A stretch of DNA of 64,000 bases, taken from the NCBI GenBank assembly GCA_022486585.1, contig JAKVKI010000005.1, forward strand, positions 19,685 to 83,684. The letters are read 5' to 3'. The translations under genes and the position numbers were made by a program. Positions 1 to 64,000 of the stretch are shown here, in pieces (the stretch's first letter is position 1; each line of letters begins with the position of its first letter). The DNA is from Megasphaera sp. Lineage in GTDB: Bacteria; Bacillota; Negativicutes; Veillonellales; Megasphaeraceae. The notes beneath the pieces are model-generated. The model searched no databases and was not told where the DNA came from. It saw nothing but the letters and a program-made list of their open reading frames with translations.

Positions 1-171
1 ATCAATTTTAGCCTGTTCTGTCATCATGCGTTTGGCCTGGAATTCTAAATTCTGGGTTTCGCGATCGATGTCACTCAAGGCCTGATCCGTGTTTTTAATG
101 ATTTTGTCTTTCAGTTCCTGCGTAACCTTGGATTTTACGGTCACAGGCACACGTAACGTAATCTGATCCAT
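1..171 (-). CDS. ylqD: YlqD family protein (partial, runs off the window start)
   Basis: Reverse strand from ATG at 171 reads MDQITLRVPVTVKSKVTQELKDKIIKNTDQALSDIDRETQNLEFQAKRMMTEQAKID; sits directly downstream of khpA as in ylqC-ylqD arrangements. Not in the ORF track (short/partial). Confidence 0.7.
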   Translation of the reverse strand, partial: MDQITLRVPVTVKSKVTQELKDKIIKNTDQALSDIDRETQNLEFQAKRMMTEQAKID

Positions 172-181
172 AGTGTCTCTC

Positions 182-424
182 CTATACGATATCCACTGAT
201 ACTTTCTTATTAGCCTTCACTGCCGCAGCCTTGACAACAAGGCGGAGCGCTTTCGCAATCTTCCCTTGTTTGCCAATGACTTTGCCCATATCTTCGGGTG
301 CGACATGAAGTTGATACACTTCGAGGCCTTTTTTTTGAGTCTTTGTTACTGTAACTGCTTCAGGGCTCTTGACGAGCGCCTTTGCAATACATGTGATCAA
401 TTCTTCCATCGTATCCAGCCTCAC
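182..424 (-). CDS. khpA: KH-domain RNA-binding protein KhpA (YlqC)
   Basis: GKVIGKQGKIAKALR KH motif; next to rpsP. Confidence 0.92.
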   Translation of the reverse strand: MRLDTMEELITCIAKALVKSPEAVTVTKTQKKGLEVYQLHVAPEDMGKVIGKQGKIAKALRLVVKAAAVKANKKVSVDIV

Positions 425-694
425 TTACTTTTTGGATGCTTCAAACTGAGCCATAATACCAGCTTTTTTGAAGAGAGAACGAATCGTATCGGTAGGCTGT
501 GCACCTTTGCCAAGCCATGCTACAGCTGCTTCAGCATCAACGGTCAAACGATCATCAACTGCTTTAGCCGGATCATACATGCCGATAGTTGCGACAGGAC
601 GACCGTTGTTGCGAGCATTGTGAGAATCAGCGACAACTACACGGTAAATCGGGCTTTTTTTAGCGCCTAAACGTGCTAAACGAATTTTAATCAT
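425..694 (-). CDS. rpsP: 30S ribosomal protein S16
   Basis: MIKIRLARLGAKKSPIYRVVVADSHNARNNG; start moved to ATG at 694, just after AGGAGG. Confidence 0.97.
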   Translation of the reverse strand: MIKIRLARLGAKKSPIYRVVVADSHNARNNGRPVATIGMYDPAKAVDDRLTVDAEAAVAWLGKGAQPTDTIRSLFKKAGIMAQFEASKK

Positions 695-743
695 GAATAT
701 CACCTCCTTGACATAGTTTCTTTTCCTTGAAAGGAACTTCCAT

Positions 744-2093
744 TTAAAAAGGCAGACGCGGCATAAAGCCACGGCGTTTGTTCTTTGCTTTCTTTGCTTG
801 TTTCATCATTTTCTGCATTTCTGTAAACTGCTTAATGAGGCGGTTCACATCTTGGACTCGCGTACCGCTTCCTTTAGCAATACGGCGCTTGCGGCTGTCC
901 TTGATAAGCATTTTAGGATTACCACTGGTCCGTTCTTGCTCTGTCATCGATGTGATAATGGCTTCGATGTGTTTCATTTCTTTGCCATCCATATCTACTT
1001 TATCTAGTTCTTTCTTATACTTGCCAATGCCTGGAATCAATCCCATGAGGCTTCCCATAGAACCCATTTTCTTTATCATAGCAAGCTGTTTCAAGAAATC
1101 ATTAAACGTGAAGGTACCACTTTTCATGGTTTTCTTCATGTCTTCCATGGATTCTTCATCAAAAGCCTTTTGCGCTTTTTCAATGATTGTTTCCATATCG
1201 CCTAAATCAAGGATACGTGATGCATATCGATTCGGGTGGAATTCTTCTAATCCGTCGAGTTTTTCACTGACACCTATGAACTTAATCGGTTTTCCTGTTA
1301 CAGCCTTAATCGATAATGCAGCGCCACCGCGAGCATCACCATCAAGCTTAGTCATGATGATACCATCAATACCCAACGCCTGATCAAAAGCAGACGCTGC
1401 TGTAACTGCATCCTGACCGGTCATAGCATCTACGACGAGAAGTATTTCATGCGGGTGTACTTCGCCTTTGATATGAACTAATTCGTCCATAAGGACTTCG
1501 TTTATATGAAGCCGCCCTGCCGTATCAATGATAACGACATCTCGTAAATGACTGACAGCATATGGAATAGCATGCTGCGCAATCTGTACAGGATCTTTGC
1601 TGCCTTCTTCGGTATAGACAGGTATATCCAATTCCTGACCTAAAACCTGGAGCTGCGTAATGGCTGCTGGACGGTACACGTCACCAGCTACCATAAGAGG
1701 ACTTTTCCCTTGAGATTTCAGCTGTCTGGCCAGCTTAGCTGCCGTCGTCGTCTTGCCGGCCCCTTGCAGACCGACGAGCATAACGATGGTTGGCGGCTTT
1801 GACGCAATGGCAATACGGCTCTGCGTCCCGCCTAAGAGTTCCGTCAATTCGTCGCGAACGATTTTAATGACTGTCTGTGATGCATTCAAACTTCCAAAAA
1901 CTTCTTCACCGACAGCCTTTTCACGAACGCGGTTAATAAAATCCTTCGTTACTTTAAAATTGACATCCGCTTCCAGAAGAGCCCGGCGCATCTCTTTCAG
2001 CGCTTCATTTACATCTTCTTCTGTAAGTTTCCCTTTGCCACGAAGTTTTTTGAACGCTGCTTGAAACCGTTCGGATAAACTTTCAAATGCCAT
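744..2093 (-). CDS. ffh: Signal recognition particle protein Ffh
   Basis: GLQGAGKTTTAAKLA, DTAGRL, TKLDGDARGGAAL, Met-rich M domain. Confidence 0.98.
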   Translation of the reverse strand: MAFESLSERFQAAFKKLRGKGKLTEEDVNEALKEMRRALLEADVNFKVTKDFINRVREKAVGEEVFGSLNASQTVIKIVRDELTELLGGTQSRIAIASKPPTIVMLVGLQGAGKTTTAAKLARQLKSQGKSPLMVAGDVYRPAAITQLQVLGQELDIPVYTEEGSKDPVQIAQHAIPYAVSHLRDVVIIDTAGRLHINEVLMDELVHIKGEVHPHEILLVVDAMTGQDAVTAASAFDQALGIDGIIMTKLDGDARGGAALSIKAVTGKPIKFIGVSEKLDGLEEFHPNRYASRILDLGDMETIIEKAQKAFDEESMEDMKKTMKSGTFTFNDFLKQLAMIKKMGSMGSLMGLIPGIGKYKKELDKVDMDGKEMKHIEAIITSMTEQERTSGNPKMLIKDSRKRRIAKGSGTRVQDVNRLIKQFTEMQKMMKQAKKAKNKRRGFMPRLPF

Positions 2094-2116
2094 GGGGCTC
2101 CTCCTTGTTCACAAAG

Positions 2117-2452
2117 TTACAATTCAATCTTATCTATAAGTTCCCGCGCCTTATCATTGGCACACGGTGTATCATTCTTCAATACATCATTGATTATATC
2201 CAGCTGCTGCCGTACCCCGTTGAGACGAGACAGCAGGTGAAGCTTTGTTTCATACTCTTCTAATGATTTAGAGCTTCGCTTCAATATATCATATGCCCCT
2301 TGCCGGGATATCCCCAGTTCTTCGCCAATTTCTGACAAGGACAAATCCATATTGAAATACATTTCCATGCAGCGTTGCTGCTTGTCTGTAAGGAGCGGAC
2401 CGTATATATCGAGAAGCTGTCCTTTTCTGACTACATCATCTAACATGGTCAT
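2117..2452 (-). CDS. ylxM: YlxM/p13-like putative DNA-binding protein (UPF0122)
   Basis: Helix-turn-helix protein (DLSLSEIGEELGISRQGAYDILKR) upstream of ffh. Confidence 0.9.
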   Translation of the reverse strand: MTMLDDVVRKGQLLDIYGPLLTDKQQRCMEMYFNMDLSLSEIGEELGISRQGAYDILKRSSKSLEEYETKLHLLSRLNGVRQQLDIINDVLKNDTPCANDKARELIDKIEL

Positions 2453-2472
2453 CGCCTCCTGCGTACTGTCAT

Positions 2473-2501
2473 AGTATACAAGATAAGGAGAGGCCTGTCA
2501 A
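2473..2501 (-). promoter_or_regulatory. Putative sigma-A promoter of ylxM
   Basis: Minus strand TTGACA, 17 nt, TATACT; the -35 lies inside the hairpin arm. Confidence 0.6.
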
Positions 2502-2527
2502 GTAAAAATACTTGACAGGCCTCTCCT
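2486..2527. terminator. 19-bp perfect inverted repeat, 4-nt loop, between ppk1 and ylxM
   Basis: AGGAGAGGCCTGTCAAGTA AAAA TACTTGACAGGCCTCTCCT. Confidence 0.6.
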
Positions 2528-2567
2528 CGATATGATAGATATTTATGAAACAACAAATCACACTTAC

Positions 2568-4691
2568 TTAATGTTTATGATGATGGTACTTTTTCATATA
2601 CGGTGCGATTTTTTCTTTTGCTTCAGCCAAAAACATGTCTTGGGCTGCTATATGTTCCGCCCCTTCAGGTCGTTTATCAGCAATAAAATAGTATGTACCA
2701 TCGGAATTCATGGCATAGGCCTTCACATTATCACCAAAATAGAGATGGAGCATCTGTTTTACCCGTTCTTTATGATCCGGGAATTCAATGGGTGTCATAA
2801 GTTCTACTCGTTCATTCAGATTACGCGGCATCCAGTCTGCTGACGAGATAAATACATCTTCTTTGCCACCATTATAGAAATAAAACAAACGGCTGTGTTC
2901 CAAAAATCGTCCTACGAGACTGTGTACTTCAATATTTTCGCTCAGTCCCGGGAGACCTGGTCGAAGCACACAAATACCACGAATAATGAGTTTGATCTTG
3001 ACGCCGGCACAAGAGGCTTCATAAAGCTTGGCAATGACGAATTTATCGAGCAACGAATTCATCTTGGCGACAATAAGTGCCTTTTTCCCATTTTTGGCAT
3101 GAGCGATTTCCTGATCAATTTCTTCATAAATCCGTTCCCGCAAATTCAACGGTGCAACAGCCAGTTTATTCCACTGCGGCGGATCAGAATATCCGGATAA
3201 GACGTTGAAAAAGGCCGACGCGTCGACGCCATACAGCGTATTTGCCGTGAAAATACCTACATCCGTGTAAATACGAGCAGTCTTGCCATTATAATTTCCT
3301 GTCGCCAAATGGACGTAGCGGCGGATACCATCCTCTTCACGGCGTACGACCAAGGCGATTTTTGAATGGGTTTTTAACCCCATAATGCCATAAATAACGT
3401 GCGCTCCATGGCGTTCCAGCTTACGGGCCATATAAATATTATTTTCTTCATCAAACCGAGCCTTCACTTCCATCAGGACCGTGACTTGCTTCCCATTTTC
3501 AGCGGCATCAGCTAAGGCCGCTATAATAGGCGAATTGCTGCTGACTCGGTATAAGGTCATCTTGATGGCCAATACATTAGGATCACGCGAGGATAGTTTA
3601 ATGAAATTCTCTACTGTCTCAAAAGTTTCGTAAGGGTGTTGCAACATAATATCGCGCTTGGCAACGGCACTGAAGAAATCTGCTGCGCCAATAGCCGCTA
3701 ATTCACTAGATGGTTGCGGTGAAAAAGGCGGATAGCGGAGCTGATCGTAGCCTTCGATTCCTGTGAAGGAAAAGAATATCTTGCAGTCTAAGGGTCCTGA
3801 AATAGAATACACATCATTATCTTCCAGAACCAATTCTTTCTTGAGAAATTCTTTAATCATCCGGCTGGCAGAGGCTGCCAATTCCAAGCGAACAGCTGCC
3901 CCCTTACGGCGTTTCTTCAAGGATTTTTCCACTTCCACGAGAAGATCTTCTGCATCTTCATCGATCGTCAAGTCAGCATCGCGGGTAACGCGGAATGGCG
4001 CTACCTCCAAAATATCACAACCTACGAAAAACTGCTGTGCATATGCTCCCAGCACATCTTCCAAAAAGAGGAATTTCTGCTTCTGCTGTTCTTCTTCACG
4101 TTGATCCGGTACGTGGATAATACGCTTGATGACCGATGCCGGTACCGGTAATATGGCGGTCTTGACAGCTATATCACCGCTGCGGCGCCGCAGTAACACA
4201 CACAAATTCAGATTCTGACTAGCCAGGAATGGGAAGGGATGACTGGAATCGACGGCCATCGGTGTAACAACGGGATAGATTTCCCGTTGAAAGAAACTAT
4301 CCAGCCATACTTTCTGTTCTGCCTCCAAGTCATTGACATGAATAAAATACAAGCCTTCATGGCGAAGTTTTTTTTCAATACTATGCAAATAGGTATACTG
4401 GTCACTCACTTGTTCATGGATCATGCGTTGAATGGCTTCAAACTGCTCTTTAGGTGTCATGCCGGCTATGTCAATATGTTTGACACCACTTTCAATGAGG
4501 TGCTTGACCCCGGCAACGCGTACCATGAAGAATTCGTCTAAATTAGAAGCTGCAATAGCTACGAAGTTAAGCTGTTCCAATAAAGGATTTGTCGGTGCTA
4601 TGGCTTCCCGCAATACCCGTTCATTGAATTTGACCCATGTACATTCACGATTGAGAAAATTTTCAGGATTTGTATAGTCCAAGATATTCAC
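2568..4691 (-). CDS. ppk1: Polyphosphate kinase 1
   Basis: RECTWVKFNERVLREA N-terminus; KMTLYRVSSNSPI, ATGNYNGKTARIYTD, SSADWMPRNLNERVE. Confidence 0.97.
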   Translation of the reverse strand: MNILDYTNPENFLNRECTWVKFNERVLREAIAPTNPLLEQLNFVAIAASNLDEFFMVRVAGVKHLIESGVKHIDIAGMTPKEQFEAIQRMIHEQVSDQYTYLHSIEKKLRHEGLYFIHVNDLEAEQKVWLDSFFQREIYPVVTPMAVDSSHPFPFLASQNLNLCVLLRRRSGDIAVKTAILPVPASVIKRIIHVPDQREEEQQKQKFLFLEDVLGAYAQQFFVGCDILEVAPFRVTRDADLTIDEDAEDLLVEVEKSLKKRRKGAAVRLELAASASRMIKEFLKKELVLEDNDVYSISGPLDCKIFFSFTGIEGYDQLRYPPFSPQPSSELAAIGAADFFSAVAKRDIMLQHPYETFETVENFIKLSSRDPNVLAIKMTLYRVSSNSPIIAALADAAENGKQVTVLMEVKARFDEENNIYMARKLERHGAHVIYGIMGLKTHSKIALVVRREEDGIRRYVHLATGNYNGKTARIYTDVGIFTANTLYGVDASAFFNVLSGYSDPPQWNKLAVAPLNLRERIYEEIDQEIAHAKNGKKALIVAKMNSLLDKFVIAKLYEASCAGVKIKLIIRGICVLRPGLPGLSENIEVHSLVGRFLEHSRLFYFYNGGKEDVFISSADWMPRNLNERVELMTPIEFPDHKERVKQMLHLYFGDNVKAYAMNSDGTYYFIADKRPEGAEHIAAQDMFLAEAKEKIAPYMKKYHHHKH

Positions 4692-6242
4692 CTATCCTTT
4701 TCGTAATTTGGGAGAAATGCCGAACACTTCGGCAAAATTGACTGCTGCTTTTTTAAAGGTCCACCGTTCCAGAGAAATGTCAAGTTCTGAATGATAACGT
4801 ACGATCAGCTCATTGTCTTTCAATTCCGTCCAAATACGACTAATCTTCCCTAAATGGCTCTTATCAAGCGAATCTGCCAAACAGAAAATAGCAATGAGTT
4901 TAGCTGCAATCAGTTTCTGCGCCGGCGATAATTTATTATATTTCTTAGGCGAACTGCCTCGTATGCCATCGAATCCGTAGTAAGCAATATTAGCCAGCAG
5001 TTCCTTTTCATCATCGGTCAGACTAAATAAATCTGTTTCCATAATAAGATTATATGTACATAAATTGTGCTTACGAATATTAATGAACTTCCCTGCTTCA
5101 TGCAGGATAGAGGCTAATTGAAGTAAATAATTATATTCAAAACCAAGTCCGATTTGTTTGTAGACGGCTTGGAATAAAATACTCGCATATTCTTCGATAC
5201 GTGCTGAATGGGCCGGATTATTCACGTACCGATCCGCTACTTTACTTGCCAGATTAAGTAACAACTGCCGTTGATGGCTCACGTAGGCATTGTGTGTCTT
5301 TTCAGCAACATAATACATGGAGTACCCTTCCGTGAAGGTCGTACCCATGAGGACGATCATATCGACATCGACGATACGCAGCAGTTCATAATACAATAAC
5401 AGCGTCGGCATGAGGACATTCGCCAGATTTTCTGATAAATGATAGCGTTGCTGCAACTTAAGCGGTGTCACCCCTTGAAACGAAAAAATAAACTGACGCA
5501 ATTCATCAGGTTTCATGAGGCTTACCCCGTCTTGTCGTTCTTTCCCCATAATATTTCCCAACAAGGTCGCTGCTCGCCCGGATAGTACAATATATTGGAT
5601 ATGATGCTGTTGGACCATCGCCCAAAGCGGTGACAGCGAACCATAAATATATTCTCGTACTGCTGTAGGGAAGGTCAATTCCTGCCGTTGCTTCACTGTG
5701 AAATTCTCCATGATCCGCAAGGAACCGATATGGAAATTCTGCTGAAACAAAAGCTTATCTGATTTCCAGCATGTCAGCCCTAAGCCGCCAGACGTAATAT
5801 CCATCAGCAGGACCGCTTCATCATTAAAATTAAAATTGCCTTTCAGCACATGATAATAGAGTCCAAAAAATTTATAATATACTTCTTTTGCCATATGCAC
5901 AACTTCAATACGGAATCCTGTACGAACGTGGATCTGATCGATCACGTTCAACAGGTTATCGGCTTCACGGATTGCCGTCGTCGATAAGACTTTAATATCC
6001 TGTACATCGTAATCACGCAAAAGCTGTTTAAATTTGCCTAAAATAGTGCAAATTTCATTCAATGATTGGAAGCTGACATGGTGTGTCTGAAATACTTCTT
6101 CCCCGTATTTAACTTCACGGGATACGTTTTCAATAACTTCCATATCTTCCAATGAAGAATAGGCAATGATTTTTAGCGCCATGTTGACTGTGCCAATATG
6201 GATGATGCCAAAATATTTTTTACTTGCTGTCTCCATTCTCAT
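4692..6242 (-). CDS. Divergent Ppx/GppA-family protein with C-terminal HD-like region
   Basis: STTAIREADN, GSLRIMENF and LHEAGKFI resemble Ppx/GppA and HD motifs, but several are degenerate; adjacent to ppk1. Confidence 0.8.
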   Translation of the reverse strand: MRMETASKKYFGIIHIGTVNMALKIIAYSSLEDMEVIENVSREVKYGEEVFQTHHVSFQSLNEICTILGKFKQLLRDYDVQDIKVLSTTAIREADNLLNVIDQIHVRTGFRIEVVHMAKEVYYKFFGLYYHVLKGNFNFNDEAVLLMDITSGGLGLTCWKSDKLLFQQNFHIGSLRIMENFTVKQRQELTFPTAVREYIYGSLSPLWAMVQQHHIQYIVLSGRAATLLGNIMGKERQDGVSLMKPDELRQFIFSFQGVTPLKLQQRYHLSENLANVLMPTLLLYYELLRIVDVDMIVLMGTTFTEGYSMYYVAEKTHNAYVSHQRQLLLNLASKVADRYVNNPAHSARIEEYASILFQAVYKQIGLGFEYNYLLQLASILHEAGKFINIRKHNLCTYNLIMETDLFSLTDDEKELLANIAYYGFDGIRGSSPKKYNKLSPAQKLIAAKLIAIFCLADSLDKSHLGKISRIWTELKDNELIVRYHSELDISLERWTFKKAAVNFAEVFGISPKLRKG

Positions 6243-6388
6243 TCACTCACTTTTCTTATTGGATTCTGACATATAGTCATTTCTTATTATACATGAAACT
6301 TGGAGAAAATGTCCTTGTTTTTGTATAATTTATGTAAAATACACATGTAATTGTGATAAAATAAAAATAAGATATCATTATTCTTATA

Positions 6389-6416
6389 TTGCCCATATAA
6401 TGCAATGTAGTATAAT
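6389..6416 (+). promoter_or_regulatory. Putative promoter of the + strand ppx gene
   Basis: TTGCCC, 16 nt, TATAAT. Confidence 0.5.
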
Positions 6417-6435
6417 GGTAACGTTACTATTATAC
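6410..6435. promoter_or_regulatory. 26-bp near-perfect palindrome overlapping the ppx -10 box (candidate operator)
   Basis: GTATAATGGTAAC|GTTACTATTATAC, one mismatched pair. Confidence 0.5.
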
Positions 6436-6459
6436 ATATATAGAAATGCGAGGTACCAT

Positions 6460-7992
6460 ATGGAAAAAATAGCCATTATTGACATGGGCTCCAACTCTAT
6501 CCGCTACGTTTCTCTGCAAATAGCGGACAACAAAGCCTACTCTTTCCTGAATCAGGAAAAAGAAGCTATCCGCCTGGGACATGGCCTGAGTCAAACCGGC
6601 CGGCTGAGTGAAGAAGGCATGGAGCGAGCTATGACCTGCCTTCACGTATACAAACACATGATGAAAGTATCAAATATCCATACCTGTTTGGCCGTCGCTA
6701 CGGCAGCCGTCCGCAATGCGCAAAACGGACTGGAATTTTTAAAACGGATCAATGACGAAACAGGCATCCAAATGAATGTCATTACAGGCGAACGGGAAGC
6801 CTACCTCGGCTATCTCGGTGTCGCTAATACCATTGCCCAAAAGGACTGCCTGATCTTCGACTTAGGCGGTGCCAGTGTTGAAATGACGTTAGTTCATAAC
6901 GGCGAAGCTCAGCATTCCATTTCTATCCCCATCGGTGCTGTCACGCTGACTGAAAAATTTTCCCTCCAGGGAAATTATGAGGAAAGTAAATTAACAGACT
7001 GCTTGAAATATATCCACAAAAAGCTAACGGCTATCGAATGGATCAAAAACGTCGACGTTCCCCTTATCGGCATTGGCGGTACTGCTCGTAACTTTGCCAA
7101 AATGGATCAAAAAGCCACGAATTACGAATTTCCAAAAATCCATAATTATATCGTTCCTTACAAAAACTTTTCCAGCTTATATAAAGAAATCCTATCGCGC
7201 ACAGCGGCTGCTCGCAAGAAAATCCCCGGCCTGTCCAGTGACCGGGCTGACCTCATCGTATCCGGTGCTGCTGTCATCCAGACCTTGTTCACCGTTGCCG
7301 GCAGCGATGAAATGATCGTCAGCGGCTGCGGCCTTCGCGAAGGGCTGTTCTTCGAATACTATACAAAGAAACACTATATGGATATGCTTCGCGTTGATGA
7401 TATCCTTGATTTCAGCATACATAACTTTATCGGTACCATGAGCAGCGGCTACAATGAAGCCCACTCTGCTCAAGTCGCACTGATAACCGATATGCTCTTT
7501 GACCAGCTCAAGGAATTACATGGCTTCGATGACAGGAAACGCCGCTTGCTTCATACAGCAGCGCAGCTTCACGACATCGGTAAAATCATTAATTTCTATA
7601 ATCATGCCCGCCATTCAGCATTTATGATTGCCCATGCCCCGCTGTACGGGCTGACACAGAAGGAACAGATTATTTGCGGCTTCATTGCTGGTTTCCATCA
7701 TGGTATTAACCGTAAGACCTTGCGTGCGTACCGCTATGCTACTATGTGCACAGCTGAAGAATGGAGCATGATCCGCAAACTCTCTACGCTCCTGGCACTG
7801 GCAGAAGCTTCTGATCTGACGTATGAGCAACTCGTTACAGACATTAAAGCGACCATTACCAAAAATGTCGTCGTCCTCGTCTTGACGACGACACCTGATG
7901 CGACCTACAATGCCGTAGAATATGAAATGAAACAACTAGAAAAACAGTTCAAAAAAGAATTTGGCTCGTCACTCCTCCTCGTATGGAAATAA
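6460..7992 (+). CDS. Exopolyphosphatase / Ppx/GppA phosphatase family with HD domain
   Basis: IDMGSNSIR, ATAAVRNAQN, ITGEREAYLGYLGV, DLGGASVEM, IGIGGTARN, AAQLHDIGKIINFYNHARHSAFMI. Confidence 0.93.
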   Translation: MEKIAIIDMGSNSIRYVSLQIADNKAYSFLNQEKEAIRLGHGLSQTGRLSEEGMERAMTCLHVYKHMMKVSNIHTCLAVATAAVRNAQNGLEFLKRINDETGIQMNVITGEREAYLGYLGVANTIAQKDCLIFDLGGASVEMTLVHNGEAQHSISIPIGAVTLTEKFSLQGNYEESKLTDCLKYIHKKLTAIEWIKNVDVPLIGIGGTARNFAKMDQKATNYEFPKIHNYIVPYKNFSSLYKEILSRTAAARKKIPGLSSDRADLIVSGAAVIQTLFTVAGSDEMIVSGCGLREGLFFEYYTKKHYMDMLRVDDILDFSIHNFIGTMSSGYNEAHSAQVALITDMLFDQLKELHGFDDRKRRLLHTAAQLHDIGKIINFYNHARHSAFMIAHAPLYGLTQKEQIICGFIAGFHHGINRKTLRAYRYATMCTAEEWSMIRKLSTLLALAEASDLTYEQLVTDIKATITKNVVVLVLTTTPDATYNAVEYEMKQLEKQFKKEFGSSLLLVWK

Positions 7993-7997
7993 TACTG

Positions 7998-8047
7998 TAT
8001 ATAAAGAAGACACATCCCTTTCACGCCGGATGTGTCTTCTTTATATA
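7998..8047. terminator. Bidirectional terminator between convergent ppx and thiC
   Basis: Perfect 20-bp arms: TATATAAAGAAGACACATCC / GGATGTGTCTTCTTTATATA. Confidence 0.85.
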
Positions 8048-8070
8048 TAAGCTTTTTATAGAAATGGCGA

Positions 8071-9372
8071 TTAACGAATAGAAACAGGTTCACCTGCAAG
8101 GATTTTCTTCATGGTCCGAGCCGGGCACATTTTACCACACATCGTGCATGTACCTTCGCATTCTGGCTTGCTCGATTCGTAATAATTACGAGCTTTCACC
8201 GGATCGATAGCCAAGTCAAGCATCTTGTCGAAATCAACATCGACACGAGCACGGCTCATGGCATCATCCCATTCCTGAGCACCAGGAATGCCTTTGACCA
8301 AATCTGCCGCATGAGCAGCGATGCGGGTAGCAATAATGCCTTCTTTGACATCATCAACTGTAGGCAGGCGCAAATGTTCCGCCGGTGTGACATAGCACAG
8401 GAAATCGGCACCACAGGAAGCGGCAATAGCGCCGCCAATGGCACTGGTAATATGGTCATAGCCAGGAGCAATATCCGTGACCAAAGGTCCCAGTACGTAG
8501 AACGGTGCCCCATGGCAGAGACGTTTTTCGATGCGCATATTCGCAGCGATTTCATTCAGTACCATATGGCCCGGTCCTTCGATCATGACCTGAACGTTGC
8601 GTTCCCAAGCCCGTTTAGTCAATTCACCAAGGGTAATGAGTTCTTCGATCTGCGCAGCATCTGTTGCATCATGTGTACAACCAGGCCGGCAAGCATCACC
8701 AAGGCTCAGCGTAACATCGTACTTTTCACAGATATCGAGCAGCCGGTCATAATGTTCATAGAACGGATTTTCTCTATCATTCATTTCCATCCAGGCAAAC
8801 AGAAGCGAACCACCGCGGGATACAACATTAGTCAAACGAGGATTGGCTTTGATTCGTTCTGCAGTCTTACGATTCATGCCACAGTGAATAGTCATGAAAT
8901 CGACGCCATCTTCGGCATGCTGTTCGACAACAGAAAAGAATTCATCTTCTGTAATATCTACTAGATCCTTATCGAGCATGCCTACAGCATCATACATAGG
9001 CACCGTACCGATCATAGCCGTCGACATGCCGACGAGCTTGCGGCGGAATTCACGAGTCTTGCCAAAGTTGCTCAAGTCCATAATCGCTTCCGCTTTCATA
9101 TCGATAGCATTCTGTACCTTCTGCAATTCTTCTTCATGATTATTGTGTTCCGGTGATACGCCGAGATTGACGTTGATCTTCGTACGGCAATTCTGGCCGA
9201 CAGCTTCCGGCGATAAGGCCGTATGCAGCTTATTGGCCGGAATAGCGATCTTACCTTCAGCAATGAGCTTCATGAGGTCGTCCATACGCATGTGTTCCTT
9301 CGCTGCGACGATTTCCATTTGCTTGGTGACGATACCCTTACGGGCAGCATCCATTTGTGTTGTGTAATCCAT
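8071..9372 (-). CDS. thiC: Phosphomethylpyrimidine synthase ThiC
   Basis: C-terminal [15 protein letters not shown] (CxxCxxxxC) cluster motif; [16 protein letters not shown] riboswitch upstream. Confidence 0.98.
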
Positions 9373-9505
9373 GATTCAAATCCTCCTAAACATATAGTAC
9401 TACCAGATGCGTTCAAACCAAAAAAGCGGCACTATCACTCCTTTAATCCAGAAGGAGCTGCTCGTTCTCCGGGGATCCGGCCCGGCTGGTCCTGCGCACC
9501 AAAAA

Positions 9506-9532
9506 AAGCTTACCTGCTGAGCAGGTAAGCTT
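9506..9532 (-). terminator. Expression-platform terminator of the TPP riboswitch
   Basis: AAGCTTACCTGCT/AGCAGGTAAGCTT palindrome followed on the minus strand by a T run. Confidence 0.8.
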
Positions 9533-9544
9533 AATCATCCATGT

Positions 9545-9621
9545 GCTTCCCTACGCCGGCATTACCCGTATCAGGTTAAAGGGTCGAATCTTCATTCTCT
9601 CAGCCTTTCGGCTCCCCTAGC
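9545..9621 (-). promoter_or_regulatory. TPP riboswitch (THI element)
   Basis: Minus strand: CTAGGGGAGCCGAAAGGCTGAGAGAATG...GACCCTTTAACCTGATACGGGTAATGCCGGCGTAGGGAAG, matching the TPP aptamer consensus. Confidence 0.97.
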
Positions 9622-9704
9622 TTTTATTCATCTTTGCTTATTATAGTACTTTCCCTGGGGGAATGCAACAGCGAAGACATGCTGAATGGTCTTTATCGAT
9701 TAGA

Positions 9705-10358
9705 CTATCTTTTATTTTTCTTATGTGATGCAAAGTCACCGCAGGCTTGGATAAGGTTGACACCGACGATGAGAATAATGATAGTGGCTAACATCACATC
9801 GGCACGGAACCGTTGATACCCGTAACGGATAGCAATATCCCCAAGACCACCGCCGCCAATAGCACCAGCCATGGCCGATGCACCGATCAAATTGACAATA
9901 AGGACGGTAATGTTATTAATAATAGTCGGCAAGGCTTCAGGAATGAGAACTTTACGGATGATCTGGCACGGTGATGCCCCCATGGATTCAGCTGCTTCAA
10001 CAAGACCAAAATCAACGTCACGAATAGACGTTTCTACGAGACGGCTCAAAAACGGAATAGCTACGATAGTCAGCGGAACGCAGGCTGCCGTCGTACCAAT
10101 AGAGGTCCCGGCAATGATCCGTGTCAGCGGGATAATGGCTACCATCAAAATGATGAATGGTATCGAACGGATAATATTGACGATCGTGCCTAATATTTTA
10201 TTTACAACACGGTTTTCCAAAATATGGCCCTTACTAGTCGTAACCAAGGTAATACCAAGAGGAATACCGATAATACCAGCTATGACAGTAGAAACAAATA
10301 CCATAAAGACTGTTTCTTGAATGCCTTGAATCATCAATTTAATTATTTCTTGGGACAT
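9705..10358 (-). CDS. metI: Methionine ABC transporter permease MetI
   Basis: Binding-protein-dependent permease (EAAESMGASPCQIIRKVLIPEALP); next to metN; SAM-I leader. Confidence 0.94.
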   Translation of the reverse strand: MSQEIIKLMIQGIQETVFMVFVSTVIAGIIGIPLGITLVTTSKGHILENRVVNKILGTIVNIIRSIPFIILMVAIIPLTRIIAGTSIGTTAACVPLTIVAIPFLSRLVETSIRDVDFGLVEAAESMGASPCQIIRKVLIPEALPTIINNITVLIVNLIGASAMAGAIGGGGLGDIAIRYGYQRFRADVMLATIIILIVGVNLIQACGDFASHKKNKR

Positions 10359-11382
10359 ATCCTAAAACCTCACTTCCGATAGGTAATTTCTTGATATATT
10401 GAAAGGCCTTGGCCTGTAATTCCATATCTCCGATAATGACGATAATCAAATATCCAAATGGTTCATCTTGGATATAGTCAATATTGCCGTAAAGAACGCT
10501 GACATTGACATCGAATTTACGAACGATCGAAGCTACGACAGGATCATTGGTAACGGCACCTTTAAAGCGCAACCGAACGAGCATATCCCGGTCTGGGGCA
10601 GGCTGATCCGTAACGCCCATCTTGGCGACACCTTCAGGAAGTTCCATATTGATGACTGACTTGACGAAGTCTTTCATCGTCTGCGATGTCGGATTAGTAA
10701 ATACATCGACAACACGGCCTTCTTCTTTAATGACACCGCCTTCGATAACGGCGACGCGATTACAAATAGCCTTTACGACCGCCATTTCATGCGTAATGAT
10801 GATGATCGTAATGCCCATCCGTTTATTGATATCCTTCAACAATTCCAAAATTGATTTTGTTGTCTGCGGATCCAACGCAGATGTCGCTTCATCACATAGC
10901 AGTATCTTCGGGTCACTAGCCAGCGCACGAGCAATGCCGACACGTTGCTTTTGGCCGCCTGACAGCTGGGACGGGTAATTGAACTGACGGTCTGTCAATC
11001 CTACGAGTTCCAGAAGATCGGCTACTTTCTTCTGAATTCCCTCTTTAGACGCACCGATCAATTCCAACGGAAAAGCAATATTATCAAAAACAGTCCGGGA
11101 AGACAGTAAATTGAAATGCTGGAAAATCATGCCGATATTCTTCCGTTCTGCCCGTAACTGTGAATCATTCATGGCCGTCAATTCTTTGTCATCAATGATG
11201 ACTTTGCCGCTCGTCGGTTTTTCCAACATGTTGATACAACGTACTAATGTCGATTTACCGGCGCCGCTCTTGCCTATAATACCAAAAATTTCACCATCTT
11301 CAATGGCGAGACTAATGCCCTTAAGCGCATGGACCTGGGTCTTACCACCATAGGTTTTGGTAATATTTTCCAATGTAATCAC
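10339..11382 (-). CDS. metN: Methionine ABC transporter ATP-binding protein MetN
   Basis: Walker A GKSGAGKS, LSGGQKQR, C-terminal NIL domain. Confidence 0.95.
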   Translation of the reverse strand: MITLENITKTYGGKTQVHALKGISLAIEDGEIFGIIGKSGAGKSTLVRCINMLEKPTSGKVIIDDKELTAMNDSQLRAERKNIGMIFQHFNLLSSRTVFDNIAFPLELIGASKEGIQKKVADLLELVGLTDRQFNYPSQLSGGQKQRVGIARALASDPKILLCDEATSALDPQTTKSILELLKDINKRMGITIIIITHEMAVVKAICNRVAVIEGGVIKEEGRVVDVFTNPTSQTMKDFVKSVINMELPEGVAKMGVTDQPAPDRDMLVRLRFKGAVTNDPVVASIVRKFDVNVSVLYGNIDYIQDEPFGYLIIVIIGDMELQAKAFQYIKKLPIGSEVLGYVPRNN

Positions 11383-11475
11383 ACTATCAACTCCTCAAAA
11401 ACACAATACCCCTTCAAAAAATACAACAAATAAACAACAAAAAAGGCCGCCTTCAGACGACGACCTTATCATGTG

Positions 11476-11580
11476 TATTTCCCTTCATCTGTCGGTTCTG
11501 TCCGTTGGAATTGGCACCTTCCCTAGTGGGGGTTGCCGCAGCATCATCGGGCCAATCCCTCAGCTGCTCTGGATGAAATA
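11476..11580 (-). promoter_or_regulatory. SAM-I (S-box) riboswitch upstream of metNI
   Basis: Minus strand: TATTTCATCCAGAGCAGCTGAGGGATTGGCCCGATGATGCTGCGGCAACCCCC...GGTGCCAATTCC...GATGAAGGGAAATA. Confidence 0.95.
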
Positions 11581-11646
11581 TTATTTTGTTGTTGCTCTAT
11601 ATATTATCACTAATAGGAACGCTTGTCAATTACTCATACCTAGTTT

Positions 11647-12984
11647 TTAGCGCCCCTCTTTTTTCATATGGCGTATGACAAAGAAATAGCATCCTGTCGT
11701 GAACAAGCAGGCAGCAATCCAGCAAATAGGACTAGCATAACAAATGCCCAAATAGCCCCACATGCCTGCTAGTACGAAGGCAGATAGTCCTCGCAGGAAT
11801 AGTTCTAACAAACTGCTAATAAGGGGTACGCTGGAAATGCCCATGCCCTGCAACGCGTTGCGGAAGACAAAAATCTGTCCCAAGAAGAAATAGAACGGCA
11901 CAGAGTACTTGAGATACAGCGAAGCCTGTTCCATCAATAGTTCATCATACTCTGCCGTGAACAAGGCAATGAGTTCCCGGCCATAGAAAAACATAGATGC
12001 CGCCGCAAACGCACAAAAACCTAAAGAGACTAAGGAACATTGCCGGGCACCTTTGCGAATACGAGAATACTTCCCTGCCCCGTAGTTCTGCGCCGAGTAC
12101 ACTGCCATTGCGATGCCAAACGAAATCATAGGCTGTAATGCCAGCTGTTCTATTCGTGTCGCTGATACGAAGCCGGCAATCGTTTCAGCACCGAACGTAT
12201 TCGTCACAGATTGGATTGCCAGAATTCCGAAGGAAATGATCATGAACTGCGAAGCCATCGGTATGCCTAATTTCAAATGTTTCCAGGCAAATTCACTATT
12301 CCAGGACCAGTCCTGCCGCTGCAGCCTCAGAATAGGAAAACGGGCACGCATATAACAAAAACAAGCAATCGCTGAAATCGCCTGGGCAATGACCAGCGCA
12401 ATAGCAGAGCCTGCTACGCCCCAGCCAAATACGATGATGAACAGTAAGGCCAGCAGTACATTGAGGATAGACGACACAATAAGAAAATAAAGTGGCGTAC
12501 GGCTGTCTCCTAAGGCACGGCAAATACAAGATAGTAAATTGTACATCATCATGGCAATAAGGCCATAGGCGATGATAATGACGTAATGGTACGAATCATC
12601 ATATAACTCCGCCGAAATATTCATGACTGCCATGATCCAAGGCATGCCAAGCACCGATCCTATGGTCAGTATTAACGTCAATCCTACAGACAGCATGGCC
12701 GACATAGCTACTGAACGACGCACGCCCGCTTCATCGCCAGCACCAAATCGCTGCCCTACAATGACGGTAAATCCCGATGCCATCCCTATCGTAAGGCCGA
12801 GCATAGCCATGAAGACCGGTGCCGTCGCACCGACAGCTGCCAAAGCATGGACACCGATAATGCGGCCTACAATAATGATATCAGCTATATTATAAAACTG
12901 TTGAAACACATTCCCAATAAGTAAGGGAACTGTAAATGCCAAGATAAGTTTGATAGGACTTCCCTGGGTCATGCTACGAATCAT
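11647..12984 (-). CDS. MATE family efflux transporter
   Basis: Twelve-TM protein with GSPIKLILAFTVPLLIGNVFQQFYNIADIIIVGRIIG N-terminus. Confidence 0.95.
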   Translation of the reverse strand: MIRSMTQGSPIKLILAFTVPLLIGNVFQQFYNIADIIIVGRIIGVHALAAVGATAPVFMAMLGLTIGMASGFTVIVGQRFGAGDEAGVRRSVAMSAMLSVGLTLILTIGSVLGMPWIMAVMNISAELYDDSYHYVIIIAYGLIAMMMYNLLSCICRALGDSRTPLYFLIVSSILNVLLALLFIIVFGWGVAGSAIALVIAQAISAIACFCYMRARFPILRLQRQDWSWNSEFAWKHLKLGIPMASQFMIISFGILAIQSVTNTFGAETIAGFVSATRIEQLALQPMISFGIAMAVYSAQNYGAGKYSRIRKGARQCSLVSLGFCAFAAASMFFYGRELIALFTAEYDELLMEQASLYLKYSVPFYFFLGQIFVFRNALQGMGISSVPLISSLLELFLRGLSAFVLAGMWGYLGICYASPICWIAACLFTTGCYFFVIRHMKKEGR

Positions 12985-13147
12985 ACTTTACTCCTTTACT
13001 GTGGTGTGACGAAATTTTCACCATATATATACATAAATTCTTTTCTGCTTTCTTCTGTAACAGCAGATCACTAACGTTTTCAAACTCAGCTAAGAATAAA
13101 AAAAAAATTATACTGTTTTCTTTCTCAATTTTAGCCTGTTACCGAGG

Positions 13148-13176
13148 TTGTCTTTATATTCCCCTATCTGTATAAT
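13148..13176 (+). promoter_or_regulatory. Consensus-like promoter of the HUH transposase-like gene
   Basis: TTGTCT, 17 nt, TATAAT, followed by AGGAGGTGATC. Confidence 0.7.
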
Positions 13177-13202
13177 GGACGCATCAGGAGGTGATCGTGT
13201 TC

Positions 13203-13697
13203 ATGTACATCAAATCCGGCAATGCATCCCACGCAGATAAAACGACCCATACGTTGATGCCGCATACGCAACTCATTACATTTCGGACGTATCAAAACCA
13301 GCTGACGCTGGGAAGCATCCACAGCAAAAACGGCAGAAACATTTGGGTTCCCTCAGACTGGGGATTGGCCGTCGATGCAGCTATGCCGCAATTGAAGAGT
13401 TTTAGCAATGTCATTTTCATTGATTCCTATTCCATTATGCCCAACCATATTCACATGCTGGTCATATTCCGCAGTTACCAGCCCCGTCTGACCAATTGGT
13501 TCATCTCGTACAGCAAGCAAGTCTTAGTACAACGCATGATGCGCGTTCGCCCGGCTGCAGAACCCATATGGGATCTGGCCTATACGGCGCAGTCCATCCG
13601 CCATTCCTTCACCCAGTCTGCTGTCAGCATGAGCCTGAAAGAACATCAGGCTCACTGGCAATATGATGATCTGTATGTAAGCAATGGTACGGACTGA
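13203..13697 (+). CDS. RAYT/Y1-type (IS200-like HUH) transposase-related protein, predicted catalytically impaired
   Basis: SIMPNHIHMLV HxH motif and C-terminal IR...W..D..Y; Ser at the expected catalytic Tyr. Start uncertain (GTG 13191, GTG 13197 or ATG 13203). Confidence 0.8.
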   Translation: MYIKSGNASHADKTTHTLMPHTQLITFRTYQNQLTLGSIHSKNGRNIWVPSDWGLAVDAAMPQLKSFSNVIFIDSYSIMPNHIHMLVIFRSYQPRLTNWFISYSKQVLVQRMMRVRPAAEPIWDLAYTAQSIRHSFTQSAVSMSLKEHQAHWQYDDLYVSNGTD

Positions 13698-13705
13698 TTC
13701 CCAGA

Positions 13706-13747
13706 AAATGAATAGCCTTGCAGCATGTACTGCAAGGCTATTCATTT
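13706..13747. terminator. 18-bp perfect hairpin between convergent HUH gene and recO
   Basis: AAATGAATAGCCTTGCAG CATGTA CTGCAAGGCTATTCATTT. Confidence 0.7.
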
Positions 13748-14512
13748 CTAAGGCAGCATAGGTGCTGAATAAAACAAAGACAGACTCTTTAATTTTTTCT
13801 CACTGCATTGACAAAAATAGCTGTACAAGAGCTGTTCTGCCAAATCTACATCGCGGGCTTTAAAATGCAGCGTCGCCGCCTGCCCCCAAGGATATTGCAG
13901 CATCGTTTCCCATAGGGACCGTACAGAATCAGGCAGGATGATTTCCTGTTTGTCCTGTTCCATCGTATCGCTGAAAAAATAAATAACCTGCCCCTGTGAA
14001 TCCCTGCCGTCTGCATAGATACGAACCTGGGCCGTATCCGGATAAAATCCGGCCCAGCCAATGAGCTGCCAGGCTGCGATGATCGTAACGATACGAGGAT
14101 TTTTCACTTCTATGGCCCGGCCGTATACAACGAGCAGACGATATATATCTTCATCTGCCTGATGCGGCTCCATGATATTCATGACCATTTCTAAAAATAT
14201 CTGCGTATATACATATACAGACCACGTCAGATTCATCATTGCCGTATTGCTGCGGCACTCATATTCCGTCAAGCGGTATACACCGTTTTTTTCTACGGCA
14301 TCAAAGGTTATTTCGCCCAACGCAATGAGCGTGCCATAGCCTTGGCGGGCTTGGCGATTCCGTTCAACAAATACGGTAAGAATCCCTTCCTGTCTCGTAT
14401 AGACTGTCATGACCTGCTGGCGAATGCCAGCTTTTTTTAATTTCAGGATAATCCCGTCATACGAGCGGGACGGTGTGAACCCACCGTATCTAGTCCTCCC
14501 CTTCATGAGCAT
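13748..14512 (-). CDS. recO: DNA repair protein RecO (start uncertain; upstream ATG at 14533)
   Basis: DGIILKLKKAGIRQQVMTVYTRQEGILTVFVERNRQ N-terminal OB-fold; downstream of era as is common. Confidence 0.85.
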   Translation of the reverse strand: MLMKGRTRYGGFTPSRSYDGIILKLKKAGIRQQVMTVYTRQEGILTVFVERNRQARQGYGTLIALGEITFDAVEKNGVYRLTEYECRSNTAMMNLTWSVYVYTQIFLEMVMNIMEPHQADEDIYRLLVVYGRAIEVKNPRIVTIIAAWQLIGWAGFYPDTAQVRIYADGRDSQGQVIYFFSDTMEQDKQEIILPDSVRSLWETMLQYPWGQAATLHFKARDVDLAEQLLYSYFCQCSEKKLKSLSLFYSAPMLP

Positions 14513-15824
14513 CACTCTTTTCAGGCGGTACATTTCGTTCGCTTTCAGGAATAACGATCGCTTTCAGACGGGCAATACGGAAACGGCTGACTTCCATGAC
14601 GATGAACTTATACAAGCCAATCGATACAGCATCGCCAATAGAAGGCGTATGCCCTAACAGATTGAACACATAGCCGCCGATCGTATCCGTATCGACATCT
14701 TCTTCTACAGGGATATGCAGCAATTCTTCGACATCATCCAGCAATACAGTCCCATCAAATTCATAGGCACCATTAGACAGCGGTACGATATCTTCTTTCT
14801 CTGCTGTATGCTCGTTGCGAATATTGCCGACTAACTCTTCCAATATATCTTCCAGCCCAATGAGGCCGACAGTACTTCCGTATTCATCGACGACCATCGC
14901 CAAATAGGTACGGCGCGCCCGCATGAGCTGCAACAGCTTCGAAGCCGGCATGATTTCCGGTACCATGAGTATAGGCCGCTTGACAATGCGGATATTATTA
15001 TGTTTATGGAGATACAGGTCCATCAAATCTTTAATGTGGACAAGACCTAATACGTGATCCTTATCTTCTTCACACAAAGGATAGCGCGTATGCCGTGACT
15101 GCCGTATGGTCTTGAGATTCTGTTGCATCGTTTCTTCTGCATACAGACAGACAATATCCTGACGAGGGACCATGATTTCTTTGGCCAGTCGATCAGCAAA
15201 GTCAAATACATTGCCAATGAGCTCACTTTCTACCTGGTCGATTTTCCCTTCCTTATGGCTCGCCGTAACGAGCATGCGGATCTCATCCTCTGAATGAGCC
15301 ATATCTATTTCATTGGTCACTTCCAGCTGGCGGTTATTCAAAATGACCTTGCCCAGCCAGTTGCCAAAAGTAATGATCGGTCGGACGAAGCGTCCCCAGA
15401 TACAGATGAATTTGCTCACCCGTTTCAGACTCGATTCCGCCTCTTGCAAACCAATGGATTTAGGAATCAATTCACCGAAGACCCACATAAGAAGGCACAG
15501 AACGATACAGATAACCGCATAGACACCGGCAACGATAGCAGGCATGCCCAATAAATCTAAAAACCAGTCATAACACTGCATCAAGCCGTAAAGTACGGTC
15601 GCACCGGCCAGCAGACCGGAAATAGCCATCCCCAGCTGTGCTGTCCCCAAGAATAACACAGGCCGTTCATACAACCCTAACAGACTTTTGGCTTTTTCAT
15701 CACCGTCGCGGATCAACTCTTCAATATATTCCCGTCTAAGCTGTGCAAAGGCAAATTTGCCAATAACGCAAATAGCGCTCAATAGTATACATATGATATA
15801 AATAAGGAAACATTCCCCTAACAA
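14490..15824 (-). CDS. Hemolysin/CNNM-family protein (CNNM, CBS pair and CorC/HlyC domains)
   Basis: EIMVPRQDIVCL, AMVVDEYGSTVGLIGLEDILEELVGNI. Confidence 0.95.
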   Translation of the reverse strand: MLGECFLIYIICILLSAICVIGKFAFAQLRREYIEELIRDGDEKAKSLLGLYERPVLFLGTAQLGMAISGLLAGATVLYGLMQCYDWFLDLLGMPAIVAGVYAVICIVLCLLMWVFGELIPKSIGLQEAESSLKRVSKFICIWGRFVRPIITFGNWLGKVILNNRQLEVTNEIDMAHSEDEIRMLVTASHKEGKIDQVESELIGNVFDFADRLAKEIMVPRQDIVCLYAEETMQQNLKTIRQSRHTRYPLCEEDKDHVLGLVHIKDLMDLYLHKHNNIRIVKRPILMVPEIMPASKLLQLMRARRTYLAMVVDEYGSTVGLIGLEDILEELVGNIRNEHTAEKEDIVPLSNGAYEFDGTVLLDDVEELLHIPVEEDVDTDTIGGYVFNLLGHTPSIGDAVSIGLYKFIVMEVSRFRIARLKAIVIPESERNVPPEKSDAHEGED

Positions 15825-15848
15825 TTGCCCTTCTATAAGTCATCTCTC

Positions 15849-16748
15849 CTATTCGTTCTTATATCCTAATTCACTGAGGGATGCCGCTTTGTTACGCCAA
15901 TCCGGTTTTACTTTGACCCAAATATCCAAGTAGACAGACGACCCCAGGAGATTTTCGATTTCCTGACGGGCTTTAAAGCCTGCTTCTTTGAGAACACTGC
16001 CATGTTTGCCAATGACAATACGCTTTTGCGAATCCCGTTCAACAAAGACCGTCGCTCTGATATAGACCTTGTCCTTCGTGCGTTGTTTCATTTCCTCCAC
16101 ATAAACGGCAATGGCATGAGGCACTTCATCATGAGTACTCAAAAACAGCTTTTCTCTGATGATTTCAGCAACTAGCAGCCGTTCCGGCTGATCTGTAATC
16201 ATATCATCGGGGAAATATTTGGGCCCTTGTGGTATGATTTTCTTCAATTCATCCAATACAACTGGGACATTGTCGCCAGTAAGTGCCGATATGGGAATGA
16301 TTTGGTCGAAATCATATACACTATGGTATTCCGTGATTTTTTTCAGCACGTCTTCTTTGGTCATGACGTCTGTTTTATTGATGATCAGGAAAACAGGTAC
16401 TTTCACGCCTTTTAGTTTGTCCAGGATAAACATGTCGCCAGGACCTTTTTTCTCATTGCCCGACACGAGAAACAGTACCGCATCAATATCTCGTAATGAT
16501 TGGTATGCCGCTTCATCCATGAACTGTCCCAATTTATGTTTGGGCTTATGAATGCCTGGTGTATCCAAAAACACGATTTGGCATTCTTCATCTGTATGGA
16601 TACACAAGATACGATTCCGTGTGGTCTGTGCCTTATCGGATACGATAGACACTTTTTGCCTGATAATATGGTTGATCAACGTCGATTTCCCCACATTTGG
16701 ACGACCGATGACAGCAACAAATCCTGATTTAAAATTTTCTGATTCCAT
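15849..16748 (-). CDS. era: GTPase Era
   Basis: GRPNVGKSTL, DTPGIHKPKHKLG, KH domain VIGKHGSVLKEAG. Confidence 0.98.
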   Translation of the reverse strand: MESENFKSGFVAVIGRPNVGKSTLINHIIRQKVSIVSDKAQTTRNRILCIHTDEECQIVFLDTPGIHKPKHKLGQFMDEAAYQSLRDIDAVLFLVSGNEKKGPGDMFILDKLKGVKVPVFLIINKTDVMTKEDVLKKITEYHSVYDFDQIIPISALTGDNVPVVLDELKKIIPQGPKYFPDDMITDQPERLLVAEIIREKLFLSTHDEVPHAIAVYVEEMKQRTKDKVYIRATVFVERDSQKRIVIGKHGSVLKEAGFKARQEIENLLGSSVYLDIWVKVKPDWRNKAASLSELGYKNE

Positions 16749-16774
16749 GTAAACTCCTTGTATATACTAGTAAA

Positions 16775-17161
16775 TTACAATTCAAAGGTGTACGGCAATA
16801 ATTCCTTCAAGGGTACGACAACGTACGTATCATCCGGCTTGACCATGATGACCTCACCTGTATGGAATTCAGCCATGACTTGACGGCAAGCGCCACAAGG
16901 CGCTGTATAACCGTCGCTATCACCGGCTATGGCAATAGCACGGAGAGACCGGCAGCCACAGGCAGCAGCTTGGAAGATAGCATTGCGTTCAGCACACATA
17001 GACAGACCGTACGACGCATTTTCTACGTTACAGCCAGTATAGATAGCCCCATCCTCAGCCAGCACTGCCGCACCAACTGTGAATTTGGAATACGGTGCAT
17101 ACGCGTGGCGCTGTGCCTTGCGAGCTTCCATGATGAGTTTGCGGCATACAGCATCCTCCAT
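16775..17161 (-). CDS. cdd: Cytidine deaminase
   Basis: NVENASYGLSMCAERNAIF and APCGACRQVMAEF zinc motifs. Confidence 0.97.
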   Translation of the reverse strand: MEDAVCRKLIMEARKAQRHAYAPYSKFTVGAAVLAEDGAIYTGCNVENASYGLSMCAERNAIFQAAACGCRSLRAIAIAGDSDGYTAPCGACRQVMAEFHTGEVIMVKPDDTYVVVPLKELLPYTFEL

Positions 17162-17634
17162 TACAATTCTTCTCCCTGCCGAACATAGCCCAATCGATGC
17201 AGGATGAATTCTTCTTCTTTGCGCATTTCCGCCTTATCTTCGTCTGTCATGTGATCATAGCCTAAGATGTGCAACATCCCATGAATAGTAAGATATGCCA
17301 GTTCACGTTCATACGAATGACCGAATTCATCCGCTTGTTCACGGACTTTTTCTAACGAAATGATGATATCTCCTAAGAGTGCTGTATCAGGACCATCATA
17401 TCCATCCTCTTCTCCTTCATTGAGCGCAAAGGACAAGACATCAGTCGGACGATCTATATGGCGATATTGGTTATTTAATTGATGAATGTATTCGTTATCA
17501 CACAAAAGGATGCTGATTTCAGCTGTCGGTCCCAAGCCGTAAACGAGGGCAGCTTCCTGACATACCCGTTCAATGACCTGTTCGTAGGTTGCATCTTGAA
17601 ATGACGGATCTTCATAGTTAATATTGATATTCAT
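17161..17634 (-). CDS. ybeY: rRNA maturation RNase YbeY
   Basis: TDVLSFALNEGEE and HGMLHILGYDH motif. Confidence 0.97.
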   Translation of the reverse strand: MNININYEDPSFQDATYEQVIERVCQEAALVYGLGPTAEISILLCDNEYIHQLNNQYRHIDRPTDVLSFALNEGEEDGYDGPDTALLGDIIISLEKVREQADEFGHSYERELAYLTIHGMLHILGYDHMTDEDKAEMRKEEEFILHRLGYVRQGEEL

Positions 17635-17649
17635 GCGGATTTCCCCTTT

Positions 17650-18612
17650 CTACTGCTTTTTATAAAACGCTTCATAGGCCCGGATAATACGGCCTACCAT
17701 ATCATGACGTACTACATCTTCATCGGTGAACTGCACCATTCCTATACCACGGACGTTGCTCAAGACACGCTGTGCCTCCGTCAGGCCGGACAGCTTGCGA
17801 TCCGCTAAGTCGATTTGAGTGATATCGCCATTGACGACGACGCGGGAATGATTACCCATACGAGTCAGGAACATCTTCATCTGTTCCCGTGTCGTATTTT
17901 GCGCTTCATCGAGGATAATGAACGATTCTTCCAGCGTACGACCGCGCATATATGCCAACGGCGCCACTTCGATAATGTTGCGGCTCACCATTTTCTGGAA
18001 TTGGTCATAGCCGAACATATCCGCCAGGGCATCATAGAGAGGCCGTAAATAGGGATCGATTTTTTCCTGCAAATCGCCAGGAAGAAATCCCAGTTTTTCA
18101 CCAGCTTCCACAGCCGGACGCGTCAAGATGATTCGTTCCACTTCTCGATTTTTCAGATAAAAAGATGCCAGTGCTACTGCTAAATACGTCTTGCCCGTTC
18201 CAGCCGGACCAATACCAAACGTAACTAAATTCTTACGAATAGAATCGACGTATTGTTTCTGCCCTGCTGTCTTTGGTTTAATCAGCCGTCCTCTGGCAGA
18301 GATACTCACTGTATCCCCATAAATAGACTGCAATAATGCACCCTGTCCCTGGCGGATAAGCGACGCGGAATAACGCACGTGCTGCGTCGTCATATACGTA
18401 TTTTCACGATGCAAATACCGTAACATCTGAATAACTTCTTCCACTTGGGAAATGCCTGGTTCATCGCCAATGATAATGACTTCGTCACCACGGGCTACAA
18501 TTTGACACGCCGGGAATTCTTTTTGCAGTGTTTTCAGAAATTCATCTTTCATGCCCAAAACAGCCTTTGCTTCCGGCAAATCAGTAAACGTGAGTCGTCT
18601 TTCCATAGGCAA
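17650..18612 (-). CDS. phoH: PhoH family protein
   Basis: GPAGTGKTYLAVALA, GEKLGFLPGDLQEKIDPYLRPLYD, ILDEAQNTT. Confidence 0.97.
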   Translation of the reverse strand: MPMERRLTFTDLPEAKAVLGMKDEFLKTLQKEFPACQIVARGDEVIIIGDEPGISQVEEVIQMLRYLHRENTYMTTQHVRYSASLIRQGQGALLQSIYGDTVSISARGRLIKPKTAGQKQYVDSIRKNLVTFGIGPAGTGKTYLAVALASFYLKNREVERIILTRPAVEAGEKLGFLPGDLQEKIDPYLRPLYDALADMFGYDQFQKMVSRNIIEVAPLAYMRGRTLEESFIILDEAQNTTREQMKMFLTRMGNHSRVVVNGDITQIDLADRKLSGLTEAQRVLSNVRGIGMVQFTDEDVVRHDMVGRIIRAYEAFYKKQ

Positions 18613-18627
18613 TCGTCGTCTCTCCTT

Positions 18628-19578
18628 TTAATCCATAAATTGCTGCACAGCTTTGCCATGCAGATAATCACACTTTTTACCTTGCCAGGTATTGCGCCGC
18701 AGGAATTCCGCGTCGATCATATCACGGATTTTCCACCAGCCCATGCCCCAGTTGGCAAACTCAGTCGCTTCCTTTGGCGCCCTGCCGATAAGTCGTTGAA
18801 AAACAATATCCGGCCGAATGTATTCAATAAACGTAACTGCCCGATCAACATAATCTTCTACCGTATCCAAGGTGATTTCCCCGTCATGGTACCACTGTGC
18901 CATGAGCGTGTTTTTTATAATATACAAGGCATGAAGTTTTACTTCCTGCGTCGGCAATGCTGAAATGACTTTAGCTGTTTCTATGACATCAGCCATCGTA
19001 TCCCACGGCAGATTAAGAATGACATGCGTACAATTACGGAACGGATATTTCTGTATCATCATCAAGGCATCGATATATTCAGCCAGGGTATGGCCGCGAT
19101 TGATCTTTTGCAGCGTTTTATAATTCACGGTCTGCAATCCGAATTCAACGAGAATATCGACACCATACGTTTCTTTGACTTCTGCCATAATATCCAAATA
19201 CGTCTCATTAATACAATCAGGCCGAGTGGCAATCGCAATGCCGACAATAGACGGCTGACAGGCTGCAATGAGATACTGCCGGAATTGTGCCGGCTTCAAA
19301 TATGTATTCGTGAAGTTTTGGAAATATGAAATGAATTTATTGGCCTTATACTTTGGCTGTATATGGGCAATATTAGCAGCAATCTGCTGTTCTATCGTGA
19401 CCGAAGCCGGCAGGTTCTCATACCCTGCACCAATAGAACCGCAGAACACACAGCCCCGTGTCCCTAAGGTACCGTCCCTGTTCGGACAGGTATCAGGGAT
19501 ACTGATAGGCAGTTTGTATACTTTTTCACCATACGTGTGTTTTAAATAAGTAGAATAGACTTGATAACGTTCGTTCAT
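18628..19578 (-). CDS. TIGR01212-type radical SAM protein (YhcC-like)
   Basis: CPNRDGTLGTRGCVFCGSIGAG cluster motif and YFQNFTNTY. Confidence 0.93.
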   Translation of the reverse strand: MNERYQVYSTYLKHTYGEKVYKLPISIPDTCPNRDGTLGTRGCVFCGSIGAGYENLPASVTIEQQIAANIAHIQPKYKANKFISYFQNFTNTYLKPAQFRQYLIAACQPSIVGIAIATRPDCINETYLDIMAEVKETYGVDILVEFGLQTVNYKTLQKINRGHTLAEYIDALMMIQKYPFRNCTHVILNLPWDTMADVIETAKVISALPTQEVKLHALYIIKNTLMAQWYHDGEITLDTVEDYVDRAVTFIEYIRPDIVFQRLIGRAPKEATEFANWGMGWWKIRDMIDAEFLRRNTWQGKKCDYLHGKAVQQFMD

Positions 19579-19611
19579 AGTACTCCTTAGTAATAAACTG
19601 ATAGTATACGC

Positions 19612-21384
19612 TCAGATCGACTGCGATGTATTGACGTTCTCCCCATAGGCCGGAATGAATTGCCAGGTCACACCTGTCGTACCATTCTGTGCCAACAAAT
19701 AGGCCGCTCCCTTTGGAACCGCTGTATACTGGGCCAGCACTGCTTTTGTTTCTTCGTCTGTCGCCCAGATGCGATATCTTTTTTTCAGATCTCGCCAATT
19801 CGTAAAGACATACTGGGGAATATATTGTCTCATCCAGTGTTCGTCACGGAAGATAGCATCTGTTTCCTTGCGATCAGCTTCATGCCAGCCAAGGAAATCA
19901 GGTTTGAGGCGAAATGTAAAGAACGTCAGCATATCCAACGCCAGCAACTGTGCTGCAACATGCTGCTGCACAGCCGTCAGCTGCAATACCTGCTGTATAC
20001 AATCATATAGGAAGCGGCAAAGATTTTCATCAGAAATAGCGATTTCATCATACTGCAGCTCCATCCACCGCTTCGTAATGGTATCGTAAAGATGGAAATA
20101 ATCCGGCTCATACAAGCAGGCTAAATAATCGCATACATACATAAATTTCCCCGAATTATAGATTCGTTCAAAGACATCCTCAAAGACTTTTAAATAACGT
20201 ACCTTCTCATAAGGCAGCCACGTCGTTGCCAGTACTTCATACGGACCATACGGATCATACCGGTACTCCTCAGGATAGTCACGACGGATACCGGAGCCTT
20301 TGAGAAGCTTCAAAAATCCAATTTGCAATTTATGAGGATGCAGGGCATAAATATCATTAAAGGATTGTTGCAAATGCTCATATGTCTCGTATGGCAACCC
20401 GACGATAAGGTCCAAATGAAGATGAATCGTGCCATAGGCCAGCAGACGTTTCATAATATACGTAATACGGGGCCAGTCATTGTATCGGCGAATAGCCTTC
20501 AACGTCGGTCCATAGGTCGATTGAATACCCATTTCCAGCTGAATACGCCCTTTAGGCGCTTGCGCCAGCAGATCCAGGTCTTCGTCCCGCAAGACGCCTG
20601 GTTCGATTTCTAAATGAAAATTAATAGGCCGGTCCACCTGGAGCATGTATTCAATAAGCGGTCGATGATGGCGGGGATTGCAGTTAAAGGTCCGATCGAC
20701 AAACTTGACCTGATGGACACCTGCCTCAACGAATCGCTGTAATTCCTGAATGACCAGCGGTACTGACCGGAACCGCACATCATCACTCATGCCGGACAGG
20801 CAATACTGACAATGGAACGGACAGCCTCGTGAGCTTTCATAATACATGATTTTATGGGCAAGTTCGCTAAAATCCTGATTTTCATACGGGAATGGAAGCA
20901 TATCCAAATCAGGTACTTCCTGGAATGCTTCACTGCCCTGGATACTGCCATTCACACGACCTAAGACACCGGGAACCGTCGTGCCATTACCGCCCTGTTC
21001 CAAATCGCGCATAAAGGCCGGTACCATAATTTCCCCTTCGCCTTGAAAGACATAATCAATATATGGATGCTGCTCCAATACGTCCTGCGCCGTATACGAT
21101 ACTTCCGGACCACCGACTGCAATAATCGTATCGGGCATGACTTGCTTAAGGAGAGCAATAATACGACAGGTCATTTCAATATTCCAGATGTAACAAGAAA
21201 AGCCGATGACGCCTGCGTGGTACGAATATATATGCCGCAGTATGTCATAGGCATTTTGATTGATCGTATATTCAGCCGTCGCCATATCGTCTATGCCAGC
21301 ATGCCGGCAGGCTGTCGACAGACAGCGCAACGCAAGGGAGGACTGGATGAATTTGGCATTCAATGTTGTCAGCAATAGTTTCAT
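19612..21384 (-). CDS. B12-binding-domain radical SAM protein (DUF4080-like C-terminus)
   Basis: MKLLLTTLNAKFIQSSLALR N-terminus, SSRGCPFHCQYCLSG cluster motif; start chosen at MKLLL. Confidence 0.9.
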   Translation of the reverse strand: MKLLLTTLNAKFIQSSLALRCLSTACRHAGIDDMATAEYTINQNAYDILRHIYSYHAGVIGFSCYIWNIEMTCRIIALLKQVMPDTIIAVGGPEVSYTAQDVLEQHPYIDYVFQGEGEIMVPAFMRDLEQGGNGTTVPGVLGRVNGSIQGSEAFQEVPDLDMLPFPYENQDFSELAHKIMYYESSRGCPFHCQYCLSGMSDDVRFRSVPLVIQELQRFVEAGVHQVKFVDRTFNCNPRHHRPLIEYMLQVDRPINFHLEIEPGVLRDEDLDLLAQAPKGRIQLEMGIQSTYGPTLKAIRRYNDWPRITYIMKRLLAYGTIHLHLDLIVGLPYETYEHLQQSFNDIYALHPHKLQIGFLKLLKGSGIRRDYPEEYRYDPYGPYEVLATTWLPYEKVRYLKVFEDVFERIYNSGKFMYVCDYLACLYEPDYFHLYDTITKRWMELQYDEIAISDENLCRFLYDCIQQVLQLTAVQQHVAAQLLALDMLTFFTFRLKPDFLGWHEADRKETDAIFRDEHWMRQYIPQYVFTNWRDLKKRYRIWATDEETKAVLAQYTAVPKGAAYLLAQNGTTGVTWQFIPAYGENVNTSQSI

Positions 21385-21601
21385 GAATTTCTCTTTTCTA
21401 TCCAAAGATACTTTCTTTGTTATTATACTACATTGATTATCGTATTACCATATCTCCACCATAATTGTAAACGATGTATAAACTGGATAGTTACGCCATT
21501 TTATGATACTATATTAGCATAGTATGCAAACGTACTTTGCATCACTGCACAGACGTTGTCTGCAACGTCCAAAACCACGTATATTCAAGGGAGGCATATA
21601 T

Positions 21602-23515
21602 ATGCTGAAAATCGCTCTTGCTCAAATCAATGTTCTCGCCGGTGATCCGCGCCATAATGCGGCAACGATGAAAACTAATATAGCAAAAGCAAAAGATGCC
21701 GGTTGCGATATCATTATCTTTCCGGAACTCTCCATTCCGGGATATCTCATCGGTGATATTTGGGACCAGCCTGATTTTATTGACGAATGTGTTCGTTTCG
21801 GCGACGAAATCAAAACCCTGTCCCATGGCATCACTATCATCTTTGGCAACGTAGCCAAAGAAACAGACCGCCTGAATCTGGACGGCCGGACTCGGAAATA
21901 CAACGCCATGTTCATTGCCCAAAACGGTCAATGGGTATCGCCAGCCCGCAGCCCGTATTCTTTCTACATTAAAACACTGCTGCCAAATTATCGAGAATTC
22001 AACGATATACGCTACTTCACATCACTTATGGAAGTAGCCCAGGAACGGCATTCCTTCCCGGAAGATTTTCTGTCACCAATACAGCTTTCCTTTGATAACG
22101 GTCGCAAGATTTGTATTGGGCCGCTCATTTGTGAAGATAGCTGGGATGACAACTATCCCTTCAAACCGATGTCGTATTTAAGCGAGACCTACGATATCGA
22201 CTTGTTCATCAATATTTCCAGTTCTCCCTTCACCTTAGGCAAGACCCAGCGCCGTCATCGCCTTTTCGGACAGGCTATCAAAAAAATCAATCGGCCGGCC
22301 ATCTACGTCAACTGTACTGGCATCCAAAATAACGGCAAAAACATTTATACCTTCGACGGTTCTGGCAGTACCTATCAAAACGATGGCACACTGCATTACG
22401 AATGCCAGCCCTTCAGCGAAGAAATGGCTGTTGTCGATTTTGATGACACGACAGGAAAATTTATTTCCCCTGCGCATCAAAATCCCGTTCAGGATCAAAC
22501 TGCCGAAATGTATCACAGCCTTCATTATGGCCTGCGTTCCTTCATGGAAAGTATTGGCACTAACAAAGTTGTCCTCGGCGTATCTGGAGGCATCGATTCA
22601 GCAGTAAATGCAGCCCTCTATGCAACGGTCCTGTCACCAGAAAACATTCTTCTAGTCAACATGCCCAGTTGTTACAATTCCGTTCTGACAAAAAGCCTGG
22701 CAAAACAATTGGCTGATAATATCGGCTGCCTGTATACGGTTATTCCCGTTCAGGACAGCTTGGAACTGACCCGCCATCAATTCGATACTGCCGCTCTTTC
22801 TCAGCAAGATGCCGCAGCAGGGCACTTACAACTCACGAGCTTCATTGAAGAAAATATTCAGGCTCGTGACCGTTCCAGTCGCATTCTGGCAGCAGCCGCT
22901 GCGTCCTTCGGCGGCGTGTTCACGTGCAACGCCAACAAAGCCGAATCGACAGTAGGCTATGCTACGCTGTATGGTGACAGCGCCGGCTTCCTGGCAGCGA
23001 CTGGTGACTTGTGGAAGCACCAAGTCTATGACCTGGCCCGCTATTTGAATGAAAAGATTTTCCATCGTGAAGTCGTTCCCCAAGGCTCGATCGACGTCGT
23101 CCCCAGTGCCGAATTATCGTCTGCCCAGGACATTACCAAAGGCCAGGGAGACCCTCTCATTTACCCGTACCACGATTACCTGTTCGCCTCTTTCGTCGAA
23201 CGGTGGCAGCGGGCCACACCTGAATCCATTTTAGAATGGTACCTTGATGGCACACTGGAAAAACATATTGGCTGTGCTGTTGACGTCCACCAGCTTTTCC
23301 CCAAAGCAGCAGACTTCATTGCTGACCTGGAACGGTGGTGGCGCCTCATTGCTGGATTTGCCGTAGCCAAACGCATTCAGAGCCCGCCTATCCTCTCTAT
23401 TAGCCGCCGTTCCTTTGGTAACGATTTGCGTGAAGCACAGCTTAAGCCTTACTTCACGACACGCTATGAAGAATTGAAGAAAAAAGCGCTGGAACAAGAT
23501 ACACTATGTAAATAA
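21602..23515 (+). CDS. nadE: Glutamine-dependent NAD+ synthetase
   Basis: N-terminal nitrilase-like domain (IIFPELSIPGY), C-terminal GVSGGIDSAV PP-loop; start after AGGGAGG. Confidence 0.96.
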   Translation: MLKIALAQINVLAGDPRHNAATMKTNIAKAKDAGCDIIIFPELSIPGYLIGDIWDQPDFIDECVRFGDEIKTLSHGITIIFGNVAKETDRLNLDGRTRKYNAMFIAQNGQWVSPARSPYSFYIKTLLPNYREFNDIRYFTSLMEVAQERHSFPEDFLSPIQLSFDNGRKICIGPLICEDSWDDNYPFKPMSYLSETYDIDLFINISSSPFTLGKTQRRHRLFGQAIKKINRPAIYVNCTGIQNNGKNIYTFDGSGSTYQNDGTLHYECQPFSEEMAVVDFDDTTGKFISPAHQNPVQDQTAEMYHSLHYGLRSFMESIGTNKVVLGVSGGIDSAVNAALYATVLSPENILLVNMPSCYNSVLTKSLAKQLADNIGCLYTVIPVQDSLELTRHQFDTAALSQQDAAAGHLQLTSFIEENIQARDRSSRILAAAAASFGGVFTCNANKAESTVGYATLYGDSAGFLAATGDLWKHQVYDLARYLNEKIFHREVVPQGSIDVVPSAELSSAQDITKGQGDPLIYPYHDYLFASFVERWQRATPESILEWYLDGTLEKHIGCAVDVHQLFPKAADFIADLERWWRLIAGFAVAKRIQSPPILSISRRSFGNDLREAQLKPYFTTRYEELKKKALEQDTLCK

Positions 23516-23547
23516 TCACCCTGCTTAGAATACAGGTACTATGCTTA

Positions 23548-23583
23548 ATACCGCTGCAACAGATTGATCTGTTGCAGCGGTAT
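23548..23583 (+). terminator. Terminator hairpin after nadE
   Basis: ATACCGCTGCAACAGAT TG ATCTGTTGCAGCGGTAT followed by GTTTT. Confidence 0.8.
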
Positions 23584-23619
23584 GTTTTATCTCTGTCGTA
23601 TTATATTATGTTTTCATGA

Positions 23620-23654
23620 AAAAAAGCAGCTTTTTAGACGAAAGCTGCTTTTTT
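23620..23654. terminator. Second, bidirectional hairpin between nadE and aldo/keto reductase
   Basis: AAAAAAGCAGCTTT...AAAGCTGCTTTTTT. Confidence 0.8.
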
Positions 23655-23703
23655 ACGGTGTATTATTATTGTATAGGGTTAGGGTTAAACACAAGCACTA
23701 GCC

Positions 23704-24678
23704 TCACTCTTCTGGAAGAGCTCCGACGATTTTATGACGGGCATACGGTTCCTCCAAAAACGTAACATCTTCATTTGTCAGAGACAACTCAACAGCTGCC
23801 ACAGCATCATCGAAGTGAGGCATACTGGTAGCGCCAACGATTGGTGCTGTAACACCCTTCTTGAACTGCCATGCCAAGGCGACTTGCGACATAGATACGC
23901 CATAGGCTTGGGCTACTTCATGGACACGATTGATGATTTGCAAGTCATTATCCATTGCCTGATCATATTTTTTCTGGATTGTCTTATCAGTCTGACTGCG
24001 TTTCGATTGTGTCGTCCAGCCCATATGAGACAAATGGCCGCCTGCCAAGGGACTGTACGGGATCAGCGACACCCCATATTGCTTACAAATCGGGATAAGT
24101 TCCCGTTCGTCTTCTCGATAAAGGAGGTTGTAATGATTTTGCATCGTAGAAAAACGTGTCCAGCCATTTTTTTCTGCAACGATCTGCATATTATGGAACT
24201 GATAGCCATACATAGCAGACGCACCAATAGCACGAACTTTACCGGTCCGGACTAGGTCATCCAAGGCTTCCATCGTTTCTTCTATCGGCGTATCATAGTC
24301 GAAACGGTGTATCTGATATATATCCAAATACTCTGTACCGAGACGTTGCAGCGTACCGTCTATTTCTGTATGGATGGCTTCTTTCTTCAATTTTCCTTCA
24401 TTAAAATATACTTTAGACGCTAGTACTACGTTCTCCCGTTTAATACCAAGCTGTTTTAGCGCCTTGCCAATATAGGCTTCACTCGTACCATGGGAATATA
24501 CATTCGCTGTATCGATGAAATTAACGCCTAATTCCATCGCGTGAGCAATCATAGCCGTCGTATGTTCCTGATCGAGTGTCCACAAATGGAAATCTTCAGC
24601 AGGCTGACCAAATGACATGCCGCCCACACAAATCCGTGACACTGTAATACCTGTATTTCCTAATTCCGCATATTTCAT
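23704..24678 (-). CDS. Aldo/keto reductase
   Basis: FIDTANVYSHGTSEAYIGKAL, QIHRFDYDTPIEETMEALDDLVRTGKVRAIGAS. Confidence 0.96.
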   Translation of the reverse strand: MKYAELGNTGITVSRICVGGMSFGQPAEDFHLWTLDQEHTTAMIAHAMELGVNFIDTANVYSHGTSEAYIGKALKQLGIKRENVVLASKVYFNEGKLKKEAIHTEIDGTLQRLGTEYLDIYQIHRFDYDTPIEETMEALDDLVRTGKVRAIGASAMYGYQFHNMQIVAEKNGWTRFSTMQNHYNLLYREDERELIPICKQYGVSLIPYSPLAGGHLSHMGWTTQSKRSQTDKTIQKKYDQAMDNDLQIINRVHEVAQAYGVSMSQVALAWQFKKGVTAPIVGATSMPHFDDAVAAVELSLTNEDVTFLEEPYARHKIVGALPEE

Positions 24679-24775
24679 ACCTGATACCCTCCTCGAAATG
24701 ATCTGGTCTATATATTTAATTTCTACATCGTATCAAGTATATACGCTGAAGTGAACTTCAAGTCAAGGGCTGCCA

Positions 24776-25777
24776 TTATTTATTAGTGATCTTACAAATA
24801 TTTTTCAATTCGATAGATATAGTCCCATCCGGATTATTGATGATTTGAATATAATCTGTATTTTCGATATATTCTGATGGAAATGTGATTTCTATGCCCG
24901 TATCTGTTTTGATTTTATGGCTTTTACCTGTTTTGCGAGCATATTCTTTTTCAATAGCTACATCTGCTGGCATATGTGCTTCCTGGACTTGTGCTTCAAA
25001 TTCTTCCTGCATCTGTGGTGAATCAGCAAACACTCCGGCACCTAACTCCTGTGGCGAAAAAGAATCGGCTGTTTCCGCATTCTCTACAAGATAATTTTTT
25101 GTTTTAGATAAGGCCTCTACAGCATTCGAGCCATGTTCTTCGGCTACTTTCGCCGCAATCTTGGTAACTATCTTCACTGCCTCTTTACTGGAAATGACTG
25201 CCGTACATTGCAGCAATTTGTCTGGCAGAATATAGACCTCTTGACCATCCATTTGTCGTTTCTTATCGACAAAACGAACAGAAAAATCTGCACAGTTAAT
25301 GAGGGCATAGGCTTCTGCCTTCTGCACAGCACCAGGCAAAATCGCCTGATGCTGAATAAGTTTATTATAAACTTCGCCATTATCATCGAGAATCTGATGC
25401 GTATAGGCCGTCTTATTGTCCAACATGAGCAGCCCCATGAACCGCACATCTTCATCATTCTGAAAATCTACGACGAGCAGATCCACTGATTCCGGAACAT
25501 CACAGTGATTGAGAATATCAAAGAGACTGCGCGCTGCTGATGCCGCAAATTCATCAAAGTCCAGCGCTCCCTCAGCTACACGCTGTACCATCGGCTGAAA
25601 CTGGCTCGTCGCATAGAACGCACCGGTCTGCTGACTGGCATCGTGAAGAATTTTGTTGATGCGTTTATCCACATATTCATATACAATATCACTAGAAAAA
25701 TCCAGTTCTTTCTGTGATAAAATACAAACATTGGTATTGAAATCTAAAATATGAAGTATCGCTTTATTAATTAACAT
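24776..25777 (-). CDS. Nucleoid-associated protein (NdpA/YejK-like)
   Basis: Resembles the 37-kDa nucleoid-associated family (MLINKAILHILDFN..., LLMLDNKTAYTHQI). Confidence 0.75.
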   Translation of the reverse strand: MLINKAILHILDFNTNVCILSQKELDFSSDIVYEYVDKRINKILHDASQQTGAFYATSQFQPMVQRVAEGALDFDEFAASAARSLFDILNHCDVPESVDLLVVDFQNDEDVRFMGLLMLDNKTAYTHQILDDNGEVYNKLIQHQAILPGAVQKAEAYALINCADFSVRFVDKKRQMDGQEVYILPDKLLQCTAVISSKEAVKIVTKIAAKVAEEHGSNAVEALSKTKNYLVENAETADSFSPQELGAGVFADSPQMQEEFEAQVQEAHMPADVAIEKEYARKTGKSHKIKTDTGIEITFPSEYIENTDYIQIINNPDGTISIELKNICKITNK

Positions 25778-25841
25778 AAAAATCTCCTTTGAATACAGCC
25801 TTGTCGTCGCCTGATCTATTGGTACCGGTCCTTATGACAAC

Positions 25842-27092
25842 TTACATCGACCGGGTCAGTTCAAATACAGAAACTTCCCGGGAACACCCTATACGAAAAG
25901 GCAGCCAGTGCCCTGTCCCTCTATTGACGTAACCGTAACAGCCCGGTCTGCCATACAATCCTCGTAAATATTTAAAGCCTATGGCCTGAACCAATGGTCC
26001 AATAGGCGCAACTTGTGCCCCATGGGTATGACCACACAAAGTCAACGGTATACCTCGTTCAAAAGCTTCATCAATAAAATCGGGGTGATGCGCCAGCATG
26101 ACTACAAAGGCATCTGCCGGAATATCCGCTAGTGCCGTCTTTACATAGTCCTCCCGTTCCATCGTAAACGCAGCTTCACCTTTAGCAAAACTATAATCAG
26201 CCCCGGCAATATAAAAGGGCCTGTCATCGGTACCCTGCCGTCCTGTCAGCCCTTCTCCACGGCCAGGGCTGGCCATGATATGGCTATTTCGCAAGATCCG
26301 TACAGGCGTATGCGCTAACATAGCCGTTATGGCACTAAAGCTGCGATAATACTCATGATTCCCATAACAAAAGTCAATACCGTCTGGGAATCGAGCAGCA
26401 TTCTTCACCAAAACGTCCTGAAAATCCGGCAACAGGGACAATTCATCAATAAGGTCCCCTGTCAGCTCCAAGCGATGGACACCTTGGTCAGCTAAGGCAT
26501 CCATCGCTTCTTGAAGACGCTGGGGACTAAAAAATAATCCCATATGGACATCGGAAATCTGACCAATTTTATACCCTTCCAAATAATCGGGCAACGAAGG
26601 GAACCGTAATCGATGTACCGTCGTCGCCAGATCTCGTTCACCTAAAAAGGTACCGGCCATCCCCGTACCGAAGGTCAGGACTGGAATCACTGCAACAGCA
26701 CGTTTACAAAACGTTCTCCGTGACATGACAACTTCTCCCGCTTCCTTCGTTTCGTTTTTCCTTCGCTGACGGAATTTCCCAGCCAGCTGATATACTCCAT
26801 AACCGACAAGGAGCACCAACAGAATCGGCAGGACCAAGAAAAACATAAACAGCCACCCTAACGAAGCCATAGAACTATACAGCCAAAACCGTGCTGCCGC
26901 GGTGTTCATGAAGTCGGGGAACACCTGTCCATAATACGCTAAACAAGCAACGGCTCCCAACGTACCGGCCATGCCGGCTGCAAAGATGATCCGTTTATGC
27001 CGGGACCGACTTAAAAAACTCCACAATACGATTGTCAGCGCCGCAATAATCGACATGATGATCATGAAATTGATAAAAAAGGGACCCTTCAT
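25842..27092 (-). CDS. Metallophosphoesterase (YkuE/YaeI-like) with N-terminal TM region and internal twin-arginine motif
   Basis: GQISDVHMG, LTGDLID, GNHEYY, LAHHPD, LCGHTHGAQ; SRRTFCKRA at residues 124-132. Confidence 0.92.
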   Translation of the reverse strand: MKGPFFINFMIIMSIIAALTIVLWSFLSRSRHKRIIFAAGMAGTLGAVACLAYYGQVFPDFMNTAAARFWLYSSMASLGWLFMFFLVLPILLVLLVGYGVYQLAGKFRQRRKNETKEAGEVVMSRRTFCKRAVAVIPVLTFGTGMAGTFLGERDLATTVHRLRFPSLPDYLEGYKIGQISDVHMGLFFSPQRLQEAMDALADQGVHRLELTGDLIDELSLLPDFQDVLVKNAARFPDGIDFCYGNHEYYRSFSAITAMLAHTPVRILRNSHIMASPGRGEGLTGRQGTDDRPFYIAGADYSFAKGEAAFTMEREDYVKTALADIPADAFVVMLAHHPDFIDEAFERGIPLTLCGHTHGAQVAPIGPLVQAIGFKYLRGLYGRPGCYGYVNRGTGHWLPFRIGCSREVSVFELTRSM

Positions 27093-28148
27093 TTATAGTA
27101 AAGCAGTGATTTTCCCATGGGGTCCAGCCCAGGGGACCGTCGTATATTCATCCCGACGAAGCCACTGCCATTCCTCCTTCGTTGTAAGTGTACCAGCAGT
27201 GACTGTGCCTTCATAAACAGCCATGTGCCATATTTTATGAGAAAAAACATGTTTTAATGTTCCCTTTAGGGACGTATCGACAGTAATCGTCAAGCCTTGC
27301 TGCTGTACTAAATCCTGCACAGTCGCAAGACCTGCTTCACCTGTACCAATAGCATTGGGGAATTCCCACATAGACGCTAACAATCCTTTTGACGGACGGC
27401 GATGCACCAGCCAGTAAGGACCTTTCGATACGACAACGACGACAATATCCTCTGCAGGGACATGCTTCTTTGTCAATCGCAACGGCAGTTCCTGTTCCCG
27501 TCCGGCCGCTCTGGCCTGGCAAATATGGGCTAACGGGCAATCGCCGCATTTCGGGCTTTTAGGAATACAAACCATGGCACCAAAGTCCATGAGGGCTTCA
27601 TTAAAAGCGCCTGCTTGTTCTGCTGGGATTTGTGCCTCTGCAAGAGCCGTGATTTCCTTTTTCACCGTAGTCGATAACACATTTCCCTCAATCGTGTACA
27701 AGCGTGAAAATACACGCAGGACATTGCCATCGACGGCAACAACAGGCCGCCCATAAGCAATGCTCAAAATAGCACCGGCCGTATATTCACCGATACCTTT
27801 TAGCTTCAATATATCTTTTTTCTGCTCAGGTACATGGCCGCCATACGTAGATTGGACTTCGCATACAGCATCGTGAAGATTGCGAGCTCGGGAATAATAT
27901 CCCAAGCCCTGCCACTGGCGCAGTACTTCATCCTGCGAAGCCGCTGCCAGCGCCGCCATCGTAGGGAACCGTTCCATCCAACTGTCATAATACGGCCGTA
28001 CAGCTTCGACTTTCGTCTGTTGCAACATGATTTCCGATACCCAAACTTTATAGGGATCTCGCGGCGCGTCGCTGCGCCACGGAAGATCGCGACGATGTGC
28101 CGCGAACCAGTGCAACAATATAGGTGCCCATTGTATGTTTTGTGTCAT
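27093..28148 (-). CDS. mutY: A/G-specific adenine glycosylase MutY
   Basis: PWRSDAPRDPYKVWVSEIMLQQTKVEAV, LKGIGEYTAGAI, C...C..C..C cluster, NUDIX-like C-terminus. Confidence 0.97.
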   Translation of the reverse strand: MTQNIQWAPILLHWFAAHRRDLPWRSDAPRDPYKVWVSEIMLQQTKVEAVRPYYDSWMERFPTMAALAAASQDEVLRQWQGLGYYSRARNLHDAVCEVQSTYGGHVPEQKKDILKLKGIGEYTAGAILSIAYGRPVVAVDGNVLRVFSRLYTIEGNVLSTTVKKEITALAEAQIPAEQAGAFNEALMDFGAMVCIPKSPKCGDCPLAHICQARAAGREQELPLRLTKKHVPAEDIVVVVVSKGPYWLVHRRPSKGLLASMWEFPNAIGTGEAGLATVQDLVQQQGLTITVDTSLKGTLKHVFSHKIWHMAVYEGTVTAGTLTTKEEWQWLRRDEYTTVPWAGPHGKITALL

Positions 28149-28285
28149 ATATATTATCCTTCTCTTCTACTGCTTGATGATACTATTATAATGATTACCT
28201 GTGTCGTGTCAAATATATATCTTGCGTAGTAAAACATGACTTCCTATGCTACAATATAGACAGACAGTGTAAAGGAGTCGTGAAA

Positions 28286-29077
28286 ATGGAACAAAATCCA
28301 CTACAACATATACTCGAATATAATCTCGATTTAGGCAAGACCAAACCTGATACGGTCCATCGCGATGAGACATACTGCCCCTTCTGTGATGTTGCCCATT
28401 TGAAACACATTTTAGAAAAACGAGGCCGCATGATCTGGCTGGAAAATGCCTATCCCGTTCTGAAAGACTCATGGCAGACCCTGATCATTGAAACGAACGA
28501 TTGTAACGGCGAATTCTCTGACTATGATCCGGAATATGCAACGAAACTCATTCAATTCGGCTTAGAGAAATGGCAGCAAGTAAAAGATATGGGGAAATTC
28601 AAGTCTGTTGTCTTTTACCGCAATCACGGCTATATGTCTGGTGGCACGATCCATCATCCCCATTCGCAAATCGTTGGTTTCAAAACATATGATTATCATG
28701 ATGATATCCATCCGTACCATCTCCTAGGTACTCCTATTCTAACGGAAGCTGGTATTGAAATCAACCTGTCCGTTCGCCCTATTATCGGCTTCTATGAAGT
28801 CAATTTAATTTTAAGCGACAAAACCAAACTGGACCGCTTCGTGCGATATATGCAGGTAACGTCAACATATTTCCGTCATAGTTTTGTCAGTTTCAATGAC
28901 AGCTATAATATCTTTTTCTATGATTTCCCTAACGATGACAAACTATACGTAAAAATCGTACCGCGTTTCCTGACAAACCCGTTGTATGTCGGCTATATGA
29001 TCGCACAAATAGCCAATGGCGGCCATTCACAACGTTTCATTGACGCACTGAAAAAAGATTTACAAAAAACAAAATAA
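28286..29077 (+). CDS. DUF4931/HIT-like (GalT-related) protein
   Basis: GGTIHHPHSQIVGF HIT-like motif; CPFCD zinc-like motif; SD AAAGGAG at 28271. Confidence 0.8.
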   Translation: MEQNPLQHILEYNLDLGKTKPDTVHRDETYCPFCDVAHLKHILEKRGRMIWLENAYPVLKDSWQTLIIETNDCNGEFSDYDPEYATKLIQFGLEKWQQVKDMGKFKSVVFYRNHGYMSGGTIHHPHSQIVGFKTYDYHDDIHPYHLLGTPILTEAGIEINLSVRPIIGFYEVNLILSDKTKLDRFVRYMQVTSTYFRHSFVSFNDSYNIFFYDFPNDDKLYVKIVPRFLTNPLYVGYMIAQIANGGHSQRFIDALKKDLQKTK

Positions 29078-29091
29078 GAAAGGAAAGATAT

Positions 29092-29829
29092 ATGCGATTA
29101 TTTGCTATTGGAGATTTACATTTATCTGGCAATCCGCCGAAAAAACCAATGGATGTATTCAGCCCACGATGGAAAAATCACTGGGCCCGCATCCGTGAAG
29201 ATTGGCAAGCCCGGGTCAGCGATGAAGATACAGTCCTTATTGCCGGTGACACGTCATGGGCCATGCATTTAAAAGAAGCGCAGGAGGACCTGGATGGCAT
29301 CCGTTCCTTACCTGGACAAAAGATTCTCATTCGTGGCAACCATGATTATTGGTGGGAAAGCGCTGGGAAATTAAACCGCCTTGATGCACAGCATCATATG
29401 AAATACCTCTATGGTTCAACTGCCTTACTCGACAACGGCCGTATTTGCATCTGTGGTACCCATGGCTGGATCTGCCCCGGTGATATCCACTACCAGGAAA
29501 GCAAAGATGCCAAGCCCTACCGCCGTGAACTGTTACGCGTAGAACGGACGTTGCAGGAAGCTGCTGAACTAAAATGCGAGCATACGATCCTCCTGCTTCA
29601 TTATCCGCCTGTATGTGACTTGACCAAGCCAAGCGGCTTTACGGATTTATTGGAGAAATACCGCGTGCCCCTTTGCATCTTTGGTCATCTGCACGGCATG
29701 GAACCAAACACGATGTTTCCCAATATATACAATGGTACACAGCTACAGCTCGTATCCGCAGATTACAGGGAATGCAAGCTCCTGGAGATCACGTTCAATG
29801 AGGAGGAACAGCATGAGCCAAATCGCTAA
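29092..29829 (+). CDS. Metallophosphoesterase
   Basis: AIGDLHLSG, IAGDTSWAM, IRGNHDYWW, LLHYPP, FGHLHG. Confidence 0.95.
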   Translation: MRLFAIGDLHLSGNPPKKPMDVFSPRWKNHWARIREDWQARVSDEDTVLIAGDTSWAMHLKEAQEDLDGIRSLPGQKILIRGNHDYWWESAGKLNRLDAQHHMKYLYGSTALLDNGRICICGTHGWICPGDIHYQESKDAKPYRRELLRVERTLQEAAELKCEHTILLLHYPPVCDLTKPSGFTDLLEKYRVPLCIFGHLHGMEPNTMFPNIYNGTQLQLVSADYRECKLLEITFNEEEQHEPNR

Positions 29830-30043
29830 AAAACATTTACTAGCCGGCATCATCTTTGGTGATACTGAAACGGGAGAATATATCTATCTTCCCGGTGGTG
29901 AAGTCGGTACAGACCAGCCCCTATGTATTTTTGAACACGATGGAACAAAAGAAGATGTGACACTTGAAGATGCCGGTGCGCTCATCGACCACCTGACACT
30001 AAAAAAATGCAGCCACCCGTCTTTAGGCAGCCGCTCCTTCTAA
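29813..30043 (+). CDS. Small conserved-looking hypothetical protein (76 aa)
   Basis: AGGAGG 7 nt before ATG at 29813; overlaps the end of the metallophosphoesterase; followed by a terminator. Confidence 0.75.
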   Translation: MSQIAKKHLLAGIIFGDTETGEYIYLPGGEVGTDQPLCIFEHDGTKEDVTLEDAGALIDHLTLKKCSHPSLGSRSF

Positions 30044-30046
30044 CAG

Positions 30047-30077
30047 ACAGCCCCTTCTCATCATGAGAAGGGGCTGT
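30047..30077 (+). terminator. Terminator
   Basis: ACAGCCCCTTCTCAT C ATGAGAAGGGGCTGTTTT. Confidence 0.85.
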
Positions 30078-30101
30078 TTTACGACTCGATACAAATCATA
30101 T

Positions 30102-31646
30102 TTATGGCTTTGGTTTAGCAATCGTAACCCAAAAGGTCACACCATCTGGGTTATTATACACACCACACGTTTGATGGTGAAGCTTGACTAACGCCGCTAC
30201 GATGCCCAAGCCAAGACCATGACCACCGAAAATCCGCTGATTACGAGCCCGGGACATATCTATTTTGTAGAAAGGCTCCCAAATACGTTTCTGAAATTCC
30301 GGCGCAATTTGTACGCCTTGGTTGTATATACAGATTTTATACGCGTCTCCCATATCCTCAGCTCGTACGACAATGCGCTTCCCGGCATCCGTATAGTCGA
30401 TGGCATTACTAAGGAAATTGCTGAGAATCGTATCATACCGTTCGGGATCGCCGTACACCGTCATTTCATCAGGCAATTCCCAGCGCATATCAATATGCTG
30501 GGTTCCAATGACATTGGCAAATCGTTCTTTGGCTTCGTCAGCAAGCGCACAAAAATCAAAAGCGGTCTGCGCAATGCGGAAGGATCCTGTTTCCAGTCGT
30601 GACAAATTGAGTAAGTCTTTGACTAATTTATCCATTTTTTCCGTTTCACTATTGATGATACGGCAATACTGGTGGCGCCGCTCTTCATCAGCCTTCAGAC
30701 TGTCCAGTCCTTCTGCATATCCCTGAATAAGGGCCAGCGGTGTCTTGAGTTCATGCGACACAGCAGAAATAAAGGACTTACGCATGTGCTCTACCTCTTT
30801 AGCCTTATCCAGCTGCTCTTTTAGCTGCGCGTTAGACTTCTGCAAATCCGCTAACGCTGTACTCAGCTGATCAGACAAGGTGTTCAAACTATTGCCGAGC
30901 TGACCGATTTCATCATCCCAGGGATGGTTCCAGCGTTTGGAGAAATCAAGACGTGTCATTGCAGCAGATTGTTTCCGTAATTCCAACATAGGCTTTGTGA
31001 TTTTCCGAGAAAAATAGAGTGCTCCCAGCAACGCAAACACAATCCAAATGGCGCCTACTGTGAAAATAAATTTCTGGAAAATATCAACGCTTTCCTTCAT
31101 CGGTGCCATCGGCCGCATAATGAGTAAATACGTATGCTCGGCAATACGGTTGATCAAATAGAAGTACTGGAAATTAGGATCAGGTTTATAATATCGCACC
31201 TGTCCGATTTCCGATTCATCAGGCTGGCCGCCTTGGATGAGGTCTATCATTTCCCGGATATGTTTGGGCGGCCTCATCTGTTCTGGTGGCGACTGTTGCT
31301 CTTTTTCTTTACCTACGGCAACGACGACATCACCTTCATGTACTTCGGGTCTGCCAATATTGACACGACCACCAGGACGAGAAGAATATACGAGCTGACT
31401 ATTGTCCACGATGAGGACATCCGCTCCCAGATTGCGGCTGATTTGGTCCATTTGGTCTTCGCCGTCCAGCCCTTCTTCCTGATAAATCCGTGTAATAACC
31501 TGACTGGACTCAATCATGCTGGACTTCTTTACTTCATAAAAATATTTAGTAAATCCCAGACCTACCGCTGCCATGAGCGCCACTATGAAGATGAGCATGA
31601 ACCCCGCTGCATAGATGCTGACTTTCGTACGGATGGACTTACTCAT
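30102..31646 (-). CDS. Sensor histidine kinase
   Basis: Two TM segments, HAMP, SAVSHELKTPLALIQGYAEGL H-box, N-box SNAIDYT, G-box GHGLGLGIV. Confidence 0.95.
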   Translation of the reverse strand: MSKSIRTKVSIYAAGFMLIFIVALMAAVGLGFTKYFYEVKKSSMIESSQVITRIYQEEGLDGEDQMDQISRNLGADVLIVDNSQLVYSSRPGGRVNIGRPEVHEGDVVVAVGKEKEQQSPPEQMRPPKHIREMIDLIQGGQPDESEIGQVRYYKPDPNFQYFYLINRIAEHTYLLIMRPMAPMKESVDIFQKFIFTVGAIWIVFALLGALYFSRKITKPMLELRKQSAAMTRLDFSKRWNHPWDDEIGQLGNSLNTLSDQLSTALADLQKSNAQLKEQLDKAKEVEHMRKSFISAVSHELKTPLALIQGYAEGLDSLKADEERRHQYCRIINSETEKMDKLVKDLLNLSRLETGSFRIAQTAFDFCALADEAKERFANVIGTQHIDMRWELPDEMTVYGDPERYDTILSNFLSNAIDYTDAGKRIVVRAEDMGDAYKICIYNQGVQIAPEFQKRIWEPFYKIDMSRARNQRIFGGHGLGLGIVAALVKLHHQTCGVYNNPDGVTFWVTIAKPKP

Positions 31647-32314
31647 TTGGCATCATAACGGTACCCATAACCACGAACGGTCTGGATAACGCTGCCTTTG
31701 TCGCCGAGCTTGATACGCAGGCGGTTAATATGCGTATCTACAGTACGCAGATCACCGTAATATTCATAGTTCCACACTTGATTCAAGATTTGCCGGCGAC
31801 TCAGGGCCTTGCCAGCATTCGTCATGAGGTAGTTCAATAATTTGTATTCCGTTGGGCTCAAATTGACATAGTTACCATCAATGACGACCTGCCGGGCATC
31901 GCGGTCAATCGAAACGCCTTCTTCTGACGTAGTTTCCCCGCCTTCTTCTTCTTTTAAAGTACGACGCAGTAAGGCTTTGATTTTGGCAACAAGGATTTTG
32001 GGACTAAATGGTTTCGTAATATATTCATCAACACCTAAATCGTAGGCAAACAGCTGATCGATTTCTTCTCCTTTTGCCGTAATCATCATGATCGGTACAG
32101 TCGATTCGCGGCGTATTTCACGACATACAGTCCACCCATCGTAGCCGGGCATCATGACATCGAGGAGAACCAAATCAGGGTGCTGCTGCCGATAGATTTC
32201 CAGGGCTTGCTTCCCATCAGCGGCTTCGAGGATCTCGTAGCCCTCCGGACGAAGGAAGTCGGCAACCAGTTGGCGCATCAGTTGTTCATCATCTGCAATG
32301 AGTATTTTTTCCAT
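31643..32314 (-). CDS. OmpR/PhoB family response regulator
   Basis: Receiver domain LVLLDVMMPGYDGW and winged helix LSPTEYKLLNYLM...VRGYGYRY. Confidence 0.96.
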   Translation of the reverse strand: MEKILIADDEQLMRQLVADFLRPEGYEILEAADGKQALEIYRQQHPDLVLLDVMMPGYDGWTVCREIRRESTVPIMMITAKGEEIDQLFAYDLGVDEYITKPFSPKILVAKIKALLRRTLKEEEGGETTSEEGVSIDRDARQVVIDGNYVNLSPTEYKLLNYLMTNAGKALSRRQILNQVWNYEYYGDLRTVDTHINRLRIKLGDKGSVIQTVRGYGYRYDAK

Positions 32315-32825
32315 AATTAGATTCCTTTCCAAACCAGTCTCCCGGCTCAGCGTATTTTTGTATTGTATTTGTATCAGTTAATCTGTCCAGCCAGTGTGCA
32401 ATAGAGGTACCGTTGATCATCAAGTTTGGCGCTACATCCTGCAATGGTATGAGGACGAAGGCCCGTTGCGTCACATAAGGATGAGGCAGTTGTAATCTCT
32501 CCGTATGATACGACGGTCCTGTACTATATACTATATCCAAATCAATCGTACGAGCACCCCATTTTTCATGGCGCACACGCCCCAGTGCCTGTTCAATATG
32601 CTGGCATATGCCTAGCAATGCCGGCCCGTCTGCCTCCGTCTCTACGGCAACAATACCATTGAGGAACCGCGGCTGATCCGTTTTACCCCATGGCGGTGTC
32701 TCATAAAGGGGAGATACATTTTTTACGACCAGCTGCGGTTCTCGTTGAAGCAGGGCTGCCGCCTTCGTCAAAGAAGCCTCCCTATCCCCCAGATTAGCAC
32801 CCAGGCTGAGGTAATAGGTTATCAT
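32289..32825 (-). CDS. folK: 2-amino-4-hydroxy-6-hydroxymethyldihydropteridine pyrophosphokinase
   Basis: SLGANLGDREASL, GKTDQPRFLNG, RWGART-type WGARTIDLDIVY, LPHPYVTQRAFVLIPL. Confidence 0.96.
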   Translation of the reverse strand: MITYYLSLGANLGDREASLTKAAALLQREPQLVVKNVSPLYETPPWGKTDQPRFLNGIVAVETEADGPALLGICQHIEQALGRVRHEKWGARTIDLDIVYSTGPSYHTERLQLPHPYVTQRAFVLIPLQDVAPNLMINGTSIAHWLDRLTDTNTIQKYAEPGDWFGKESNYGKNTHCR

Positions 32826-33180
32826 ACCGGCTCCTTTCTACAGTAACGCTGACATCATCGAAAAGACCGCCTACAGGGGCCTGCGGTTTATGTACAGTAA
32901 TATCGACGGCATCGACGGCAAACTGTGATAAAATAGTATGAGCCGTCATTTCAGCTACAGCTTCAATGAGCTTATACGTATGGTTTTCTACGATGTCTTT
33001 AATAACATCATATACCTTACTATAATCGATGGTCCCAGCCAGGTCATCACTTTTCCCGGCATAGTGTACGTCAACATAGAGAACGGCATCTACGTCAAAC
33101 GGCTGGCCTGTCTTTGTTTCTTCTGGCAGACAACCATGGTGGCCATAGAAATGCATTCCTGTCAATGTAATCCTGTCCAT
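32794..33180 (-). CDS. folB: Dihydroneopterin aldolase
   Basis: MDRITLTGMHFYGHHGCLPEETKTGQPFDVDAVL. Confidence 0.96.
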   Translation of the reverse strand: MDRITLTGMHFYGHHGCLPEETKTGQPFDVDAVLYVDVHYAGKSDDLAGTIDYSKVYDVIKDIVENHTYKLIEAVAEMTAHTILSQFAVDAVDITVHKPQAPVGGLFDDVSVTVERSRYDNLLPQPGC

Positions 33181-33229
33181 TCATGTCCTCCTCATATGGC
33201 ATAATAAATTTCTAACGTAACCAACAGCA

Positions 33230-33628
33230 TTACAGCACAATGTAGTACGCCGCAATGAAAATCAAACCGCCCACGATGATAAAAAATGGACTGGCATATT
33301 GCTGCCACAAACTCTGTTCATGGTATAAATAGATTTCCTGGGGATCCGCAGCATTATAACGCAAATCGACACTGTCACCGGCAACGATATTCCATTCTGC
33401 ATCACCATACGCATAGCGGGCTTTACACGTCTTCCCTTGAGCTGTAAATTGTACGACCGGGTAATACATACTGCCACTTTTCATTTTCTTTTCTTCAAAT
33501 CCCAATAAGGTCCCTTTGGCAGCTATCTTGCAGTGCCGGGTCAAGGCTCGCAATTTCCACCCGTGATACGTCCCTACAGCAATGAACAGGATACCCAACA
33601 ATGCCGGCAAATAATAAAATATACTCAT
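33230..33628 (-). CDS. DUF3592-like membrane protein
   Basis: Two terminal TM helices around a soluble domain with YYPVVQFTAQGKTCKARY. Confidence 0.65.
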   Translation of the reverse strand: MSIFYYLPALLGILFIAVGTYHGWKLRALTRHCKIAAKGTLLGFEEKKMKSGSMYYPVVQFTAQGKTCKARYAYGDAEWNIVAGDSVDLRYNAADPQEIYLYHEQSLWQQYASPFFIIVGGLIFIAAYYIVL

Positions 33629-33774
33629 GAATAGATTCTCCTCCTACATGCGGAAAAAGCTTTTAGGCACGCCGCGACAGTTGGTCTTGAAAGATCACAC
33701 TGCCTACCTAAAAGACCATTTTTTTGATATAATAAAGAACGTACTTATTTATATTGTAACTTTCGAGGTGTCAC

Positions 33775-34881
33775 ATGTCAAAACGATTTATTAATTCTAT
33801 CAATTATATGCGCGGCTTATGCATGCTTGGTGTCATTGCCATTCATGTCGGTTCTGTCGCTCTGACCAGTCCCGCACCGAATTTGGGGCTTGTCGCCGTC
33901 CTGGAAATCCTGTCCCGTTTTTCTGTACCGGCCTTTTTCTTCCTGTCGGCCTTTGGTATGTTCTATAGCCAGCCCCTGGCTGCACCGTTTGTTTATAAAG
34001 ACTATCTGAAACGGCGTCTGCGAACAGTTCTCGTCCCTTACATAGCCTGGTCATTATTCTATATGGTCTACACTTCTATTTTAAGCCATAACTTCAATAT
34101 TTTCCAGCCTTATACGTTCTTTAAAACAATATGGTATGGATTGGCCATGTATCACATCTATTTTTTGGTCATTTTATTATGGTTTTATTTTCTCATGCCC
34201 CTATGGCGACCGCTGTTGCGCTTCATGGATAAAAATCCCTGGCTTTGGTTCAGTATATTGTTTGTTGGCAATATGATTTTCAATTTCTATTCCAGTTATA
34301 TTTGGACCGTCCAATCAGCTAATCCCCTCATTCAGGACGCCTTTAATTACCGGCTGAACTATGTCGTGCTCCATTACCTGTTCATCTTCATGTTCGGTGC
34401 CCTGACGGCAGAACATTTCCAGGCCATAACGAACTGGTTATCTCATCACGGCATACTGATCAACGTATTCCAAGGCCTGACGACTGCATCTATGCTGGCT
34501 GGATATTACGGTATTATGCACTATATGCAATACGATGCCTTATCAGCTGTCTTTACGATCCATCAGCTCAGTCCGATGGGGATGGCCTATACACTGTCAA
34601 CAATGTTGTTCCTGCTGTACTGGTGGGAATGCCGGTCAGTACCAGCCTGCATCCATCGGCTGTTTACTATGTTGGGAAATTATTCCTACCCCATCTATTT
34701 AGTCCATCCTGTATTTCTCAGTATATGCACTGGTCTCTGTGCCCATATGCACCTGTACTTGCGGGCTTGGCATATCGTCCTCATCTATGGTATCGTCGCT
34801 GTGCTGGCTGCCGGATATTCAGCAGTTATCAATAAACTGCCCTTGCCTCATTGGCTGAATATCTGTCTCAAAGGAAAATAA
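33775..34881 (+). CDS. Acyltransferase family membrane protein
   Basis: NYMRGLCMLGVIAIHVGS N-terminus and a multi-TM profile typical of acyltransferase family 3. Confidence 0.88.
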   Translation: MSKRFINSINYMRGLCMLGVIAIHVGSVALTSPAPNLGLVAVLEILSRFSVPAFFFLSAFGMFYSQPLAAPFVYKDYLKRRLRTVLVPYIAWSLFYMVYTSILSHNFNIFQPYTFFKTIWYGLAMYHIYFLVILLWFYFLMPLWRPLLRFMDKNPWLWFSILFVGNMIFNFYSSYIWTVQSANPLIQDAFNYRLNYVVLHYLFIFMFGALTAEHFQAITNWLSHHGILINVFQGLTTASMLAGYYGIMHYMQYDALSAVFTIHQLSPMGMAYTLSTMLFLLYWWECRSVPACIHRLFTMLGNYSYPIYLVHPVFLSICTGLCAHMHLYLRAWHIVLIYGIVAVLAAGYSAVINKLPLPHWLNICLKGK

Positions 34882-34965
34882 AATATCTGTTTTCCCGTAC
34901 ACGAATATACGCATACGTAAAAATACCATCGGCATATCACAGCATTGCACGGTGGAGAATTAAAA

Positions 34966-34997
34966 AGAGCTGCCCTGTGTTACGCAATGGCAGCTCC
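34966..34997. terminator. Terminator between convergent genes
   Basis: AGAGCTGCC...GGCAGCTCCCTT. Confidence 0.55.
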
Positions 34998-35007
34998 CTT
35001 ATCATTC

Positions 35008-35391
35008 TTAATTTTGTTTTAATTCTACTTTTTGTAGTACTTCGTTTGCCATACGAGCTCTGGCCTTGATGACAGCATTACCGTCTTTAATCGATTCCGG
35101 ATAGAAGCTGCTCTTATATTTGCTTCTCTTCGTTTTAGTGACCATTTCTTTCAACTGGATCGTCTGGTCATCTACGTTATAGACATATGTACAATAATCT
35201 GTCGTATCACCTGATGTTTCAACAGTTTTGAACGTCAGGATCGTACGTCCTACATCAAATGTGACCTTTGCAGAATTCATATCAATGGCTGTGTATTTAT
35301 TGTACTGCCACATATTGTCTGCTGCAAATACAGTCGCTGCAGAAATAGCCATCGTCATTCCTAAAACAGCAAAAATCTTTTTTAGTTTCAA
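35008..35391 (-). CDS. Secreted hypothetical protein
   Basis: Signal peptide MKLKKIFAVLGMTMAISAATVFA. Confidence 0.7.
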   Translation of the reverse strand: MKLKKIFAVLGMTMAISAATVFAADNMWQYNKYTAIDMNSAKVTFDVGRTILTFKTVETSGDTTDYCTYVYNVDDQTIQLKEMVTKTKRSKYKSSFYPESIKDGNAVIKARARMANEVLQKVELKQN

Positions 35392-35489
35392 CTATACCAC
35401 CACCTTGATACCATTTTACTATGTATTATACCATGAATGGCTGGCAGTGACTAGGTATGTCAGGAAAACAAACGATGTCATTAAGAGAT

Positions 35490-35984
35490 TTATCGATTAT
35501 CGATTTTCTCCGGATACAAATCATGCTGAGACAAACGCTGCCAAGCCACGTCCTCCCAAGGTGTCCCGGCACGGCCGTAATTACAATACGGATCAATGCT
35601 AATGCCGCCACGCGGCAAAAATTTCCCCCATACTTCGATGTATTTAGGATCCATGAGAGAAATGAGATCATCCATAATGATATTGACACAATCTTCATGA
35701 AAATCACCATGATTACGGAAGCTGAACAGATATAATTTCAAGGACTTACTTTCAACCATTCGCTGGTCTGGTACATAGGAAATATACATCGTAGCATAGT
35801 CCGGCTGTCCGGTCTTAGGGCAGAGACTGGTAAATTCAGGACAATTAAATTTGACGAAATAATCCCTGTTTTCATGTTTGTTCATAAATGTTTCCAGCAG
35901 CTTCGGGTCATAGTCTGTTTCGTATTGTGTATGACCGCTGCCTAAGGATGTTATACCTTGTAATTCCTCTGTTTGACGACTCAT
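35490..35984 (-). CDS. queF: NADPH-dependent 7-cyano-7-deazaguanine reductase QueF
   Basis: [16 protein letters not shown] and [26 protein letters not shown]. Confidence 0.97.
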
Positions 35985-36475
35985 ATGCCCTCCTTATGAA
36001 ATAGATACACCTTAGCCATAGCATGGATAAGGAAAACACCACAGATACCACAAATGATTTGACCCACAGATAAGCTGACTGCCAGCATACCATACGGGAG
36101 GTGCAACAAATAGGATAGCCATAGGCTGACACCGAGAGACGGCACGAGCCAAATCGGCAAAGCCGTAAGCCATATGTTCCAATCATGCAGGCGAATTTGA
36201 ACGATAAGCCAGGTCGTCGCAATGCCGACAAAACAACCACCGAACATGTCCAGCGGTCCCAGGCCGCCAAAAAGAAAATTCGCTATGAGGTTCGCTATAC
36301 CCAAGGGTATGACCAGGAAGGGATACAAGTAGGCTAACGCATATAATGCCGTGGCTATACGAATCTGATACGCTCCAAAAGACACGCCTTGCGTGATATA
36401 TAATAAAACGACATACATAGCAATGACCATACTGGAAATAGTCATTTTACGTGTATTTACAAGGAAATTATACAT
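35981..36475 (-). CDS. queT: QueT family queuosine-precursor transporter
   Basis: Membrane protein overlapping queF; preQ1-type leader. Start set at [10 protein letters not shown]. Confidence 0.9.
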
Positions 36476-36497
36476 CAGCACCGCCCCCTTTCCCATA

Positions 36498-36530
36498 AAA
36501 AAAACGGGTTTGTTGGAAACAAACCCGTAA
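36498..36530 (-). terminator. Terminator/expression platform of the queT leader
   Basis: Minus strand ACGGGTTTGTTTCCAACAAACCCGTTTTTTTT. Confidence 0.85.
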
Positions 36531-36550
36531 GTGCACAATATTCTTGTACT

Positions 36551-36596
36551 ACTTCCTAGTTTTATTTACCGACAGGATGGATTACGAACTGTCCTA
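36551..36596 (-). promoter_or_regulatory. Probable preQ1-I riboswitch
   Basis: Minus strand AGGACAGTTCGTAATCCATCCTGTCGGTAAATAAAACTAGGAAG: short stem-loop with A-rich tail ending in CTAGG, followed by a terminator and queT. Confidence 0.75.
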
Positions 36597-36611
36597 TAGA
36601 CTATAGAATTT

Positions 36612-37172
36612 TTACCAAACGACCTTGCCCAACACATGATCAATAGGAACAGGACCGATAAAGCGGCTGTCACTGCTATGATTACGATTATCGCCCATAC
36701 AAAATACATATCCTTCTGGAACAGTAATCGTACCCTTTTGACTGTATGTCATTTGTTCATTGATATATGGTTCATCAAGAGCTTCACCGTTGCGCCATAC
36801 TTTGCCATCGTGGAACGCTAACGTATCACCGGGATGACCGATGACCCGTTTGACCCAAACATTTTTAGTCTGCAGGTTATGATCAAAAAAAGCCATATAG
36901 TTATGCATCGGTTCAGCTACATCATCTTTCCACGTACGCGGATAATGGACACGGCTGTCAATAATGACAATATCTCCATAACTCGGTACTTCATTCATAA
37001 TGTGCGTCCATTTAGATACGACAAGGTATTCTCCATTATGCAACGTAGGCACCATAGATTCGCCCGACACACGTGTCGGCTGGAAAAAGAATATATGAAT
37101 GACCATAGCAATGGCCAGCGCTATAATAATAGAATAAATCCATTCGTATACTTCATGTAAAATAGTATTCAA
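36612..37172 (-). CDS. lepB: Signal peptidase I
   Basis: SGESMVPTLHNGEYLVV, VIGHPGDTLAF, GDNRNHSSDSR; TTG start at 37172 preceded by AGGAGG. Confidence 0.93.
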   Translation of the reverse strand: MNTILHEVYEWIYSIIIALAIAMVIHIFFFQPTRVSGESMVPTLHNGEYLVVSKWTHIMNEVPSYGDIVIIDSRVHYPRTWKDDVAEPMHNYMAFFDHNLQTKNVWVKRVIGHPGDTLAFHDGKVWRNGEALDEPYINEQMTYSQKGTITVPEGYVFCMGDNRNHSSDSRFIGPVPIDHVLGKVVW

Positions 37173-37266
37173 GTTAAGCCTCCTTACGTACTTATCTATT
37201 TTACCAAACACATAGGACAAAAGCAAGAGAAACACGGTTCGAATATGACGGCGAACATAAGTTACC

Positions 37267-37818
37267 CTAGTTCTGTCCCTGTTGCCCTTTCTCTATCATA
37301 TATGACAATTCTTTTTGGTTTATACATCCTTGTCTTCGTTCTCTGATTTGTCCATATTGTCCAATCATAATGGATTCAGGCACTTCACTGATCGTATAGG
37401 CAGCTGCATTCTCTATATCCGTCGTGTAGAAAGGCAGGTCGTAATCGTGAGATGCCAAAAAAGACTGCACGTCCGTATCGTCTCGTCCCAACGAAAGAAT
37501 GACGAAATAGACTCGCTGACCATATTGATGATATAGTGTTTCCAGTACTGGAAGCTGTTGCTCGCTCAATTCACTCCACGGCATCCAAACCAGCAGATAA
37601 ACTGGTTTTTTATTATATAAATCTTTTATTTTATGTGCCTTACCTGCCTGATCATATAGGATGATATTCCGTGCTAACGATTCGGTTTCTGCCTGTGTAA
37701 TAGCCTGAGCTTCTTTTTTATCAGCATCTTTGGCAATATTTTCATCTTTCCCCGGCCAAAAACAAGCGATCAGGACCAGACAAATAACCGTTAGCCCCGC
37801 TAAGATCCTATTTTTCAT
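37267..37818 (-). CDS. TlpA/redoxin-like lipoprotein lacking the CxxC motif
   Basis: LIAC lipobox-like N-terminus; LLVWMPWSELSEQQLPVLETLYHQYG aligns to the TlpA WATWCxxC region. Confidence 0.75.
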   Translation of the reverse strand: MKNRILAGLTVICLVLIACFWPGKDENIAKDADKKEAQAITQAETESLARNIILYDQAGKAHKIKDLYNKKPVYLLVWMPWSELSEQQLPVLETLYHQYGQRVYFVILSLGRDDTDVQSFLASHDYDLPFYTTDIENAAAYTISEVPESIMIGQYGQIRERRQGCINQKELSYMIEKGQQGQN

Positions 37819-38783
37819 TTCTTATATCCCGTCGTGAAATCGACATAATTTTGCAATTTCTTCCCAGACAGGAAGTTCTTCAAATTATGTGCTGCTATAC
37901 GAACGATATTGTCGTGTGTAGCCTGCAAGTGATAGCCGCCAGATACGTGGGGCGTAATATAAATGCCCTTTGTATGCCACATCGGACTGTCCGCTGGTAA
38001 GGGCTCCGGATCGGTGACATCGACAGCTGCACCAGCAAGATGGCCGCTCTGCACAGCGTCGCAGAGTGCCGCTTGAACAACGTTAGCGCCACGGCCTATA
38101 TTGAGAAAATAGGCGCCTTTTTTCATAGCAGCAAATCGTTCTGCTGTATATAACTGATAGGTCTGCGCCGTATCCGGCAAGCTGGACGCAACAATATCCG
38201 CTGCTGCCAAATACGTATCGAGCTGATCCATCGTCCCCATTTCATCAGCTTCTGGCAACAGTGCTGTACTGCGACGGCGTATACCGATAACATGAGCACC
38301 TAAAGCCTTCATCCGTTTGCCGAACTGCCGCCCAATATCGCCGAACCCGACGATGAGGACTGTCGAACCATAAATAGACCGGACAGGGCCTTCATCATGC
38401 CAACTGGCAGCCTTCTGGTTATCATAATAAGCATATAGTTTTTTCATCATGGCCAACAATTGCGCCGTCATATGTTCCGATAACGCAAGACCATATGCTC
38501 CAGTTGCATTCGTGAGACAAACTCCGTCTGCCAGGATACCTGGTTTGCAGTACGAGTTTGCGCCAGCACTATTTAATTGGAGCCAGCGAAGTTTAGGAGC
38601 TCTCACCAGAAGCGCCGGATCAATATTGCCAATAATGACTTCAGCATCTGCCAGCACCGCTTCCGATGCCTGCACTCCTACAGGTCCCTGCACTGGCAAA
38701 TAAACGACTTCATTCCCTGCTGCAGCCGCTTCAAGCCACTGCTTATGATACGGTGTTACTTCCATAGCAACTACTATTTTCAT
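37815..38783 (-). CDS. D-2-hydroxyacid dehydrogenase family protein
   Basis: GFGDIGRQFGKRMKALG, NIGRGANVVQAAL, DVTDPEPLPADSPMW. Confidence 0.95.
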   Translation of the reverse strand: MKIVVAMEVTPYHKQWLEAAAAGNEVVYLPVQGPVGVQASEAVLADAEVIIGNIDPALLVRAPKLRWLQLNSAGANSYCKPGILADGVCLTNATGAYGLALSEHMTAQLLAMMKKLYAYYDNQKAASWHDEGPVRSIYGSTVLIVGFGDIGRQFGKRMKALGAHVIGIRRRSTALLPEADEMGTMDQLDTYLAAADIVASSLPDTAQTYQLYTAERFAAMKKGAYFLNIGRGANVVQAALCDAVQSGHLAGAAVDVTDPEPLPADSPMWHTKGIYITPHVSGGYHLQATHDNIVRIAAHNLKNFLSGKKLQNYVDFTTGYKK

Positions 38784-38917
38784 AGGATTCCCTCTTATTC
38801 TATTTTGATATCATTGCTATTATTTCATATTTACTCTTTGTTGTAAATAGCAAAAACGCAGGGGCCATTGACACTGCCCCTGCAAATGATAAACGTACTA
38901 TATAGATATGATGAAAC

Positions 38918-39859
38918 TTACCAATCCAATTTGCCAGTCATCAAATATACAAGAAGACCTTTTTCAGCATGACGACGATTTTCAGCTTCGTCAAGAATCG
39001 TATCCAAATGTTGTTCCATAACATCCTGCGTGATTTCAAAACCCGGATGGATCGGCATATCATGGAATACCATCGTATTCGTGCCGCCCATCAAATCGGC
39101 ATCGATTTGATAGGGCATCATCATATTGATAATGGCATCCTTCTTTTCTTTGTATGCCGGATTAGTGAAGAATTCCATATCGACCCAGGTATCTGTGTAA
39201 ATGCAGTCCGCTTCGGCAACGACTTTCTTCAAGTCTTCTTTGGAAATATCTGTCGGCAGCTCAATATAGTTGCCAGTTTTCTTCAAGCCATCATAGAAAT
39301 CATCGCCAACTGCCATGACCTGCTTAAACGGTGTCAGGCCGTACATTGTACCACCGAGCATCGTGACGATTTCACTAAGGGAGTTATATGTATTGTTTTT
39401 CGCTCCGATGTACAGTACTTTGACATCAAAATGACCGGTTTTTTCATACAAGGTCAGCATATCAGCCAATGCCTGAGACGGGTGGAACGTATTATCACAA
39501 CCATTGATCACGGGAACTGTACCATACTTCATAAAAGCATTCGTCGTTTCCGACTTTTTAAAACGTCCCATAATGCAATCAACGTTACGGCAAACGTATT
39601 TGATTTCACTCATAAGGTCACCAATAGTAAAATTACTATCCGCCCATTTTTGATTGTATGCTTTGCCGCCTAATTCTTCCATACCGATCGTAAAGGATAA
39701 ATACGTACGGTTAGATGTTTTTTCAAATAATGTATATAATTTTTTTCCTTCTAAGAGATGAGAATATTCTTCTTGATTCTGTTTTATTTTTTCTGCTAAC
39801 AATAAAATTCCTTTTAATTCTTCTGCTGTATAGTCAGCAAAACTGTTCGCATGTTTCAT
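38918..39859 (-). CDS. Aspartate/ornithine carbamoyltransferase family protein, substrate uncertain
   Basis: FEKTSNRTYLSFTIGM, PVINGCDNTFHPSQALADMLT, TDTWVDME, FHDMPIHPGFEI. Confidence 0.9.
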   Translation of the reverse strand: MKHANSFADYTAEELKGILLLAEKIKQNQEEYSHLLEGKKLYTLFEKTSNRTYLSFTIGMEELGGKAYNQKWADSNFTIGDLMSEIKYVCRNVDCIMGRFKKSETTNAFMKYGTVPVINGCDNTFHPSQALADMLTLYEKTGHFDVKVLYIGAKNNTYNSLSEIVTMLGGTMYGLTPFKQVMAVGDDFYDGLKKTGNYIELPTDISKEDLKKVVAEADCIYTDTWVDMEFFTNPAYKEKKDAIINMMMPYQIDADLMGGTNTMVFHDMPIHPGFEITQDVMEQHLDTILDEAENRRHAEKGLLVYLMTGKLDW

Positions 39860-40027
39860 TTGTATGCATCCTCCAAACTATAATTCCAACCTTAACGTGC
39901 TTATATCATAGCACATTGTTATCATATTTTCAAGTTTTTATGCACATTTTTTACAAATTCATACACGAAGTTTATAAATCAGCTCGTATCCCCTCTCTGC
40001 CTCGTATTTTCTTCAAGAAATAAAAAA

Positions 40028-40060
40028 CTGCCGGGATAGTTATATCCCGACAGTCTGAAT
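40028..40060 (-). terminator. Terminator of the ATP synthase operon
   Basis: Minus strand ACTGTCGGGATATAACTATCCCGGCAGTTTTTTA. Confidence 0.8.
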
Positions 40061-40072
40061 CAAGTGCGCATA

Positions 40073-40495
40073 TTATTGGCCGCCATATTTTTTGGCAACA
40101 TCAATGCGGCGCAGAGCACGCTGTAAAGCAAGTGTCGCTCGTTCTACGTCAATATTGCTGTTTAAGTCACTGAGCCGTTTTTCTGCTCTGTCTTTTGCGG
40201 CTTGAGCTCGTCTTACATCAATATCTCCTGGTTTTTCTGCAGCCGGCGTAATGACCGTAATAGTATTATTGCTGACCTCTAAAAAACCTTTTGCTATAGT
40301 AATCGCCTGGCGCTGGCCCTGTTGTTCATATTCGAGTGGCCAAATGCTGAGCGATGCAATAAGTGGAGCATGATTGGGTAAAATCCCCAAGTCCCCGTCA
40401 AGAGCACGGACTAAGACAAAGTTCACGTCTTCATTGAGAACGGCAGCATCCGGTGTAATGACTTCCAAACGGATTGTCTTTCCTGTTTCTGCCAT
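40073..40495 (-). CDS. atpC: ATP synthase epsilon subunit
   Basis: ALDGDLGILPNHAPLIA; operon position. Confidence 0.97.
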   Translation of the reverse strand: MAETGKTIRLEVITPDAAVLNEDVNFVLVRALDGDLGILPNHAPLIASLSIWPLEYEQQGQRQAITIAKGFLEVSNNTITVITPAAEKPGDIDVRRAQAAKDRAEKRLSDLNSNIDVERATLALQRALRRIDVAKKYGGQ

Positions 40496-40498
40496 CGC

Positions 40499-41938
<1,440 letters not shown>

Positions 41939-41965
41939 TTAATTTATTTCAAACCGTACTGCTGC

Positions 41966-42823
41966 TTACTGCAACGCATTAGCGCCACTGACGATTTCTG
42001 TCAATTCATTGGTAATGCCAGCCTGGCGGACCTTATTGTAATGAACCGTCAGTTTATCGATCAAATCACCTGCATTATCCGTTGCTGACGTCATAGCCGT
42101 CATGCGGGCACCTAATTCACTCGCTGCAGATTGGAGCAAACTATTATAGATAAACATGTCCAAATACTGCGGCAAAAGAGATGCTAATACTTGATCTGCA
42201 TCTGGTGCAAAAAGATATTCTTCCTTTGGCCCCTGCCCTTCTGCATTATTCTGTTCAATAGGCAGCATTTTCACAGTTTGGACAACCTGGGTCAGTGCTG
42301 ATTTGAATTTTGTATAGATGACATAGACTTCGTCTACTTCACCGGCCATGAATTTTTCTGTGGCCACGTGGGCTATATCCTGGGCATGGGAGAACTGGGG
42401 CTTATCAGAGAAACCACTCCAGCGTTTATCCGGAATCACCCGCAAATGCTTCAAATATTCAGCCGGCTTGCGGCCTGTTGTCAGAATACACGAAGCTGTA
42501 CGGGGTTTGTCCTTAAGGACAGCCACCATGGTCTTATTAATGTTGGAACTAAATCCGCCTGCCAGCCCTTTATCGGCACCGATAAAGATATAGCAAGTTT
42601 TCTTTACTTCCCTGGCCTTAAACAAATCATTATCACTGTTAGGAGACGCTGCAGATAACCGCTGCAACATTCCTTCGATCTTTTCGGTATAGGGAGCTGT
42701 TGCCAGTGCCCGTTCCTGTGCACGGCGCAGTCGTACGGAGGATACCATCTTCATGGCCTTAGTAATCTGCTGGGTATTGGTAACGGATTTTATCCGCCTA
42801 TTTATTTCGCGTGCACTCGGCAT
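41966..42823 (-). CDS. atpG: ATP synthase gamma subunit
   Basis: REINRRIKSVTNTQQITKAMKMV and C-terminal NKVRQAGITNELTEIVSGANAL. Confidence 0.98.
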   Translation of the reverse strand: MPSAREINRRIKSVTNTQQITKAMKMVSSVRLRRAQERALATAPYTEKIEGMLQRLSAASPNSDNDLFKAREVKKTCYIFIGADKGLAGGFSSNINKTMVAVLKDKPRTASCILTTGRKPAEYLKHLRVIPDKRWSGFSDKPQFSHAQDIAHVATEKFMAGEVDEVYVIYTKFKSALTQVVQTVKMLPIEQNNAEGQGPKEEYLFAPDADQVLASLLPQYLDMFIYNSLLQSAASELGARMTAMTSATDNAGDLIDKLTVHYNKVRQAGITNELTEIVSGANALQ

Positions 42824-42826
42824 CGG

Positions 42827-44362
42827 TTATTCCTCCTCTTTGATCAGTTTATGGGATACACCAAATTCCTTCGTATATTCCGCTACTGCCTTTTTAAGAG
42901 CGGCTTCTTCTTCGTCACCGAGCTGCTTCGTATCTTTAATATGCTGCCCCACTTCAGGATAGTTAGCATGCATAAATTTGATAAAACCATCTTCAAATTC
43001 CGGTACTTCTTTAACTTCGACAGGCATGAGGTACCCACGGACAGCCAAATATACTTCCATGACCTGATCTTCAACAGGCATTGGCTGATACTGTGGCTGA
43101 ATCAACATCTGCATGGTCCGTTCCCCTTGGTCGATCTGGGCTTTCGTGCTCTTATCGAGGTCGGAACCGAACTGTGCGAAAGCTGCTAATTCACGATACT
43201 GAGCCAGGCTCAAACGGAGTGTACCAGCAATTTTCTTCATCGCCTTGATCTGAGCAGAACCACCAACACGGGATACGGACAAGCCGACGTTAATAGCCGG
43301 ACGAACACCGGAGTTAAATAATTCAGTTTCCAAGAAAATCTGACCATCTGTAATGGAGATAACATTCGTCGGGATATATGCCGACAAGTCACCTGCCAGT
43401 GTTTCAATGATAGGCAAGGCTGTAATAGAACCGCCGCCTAATTCATCAGACAGTTTCGCTGCACGTTCGAGCAAACGGGAATGTAAATAGAAAACATCGC
43501 CCGGATAGGCTTCACGTCCTGGCGGACGGCGCAGCAACAAACTCATCGCACGATATGCCTGTGCATGTTTGGACAAATCATCATAGACACAGAGAACATC
43601 TTTGCCCTTATCCATGAAATATTCACCCATAGATACACCAGAATATGGTGCCAAATACTGTAGCGGAGCGCCATCAGATGCAGTAGCTGTTACAACGATA
43701 GTGTATGCCATGGCACCGTGTTCTTCTAACGTACGGACGACACGGGCAACGGTCGAGGCTTTCTGACCGATAGCAACATAAATACAAATAACACCGCTGT
43801 CTTTCTGATTGATAATAGCATCGATAGCGATAGCTGTTTTACCGGTACCACGGTCACCAATGATCAATTCACGCTGGCCACGGCCAATAGGTACCATGGA
43901 GTCGATCGCTTTCAGCCCTGTCTGCAGAGGAACTTTAACAGGCTGGCGGTCCGCTATGCCATGTGCCTTAACTTCAACTAAGCGAGATTCCGTTGATTGA
44001 ATGGCGCCTTTACCATCAATAGGAGCGCCCAACGGATTGACGACACGTCCCAACATGCATTCACCAACAGGTACACGCATGACACGCCCTGTACGGCGGA
44101 CTGTATCGCCTTCTTTGATAAGGTAGTCATTGCCGAGCAAAACGGCACCGACGTTGTCTTCTTCCAAGTTCAATGCCAGCCCATATACATCATGAGGCAG
44201 TTCCAGCAATTCCCCGGACATGGCCTTATCCAAACCGTAAATATGTGCAATGCCATCCCCGACTTCCAGGACAGTGCCGACGTCGTCGACGTTCATTTCC
44301 ACATCATAATCTTCGATTTGTTTTTTGATTATAGCCGTTATTTCTTCTGGCTTCATTTTCAT
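42827..44362 (-). CDS. atpA: ATP synthase alpha subunit
   Basis: [44 protein letters not shown]. Confidence 0.99.
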
Positions 44363-44928
44363 TATTCGTCCGTCACCCCATTCATAACGTCAGCTTTTAG
44401 CAACGCGTGCTTCATATCGCGCAACTGCCGCAGCAAACTTCCGTCGATTAATCTGTCGCCAATTTGGACAACGACACCGCCAATAATCGTTGGATCGGTG
44501 TAGTAGAGCGGGTCGATCTTCTGACCTGTCATCTGTTCCAGGCTGGCAAGCAGTTTCTTTTCTTCTTGTGCCGATAAGGGTTTGACCACGCGAATCTTTG
44601 CAACGGCGATGTGCTGTGCCTTACGGGCCAAATCGATAAAACCGTCAATGGCACAGACCATAGCTGCTTCGCGCCGGCGATCTACCATTACGTAGAGGAA
44701 CCGTAGAACCAACGGCGACACACTATCAGAAAAAATTTCTTTTAAGATTTCTTTTTTGGCTTTAGGTGGTATTAACGGATGATTGAGGAATTTCCAAGAA
44801 TCCGGATTTCCCTGCAATATATCCCGTACCGCTTTCAGCTCATTTCCAAATTCTTCCAGCTTATTCTGTTCGCTGGCAATGTCAAACATTGCCTGGCTGT
44901 ATTTGCTATAAACGATTTCGGGTATCAT
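44362..44928 (-). CDS. atpH: ATP synthase delta subunit
   Basis: OSCP/delta profile; operon position. Confidence 0.95.
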
Positions 44929-44930
44929 GA

Positions 44931-45428
44931 TTAATTCCCCTTTGCCTGTTGCACGTGAATTTTATCAATGCAATCTGCAATCAGTTTAGCGTTTGTATCT
45001 GTATTTATATTTTTTTGGAGCAGTTTTTCTGCAACAGCCATCGACAGCGTCACTACTTCATTACGCATTTCTCTGAGTGCGGCTTCCCGTTCATTCTTGA
45101 TTTCTGCCTGAGCGACTTCTTTTTCCCGGGTAATCTGAGCACGAATAGCATCAAGTTGGGCTTGGGCTTCTTTATCAGCCTGTTTGACCGCTTTATCTAC
45201 AATAGCCTGCGCTTCTGCACGGGCATTGCGGATTTGCGCTTCATAGTCAGCTTTAATCTTCGTTGCTTCTTCACGGTTCTTTGCAGCTACATCCAGGTCC
45301 GACGCAATTTTATTTCTCCGGTCTTCCAATACCTTCAATAATGGTTTATACGCGAACTTCGCCAAGATGGCTACTAGGATAAAGAAGTTGAGGAATTGTA
45401 AAATCAACGTACCATTGATACTAACCAA
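44931..45428 (-). CDS. atpF: ATP synthase b subunit
   Basis: N-terminal TM then a long charged helix; operon position. Confidence 0.96.
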   Translation of the reverse strand: MVSINGTLILQFLNFFILVAILAKFAYKPLLKVLEDRRNKIASDLDVAAKNREEATKIKADYEAQIRNARAEAQAIVDKAVKQADKEAQAQLDAIRAQITREKEVAQAEIKNEREAALREMRNEVVTLSMAVAEKLLQKNINTDTNAKLIADCIDKIHVQQAKGN

Positions 45429-45472
45429 TATGAATCCCTCCCTGCGGTAATGGATAGTCCATTACGGTAGTA

Positions 45473-45730
45473 TTAAAGCATGCTGGTAAACGGATTAGCG
45501 AATACCAGAACGATAGCGATAACAGCAGCAATGATAGGCATGGATTCAATCAAGCCAACAGAGATAAGGAAGTTGACGAGCAATTTGCCGCCCATTTCCG
45601 GCTGACGAGCTAAGCCTTCGAGCATCTTAGCAGCAGCATGACCATCACCAACAGCAGCGCCAAGAGCTGCAAAACCAATGCCAATAGCGGCTCCCAAAGC
45701 CGATAAACCTAATACTAATGCTTGTTCCAT
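45473..45730 (-). CDS. atpE: ATP synthase c subunit
   Basis: Two TM helices with ARQPE loop; D29 and E62-S63. Confidence 0.98.
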   Translation of the reverse strand: MEQALVLGLSALGAAIGIGFAALGAAVGDGHAAAKMLEGLARQPEMGGKLLVNFLISVGLIESMPIIAAVIAIVLVFANPFTSML

Positions 45731-45782
45731 AATAAAATCCTCCTTAAATTGAATGTTTCTCCTATTACATCTTACATTGACA

Positions 45783-46454
45783 TTATTCTTCCGTAAAGGA
45801 ATCGCGCAGATATGACGTTGTCAATATCGTGAAAATAAATGCCTGGATCAAACCGATAACCAAACTGAACAGCAGCCAGACCATCGGTACGCCAACAGGT
45901 GCAAGGAAGTACAATACTTCCATCAGGATTTCCCCTGCCAGAATGTTACCAAAGAGACGGAAGGCCAGAGTCAATGGCTTTGTAACTTCTTCCAGCAAAT
46001 TAATTAAGATAAATGGTGGAAAAGGTTCCAAATAATGCTTTAAATGTTTTTTCAGACCCTGATTCCGCAGCGCCATGACATGGACCATCAACGATGACAC
46101 CAATGCCAGGGCTACAGTCGTATTCAAATCATTCGTCGGCGAAGCCAAAATATGAGGACTAGGCAGCAAACCTATTTCATTACCGAATAAGATGAATAAA
46201 AACATAGTCAGCAATACTGACACGACTTGGCCGTATTTAGGTCCCAATGTTTCTTTGAACTGCGAAAGCAATGATTCCACAACGATTTCCATGGCGTTCT
46301 GCAGTCCTGACGGGACGAGAGACCGACCTCTCGTAGCCGCAATGCTCACGATAATGACCAGTGCAGCTGTCACCCATGTCAGAATCAGCGTATCCATGTT
46401 GACATTAAGTCCCAATAGTTGGACGACCAAATGATGCCCTGTATGTAGTTCCAT
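45783..46454 (-). CDS. atpB: ATP synthase a subunit
   Basis: LAFRLFGNILAGEI with conserved Arg; operon position. Confidence 0.97.
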   Translation of the reverse strand: MELHTGHHLVVQLLGLNVNMDTLILTWVTAALVIIVSIAATRGRSLVPSGLQNAMEIVVESLLSQFKETLGPKYGQVVSVLLTMFLFILFGNEIGLLPSPHILASPTNDLNTTVALALVSSLMVHVMALRNQGLKKHLKHYLEPFPPFILINLLEEVTKPLTLAFRLFGNILAGEILMEVLYFLAPVGVPMVWLLFSLVIGLIQAFIFTILTTSYLRDSFTEE

Positions 46455-46457
46455 ACG

Positions 46458-46853
46458 CTATACCTCCTTTCTCCTTCTGGAACGTATGGCCTTAAAAAGT
46501 GTATCCGCAATGATCAATACGCGGTAGGATAAAATCCCTGCCACGGCAGCCCCAAAATGAATGAAGGGAAACTGCAAAATGAGAATGAGAACGAGACAGA
46601 TAAGCAAAAAGCGCAAAACTACCCCGCTGCGGATAAACGCTACAGCTTGTTCCAGAGGCAAATGTAAGGCCCGAAGGGAGCGACTGCTGAGCATGGCAAA
46701 ATATACCAAATTCACAGCACAGCCGGTACACCAGCCTGTAATATAACGCCATCCCCCTGTTATAATCAGCAGAGAAATACCGATACATGTGAAACTAAAA
46801 AGTTTGATGATTGTTGCCTTCACATACGTCGTAAATTCTTTCATAAGGCACAT
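46458..46853 (-). CDS. ATP synthase subunit I-like protein
   Basis: Four-TM small protein upstream of atpB. Confidence 0.75.
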   Translation of the reverse strand: MCLMKEFTTYVKATIIKLFSFTCIGISLLIITGGWRYITGWCTGCAVNLVYFAMLSSRSLRALHLPLEQAVAFIRSGVVLRFLLICLVLILILQFPFIHFGAAVAGILSYRVLIIADTLFKAIRSRRRKEV

Positions 46854-46855
46854 CC

Positions 46856-47107
46856 TTACTTGCCGCTGCCGTCATGATGATCTGGCGGTACGTCTTTCAT
46901 GTATGCCAGGGCTTTCTTATACAGTGTCCAAAAACCAGTTACGGCTCCGATGAGTCCGCCAAGCATGATACCCCATGGTGTCGTACCGGCCAGGTTATCC
47001 AAAAAGCGTCCTGCAAATACGCCGGCGCAAATACAGACAAACAAGGTCATTCCCATGGAACCGGCAACTACTATCATATCTAACAGACTCTGCTTTTCTT
47101 TTTTCAT
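46856..47107 (-). CDS. AtpZ/AtpI-like protein
   Basis: Two-TM protein GVFAGRFLDNLAGTTPWGIMLGGLIGAVTGFWTLYK upstream of the atp operon. Confidence 0.8.
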   Translation of the reverse strand: MKKEKQSLLDMIVVAGSMGMTLFVCICAGVFAGRFLDNLAGTTPWGIMLGGLIGAVTGFWTLYKKALAYMKDVPPDHHDGSGK

Positions 47108-48267
47108 TACTCTCGCACAGGTACAGTAAATTCGTCAGGACGCTCCCCTGTATGCGTAAACGCATGAATGATAGCCTGTACGATCCGCTGTGATGCCTGA
47201 CCGTCACCATATGGATTGACAGCATTGCTCATAGCAGCATATGCTGCAGGATCTGTCAGGAGATGTTTCGTTTCCTTGTAGACCACATTCTTATCAGTAC
47301 CGATGAGACGGACCGTCCCTGCTTCGACGGCTTCAGGACGTTCTGTCGTATTTCGTAATACCAGGACAGGTTTGCCCAGCGAAGGTGCTTCCTCCTGGAT
47401 GCCGCCTGAATCTGTCAGTACCAGACTGCTCAAGCTCATGAGATTGGCAAAGGGTTCATATTCCATCGGATCAATCAGGTGGATACGATCGACGCCAGCC
47501 AGCTCTTCCTCAACGACTTTACGAACCAAGGGATTCCGATGGACCGGGAATATGATTTCCGTATCAGGAACTTCTTCTATAATGCGCCGCAGTGCTTTAT
47601 AGATATGCCGCATCGGTTCGCCGATATTTTCCCTGCGATGCGTCGTGAGCAAAATAATGCGATGATTCTTAAAGTCTACATTCTGCAGACCTTCATCAGC
47701 AAAATTATAGTCGCCGTCAACCGTCGACATAAGTGCATCGATTACAGTATTGCCAGTAACATATATGTTTGAAGGATGCTGATTTTCTCGCAACAAATTA
47801 GCTTTCGCCGTTGCCGTAGGTGCAAAATGGATAGATGCAATAGCACAGGTCAGTTTGCGATTCATTTCTTCAGGAAAGGGTGAATAAATATTGCCTGTCC
47901 TAAGACCTGCTTCAACATGCCCTACAGGAATCTGCTGATAATAGGCCGCCAAAGCACCAGCGAACGTCGTCGTTGTATCGCCATGGACCAAGACCAAATC
48001 AGGCTTTTCTTTTTCAAAGACATCCTTCAATCCCATGAGGGCTTTCGTCGTAATATCATATAATGTCTGTCCCTGGGACATAATATCCAAATCATAGTCC
48101 GGCAGAATATGGAATAATTCCAGCACCTGGTCTAACATCTGACGGTGCTGTGCTGTAACGGCGACGATCGTTTGAATCTGATCGCGATGCTTCTTCAGTT
48201 CCAAAACGACAGGTGCCATCTTGATGGCTTCCGGTCTCGTGCCGAACACAGTAATTACCTTTATCAT
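47107..48267 (-). CDS. wecB: UDP-N-acetylglucosamine 2-epimerase (non-hydrolysing)
   Basis: VFGTRPEAIKMAPV, VHGDTTT, HVEAGLRTG, LTDSGGIQEEAPSLGKPVLVLRNTTERPE. Confidence 0.98.
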   Translation of the reverse strand: MIKVITVFGTRPEAIKMAPVVLELKKHRDQIQTIVAVTAQHRQMLDQVLELFHILPDYDLDIMSQGQTLYDITTKALMGLKDVFEKEKPDLVLVHGDTTTTFAGALAAYYQQIPVGHVEAGLRTGNIYSPFPEEMNRKLTCAIASIHFAPTATAKANLLRENQHPSNIYVTGNTVIDALMSTVDGDYNFADEGLQNVDFKNHRIILLTTHRRENIGEPMRHIYKALRRIIEEVPDTEIIFPVHRNPLVRKVVEEELAGVDRIHLIDPMEYEPFANLMSLSSLVLTDSGGIQEEAPSLGKPVLVLRNTTERPEAVEAGTVRLIGTDKNVVYKETKHLLTDPAAYAAMSNAVNPYGDGQASQRIVQAIIHAFTHTGERPDEFTVPVRE

Positions 48268-48302
48268 ATAAACGCCTCCTTATACGAAACAATTCTACCC
48301 AT

Positions 48303-49340
48303 TTAATCTTTACGGGTAGAATTCGTCGTTGTTTTACGCAAAATACCGATGCGTTTTGCTGAATAGATAATAACGGCCAGGACGACGAGCACCGTCACGA
48401 TTCCAGTCTTATAGTTCACGCTGGCTACAAATAAAGCCACTACTCCCAAAATAAGACTAACGAAATACATGATCAAAACTGCTTGTTTTTGTGTAAGCCC
48501 TAAAGCAAGCAGCCGATGATGCAAATGTCCCTTATCTGGCTGAAAAATAGGAACGCCGCTCATTTTACGACGTACAATAGCAAATAATGTATCTAAAATA
48601 GGCAGTCCTAATGCGATGACCGGTACCACTAAGGCCACCGTAGCTGCCGTCTTGACCAGGCCTAAGACGGCGGCTACAGACATCGTATACCCTAAAAGCA
48701 TACTCCCTGTATCTCCCATGAAAATCTTAGCGGGATTAAAGTTATACTGCAAAAATCCCAAAGCAGCCCCTGCCATGGCTACGATAATCATAGCCGGCAG
48801 ATACTGATTCATCTTATATGCCATGAGGAACATGGAAATGGATGCAATAAAGGAAACCCCTGCAGCCAGCCCGTCAAGCCCGTCAATAAGGTTCACTGTA
48901 TTAGTAAACCCGATAATCCAAAAAATAGTAACAGGAACAGCTATGATTTCCGGCAATACAATGAGTGTACCAAACGGATTGGTAAGCCATTCGATCTGTA
49001 TACCAAAAGCGACTGGAATACATGCTGCTAAAATCTGACCGACCAATTTTACCTTCGCCGGTATATTGCAGATATCATCCCAAATTCCCAAAGCGACGAT
49101 AGCCGTACAGCCTAATAGAAGGCCTAACAGTTCATGGTTGATGGGCATGCAGAACAATACTGCTGCCATAAAACCAATAAAGATCGCCAAGCCGCCTAAT
49201 CGCGGTATGACATGAGTATGTACCTTTCTAGCGTTCGGCTTGTCGACGGCACCGACTTTAATCGCCAATTTTTTGACGCTTGGCGTCAATGCGTAGGATA
49301 TAACCAACGCAATAACAAAGGGTACAAAATATTCAAGCAC
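48303..49340 (-). CDS. Undecaprenyl-phosphate GlcNAc-1-phosphate transferase-like (WecA/TagO family)
   Basis: NTVNLIDGLDGLAAG, FMGDTGSMLLGY, PDKGHLHHRLL. Confidence 0.95.
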   Translation of the reverse strand: MLEYFVPFVIALVISYALTPSVKKLAIKVGAVDKPNARKVHTHVIPRLGGLAIFIGFMAAVLFCMPINHELLGLLLGCTAIVALGIWDDICNIPAKVKLVGQILAACIPVAFGIQIEWLTNPFGTLIVLPEIIAVPVTIFWIIGFTNTVNLIDGLDGLAAGVSFIASISMFLMAYKMNQYLPAMIIVAMAGAALGFLQYNFNPAKIFMGDTGSMLLGYTMSVAAVLGLVKTAATVALVVPVIALGLPILDTLFAIVRRKMSGVPIFQPDKGHLHHRLLALGLTQKQAVLIMYFVSLILGVVALFVASVNYKTGIVTVLVVLAVIIYSAKRIGILRKTTTNSTRKD

Positions 49341-49384
49341 AACACACGCCTACTTTCCAATTAATGTTTCCATCTCAAAACGTC

Positions 49385-50743
49385 TTAGTTCGTCAAACTG
49401 CGCATAGGTGCCGGAATCCGGCCGCCACGAGCAATAAATTCATCTGACTTGTATTTGTTGACGTTAATAATCGGGCAATGCCCTAACAGACCGCCAAATT
49501 CAACTGTATCACCGACGCCTTTTCCCGGAACGGGAATGACGCGGACGGCTGTCGTCTTATTGTTGATCATGCCGATTGCTGCTTCATCAGCAATAATCGC
49601 TGCAATCGTAGCCGCTGATGTGTCACCGGGAATAGCAATCATGTCGAGACCGACAGAACATACACATGTCATGGCTTCTAGTTTTTCCAGACACAGACTG
49701 CCACGTCCTACTGCTTCAAGCATGCCTTTATCTTCACTGACAGGAATGAACGCCCCAGATAATCCGCCTACGCGGGACGACGCCATAAGGCCGCCCTTTT
49801 TAACGGCATCATTCAACAATGCCAGTGCTGCTGTCGTACCATAGGCACCACAGCTTTCCAGGCCCATTTCTTCCAATATATCAGCGACGCTGTCACCTAC
49901 AGCCGGTGTCGGCGCCAGGGACAGATCGATGATACCGAACGGAACGTTCAGTCGTTTCGATGCTTCCATCGCTACCAATTGTCCTACACGGGTAATCTTA
50001 AAGGCTGTCTTTTTAATCGTTTCGGCAACGACGTCAAACGGCTCACCTTTGATGTTTTCTAACGCCCGTTTCACTACACCAGGACCACTGACACCAACGC
50101 TGACGCAACAATCGCCTTGGGTAACGCCATGGAAGGCGCCAGCCATGAACGGATTGTCTTCTACAGCATTGCAGAAAACAACGAGTTTCGCACAACCAAG
50201 AGCATCCTGATCTTTTGTCAGCTCGCCTAACTGTTTGAATACACGGCCCATTTCAGCAACAGCATCCATATTGATGCCGGCTTTGGTAGAACCGATAGCC
50301 ACAGAACTGCAAACCAAATCAGTACAAGCCAGTCCTTCGGCAATGGAGTCGATCAGACACTGATCTCCTTCGGTATAGCCTCTATCGACCAACGCTGAGA
50401 AGCCGCCGATAAAATCAATGCCGATTTCTTTGGCTGCTTTGTCAAGAGTAACAGCAATATCCTTATAATTACGTAAATCACTGGCCCCGGCAATTAAACT
50501 GATTGGCGTCACAGAGACGCGCTTATTGATAATAGGTACACCGTATTCCTGAGCAATGGCTTCCCCTGTTTCTACCAAATGTTCGCCATACGACGTAATC
50601 TTATCGTAAATATTGCGGCATAAGGTCTTGCCATCGCTAGAACAACAATCTAACAGACTAATCCCCATAGTAATGGTACGGACGTCCAAATTGTTTTTTT
50701 GAATCATTTGGTTTGTTTCTAATACGTCATGAATTGTCAGCAT
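49385..50743 (-). CDS. PFL family protein (DUF711/UPF0210)
   Basis: Full-length UPF0210-like sequence next to its usual ACT partner. Confidence 0.92.
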
Positions 50744-50754
50744 ATTAAATCTCC

Positions 50755-51027
50755 TTACCCTACCTGATGCATTGCATTAAAGATTTCTTGATTTTGGGCA
50801 CGGATTTCCACGCCTAATTCATCACCTTTTTCTTTGAGTAAGGATTGCAACATCGTAATATCGATATTGGCATTCGCCAAATCGACGATCATAACCATGT
50901 TGAAGATCCCAGCCAGAATGACCTGGTTGATTGTTTCTATGTTGATTTCATTTTCTGCCATAATACGACTGACTGCGGCAATAATACCCGTCCGGTCTAC
51001 ACCTACTACAGTAATGACTGCTTTCAC
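50755..51027 (-). CDS. ACT domain protein (UPF0237)
   Basis: [37 protein letters not shown]. Confidence 0.95.
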
Positions 51028-51166
51028 GGTATACCTCTCCTTTATCTTTACACACTATGTTTCCTGTGCTTCCCTATTATAGCACAGGTCATACACAAAA
51101 TTCCACTGATTGCATACAAGCGGCCTATATCGCTTCCTAAATGCGTTTATTGTAATCTAAAAATTT

Positions 51167-52813
51167 CTATTTCGCAAGTGCTTTAGAAATAAGTGCCTTT
51201 CCTTCTTCTAAAAGCTTCCCTGCCTGATCTTCAGAAACAAAACTTTCAGCATATAATTTATACAAATCTTCAGTACCAGACGGCCGCGCCGCTACCCAGC
51301 TGTCTTCTGTCGCAATTTTCACGCCACCAATAGCAAAATCACCATACGGAGATCTGGACATGACTGCTGTGATTGGGCTGCCGCACAAGGTCTTATCTGT
51401 CACATCGTCTGCCGTCAGAGAGCTGATTTTAGCCTTTTCTTCCAGCGTTGCCGGCGAATCACTACGCATACTATACGGCCGGCCGAGACGGCTGCACAAC
51501 TCATTGTAGTAATCGATAGGCGATGTACCCGTAACGGCTTTAATTTCACAAGCCAGCAAGCACATGATCATGCCATCTTTATCGGTCGTCCAGATAGATC
51601 CGTCTTTAGCAACAAAGGATGCACCAGCACTTTCTTCACCAGAAAAGGCAATCTTGCCGCCAGTATACAAGGAGCCGAAATATTTAAATCCTACCGGTAC
51701 TTCATAACAGGGAATTCCCAGTGCCTTTGCTGACCGGGCCAGCAAATCTGTCGTAACGACGGTCTTGGCAATACCCCTGCCAGCAAAATTACGATGTGTC
51801 ATGAGATAATGGGATGCCACGGTCAGATAGGCGTTCGCCGTAATCATCCCCTGGGCACCAGATATGATGCCAAAACGGTCATAATCCGGATCATTCGCCA
51901 AAATCAGATCATATTGATTTTTACTTTTTGTAACAGCAGACATAACGTATTTAGACGAGCAATCCATACGCACTTTACCATCGTGATCATAATTCATGAA
52001 GGTAAATTGCGGATCATACGTATCGTTGACAAAATCGATAGGAAGGCTGTACGTTTCAGCGATCTTGTGCCAGTAATTCATACCTGAACCGCCTAGCGCG
52101 TTGACCATGATACGAAGATTGGCATTACGAATAGCATCCATATCAATAATAGAATCCAGTTCTGCTACATACAGCCCCTTGTAATCATACGGCACTACTA
52201 AGGCACTTTCCTTGACTTGTTCAGCACTCAGTCGTTTTACGCCTACATTCCCTTGAGCTAGAAGCTGGTTTGCTTCTGTTTCGATCATCTTAGTAATATC
52301 TGAACCTGCCGGACCGCCTGTAACGGGATTGTACTTAATACCGCCATGTTCCGGCGGGTTATGGGACGGCGTAATGATGAGGCCATCAGCCATTTTTTCA
52401 TTGCGGCGGTCATTATAACGCAATATGGCCCGCGACACTGACGGCGTTGGAACAAAATCCCCTTCGCTGTCGACATAGGCCGTGACACCGTTAGCAGCTA
52501 GTACTTCCAACACTGTTTCATACGCCATTTTGGAAAGATAATGTGTATCTTCGCCAACAAACAGCGGACCTTCAGCACCAAAGCTGCGGCGATGGTTGCA
52601 AACTGCCTGTGCGATAGCTGCCACATGGTCGTCCGTAAAACTGCTGTTACCGGCCTGACCGCGATGGCCCGACGTACCGAAACGCACTTGTTGCTGCGGG
52701 TTCGTTACATCAGGGTGGTTGTTGTGATATGCTGCTGCAATGGCTTGTAAATCAATGTAATCTTCTTTTCTTACTTTCGTACCTGCTAATTCATGAATGG
52801 ACATATAGATCAC
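51167..52813 (-). CDS. pgm: Alpha-D-glucose phosphate-specific phosphoglucomutase
   Basis: RFGTSGHRGQ, ITPSHNPPEHGGIKYNPVTGGPA, NDPDYDRFGI, GEESAGASF. Confidence 0.97.
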   Translation of the reverse strand: MIYMSIHELAGTKVRKEDYIDLQAIAAAYHNNHPDVTNPQQQVRFGTSGHRGQAGNSSFTDDHVAAIAQAVCNHRRSFGAEGPLFVGEDTHYLSKMAYETVLEVLAANGVTAYVDSEGDFVPTPSVSRAILRYNDRRNEKMADGLIITPSHNPPEHGGIKYNPVTGGPAGSDITKMIETEANQLLAQGNVGVKRLSAEQVKESALVVPYDYKGLYVAELDSIIDMDAIRNANLRIMVNALGGSGMNYWHKIAETYSLPIDFVNDTYDPQFTFMNYDHDGKVRMDCSSKYVMSAVTKSKNQYDLILANDPDYDRFGIISGAQGMITANAYLTVASHYLMTHRNFAGRGIAKTVVTTDLLARSAKALGIPCYEVPVGFKYFGSLYTGGKIAFSGEESAGASFVAKDGSIWTTDKDGMIMCLLACEIKAVTGTSPIDYYNELCSRLGRPYSMRSDSPATLEEKAKISSLTADDVTDKTLCGSPITAVMSRSPYGDFAIGGVKIATEDSWVAARPSGTEDLYKLYAESFVSEDQAGKLLEEGKALISKALAK

Positions 52814-52985
52814 CTGATTTCACTAAATTTGTTTTGACATTTCCTATGATTTTTTATACAATAATCATGCTATCATTCCTACATATTGTATGCAATACCA
52901 ACAAATGTCTTTAAGATATGCTGTATTTATTATAGCAAAAATTATTGCATTAGGACAGTACTAAGAAAAAGAAAGGAGTCATATC

Positions 52986-53741
52986 ATGAAATTTATTTCT
53001 TGGAATGTCAATGGCTTGCGAGCTGTTATGAAAAAAGGCTTCATGGATACGTTCCAACATCTCGACGCTGATATCTTTTGCCTGCAAGAAACAAAACTGC
53101 AAGAAGGCCAAATCGATATGGACTTGCCGGGATATGAACAATACTGGAACTATGCCGACCGTAAAGGCTACAGCGGCACGGCTGTTTTCACCCGTATGAA
53201 ACCGATCGCCGTGTCCTATGGCATGGGCATAGACGAGCACGATCACGAAGGCCGGCTGATCACACTGGAATTCGCTGATTTTTATTTCGTTACCTGCTAT
53301 ACGCCAAACAGCAAAAGCGAATTGGCCCGTCTGCCGTACCGTATGCAGTGGGAAGACGACCTGCGTGCCTATTTACAGCGCCTCAAGCAAACCAAAGGTG
53401 TCATCCTCTGCGGCGACCTCAATGTGGCTCATGAAGATATAGACTTGAAGAACCCGAAGACGAACCATAAGAACGCCGGCTTTTCTGATGAAGAACGTCA
53501 AAAAATGACAGAACTGTTGCAGGCCGGGTTCACCGATACATGGCGCCACTTCTACCCTGATACGACAGGTATCTATTCGTGGTGGAGCTATCGTTTCAAA
53601 GCCCGTCAGAACAACGCTGGCTGGCGTATCGATTATTTCATTACGTCTTCTGACTTAGACGACCGTTTGGAAGATGCCAGTATCTATACTACAGTTACAG
53701 GCAGTGACCATTGCCCTGTCGGCTTGATCATCCATTCATAA
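52986..53741 (+). CDS. xth: Exodeoxyribonuclease III
   Basis: MKFISWNVNGLRA, CLQETKLQ, GDLNVAHEDIDL, SDHCPVGL. Confidence 0.97.
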   Translation: MKFISWNVNGLRAVMKKGFMDTFQHLDADIFCLQETKLQEGQIDMDLPGYEQYWNYADRKGYSGTAVFTRMKPIAVSYGMGIDEHDHEGRLITLEFADFYFVTCYTPNSKSELARLPYRMQWEDDLRAYLQRLKQTKGVILCGDLNVAHEDIDLKNPKTNHKNAGFSDEERQKMTELLQAGFTDTWRHFYPDTTGIYSWWSYRFKARQNNAGWRIDYFITSSDLDDRLEDASIYTTVTGSDHCPVGLIIHS

Positions 53742-53752
53742 CGTAGTCATGC

Positions 53753-53788
53753 AAAAAAGCCTTGCCGGCGAACCGGTAAGGCTTTTTT
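53753..53788. terminator. Bidirectional terminator between xth and glnA
   Basis: AAAAAAGCCTTGCCGG CGAA CCGGTAAGGCTTTTTT. Confidence 0.85.
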
Positions 53789-53803
53789 ATATTGTCACAT
53801 TAC

Positions 53804-55705
53804 TTAGAATGCATTGTGCGAATATTCATAATAGAGATCAGCCAGTTCATCCATTTTATCACTCATGAGAACCATGAGGTCGGAAGCTGTATCATAATCT
53901 TTAGCATTGAGCGCTCTCTTGATCTTAGAGCAAATCGACAAACTCTTTTCTGTATCGCGGCCTAATTCAGTACGCAATGCATTAATCGTCGTCCAGCGTT
54001 CTACTTCAAGAGGATTGCTGTCGCCATCCGTATGGAGCTGTTTAGCAGAAATAACGCGTTCCAGATTGTCCGGAATGATGCGATACTGCAATTCCAACGC
54101 CCACCGTGTCAATGCGCCTTCTCTGAAGGATTCCATCAACCGTTTCTGGAAGGGATCGCAGGCAAGATCATCCAATTTTTCCGGATATTCTGTAAGGGCT
54201 TTGAAGTTTTCCCAAACCGTATTCGGTGCTTTGCCGAACATATCCGCCCGTTCTTCATCTGTAAATGCTTCAAATACATCGACTTCAGAACGATAGGCAC
54301 GGGATTTTTCAAGATATTCAGCCGGATCACCCGGTTTTTTGGACAATTCAGCCAGCAAATCTGCCGGTGCTTTTTCTTTGCCAATAGCATATTTGATGCC
54401 ATCCAATGCCGCCAAATAGAACAATGCCAAGGCGATGTATGTATTGGTGAACGGGTTCGGTGCACGCATTTCAAAACGCGTTGCTTTAGGATTTTCAGCA
54501 CTACGGATAAGGCCAGCTAATACGGAACGGTTACGAGTCGGTACATCCGGTGTTTCGCCGCCAAGTGCTGTAACGATGCAGACCGGTGCTTCAAACCCAG
54601 GTTTCAGACGATTCAGGGAATCTGTCGTTGCCGATACGAAAGGATTGATAACTTCGTAATGTTTCAAAATACCCATGACTGCGCCATAGCCAACACTGGA
54701 CAGGAATTCTTTATTCATATCATCCGGGTTGAACAAGTTGATGAAGGTGCCATTTTTCATGATAGCGCCAATACCAACATGGGTATGTTCGCCACTGCCG
54801 GCAACGCCGTGGATCGGTTTAGCCTGGAACGTAACTTCAAGGCCGTTTTCACGGAATACTTCACGGACAATAATGCGGGCACAAATTTCGTTATCAGCTG
54901 TCTGCACAGGGTCACTGGCATATTTCCAGTCGCATTCCAACTGTTCCAAAACGAAGATCAGTTTACCTGAATCATCGATCTGTGCTTTAATGCCGCCAAC
55001 TTCTTTATGGCCCATTTCCGGTTCAAGACCGTATTGTTCCAAGCGTTCGACAGTTTGTTCAAGAGCTGTACGGACCACGCCATGTGTACGCTGCCAGTAC
55101 TGTTCCTGCATCTTCTGAGACGCAGACAACAAGCGGGTAGCTACGTCCTGGCTCGGTGATTTTACCCAGAATTCCAATTCTGTAGCTGTCGTGAACACGA
55201 GTTTTACTATATCATCAGTATTAATGGAAAGACCTTTAATACCATGTTTTTTGATCAATGCCAGTACTTCGTCTGCTACATAATCAGTCGTATGACGGAG
55301 AATCGAGCGGGAATCAATGAATCCTGTGGCGTGACGCAAGAAACTGGGGATACGCAGCGTACCTACCGGTTTGCCAGTCACTTCATCAATATTGCTATCG
55401 TTGTAATCAACGAACCAATTGACGCCAGGATCCGCTTTGATATCGACACGGGCATTGGACAAGGTCGCAATACCTGGCAATACAACGGAAGAACCATCAG
55501 TCTGGAATGCTGTACCATTGAAGAATTTGTCATAGTCATTAAAGAATACAGAAATAGGAATCTTTTCATCTGTATCATTGCCGGCTAAGTCGACACCGAC
55601 GAGAGATACAAATTTGATTTCCGGATGCTGTTCCAATAAAGCCAGAACACCTTCTTTTCCGTATTGACCTGCAGGGATTACATAAACTAAACCTTCTTTA
55701 GTCAT
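53804..55705 (-). CDS. glnA: Glutamine synthetase (long variant, 633 aa)
   Basis: TATELEFWVKSP, MGHKEVGGIKAQ, GSGEHTHVGIG, PTRNRSVLAGLIR motifs. Confidence 0.88.
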   Translation of the reverse strand: MTKEGLVYVIPAGQYGKEGVLALLEQHPEIKFVSLVGVDLAGNDTDEKIPISVFFNDYDKFFNGTAFQTDGSSVVLPGIATLSNARVDIKADPGVNWFVDYNDSNIDEVTGKPVGTLRIPSFLRHATGFIDSRSILRHTTDYVADEVLALIKKHGIKGLSINTDDIVKLVFTTATELEFWVKSPSQDVATRLLSASQKMQEQYWQRTHGVVRTALEQTVERLEQYGLEPEMGHKEVGGIKAQIDDSGKLIFVLEQLECDWKYASDPVQTADNEICARIIVREVFRENGLEVTFQAKPIHGVAGSGEHTHVGIGAIMKNGTFINLFNPDDMNKEFLSSVGYGAVMGILKHYEVINPFVSATTDSLNRLKPGFEAPVCIVTALGGETPDVPTRNRSVLAGLIRSAENPKATRFEMRAPNPFTNTYIALALFYLAALDGIKYAIGKEKAPADLLAELSKKPGDPAEYLEKSRAYRSEVDVFEAFTDEERADMFGKAPNTVWENFKALTEYPEKLDDLACDPFQKRLMESFREGALTRWALELQYRIIPDNLERVISAKQLHTDGDSNPLEVERWTTINALRTELGRDTEKSLSICSKIKRALNAKDYDTASDLMVLMSDKMDELADLYYEYSHNAF

Positions 55706-55848
55706 AAACTTCCTTCCTCCTTCAGAATAAAAAAAGACTCCTCCCCTGTTACGGTTTGAAGTCTTCTTTGACTTTGAATCATGACTTATTCTATTTTCAA
55801 ATCATGCATAAATGATACAATTAATCAGCTCATTTGTCAATACAAAAA

Positions 55849-56289
55849 CTAATTTTTTTGTAACATTTCCTTTACAATTTGAGAGACTAGACGTCCGTCA
55901 GCTTTACCCTTAACCTGGGGCATTACGAGTTTCATAACATCTCCCATCTTAAGGTCAGCATGGCCGGCAGTGCTCGTTGCAACGATCTGTCGGACTTCAT
56001 CAGCTGACAGCTGTTTTGGCATATATTTTTCTAACACAGCCATTTCAGCTTTCGTCTGATCCACCAAATCCTGGCGGTCTGCTTTTTCGAATTCGGCCAG
56101 TGATTCTTTACGTTGTTTCATTTCTTTCGCAATGACTGCGCTGACGCCACTGTCATCCAATTCGCATTTGCCGTCGATTTCCACATTGCGGATAGACGAA
56201 CGAGCCATACGAATAACGGCTAACGTCGTTTTGTCTTTTGCCTTCATAGCTGTCTTCATGTCCTGAAGCAGTTCTTCTTTAAGAGACAT
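55849..56289 (-). CDS. yqeY: GatB/YqeY domain protein
   Basis: MSLKEELLQDMKTAMKAKDKTTLAVIRM; YMPKQLS; next to rpsU. Confidence 0.95.
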   Translation of the reverse strand: MSLKEELLQDMKTAMKAKDKTTLAVIRMARSSIRNVEIDGKCELDDSGVSAVIAKEMKQRKESLAEFEKADRQDLVDQTKAEMAVLEKYMPKQLSADEVRQIVATSTAGHADLKMGDVMKLVMPQVKGKADGRLVSQIVKEMLQKN

Positions 56290-56315
56290 TTGATCACCCT
56301 TCTAACATTGAAAGA

Positions 56316-56495
56316 TTATGCTCTGTACTTCCGTTTCCGCGCTGCTTCGGACTTTTTCTTTTTCCGTACACTCGGCTTTTCATAGTGTTCACGTTTCCGT
56401 ACTTCGGAGAGAACACCTGCCTTTTGGCAAGAACGTTTGAAGCGGCGAAGTGCGCTGTCTAACGTTTCGTTTTTACCAACTTTGATTTCTGCCAT
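56316..56495 (-). CDS. rpsU: 30S ribosomal protein S21 (absent from the ORF track)
   Basis: Minus strand translation [59 protein letters not shown]. Confidence 0.97.
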
Positions 56496-56594
56496 TCTAT
56501 ATCCCTCCCTCCAAATTTATGTTAGGGAGTGCTTTACTGCACACAATGAAATTATACTCAAAATGCATGATTTTGTCAATCCTGCAACGGCGAT

Positions 56595-57713
56595 TTATCG
56601 AATAAATCGGCTAAATACATAATTTCCATAAGCCAGACCATCTGCCGTCATGCGGCAGCCGTCAGCTGTTGGTTCCAAAAGTTTTTGTTCCATCAGTTTT
56701 TCCACTACATGGCCAAATTCCTGTGCTAACGGCACGCCAAAGCGGTTTGCAAAATCATCGTAATGAATGCCGTCCCGAAGACGCAGGGCCAGGTAGCAAT
56801 AATCCTCCATCGCCCGTTCCCTCGTAATCGTGACTTGCTCTCCTATGACAGACATCTTACCGGCTTTACGGATATACGCAGGAATATTAGAAATATTCGC
56901 CCAGCGCTGCTGACCATCAAAGGAATGGGCAGAAACTCCGAACCCTATATACGGCTCATACTGCCAATATTTGCAATTGTGACGCGATTGCCTGTGTTGC
57001 TGAGCATAGCTGGATATCTCATAATGGGAAAAGCCCATTTGATGCATGGATTGGTGTACTTTTTTCCGCATCGTTTCGACGGCCTGGTCCTCTGGCAGGA
57101 TGACCTGATGACGATCCAATCGATTTTTCAGGACAGTCCCGTCCTCTACAATAAGACTATAAATCGAAGCGTGGCAAACAGGCAGGCTTCGCACCATATC
57201 CATATCATGAGCTACCATGTCCAACGTCTGCCCTGGCAGCCCATACATCAGATCCAGGGAAATATTCGTAATTCCCTGCGCCGCTATGTCCAAAAGCGCC
57301 TGCACCGCCTGTTCAGCCGTGTGGACCCGCCCTAAAAACCGCAACATCTCATCATTGAATGATTGGACGCCTACGCTCATGCGATTGACACCCATATGAT
57401 GCAACGCTGCTGCAAAGTCCGCATCTATACTGTCAGGATTGGCTTCTACCGTAATTTCCGCATCAGCAGAAAACGTAAATTTCCGGTGCAAACGCGTCAA
57501 AACGGCAGCGAACTGTGCCGTCGTCAGCAAAGACGGCGTACCGCCGCCAAAGTATACTGTATCGGCAACAGTTTCGCCCTCCCAGGCATCGATTTCACGA
57601 CACAGTGCATCGACATAAGCCTGACGGTACGAAAGGATGCCCCCATAAGACGGAAAATCACAGTAGACACACTTATGGACACAAAAAGGAATATGGATGT
57701 ACAGACCGATCAT
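56595..57713 (-). CDS. hemW: Radical SAM HemW (coproporphyrinogen oxidase-like, heme chaperone family)
   Basis: [39 protein letters not shown]. Confidence 0.95.
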
Positions 57714-59512
57714 TTGTCGTCGACTTCAAGGACTGCCATGAAGGCTTCCTGTGGGATTTCGACGCTGCCGACCTGTTTCATGCGCTTTTTCCCTTCTTTT
57801 TGTTTTTCCAGAAGCTTCCGTTTACGAGACACGTCACCGCCATAACATTTAGCCAGGACGTCCTTGCGATAGGCTGCTACGTTTTCACGGGCCACGATTT
57901 TATTGCCAATGGCTGCCTGGATCGGAATCTGGAACAGCTGCCGCGGAATGAGGCTGCGCAACTTCTGCACCAACGCCCGGCCGCGCCGTGCTGCAAATTC
58001 TTTGTGAACGATGACACTCAATGCATCGACAACTTCCCCGTTAATGAGAATATCCATTTTCACCATCGGCGATGTTTGATAGCCGTGGAGTTCATAATCA
58101 AGAGACGCATAGCCCCGCGTAGCTGATTTCAAGGTATCAAAGAAATCGAACAGGATCTCGCACAACGGAAGATCATAAATCAAGGATACACGTGTTTCAT
58201 CGAGGTAATCCATTGTAACATACTGGCCGCGGCGATTTTGGGATATTTCCATGACCGTACCGACCATATCTTTCGGTATGATAATCGTCGTTTTAACAAA
58301 CGGTTCTTCTACATGATCCACTTTCGTCATATCCGGCATCAGTGACGGATTGTCGACAGTGATCATCGTCCCATCTGTACAAAAAACATGATAAATAACA
58401 GAAGGCGCCGTCGTAATGAGGGACAAGCCATATTCCCGTTCCAGCCGTTCTTTGACGACATCCATGTGTAAGAGCCCTAAAAAGCCGCAACGGAAGCCAA
58501 ATCCAAGCGCCGTCGAAGTTTCCGGTTCAAAAAGCAACGCTGCGTCATTTAAATGGAGCTTTTCCAAGGCATCCCGCAAGTTGTCATAGTCATTCGTTTC
58601 CATTGGATAGAGCCCGCAATATACCATAGGCACAGCCTTGCGGTACCCTTCTAAGGCTTTTTGCGCCGGGTTATCGACCTTGGTCACGGTATCGCCAACA
58701 CGGCAATCACGGACATTTTTCATGCTAGCTGCCAAATACCCTACACTGCCACATTCCAAATGGGATACAGGATGCATCTGTGGTAAAAATACACCAGTTT
58801 CAATGACTTCAAACTCTTTACCAGAAGCCATCATGCGGATGCGATCTCCTGGCTTCACCGTGCCTTCCATAATGCGGATATTCGCAATAGCACCCTTATA
58901 GGCATCAAAGTGAGAATCAAATATAAGTGCTCGCAAGGGCTTGTCTGGCGCATCTTCCGGCGCAGGTATACGCTGTACAATAGCTTCCAACACCTTATCG
59001 ACACCGACGCCAGTCTTAGCGCTCACTTCAATGGCCTCTGACGCATCGAGACCGATAAGGTCCTCTACTTCTTTGCGTACTCGTTCCGGTTCTGCACTAG
59101 GCAAGTCGATCTTATTGATGATCGGTATGATTTCAAGATCATGTTCTAGTGCTAAATATACGTTAGCCAGTGTCTGTGCTTCTACGCCCTGTGTCGCATC
59201 GACAATGAGCAATGCCCCTTCACAGGCAGCAAGACTGCGGGATACTTCGTAATTGAAATCGACGTGCCCCGGTGTGTCAATCAGATTGAGTTCATACTGA
59301 TGCCCGTCTTTAGCGTCGTACATCAGTCGTGCCGATTGGGCTTTAATGGTAATGCCCCGTTCCCGTTCCAAATCCATCGTATCCAAAAGCTGGTCTTCCA
59401 TTTCCCGTTTGGATACAGTACCTGTCATTTCCAGCAGGCGATCTGCCAGCGTAGATTTACCATGATCGATATGTGCAATAATGGAAAAGTTGCGAATATA
59501 TTCTGTTGCCAC
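57710..59512 (-). CDS. lepA: Elongation factor 4 (LepA)
   Basis: [37 protein letters not shown], LepA-specific C-terminus. Confidence 0.99.
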
Positions 59513-59530
59513 GTTGTGTCTCCTCTTTTA

Positions 59531-60616
59531 TTATATAATAACGCCGCCGCCAAGGACTCGTTCACCTGTTGCCCTGTCATACAATACCAGGGCCTGTCCG
59601 GACGTTACGGCGCGCTGTGGCTGCTCAAATTCAGCCTTTAGCATCGTGCCTTCAGGATATACCGTACACGGCGCTTCCTTGGCAGCATAACGAATTTTTC
59701 CTAATGCTTCAAATGGTTCCGTTGGTACTTCTTCAACCCATGTCACCTCACTGGCACGGACAAGCGTTGAAAAAAGACTATCTTCTGAACCGACAATAAC
59801 CCGATTATGTTCCACATCGATTTTCGTCACATAATACGGTCCGCCAGGACCACCCAAATCAAGTCCCCGTCGCTGGCCAATCGTATAACAGGGAATCCCT
59901 TTATGGCGGCCAACAATATGACCGGCTTGATCGACAAAATCACCGGGCTTGAAATATTGCGGTATTTGACTATGCAGAAATCCCTTATAGTCATTATCAG
60001 GAATAAAACAAATATCCTGACTTTCTGGCTTATTAAAAACAGGGAGTCCCCATTTTTTTGCAAGCTCCCGCGTCTGCGGCTTTTCTAAATCGGCCATGGG
60101 AAACAATACATGGGCCAGCAGGTCCTGCGTCAGCTGATACAACACATAGGACTGATCTTTGCGCCGATCACTGCCACGCAACAAGGAATACCTTTGACGT
60201 GCAGCATCACAAGTAATGCGGGCATAATGGCCAGTTGCCAAATACTGTGCGCCGAATTGCTGTGCTTTTTGCCACAGCAGACCAAATTTAATCGATTTAT
60301 TACAGGCAATGCACGGATTGGGCGTATGGCCCTTACTATAAGAGCGAACGAAATAATCAATGACATCTCGCCGGAAAATATCCCGAAAATCCAAGGTATA
60401 ATGAGGAATCCCAAGAATAGATGCAACGGCCTTGGCATCATCTACAGCAGAAAGGGAACAACAGGCATGGATATTATCCGTTACTGCACATGCTGGTCCT
60501 TCTTCCCACAGGCGCAGCGTCACACCGATAACATCATAGCCTTGTTCTTTTAAAAGCCCTGCTGTTACAGAACTGTCCACACCACCGCTCATGGCGACAG
60601 CTACACGTTTATTCAT
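59531..60616 (-). CDS. mnmA: tRNA-specific 2-thiouridylase MnmA
   Basis: AMSGGVDSSV, NPCIACNKSIKFG, ESQDICFI, GQRRGLDLGG. Confidence 0.98.
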   Translation of the reverse strand: MNKRVAVAMSGGVDSSVTAGLLKEQGYDVIGVTLRLWEEGPACAVTDNIHACCSLSAVDDAKAVASILGIPHYTLDFRDIFRRDVIDYFVRSYSKGHTPNPCIACNKSIKFGLLWQKAQQFGAQYLATGHYARITCDAARQRYSLLRGSDRRKDQSYVLYQLTQDLLAHVLFPMADLEKPQTRELAKKWGLPVFNKPESQDICFIPDNDYKGFLHSQIPQYFKPGDFVDQAGHIVGRHKGIPCYTIGQRRGLDLGGPGGPYYVTKIDVEHNRVIVGSEDSLFSTLVRASEVTWVEEVPTEPFEALGKIRYAAKEAPCTVYPEGTMLKAEFEQPQRAVTSGQALVLYDRATGERVLGGGVII

Positions 60617-61760
60617 AGTTTCCTCCTCGTACCGTATCCATGACCGACAGAATGATAGAAATAGCTTGTTCAATGTCTGCCGTCGTATTTTCTTTTCCTA
60701 CAGAGATGCGAATACTGCCACGAAGCCACTCATCACTAAGTCCCATAGCACACAGCACATGGGACGGCTCAACAGCCCCTGCTTCACAAGCTGAACCAGC
60801 TGATACGGCCAGTCCGGCTGCATCCATCGCAATGAGCATGACCGCGCTGTCAGCACTACGAACGCTAAAGTTAATAATATTAGGCAGCGCATGCGCCATG
60901 GATCCGTTGAGACGAATACACGGATTCGGACTAATGAGGCGATCATAGAAAAACCGTTTCATGCCATAAGCCTGACGAGCTCGGCCTTTGCGTTCTTTTT
61001 CCAGCAAAGAAGCGGCCATACCAAATCCAACGATAGCCGCTACATTCTCCGTACCAGCCCGTAGATGATGTTCCTGAGGGCCGCCACAGGATGCTGCCGT
61101 TACAGTCAGACCATGACGCAGATATAAGGCCCCTACGCCTTTAGGTCCATAGATTTTATGGCTGCACAGGCTAAGCATGTCAATGGACTCCTGCAACGGC
61201 TGAATAGGAATATAGCCAAAAGCCTGTACTGCATCGACATGGAAAACGACACCTGCCTCTTTGGCAATACTGCCGATTTCAGCAATAGGCTGGACCATGC
61301 CGGTCTCGTTATTGGCATACATAATAGAAATCAGCACGGTTTGCGGACGTAAAGCCTGACGCACATCGTCCGCCCTGACTCGTCCCGATTCATCAACAGG
61401 CAATATGGTTACGTCATAACCAAGCCCTTGTAATCGCTGAAACGTACGTAATACCGCGTCATGTTCGACAGCCGTCGTAATAAGGTGACCGCCTTCCGGA
61501 TGATTGGCTTGTAAATAGCCTAAAATCGCTAAATTATCCGCTTCTGTACCACCGCTGGTAAATATCACGTCTTGTGCTGCCACATCCAAACAATGGGCGA
61601 TCTGAGAGCGCGCCTGCTGTACTGCAGCCCGTGCCTGCTGGCCGTAGTAGTGGAGACTGGATGGATTGCCATACTGTGTCGTCAAATACGGCATCATCGC
61701 GTCCAATACACGACTATCGAGCGGCGTTGCCGCCGCATTATCTAAGTATATACGTTCCAT
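60609..61760 (-). CDS. Cysteine desulfurase (IscS/NifS family)
   Basis: YLDNAAATPLD, HKIYGPKGVGALYLR, SAGSACEAGAVEPSHVL; overlaps mnmA. Confidence 0.95.
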   Translation of the reverse strand: MERIYLDNAAATPLDSRVLDAMMPYLTTQYGNPSSLHYYGQQARAAVQQARSQIAHCLDVAAQDVIFTSGGTEADNLAILGYLQANHPEGGHLITTAVEHDAVLRTFQRLQGLGYDVTILPVDESGRVRADDVRQALRPQTVLISIMYANNETGMVQPIAEIGSIAKEAGVVFHVDAVQAFGYIPIQPLQESIDMLSLCSHKIYGPKGVGALYLRHGLTVTAASCGGPQEHHLRAGTENVAAIVGFGMAASLLEKERKGRARQAYGMKRFFYDRLISPNPCIRLNGSMAHALPNIINFSVRSADSAVMLIAMDAAGLAVSAGSACEAGAVEPSHVLCAMGLSDEWLRGSIRISVGKENTTADIEQAISIILSVMDTVRGGNYE

Positions 61761-61877
61761 AGGTTCTCTCGCCTCCATAACAAAGCCTATTTTTTATTTT
61801 ATCATATTCCTGCATAGAAAAAAAGCAGAGCTGCCGCGGTTTATCCGCTGACAGCTCGCTATTCATACCAAAAGGTC

Positions 61878-62501
61878 TTATTTGTTCTTCATTACTTTCT
61901 TCAACACGACGACGACAGGTACCGTAATGACAGCCGATACGATAGCTTCCGGTATGCCGTTAAAAGCACAAATACCAAGAATGATATTAACAACATTATC
62001 CAAGGGGATATTGCGGACTTCTGCAAAATCTTTTGCATAAATAAGGTAAATACCACCCATGACACCGATCGTATTGATCATGGACCCACATAAGCCAGCA
62101 ATCGCCAGACTAATGGATTGTTTATGAAATGCTCCTTCAATGCCTTTATAAATGTAATATGCGCCAATACCAATCAATACACGCGGTACGATGGAAATCA
62201 ACGGATTTAAGAAAGCAAAGGATAACACAACAGGCGATGTCACCGCCTGGAAAATACTAAAACAACCAAAGATAAAGCCAACCATGGCACCAACGCGAGG
62301 ACCAGCTACTAATGCGCCAATAATAACCGGCACATGCAGTATCGTCGCCTTCATCATCGGTAAGGGAATAAATCCATATCCCGTCAAGCCTAATAACATC
62401 GTAATACCAGACAACATGCCAATAATCGTCAATTCCCGCGTCGTAAACAAAGCCCGTTTCGTTACACCGGCCGGCGCCTTCATACCCATTTCTTTTTGCA
62501 T
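61878..62501 (-). CDS. ECF transporter S component
   Basis: Six-TM S-component-like protein; start set at MQKEMGMK after GGAGG. Substrate not determinable here. Confidence 0.85.
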   Translation of the reverse strand: MQKEMGMKAPAGVTKRALFTTRELTIIGMLSGITMLLGLTGYGFIPLPMMKATILHVPVIIGALVAGPRVGAMVGFIFGCFSIFQAVTSPVVLSFAFLNPLISIVPRVLIGIGAYYIYKGIEGAFHKQSISLAIAGLCGSMINTIGVMGGIYLIYAKDFAEVRNIPLDNVVNIILGICAFNGIPEAIVSAVITVPVVVVLKKVMKNK

Positions 62502-62560
62502 ATCATTTCCTCCGTTCTCGCTCTTAAAAAGATACAAGTCGCAACACAAGTACTCATCGC

Positions 62561-62631
62561 TTACTGATACTCCCTAGTGCAGTCCCGTTCAGATGATACA
62601 GACTCAACAGTCACGGTAGAACTATCAGTAA
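62561..62631 (-). promoter_or_regulatory. Structured 5' leader of the ECF S component (unassigned candidate cis-regulatory RNA)
   Basis: Perfect 9-bp closing stem TTACTGATA/TATCAGTAA around 53 nt containing GACTGTTGAGTC and CCGT/ACGG pairings. Confidence 0.4.
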
Positions 62632-62804
62632 TACCACGCGTAGTATATCACACTTAGTAAGCCTTGCCAATACTTTTGACTAAATTTGTGAAATTTCACA
62701 CAAAAGCCTAAAGGTTGGTGTACGTCTCTTGTGCAGCAGGGTTTTTATATGATATAATAGGTCATGGTTCAGCACGTATATTAACGTGTATTACAATATA
62801 TTAT

Positions 62805-62888
62805 GCGAGTGTGGCGGAATGGCAGACGCACCAGACTTAGGATCTGGCGTCTTACGACGTAAGGGTTCAAATCCCTTCACTCGCACCA
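62805..62888 (+). tRNA. tRNA-Leu (anticodon UAG)
   Basis: GCGAGTG...CACTCGC acceptor stem, loop CTTAGGA, GGTTCAAATCC T-arm, long variable arm, encoded CCA. Confidence 0.97.
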
Positions 62889-62891
62889 TAC

Positions 62892-62933
62892 AAAAAGAGG
62901 CTATGACTGAAAATCAGTTATAGCCTCTTTTTA
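62892..62933 (+). terminator. Terminator after tRNA-Leu
   Basis: AAAAAGAGGCTATGACTGA AAA TCAGTTATAGCCTCTTTTT. Confidence 0.85.
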
Positions 62934-62966
62934 TATAGTGCTTTCTTAACACTTCCATTGATACTG

Positions 62967-63347
62967 CTAATGATCACATTTCTGGCATTGCGTCATACTG
63001 TGTGCCGTATCTTCTTTATAGAAGATACCCGACCATTGGCAAATAGACTGTAAGATTGGTACGGCTGACTTTCCTTTTTCTGTCAGGCTGTATTCTACCC
63101 GCGGCGGGATTTCATCATAGGATGTACGTGTAATCATGGCATCACTCATGAGTTGTTTCAGTGTTGCTGCCAAAACGGCATCAGTAATATTGAACATTTC
63201 ATGGCGAAGTTCACTATACCGCAGTGTGTCCTTTGCTGCAAGGACACAAATAATCCGTGATTTCCACTTACCGCCAAACACTTCCAAACCATATTCCAAG
63301 GGACACCGTATATCTGCTTCCAACTTTTTCTTATACATGCGCATCAT
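62967..63347 (-). CDS. HxlR family transcriptional regulator
   Basis: CPLEYGLEVFGGKWKSRIICVLAAKDTLRYSELRHEM winged helix. Confidence 0.94.
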   Translation of the reverse strand: MMRMYKKKLEADIRCPLEYGLEVFGGKWKSRIICVLAAKDTLRYSELRHEMFNITDAVLAATLKQLMSDAMITRTSYDEIPPRVEYSLTEKGKSAVPILQSICQWSGIFYKEDTAHSMTQCQKCDH

Positions 63348-63368
63348 CTCCTGCGTTCAGTATACGTA

Positions 63369-63390
63369 TACTTGCTCGCATTAGCAAGTA
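63369..63390. promoter_or_regulatory. Candidate HxlR operator
   Basis: TACTTGCT CGCATT AGCAAGTA, 8-bp perfect arms in the divergent intergenic region. Confidence 0.5.
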
Positions 63391-63513
63391 ACTATGTAAA
63401 TTAATAGTTGCTCATCAATTTATTAATATCTTACATTATATGAGCAATCTATTTATACTATAGTCACAGTGATACGAACACTGTACGCCATATCAACCAA
63501 GGAGGAATACACT

Positions 63514-63900
63514 ATGAATGAAGCCGTTATGAATCTTTTAAAAGAACAAATTTGGTATTTAGCCACCTATACGGAGGAACCCAATGCTATCCCCGTTGCC
63601 TTCAAAGACATTACACCTGAAGGCAAACTCGTCGTCGGTGATGTTTTCTTGGATACAACATTGAAAAACATCCAGGCAAATGGCAAGATTGCCGTCTCCG
63701 CCTGCAATGCCAAGACCTTTGAAGGATACCAGATTAAAGGGACTGCTACATACATCACGACCGGCCCCATTGTCGATACATTCAAAAAGATTGTATCCGA
63801 TATGTTCAACGGCGCTTGCACTGCCAAAGGCGCTTTAGTCATTACGCCGGAAAAGATTATCATCACCACGCCTGGTGCCGATAACAAAAAAGAAATCTAA
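63514..63900 (+). CDS. Pyridoxamine 5'-phosphate oxidase-like flavoprotein
   Basis: MNEAVMNLLKEQIWYLATYTEEPNAIPVAFKDIT; split-barrel flavin-binding fold; AGGAGG before ATG. Confidence 0.88.
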   Translation: MNEAVMNLLKEQIWYLATYTEEPNAIPVAFKDITPEGKLVVGDVFLDTTLKNIQANGKIAVSACNAKTFEGYQIKGTATYITTGPIVDTFKKIVSDMFNGACTAKGALVITPEKIIITTPGADNKKEI

Positions 63901-63926
63901 TCGCTATATTTTGTGACCATATAAAT

Positions 63927-63952
63927 AAAGAGCCATAGGGCTCTTTATTTAT
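63927..63952 (+). terminator. Terminator
   Basis: AAATAAAGAGCCATAGGGCTCTTTATTT. Confidence 0.8.
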
Positions 63953-64000
63953 ATATCATATTATATTAGTGTATCTTCTTCAAAATTATTAGATTTAACT

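Follow-up and report, generated by a model that had tools for sequence, protein, structure and literature searches.

A tyrosine-less HUH protein family between MATE and recO genes in Megasphaera relatives, probably exapted from a Y1 transposase

The window, that is, the whole stretch of 64,000 nucleotides analyzed, belongs to a 1.9-Mb draft genome and contains, between a MATE-type transporter gene and recO, a gene whose basic protein product has the fold of HUH (Y1 transposase/RAYT) proteins (Table 1). Because a GGTG-containing Shine-Dalgarno sequence precedes the start by a few bases in all 14 orthologues, the ATG at 13203 is the likely start; the arrangement is kept across the orthologues, one of which has a non-ATG start codon in this register. 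The preliminary description had assigned the feature to 13148 to 13747, of which 13203 to 13697 proved to be coding, whereas 13148 to 13202 and 13698 to 13747 are non-coding. The nearest named orthologue, from a Megasphaera sp. metagenome-assembled genome, shares 65% protein identity. The neighboring RecO is unusually divergent, scoring 36.9 bits against an NCBIfam cut-off of 48.7, and its identity among genomes of the same family is mostly 37 to 51%.

Table 1. Features of the tyrosine-less HUH gene and its surroundings in the window
Feature	Coordinates	Strand	Remarks
MATE-type transporter gene	11647..12984	-	Divergent neighbor, conserved synteny; name from sequence, no family scan
Promoter-like TTGTCT-17-TATAAT	13148..13176	+	Boxes recur in nearest orthologue
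Shine-Dalgarno AGGAGGTGATC	13186..13196	+	
Tyr-less HUH (Y1-derived) protein gene	13203..13697	+	164 aa, stop included
MPNHIH, HxH metal-site motif	13437..13454	+	Residues 79-84; kept in 12/14 orthologues
Ser144 codon	13632..13634	+	Catalytic Tyr position
His148 codon	13644..13646	+	Metal-ligand Asn position of YIxxNP (ligand role: PMC6006769)
WQYD	13656..13667	+	Residues 152-155; ancestral Trp and Asp, new family-invariant Tyr154
Single-copy 18-bp hairpin	13706..13747	.	Between convergent genes, probably bidirectional terminator
recO	13748..14533	-	Convergent neighbor, conserved synteny

Two promoter-like sites were found where 2.1 were expected, so that the match upstream of the gene is by itself no better than chance. 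The TTGT and TATAAT boxes nevertheless recur, inside a poorly conserved spacer, in a 65%-identical orthologue (G008). The hairpin after the stop codon is real, with perfect 18-bp arms and strong folding (z = -6). It occurs once in the genome and was not listed by a scan for T-tailed terminators, since only ATTTCT follows the stem. Unrelated hairpins, mostly with A-rich and T-rich flanks, follow the stop codon in five orthologues (G008, G006, G007, G003 and G009), and the others have weak hairpins or none. Because its sequence differs or the hairpin is missing in the orthologues, it is probably a bidirectional terminator between the convergent genes and not a REP element. The suggested link to REP hairpins was therefore rejected; single-copy and not conserved, the hairpin does not match the flanking, dispersed REP hairpins typical of RAYT genes.

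To the Pfam model Y1_Tnp, the window protein alone scored 17.9 bits, below the cut-off of 23. Across the family, Y1_Tnp matched 12 of the 14 orthologues at an E value of ≤1 (best 2e-5), and the NCBIfam model REP_Tyr_transpos matched 12 of the 14 at ≤0.1 (best 1.3e-10). When the 14 members were compared as a profile with 7 canonical relatives by hhalign, the probability was 99.6% (E = 1.5e-23, 144 columns). From the Trp to the C terminus this alignment runs without gaps; Ser144 falls at the catalytic Tyr, and His148 at the Asn of YIxxNP. The reading frame, the HxH motif (IMPNHIHM, residues 78 to 85) and the gapless C-terminal alignment described earlier are real, and the coordinates given for the Ser codon were exact. 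An AlphaFold model of the window protein, built on a shallow alignment of 6 sequences, reached a pLDDT of 77 and a pTM of 0.74. In a Foldseek comparison with the PDB, the 30 best matches of this model (E value of ≤0.001, TM score of about 0.5) were without exception transposases of the IS200/IS605 or REP type; they include ISDra2, IS608, S. tokodaii TnpA and 4er8. By profile and fold similarity the protein thus belongs to Y1_Tnp/TnpAY1; of the features of the enzyme, HxH is present and the catalytic Tyr on helix D is missing. The predicted pI lies between 8.9 and 9.9 in all 14 members. The gene most likely derives from a Y1 HUH endonuclease of the YIxxNP type (RAYT-like, class 2; Quentin et al. 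2018). There was no convincing PADLOC match that would indicate membership in a defense system, and the relatives in viral contigs were only distant, Tyr-bearing proteins.

Orthologues of 158 to 178 residues were present in 14 of the 17 genomes of the host family (Megasphaera relatives, from two related genera). In searches that covered 62 genomes of the order, 381 of the class and 399 of the phylum, the close family occurred only in those 14. They form one branch with an SH-aLRT support of 99, or 98 when the active-site columns are omitted, in an unrooted tree with long branches. The host genome contains one Y1_Tnp match, in agreement with the single copy reported earlier; with this one match and a conserved locus in the orthologues, the multiple near-identical mobile copies of IS200/IS605 elements were not observed.

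The same MATE gene adjoins in 13 of the 14 loci and recO in 12, so that the conserved recO synteny for which the preliminary description proposed to look was found; of the two loci without adjoining recO, one lies at a contig end and one is relocated. In G006 (L005/L090), the Tyr-less gene is no longer at the MATE-recO locus but next to the atpD/atpC end of the operon for ATP synthase, and MATE is still beside recO. The gene is missing from G001 and G010, where MATE is likewise off the recO locus but present elsewhere, and from G012, an 82% complete draft that likewise yielded no recO. Its absence from at least two near-complete genomes indicates that it is not essential. Pairwise identities of the ORF correlate with those of the flanking genes, which together with the synteny indicates that the gene has been inherited vertically and was now and then lost or relocated.

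At the position of the catalytic tyrosine, Tyr was found in none of the 14 orthologues, which carry Ser (8), Asn (4), His (1) or Cys (1). Both the Asn at +4 and the Pro of the Y---NP signature are missing from all 14 as well, the window protein reading S-LKE-HQ. In contrast, the catalytic Tyr and the NP Asn were both present in 32 of 32 sampled outside relatives, which had been chosen by their HxH motif and not by Tyr. The loss of the nucleophile claimed in the preliminary description is thereby confirmed, and it is family-wide; a fixed Tyr-to-Ser change is not, as the residue there varies (S, N, H or C). The simplest reading would be that Tyr was lost once, before the members of the family parted, and that the position has drifted since. 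One genome (G011) contains a Tyr-bearing canonical relative (L046, YIENNP) as well as the Tyr-less orthologue, a natural control.

The other residues described as kept fared differently: Trp152 and Asp155 are ancestral, whereas Tyr158 is variable and Arg133 occurs in only 5 of the 14 members. Other residues conserved in the outside relatives have gone from the family too, namely the N-terminal Arg, the Tyr of YDY, the Gln of WQ and, in most members, His130; W48, P50, A56 and Y154 are gains, invariant or nearly so. Tyr154 is invariant in all 14 members and missing from all 32 outside relatives. The HxH motif is kept in 12 orthologues, including the window protein, and its block supplies 5 of the 13 columns that are invariant among these 12 (chance about 1e-3, all block positions). 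Four residues after the Tyr, the metal ligand is Asn in TnpAREP or Gln in IS608 (PMC6006769); this position, 148, where the third metal ligand would be expected, is His in 9 of the 12 HxH-bearing members and Tyr or Gln in the other three. The two remaining orthologues, L011 (G009) and L012 (G013), have PDCIQ or PDRIQ in place of HxH, both histidines being gone in addition to Tyr. These two retain Tyr154 and Trp152 despite the loss of the metal site. The loss thus seems to have proceeded in steps, the nucleophile going first and a single lineage giving up the metal site afterwards.

Missing catalytic residues, fast divergence and loss in some species would also fit what is left of a decaying insertion sequence or RAYT. 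However, all 14 frames are open and free of frameshifts although between most species the synonymous sites have nearly reached saturation, and the ribosome-binding sites and the synteny are kept. In three pairs the synonymous sites were unsaturated; there dN/dS was 0.10, 0.18 (the pair without HxH) and 0.20, as compared with 0.09 to 0.12 for recO and 0.03 to 0.07 for MATE. These values indicate purifying selection, and on their account we rejected decay, which is now very improbable. The fixed locus, vertical inheritance and purifying selection found here are the marks of an exapted host gene. Selection holds even in the two HxH-less species. Taken together, the sequences indicate that the gene is a vertically inherited, very probably cleavage-dead exapted transposase and not a decaying insertion sequence.

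Three functional alternatives, each unlikely, share this genetic background. The catalytic center might have been rebuilt, with His82, His84 and His148 holding a metal ion and water or Tyr154 acting as the nucleophile, so that the protein would still be a nuclease or strand transferase. The frequencies of HxH and His148 and the family-specific Tyr154 would suit such a site, but Tyr154 persists in the two members without HxH, which points to a structural role; it lies beyond helix 135-150, which carries the catalytic position in the AlphaFold model; and the three HxH-bearing members with Tyr or Gln at position 148 do not fit. About equally improbable is a protein dedicated to regulating the divergent MATE gene, at the level of transcription or RNA; this would account for the arrangement in 13 of the 14 loci and for the absence of the gene from G001 and G010, where MATE departed from the locus. 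The move to atpDC in G006, with MATE left beside recO, and the persistence of the MATE orthologue (71% identity) without the gene in G001 and G010 weaken a strict link, and the spacer showed no evident conserved inverted repeat of the operator type. Finally, the fold could serve as a scaffold for protein-protein contacts only, nucleic-acid binding having gone; the loss of Tyr, Asn and other ancestral positions, and continued selection in G009 and G013 without HxH, lend this some color. Against it, conservation in 12 members is among the highest at the HxH block and all members are basic, so that it too appears improbable.

The reading we prefer, at a probability of roughly 0.6 for the statement as a whole, is that of an exapted non-cutting nucleic-acid-binding protein. 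A Y1-derived gene would have taken its place between MATE and recO ahead of the diversification of the Megasphaera family, lost its nucleophilic tyrosine in the common ancestor and been inherited vertically since. Y1 enzymes cut through a 5'-phosphotyrosine link, which would not be expected to form without the tyrosine, leaving neither nicking nor transposition. That the ancestral cleavage chemistry is missing is highly likely, because the residue is lost and Tyr-to-Phe mutants of the TnpAREP proteins of Escherichia coli, Stenotrophomonas and Marinomonas fail to cleave (PMC8266576). Removal of the Tyr need not stop binding, since the Y132F mutant of ISDra2 was crystallized with its DNA (PDB 2xo6). 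The retained HUH fold, the basic charge and, in most species, the metal site would then bind a structured single-stranded DNA or RNA hairpin without cutting it, for example as a regulator or as a factor protecting single-stranded DNA. By analogy with these relatives, hairpin DNA or RNA binding is a reasonable putative function; binding may nonetheless have changed or gone, as several conserved residues outside the active site were lost (the N-terminal Arg, the YDY Tyr and the Q of WQ).

Among known systems, the nearest are TnpAREP/RAYT proteins (class 2 TnpAY1, Y---NP; PMC6006769), with subclass 2.4 'YIxNNP' closest by motif. The HUH fold, the NHxH motif, a similar length, a low copy number and a position outside any insertion sequence are common to both, and the nearest relatives by search are YIxxNP proteins. 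The window family differs in lacking the catalytic Tyr, the NP Asn, WQ, the N-terminal Arg/YDY and, as judged from the hairpins after the stop codons, REP hairpins, and in its fixed locus and vertical inheritance, RAYTs being patchy in distribution. Two RAYT-like genes of G724 (L138 and L142) have long in-frame insertions of short repeats (e.g., APCQNG) before the catalytic helix, reaching up to about 390 residues; they recall the REP insertions inside subclass 2.4 genes. With the IS200/IS605 enzymes ISDra2 and IS608 the window protein shares the predicted fold and the HxH site, but not the Y---Q signature, intact Tyr, mobility and often many copies of IS200 enzymes. It resembles the domesticated, immobilized mobile-element proteins of prokaryotes reviewed in PMC8987985 in being element-derived, selected and vertically inherited, and differs in being a Y1 HUH enzyme without its nucleophile across a bacterial family. 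The main TnpAY1 survey kept only sequences with HuH and Y motifs and deemed the others probably non-functional (PMC6006769). A literature search that covered few subscription papers returned no published description of a selected Tyr-less Y1 clade.

When HUH surveys retain only sequences with an intact Tyr, as the 2018 classification did, selected proteins can thus be discarded as non-functional. RAYT-type HUH transposases have been called domesticated while still able to cut; a clade that does not cut yet is under selection would separate binding from cleavage in nature, and would offer a compact, manageable system for asking how a host benefits from carrying such a protein. At somewhat short of even odds, the family turned an HUH endonuclease into a non-cutting binder by losing the nucleophile, retaining but remodeling the metal site (Asn to His) in most lineages and later dropping that site in one. 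If true, Megasphaera and its relatives would display, in nature, the successive stages by which a nuclease becomes a binder.
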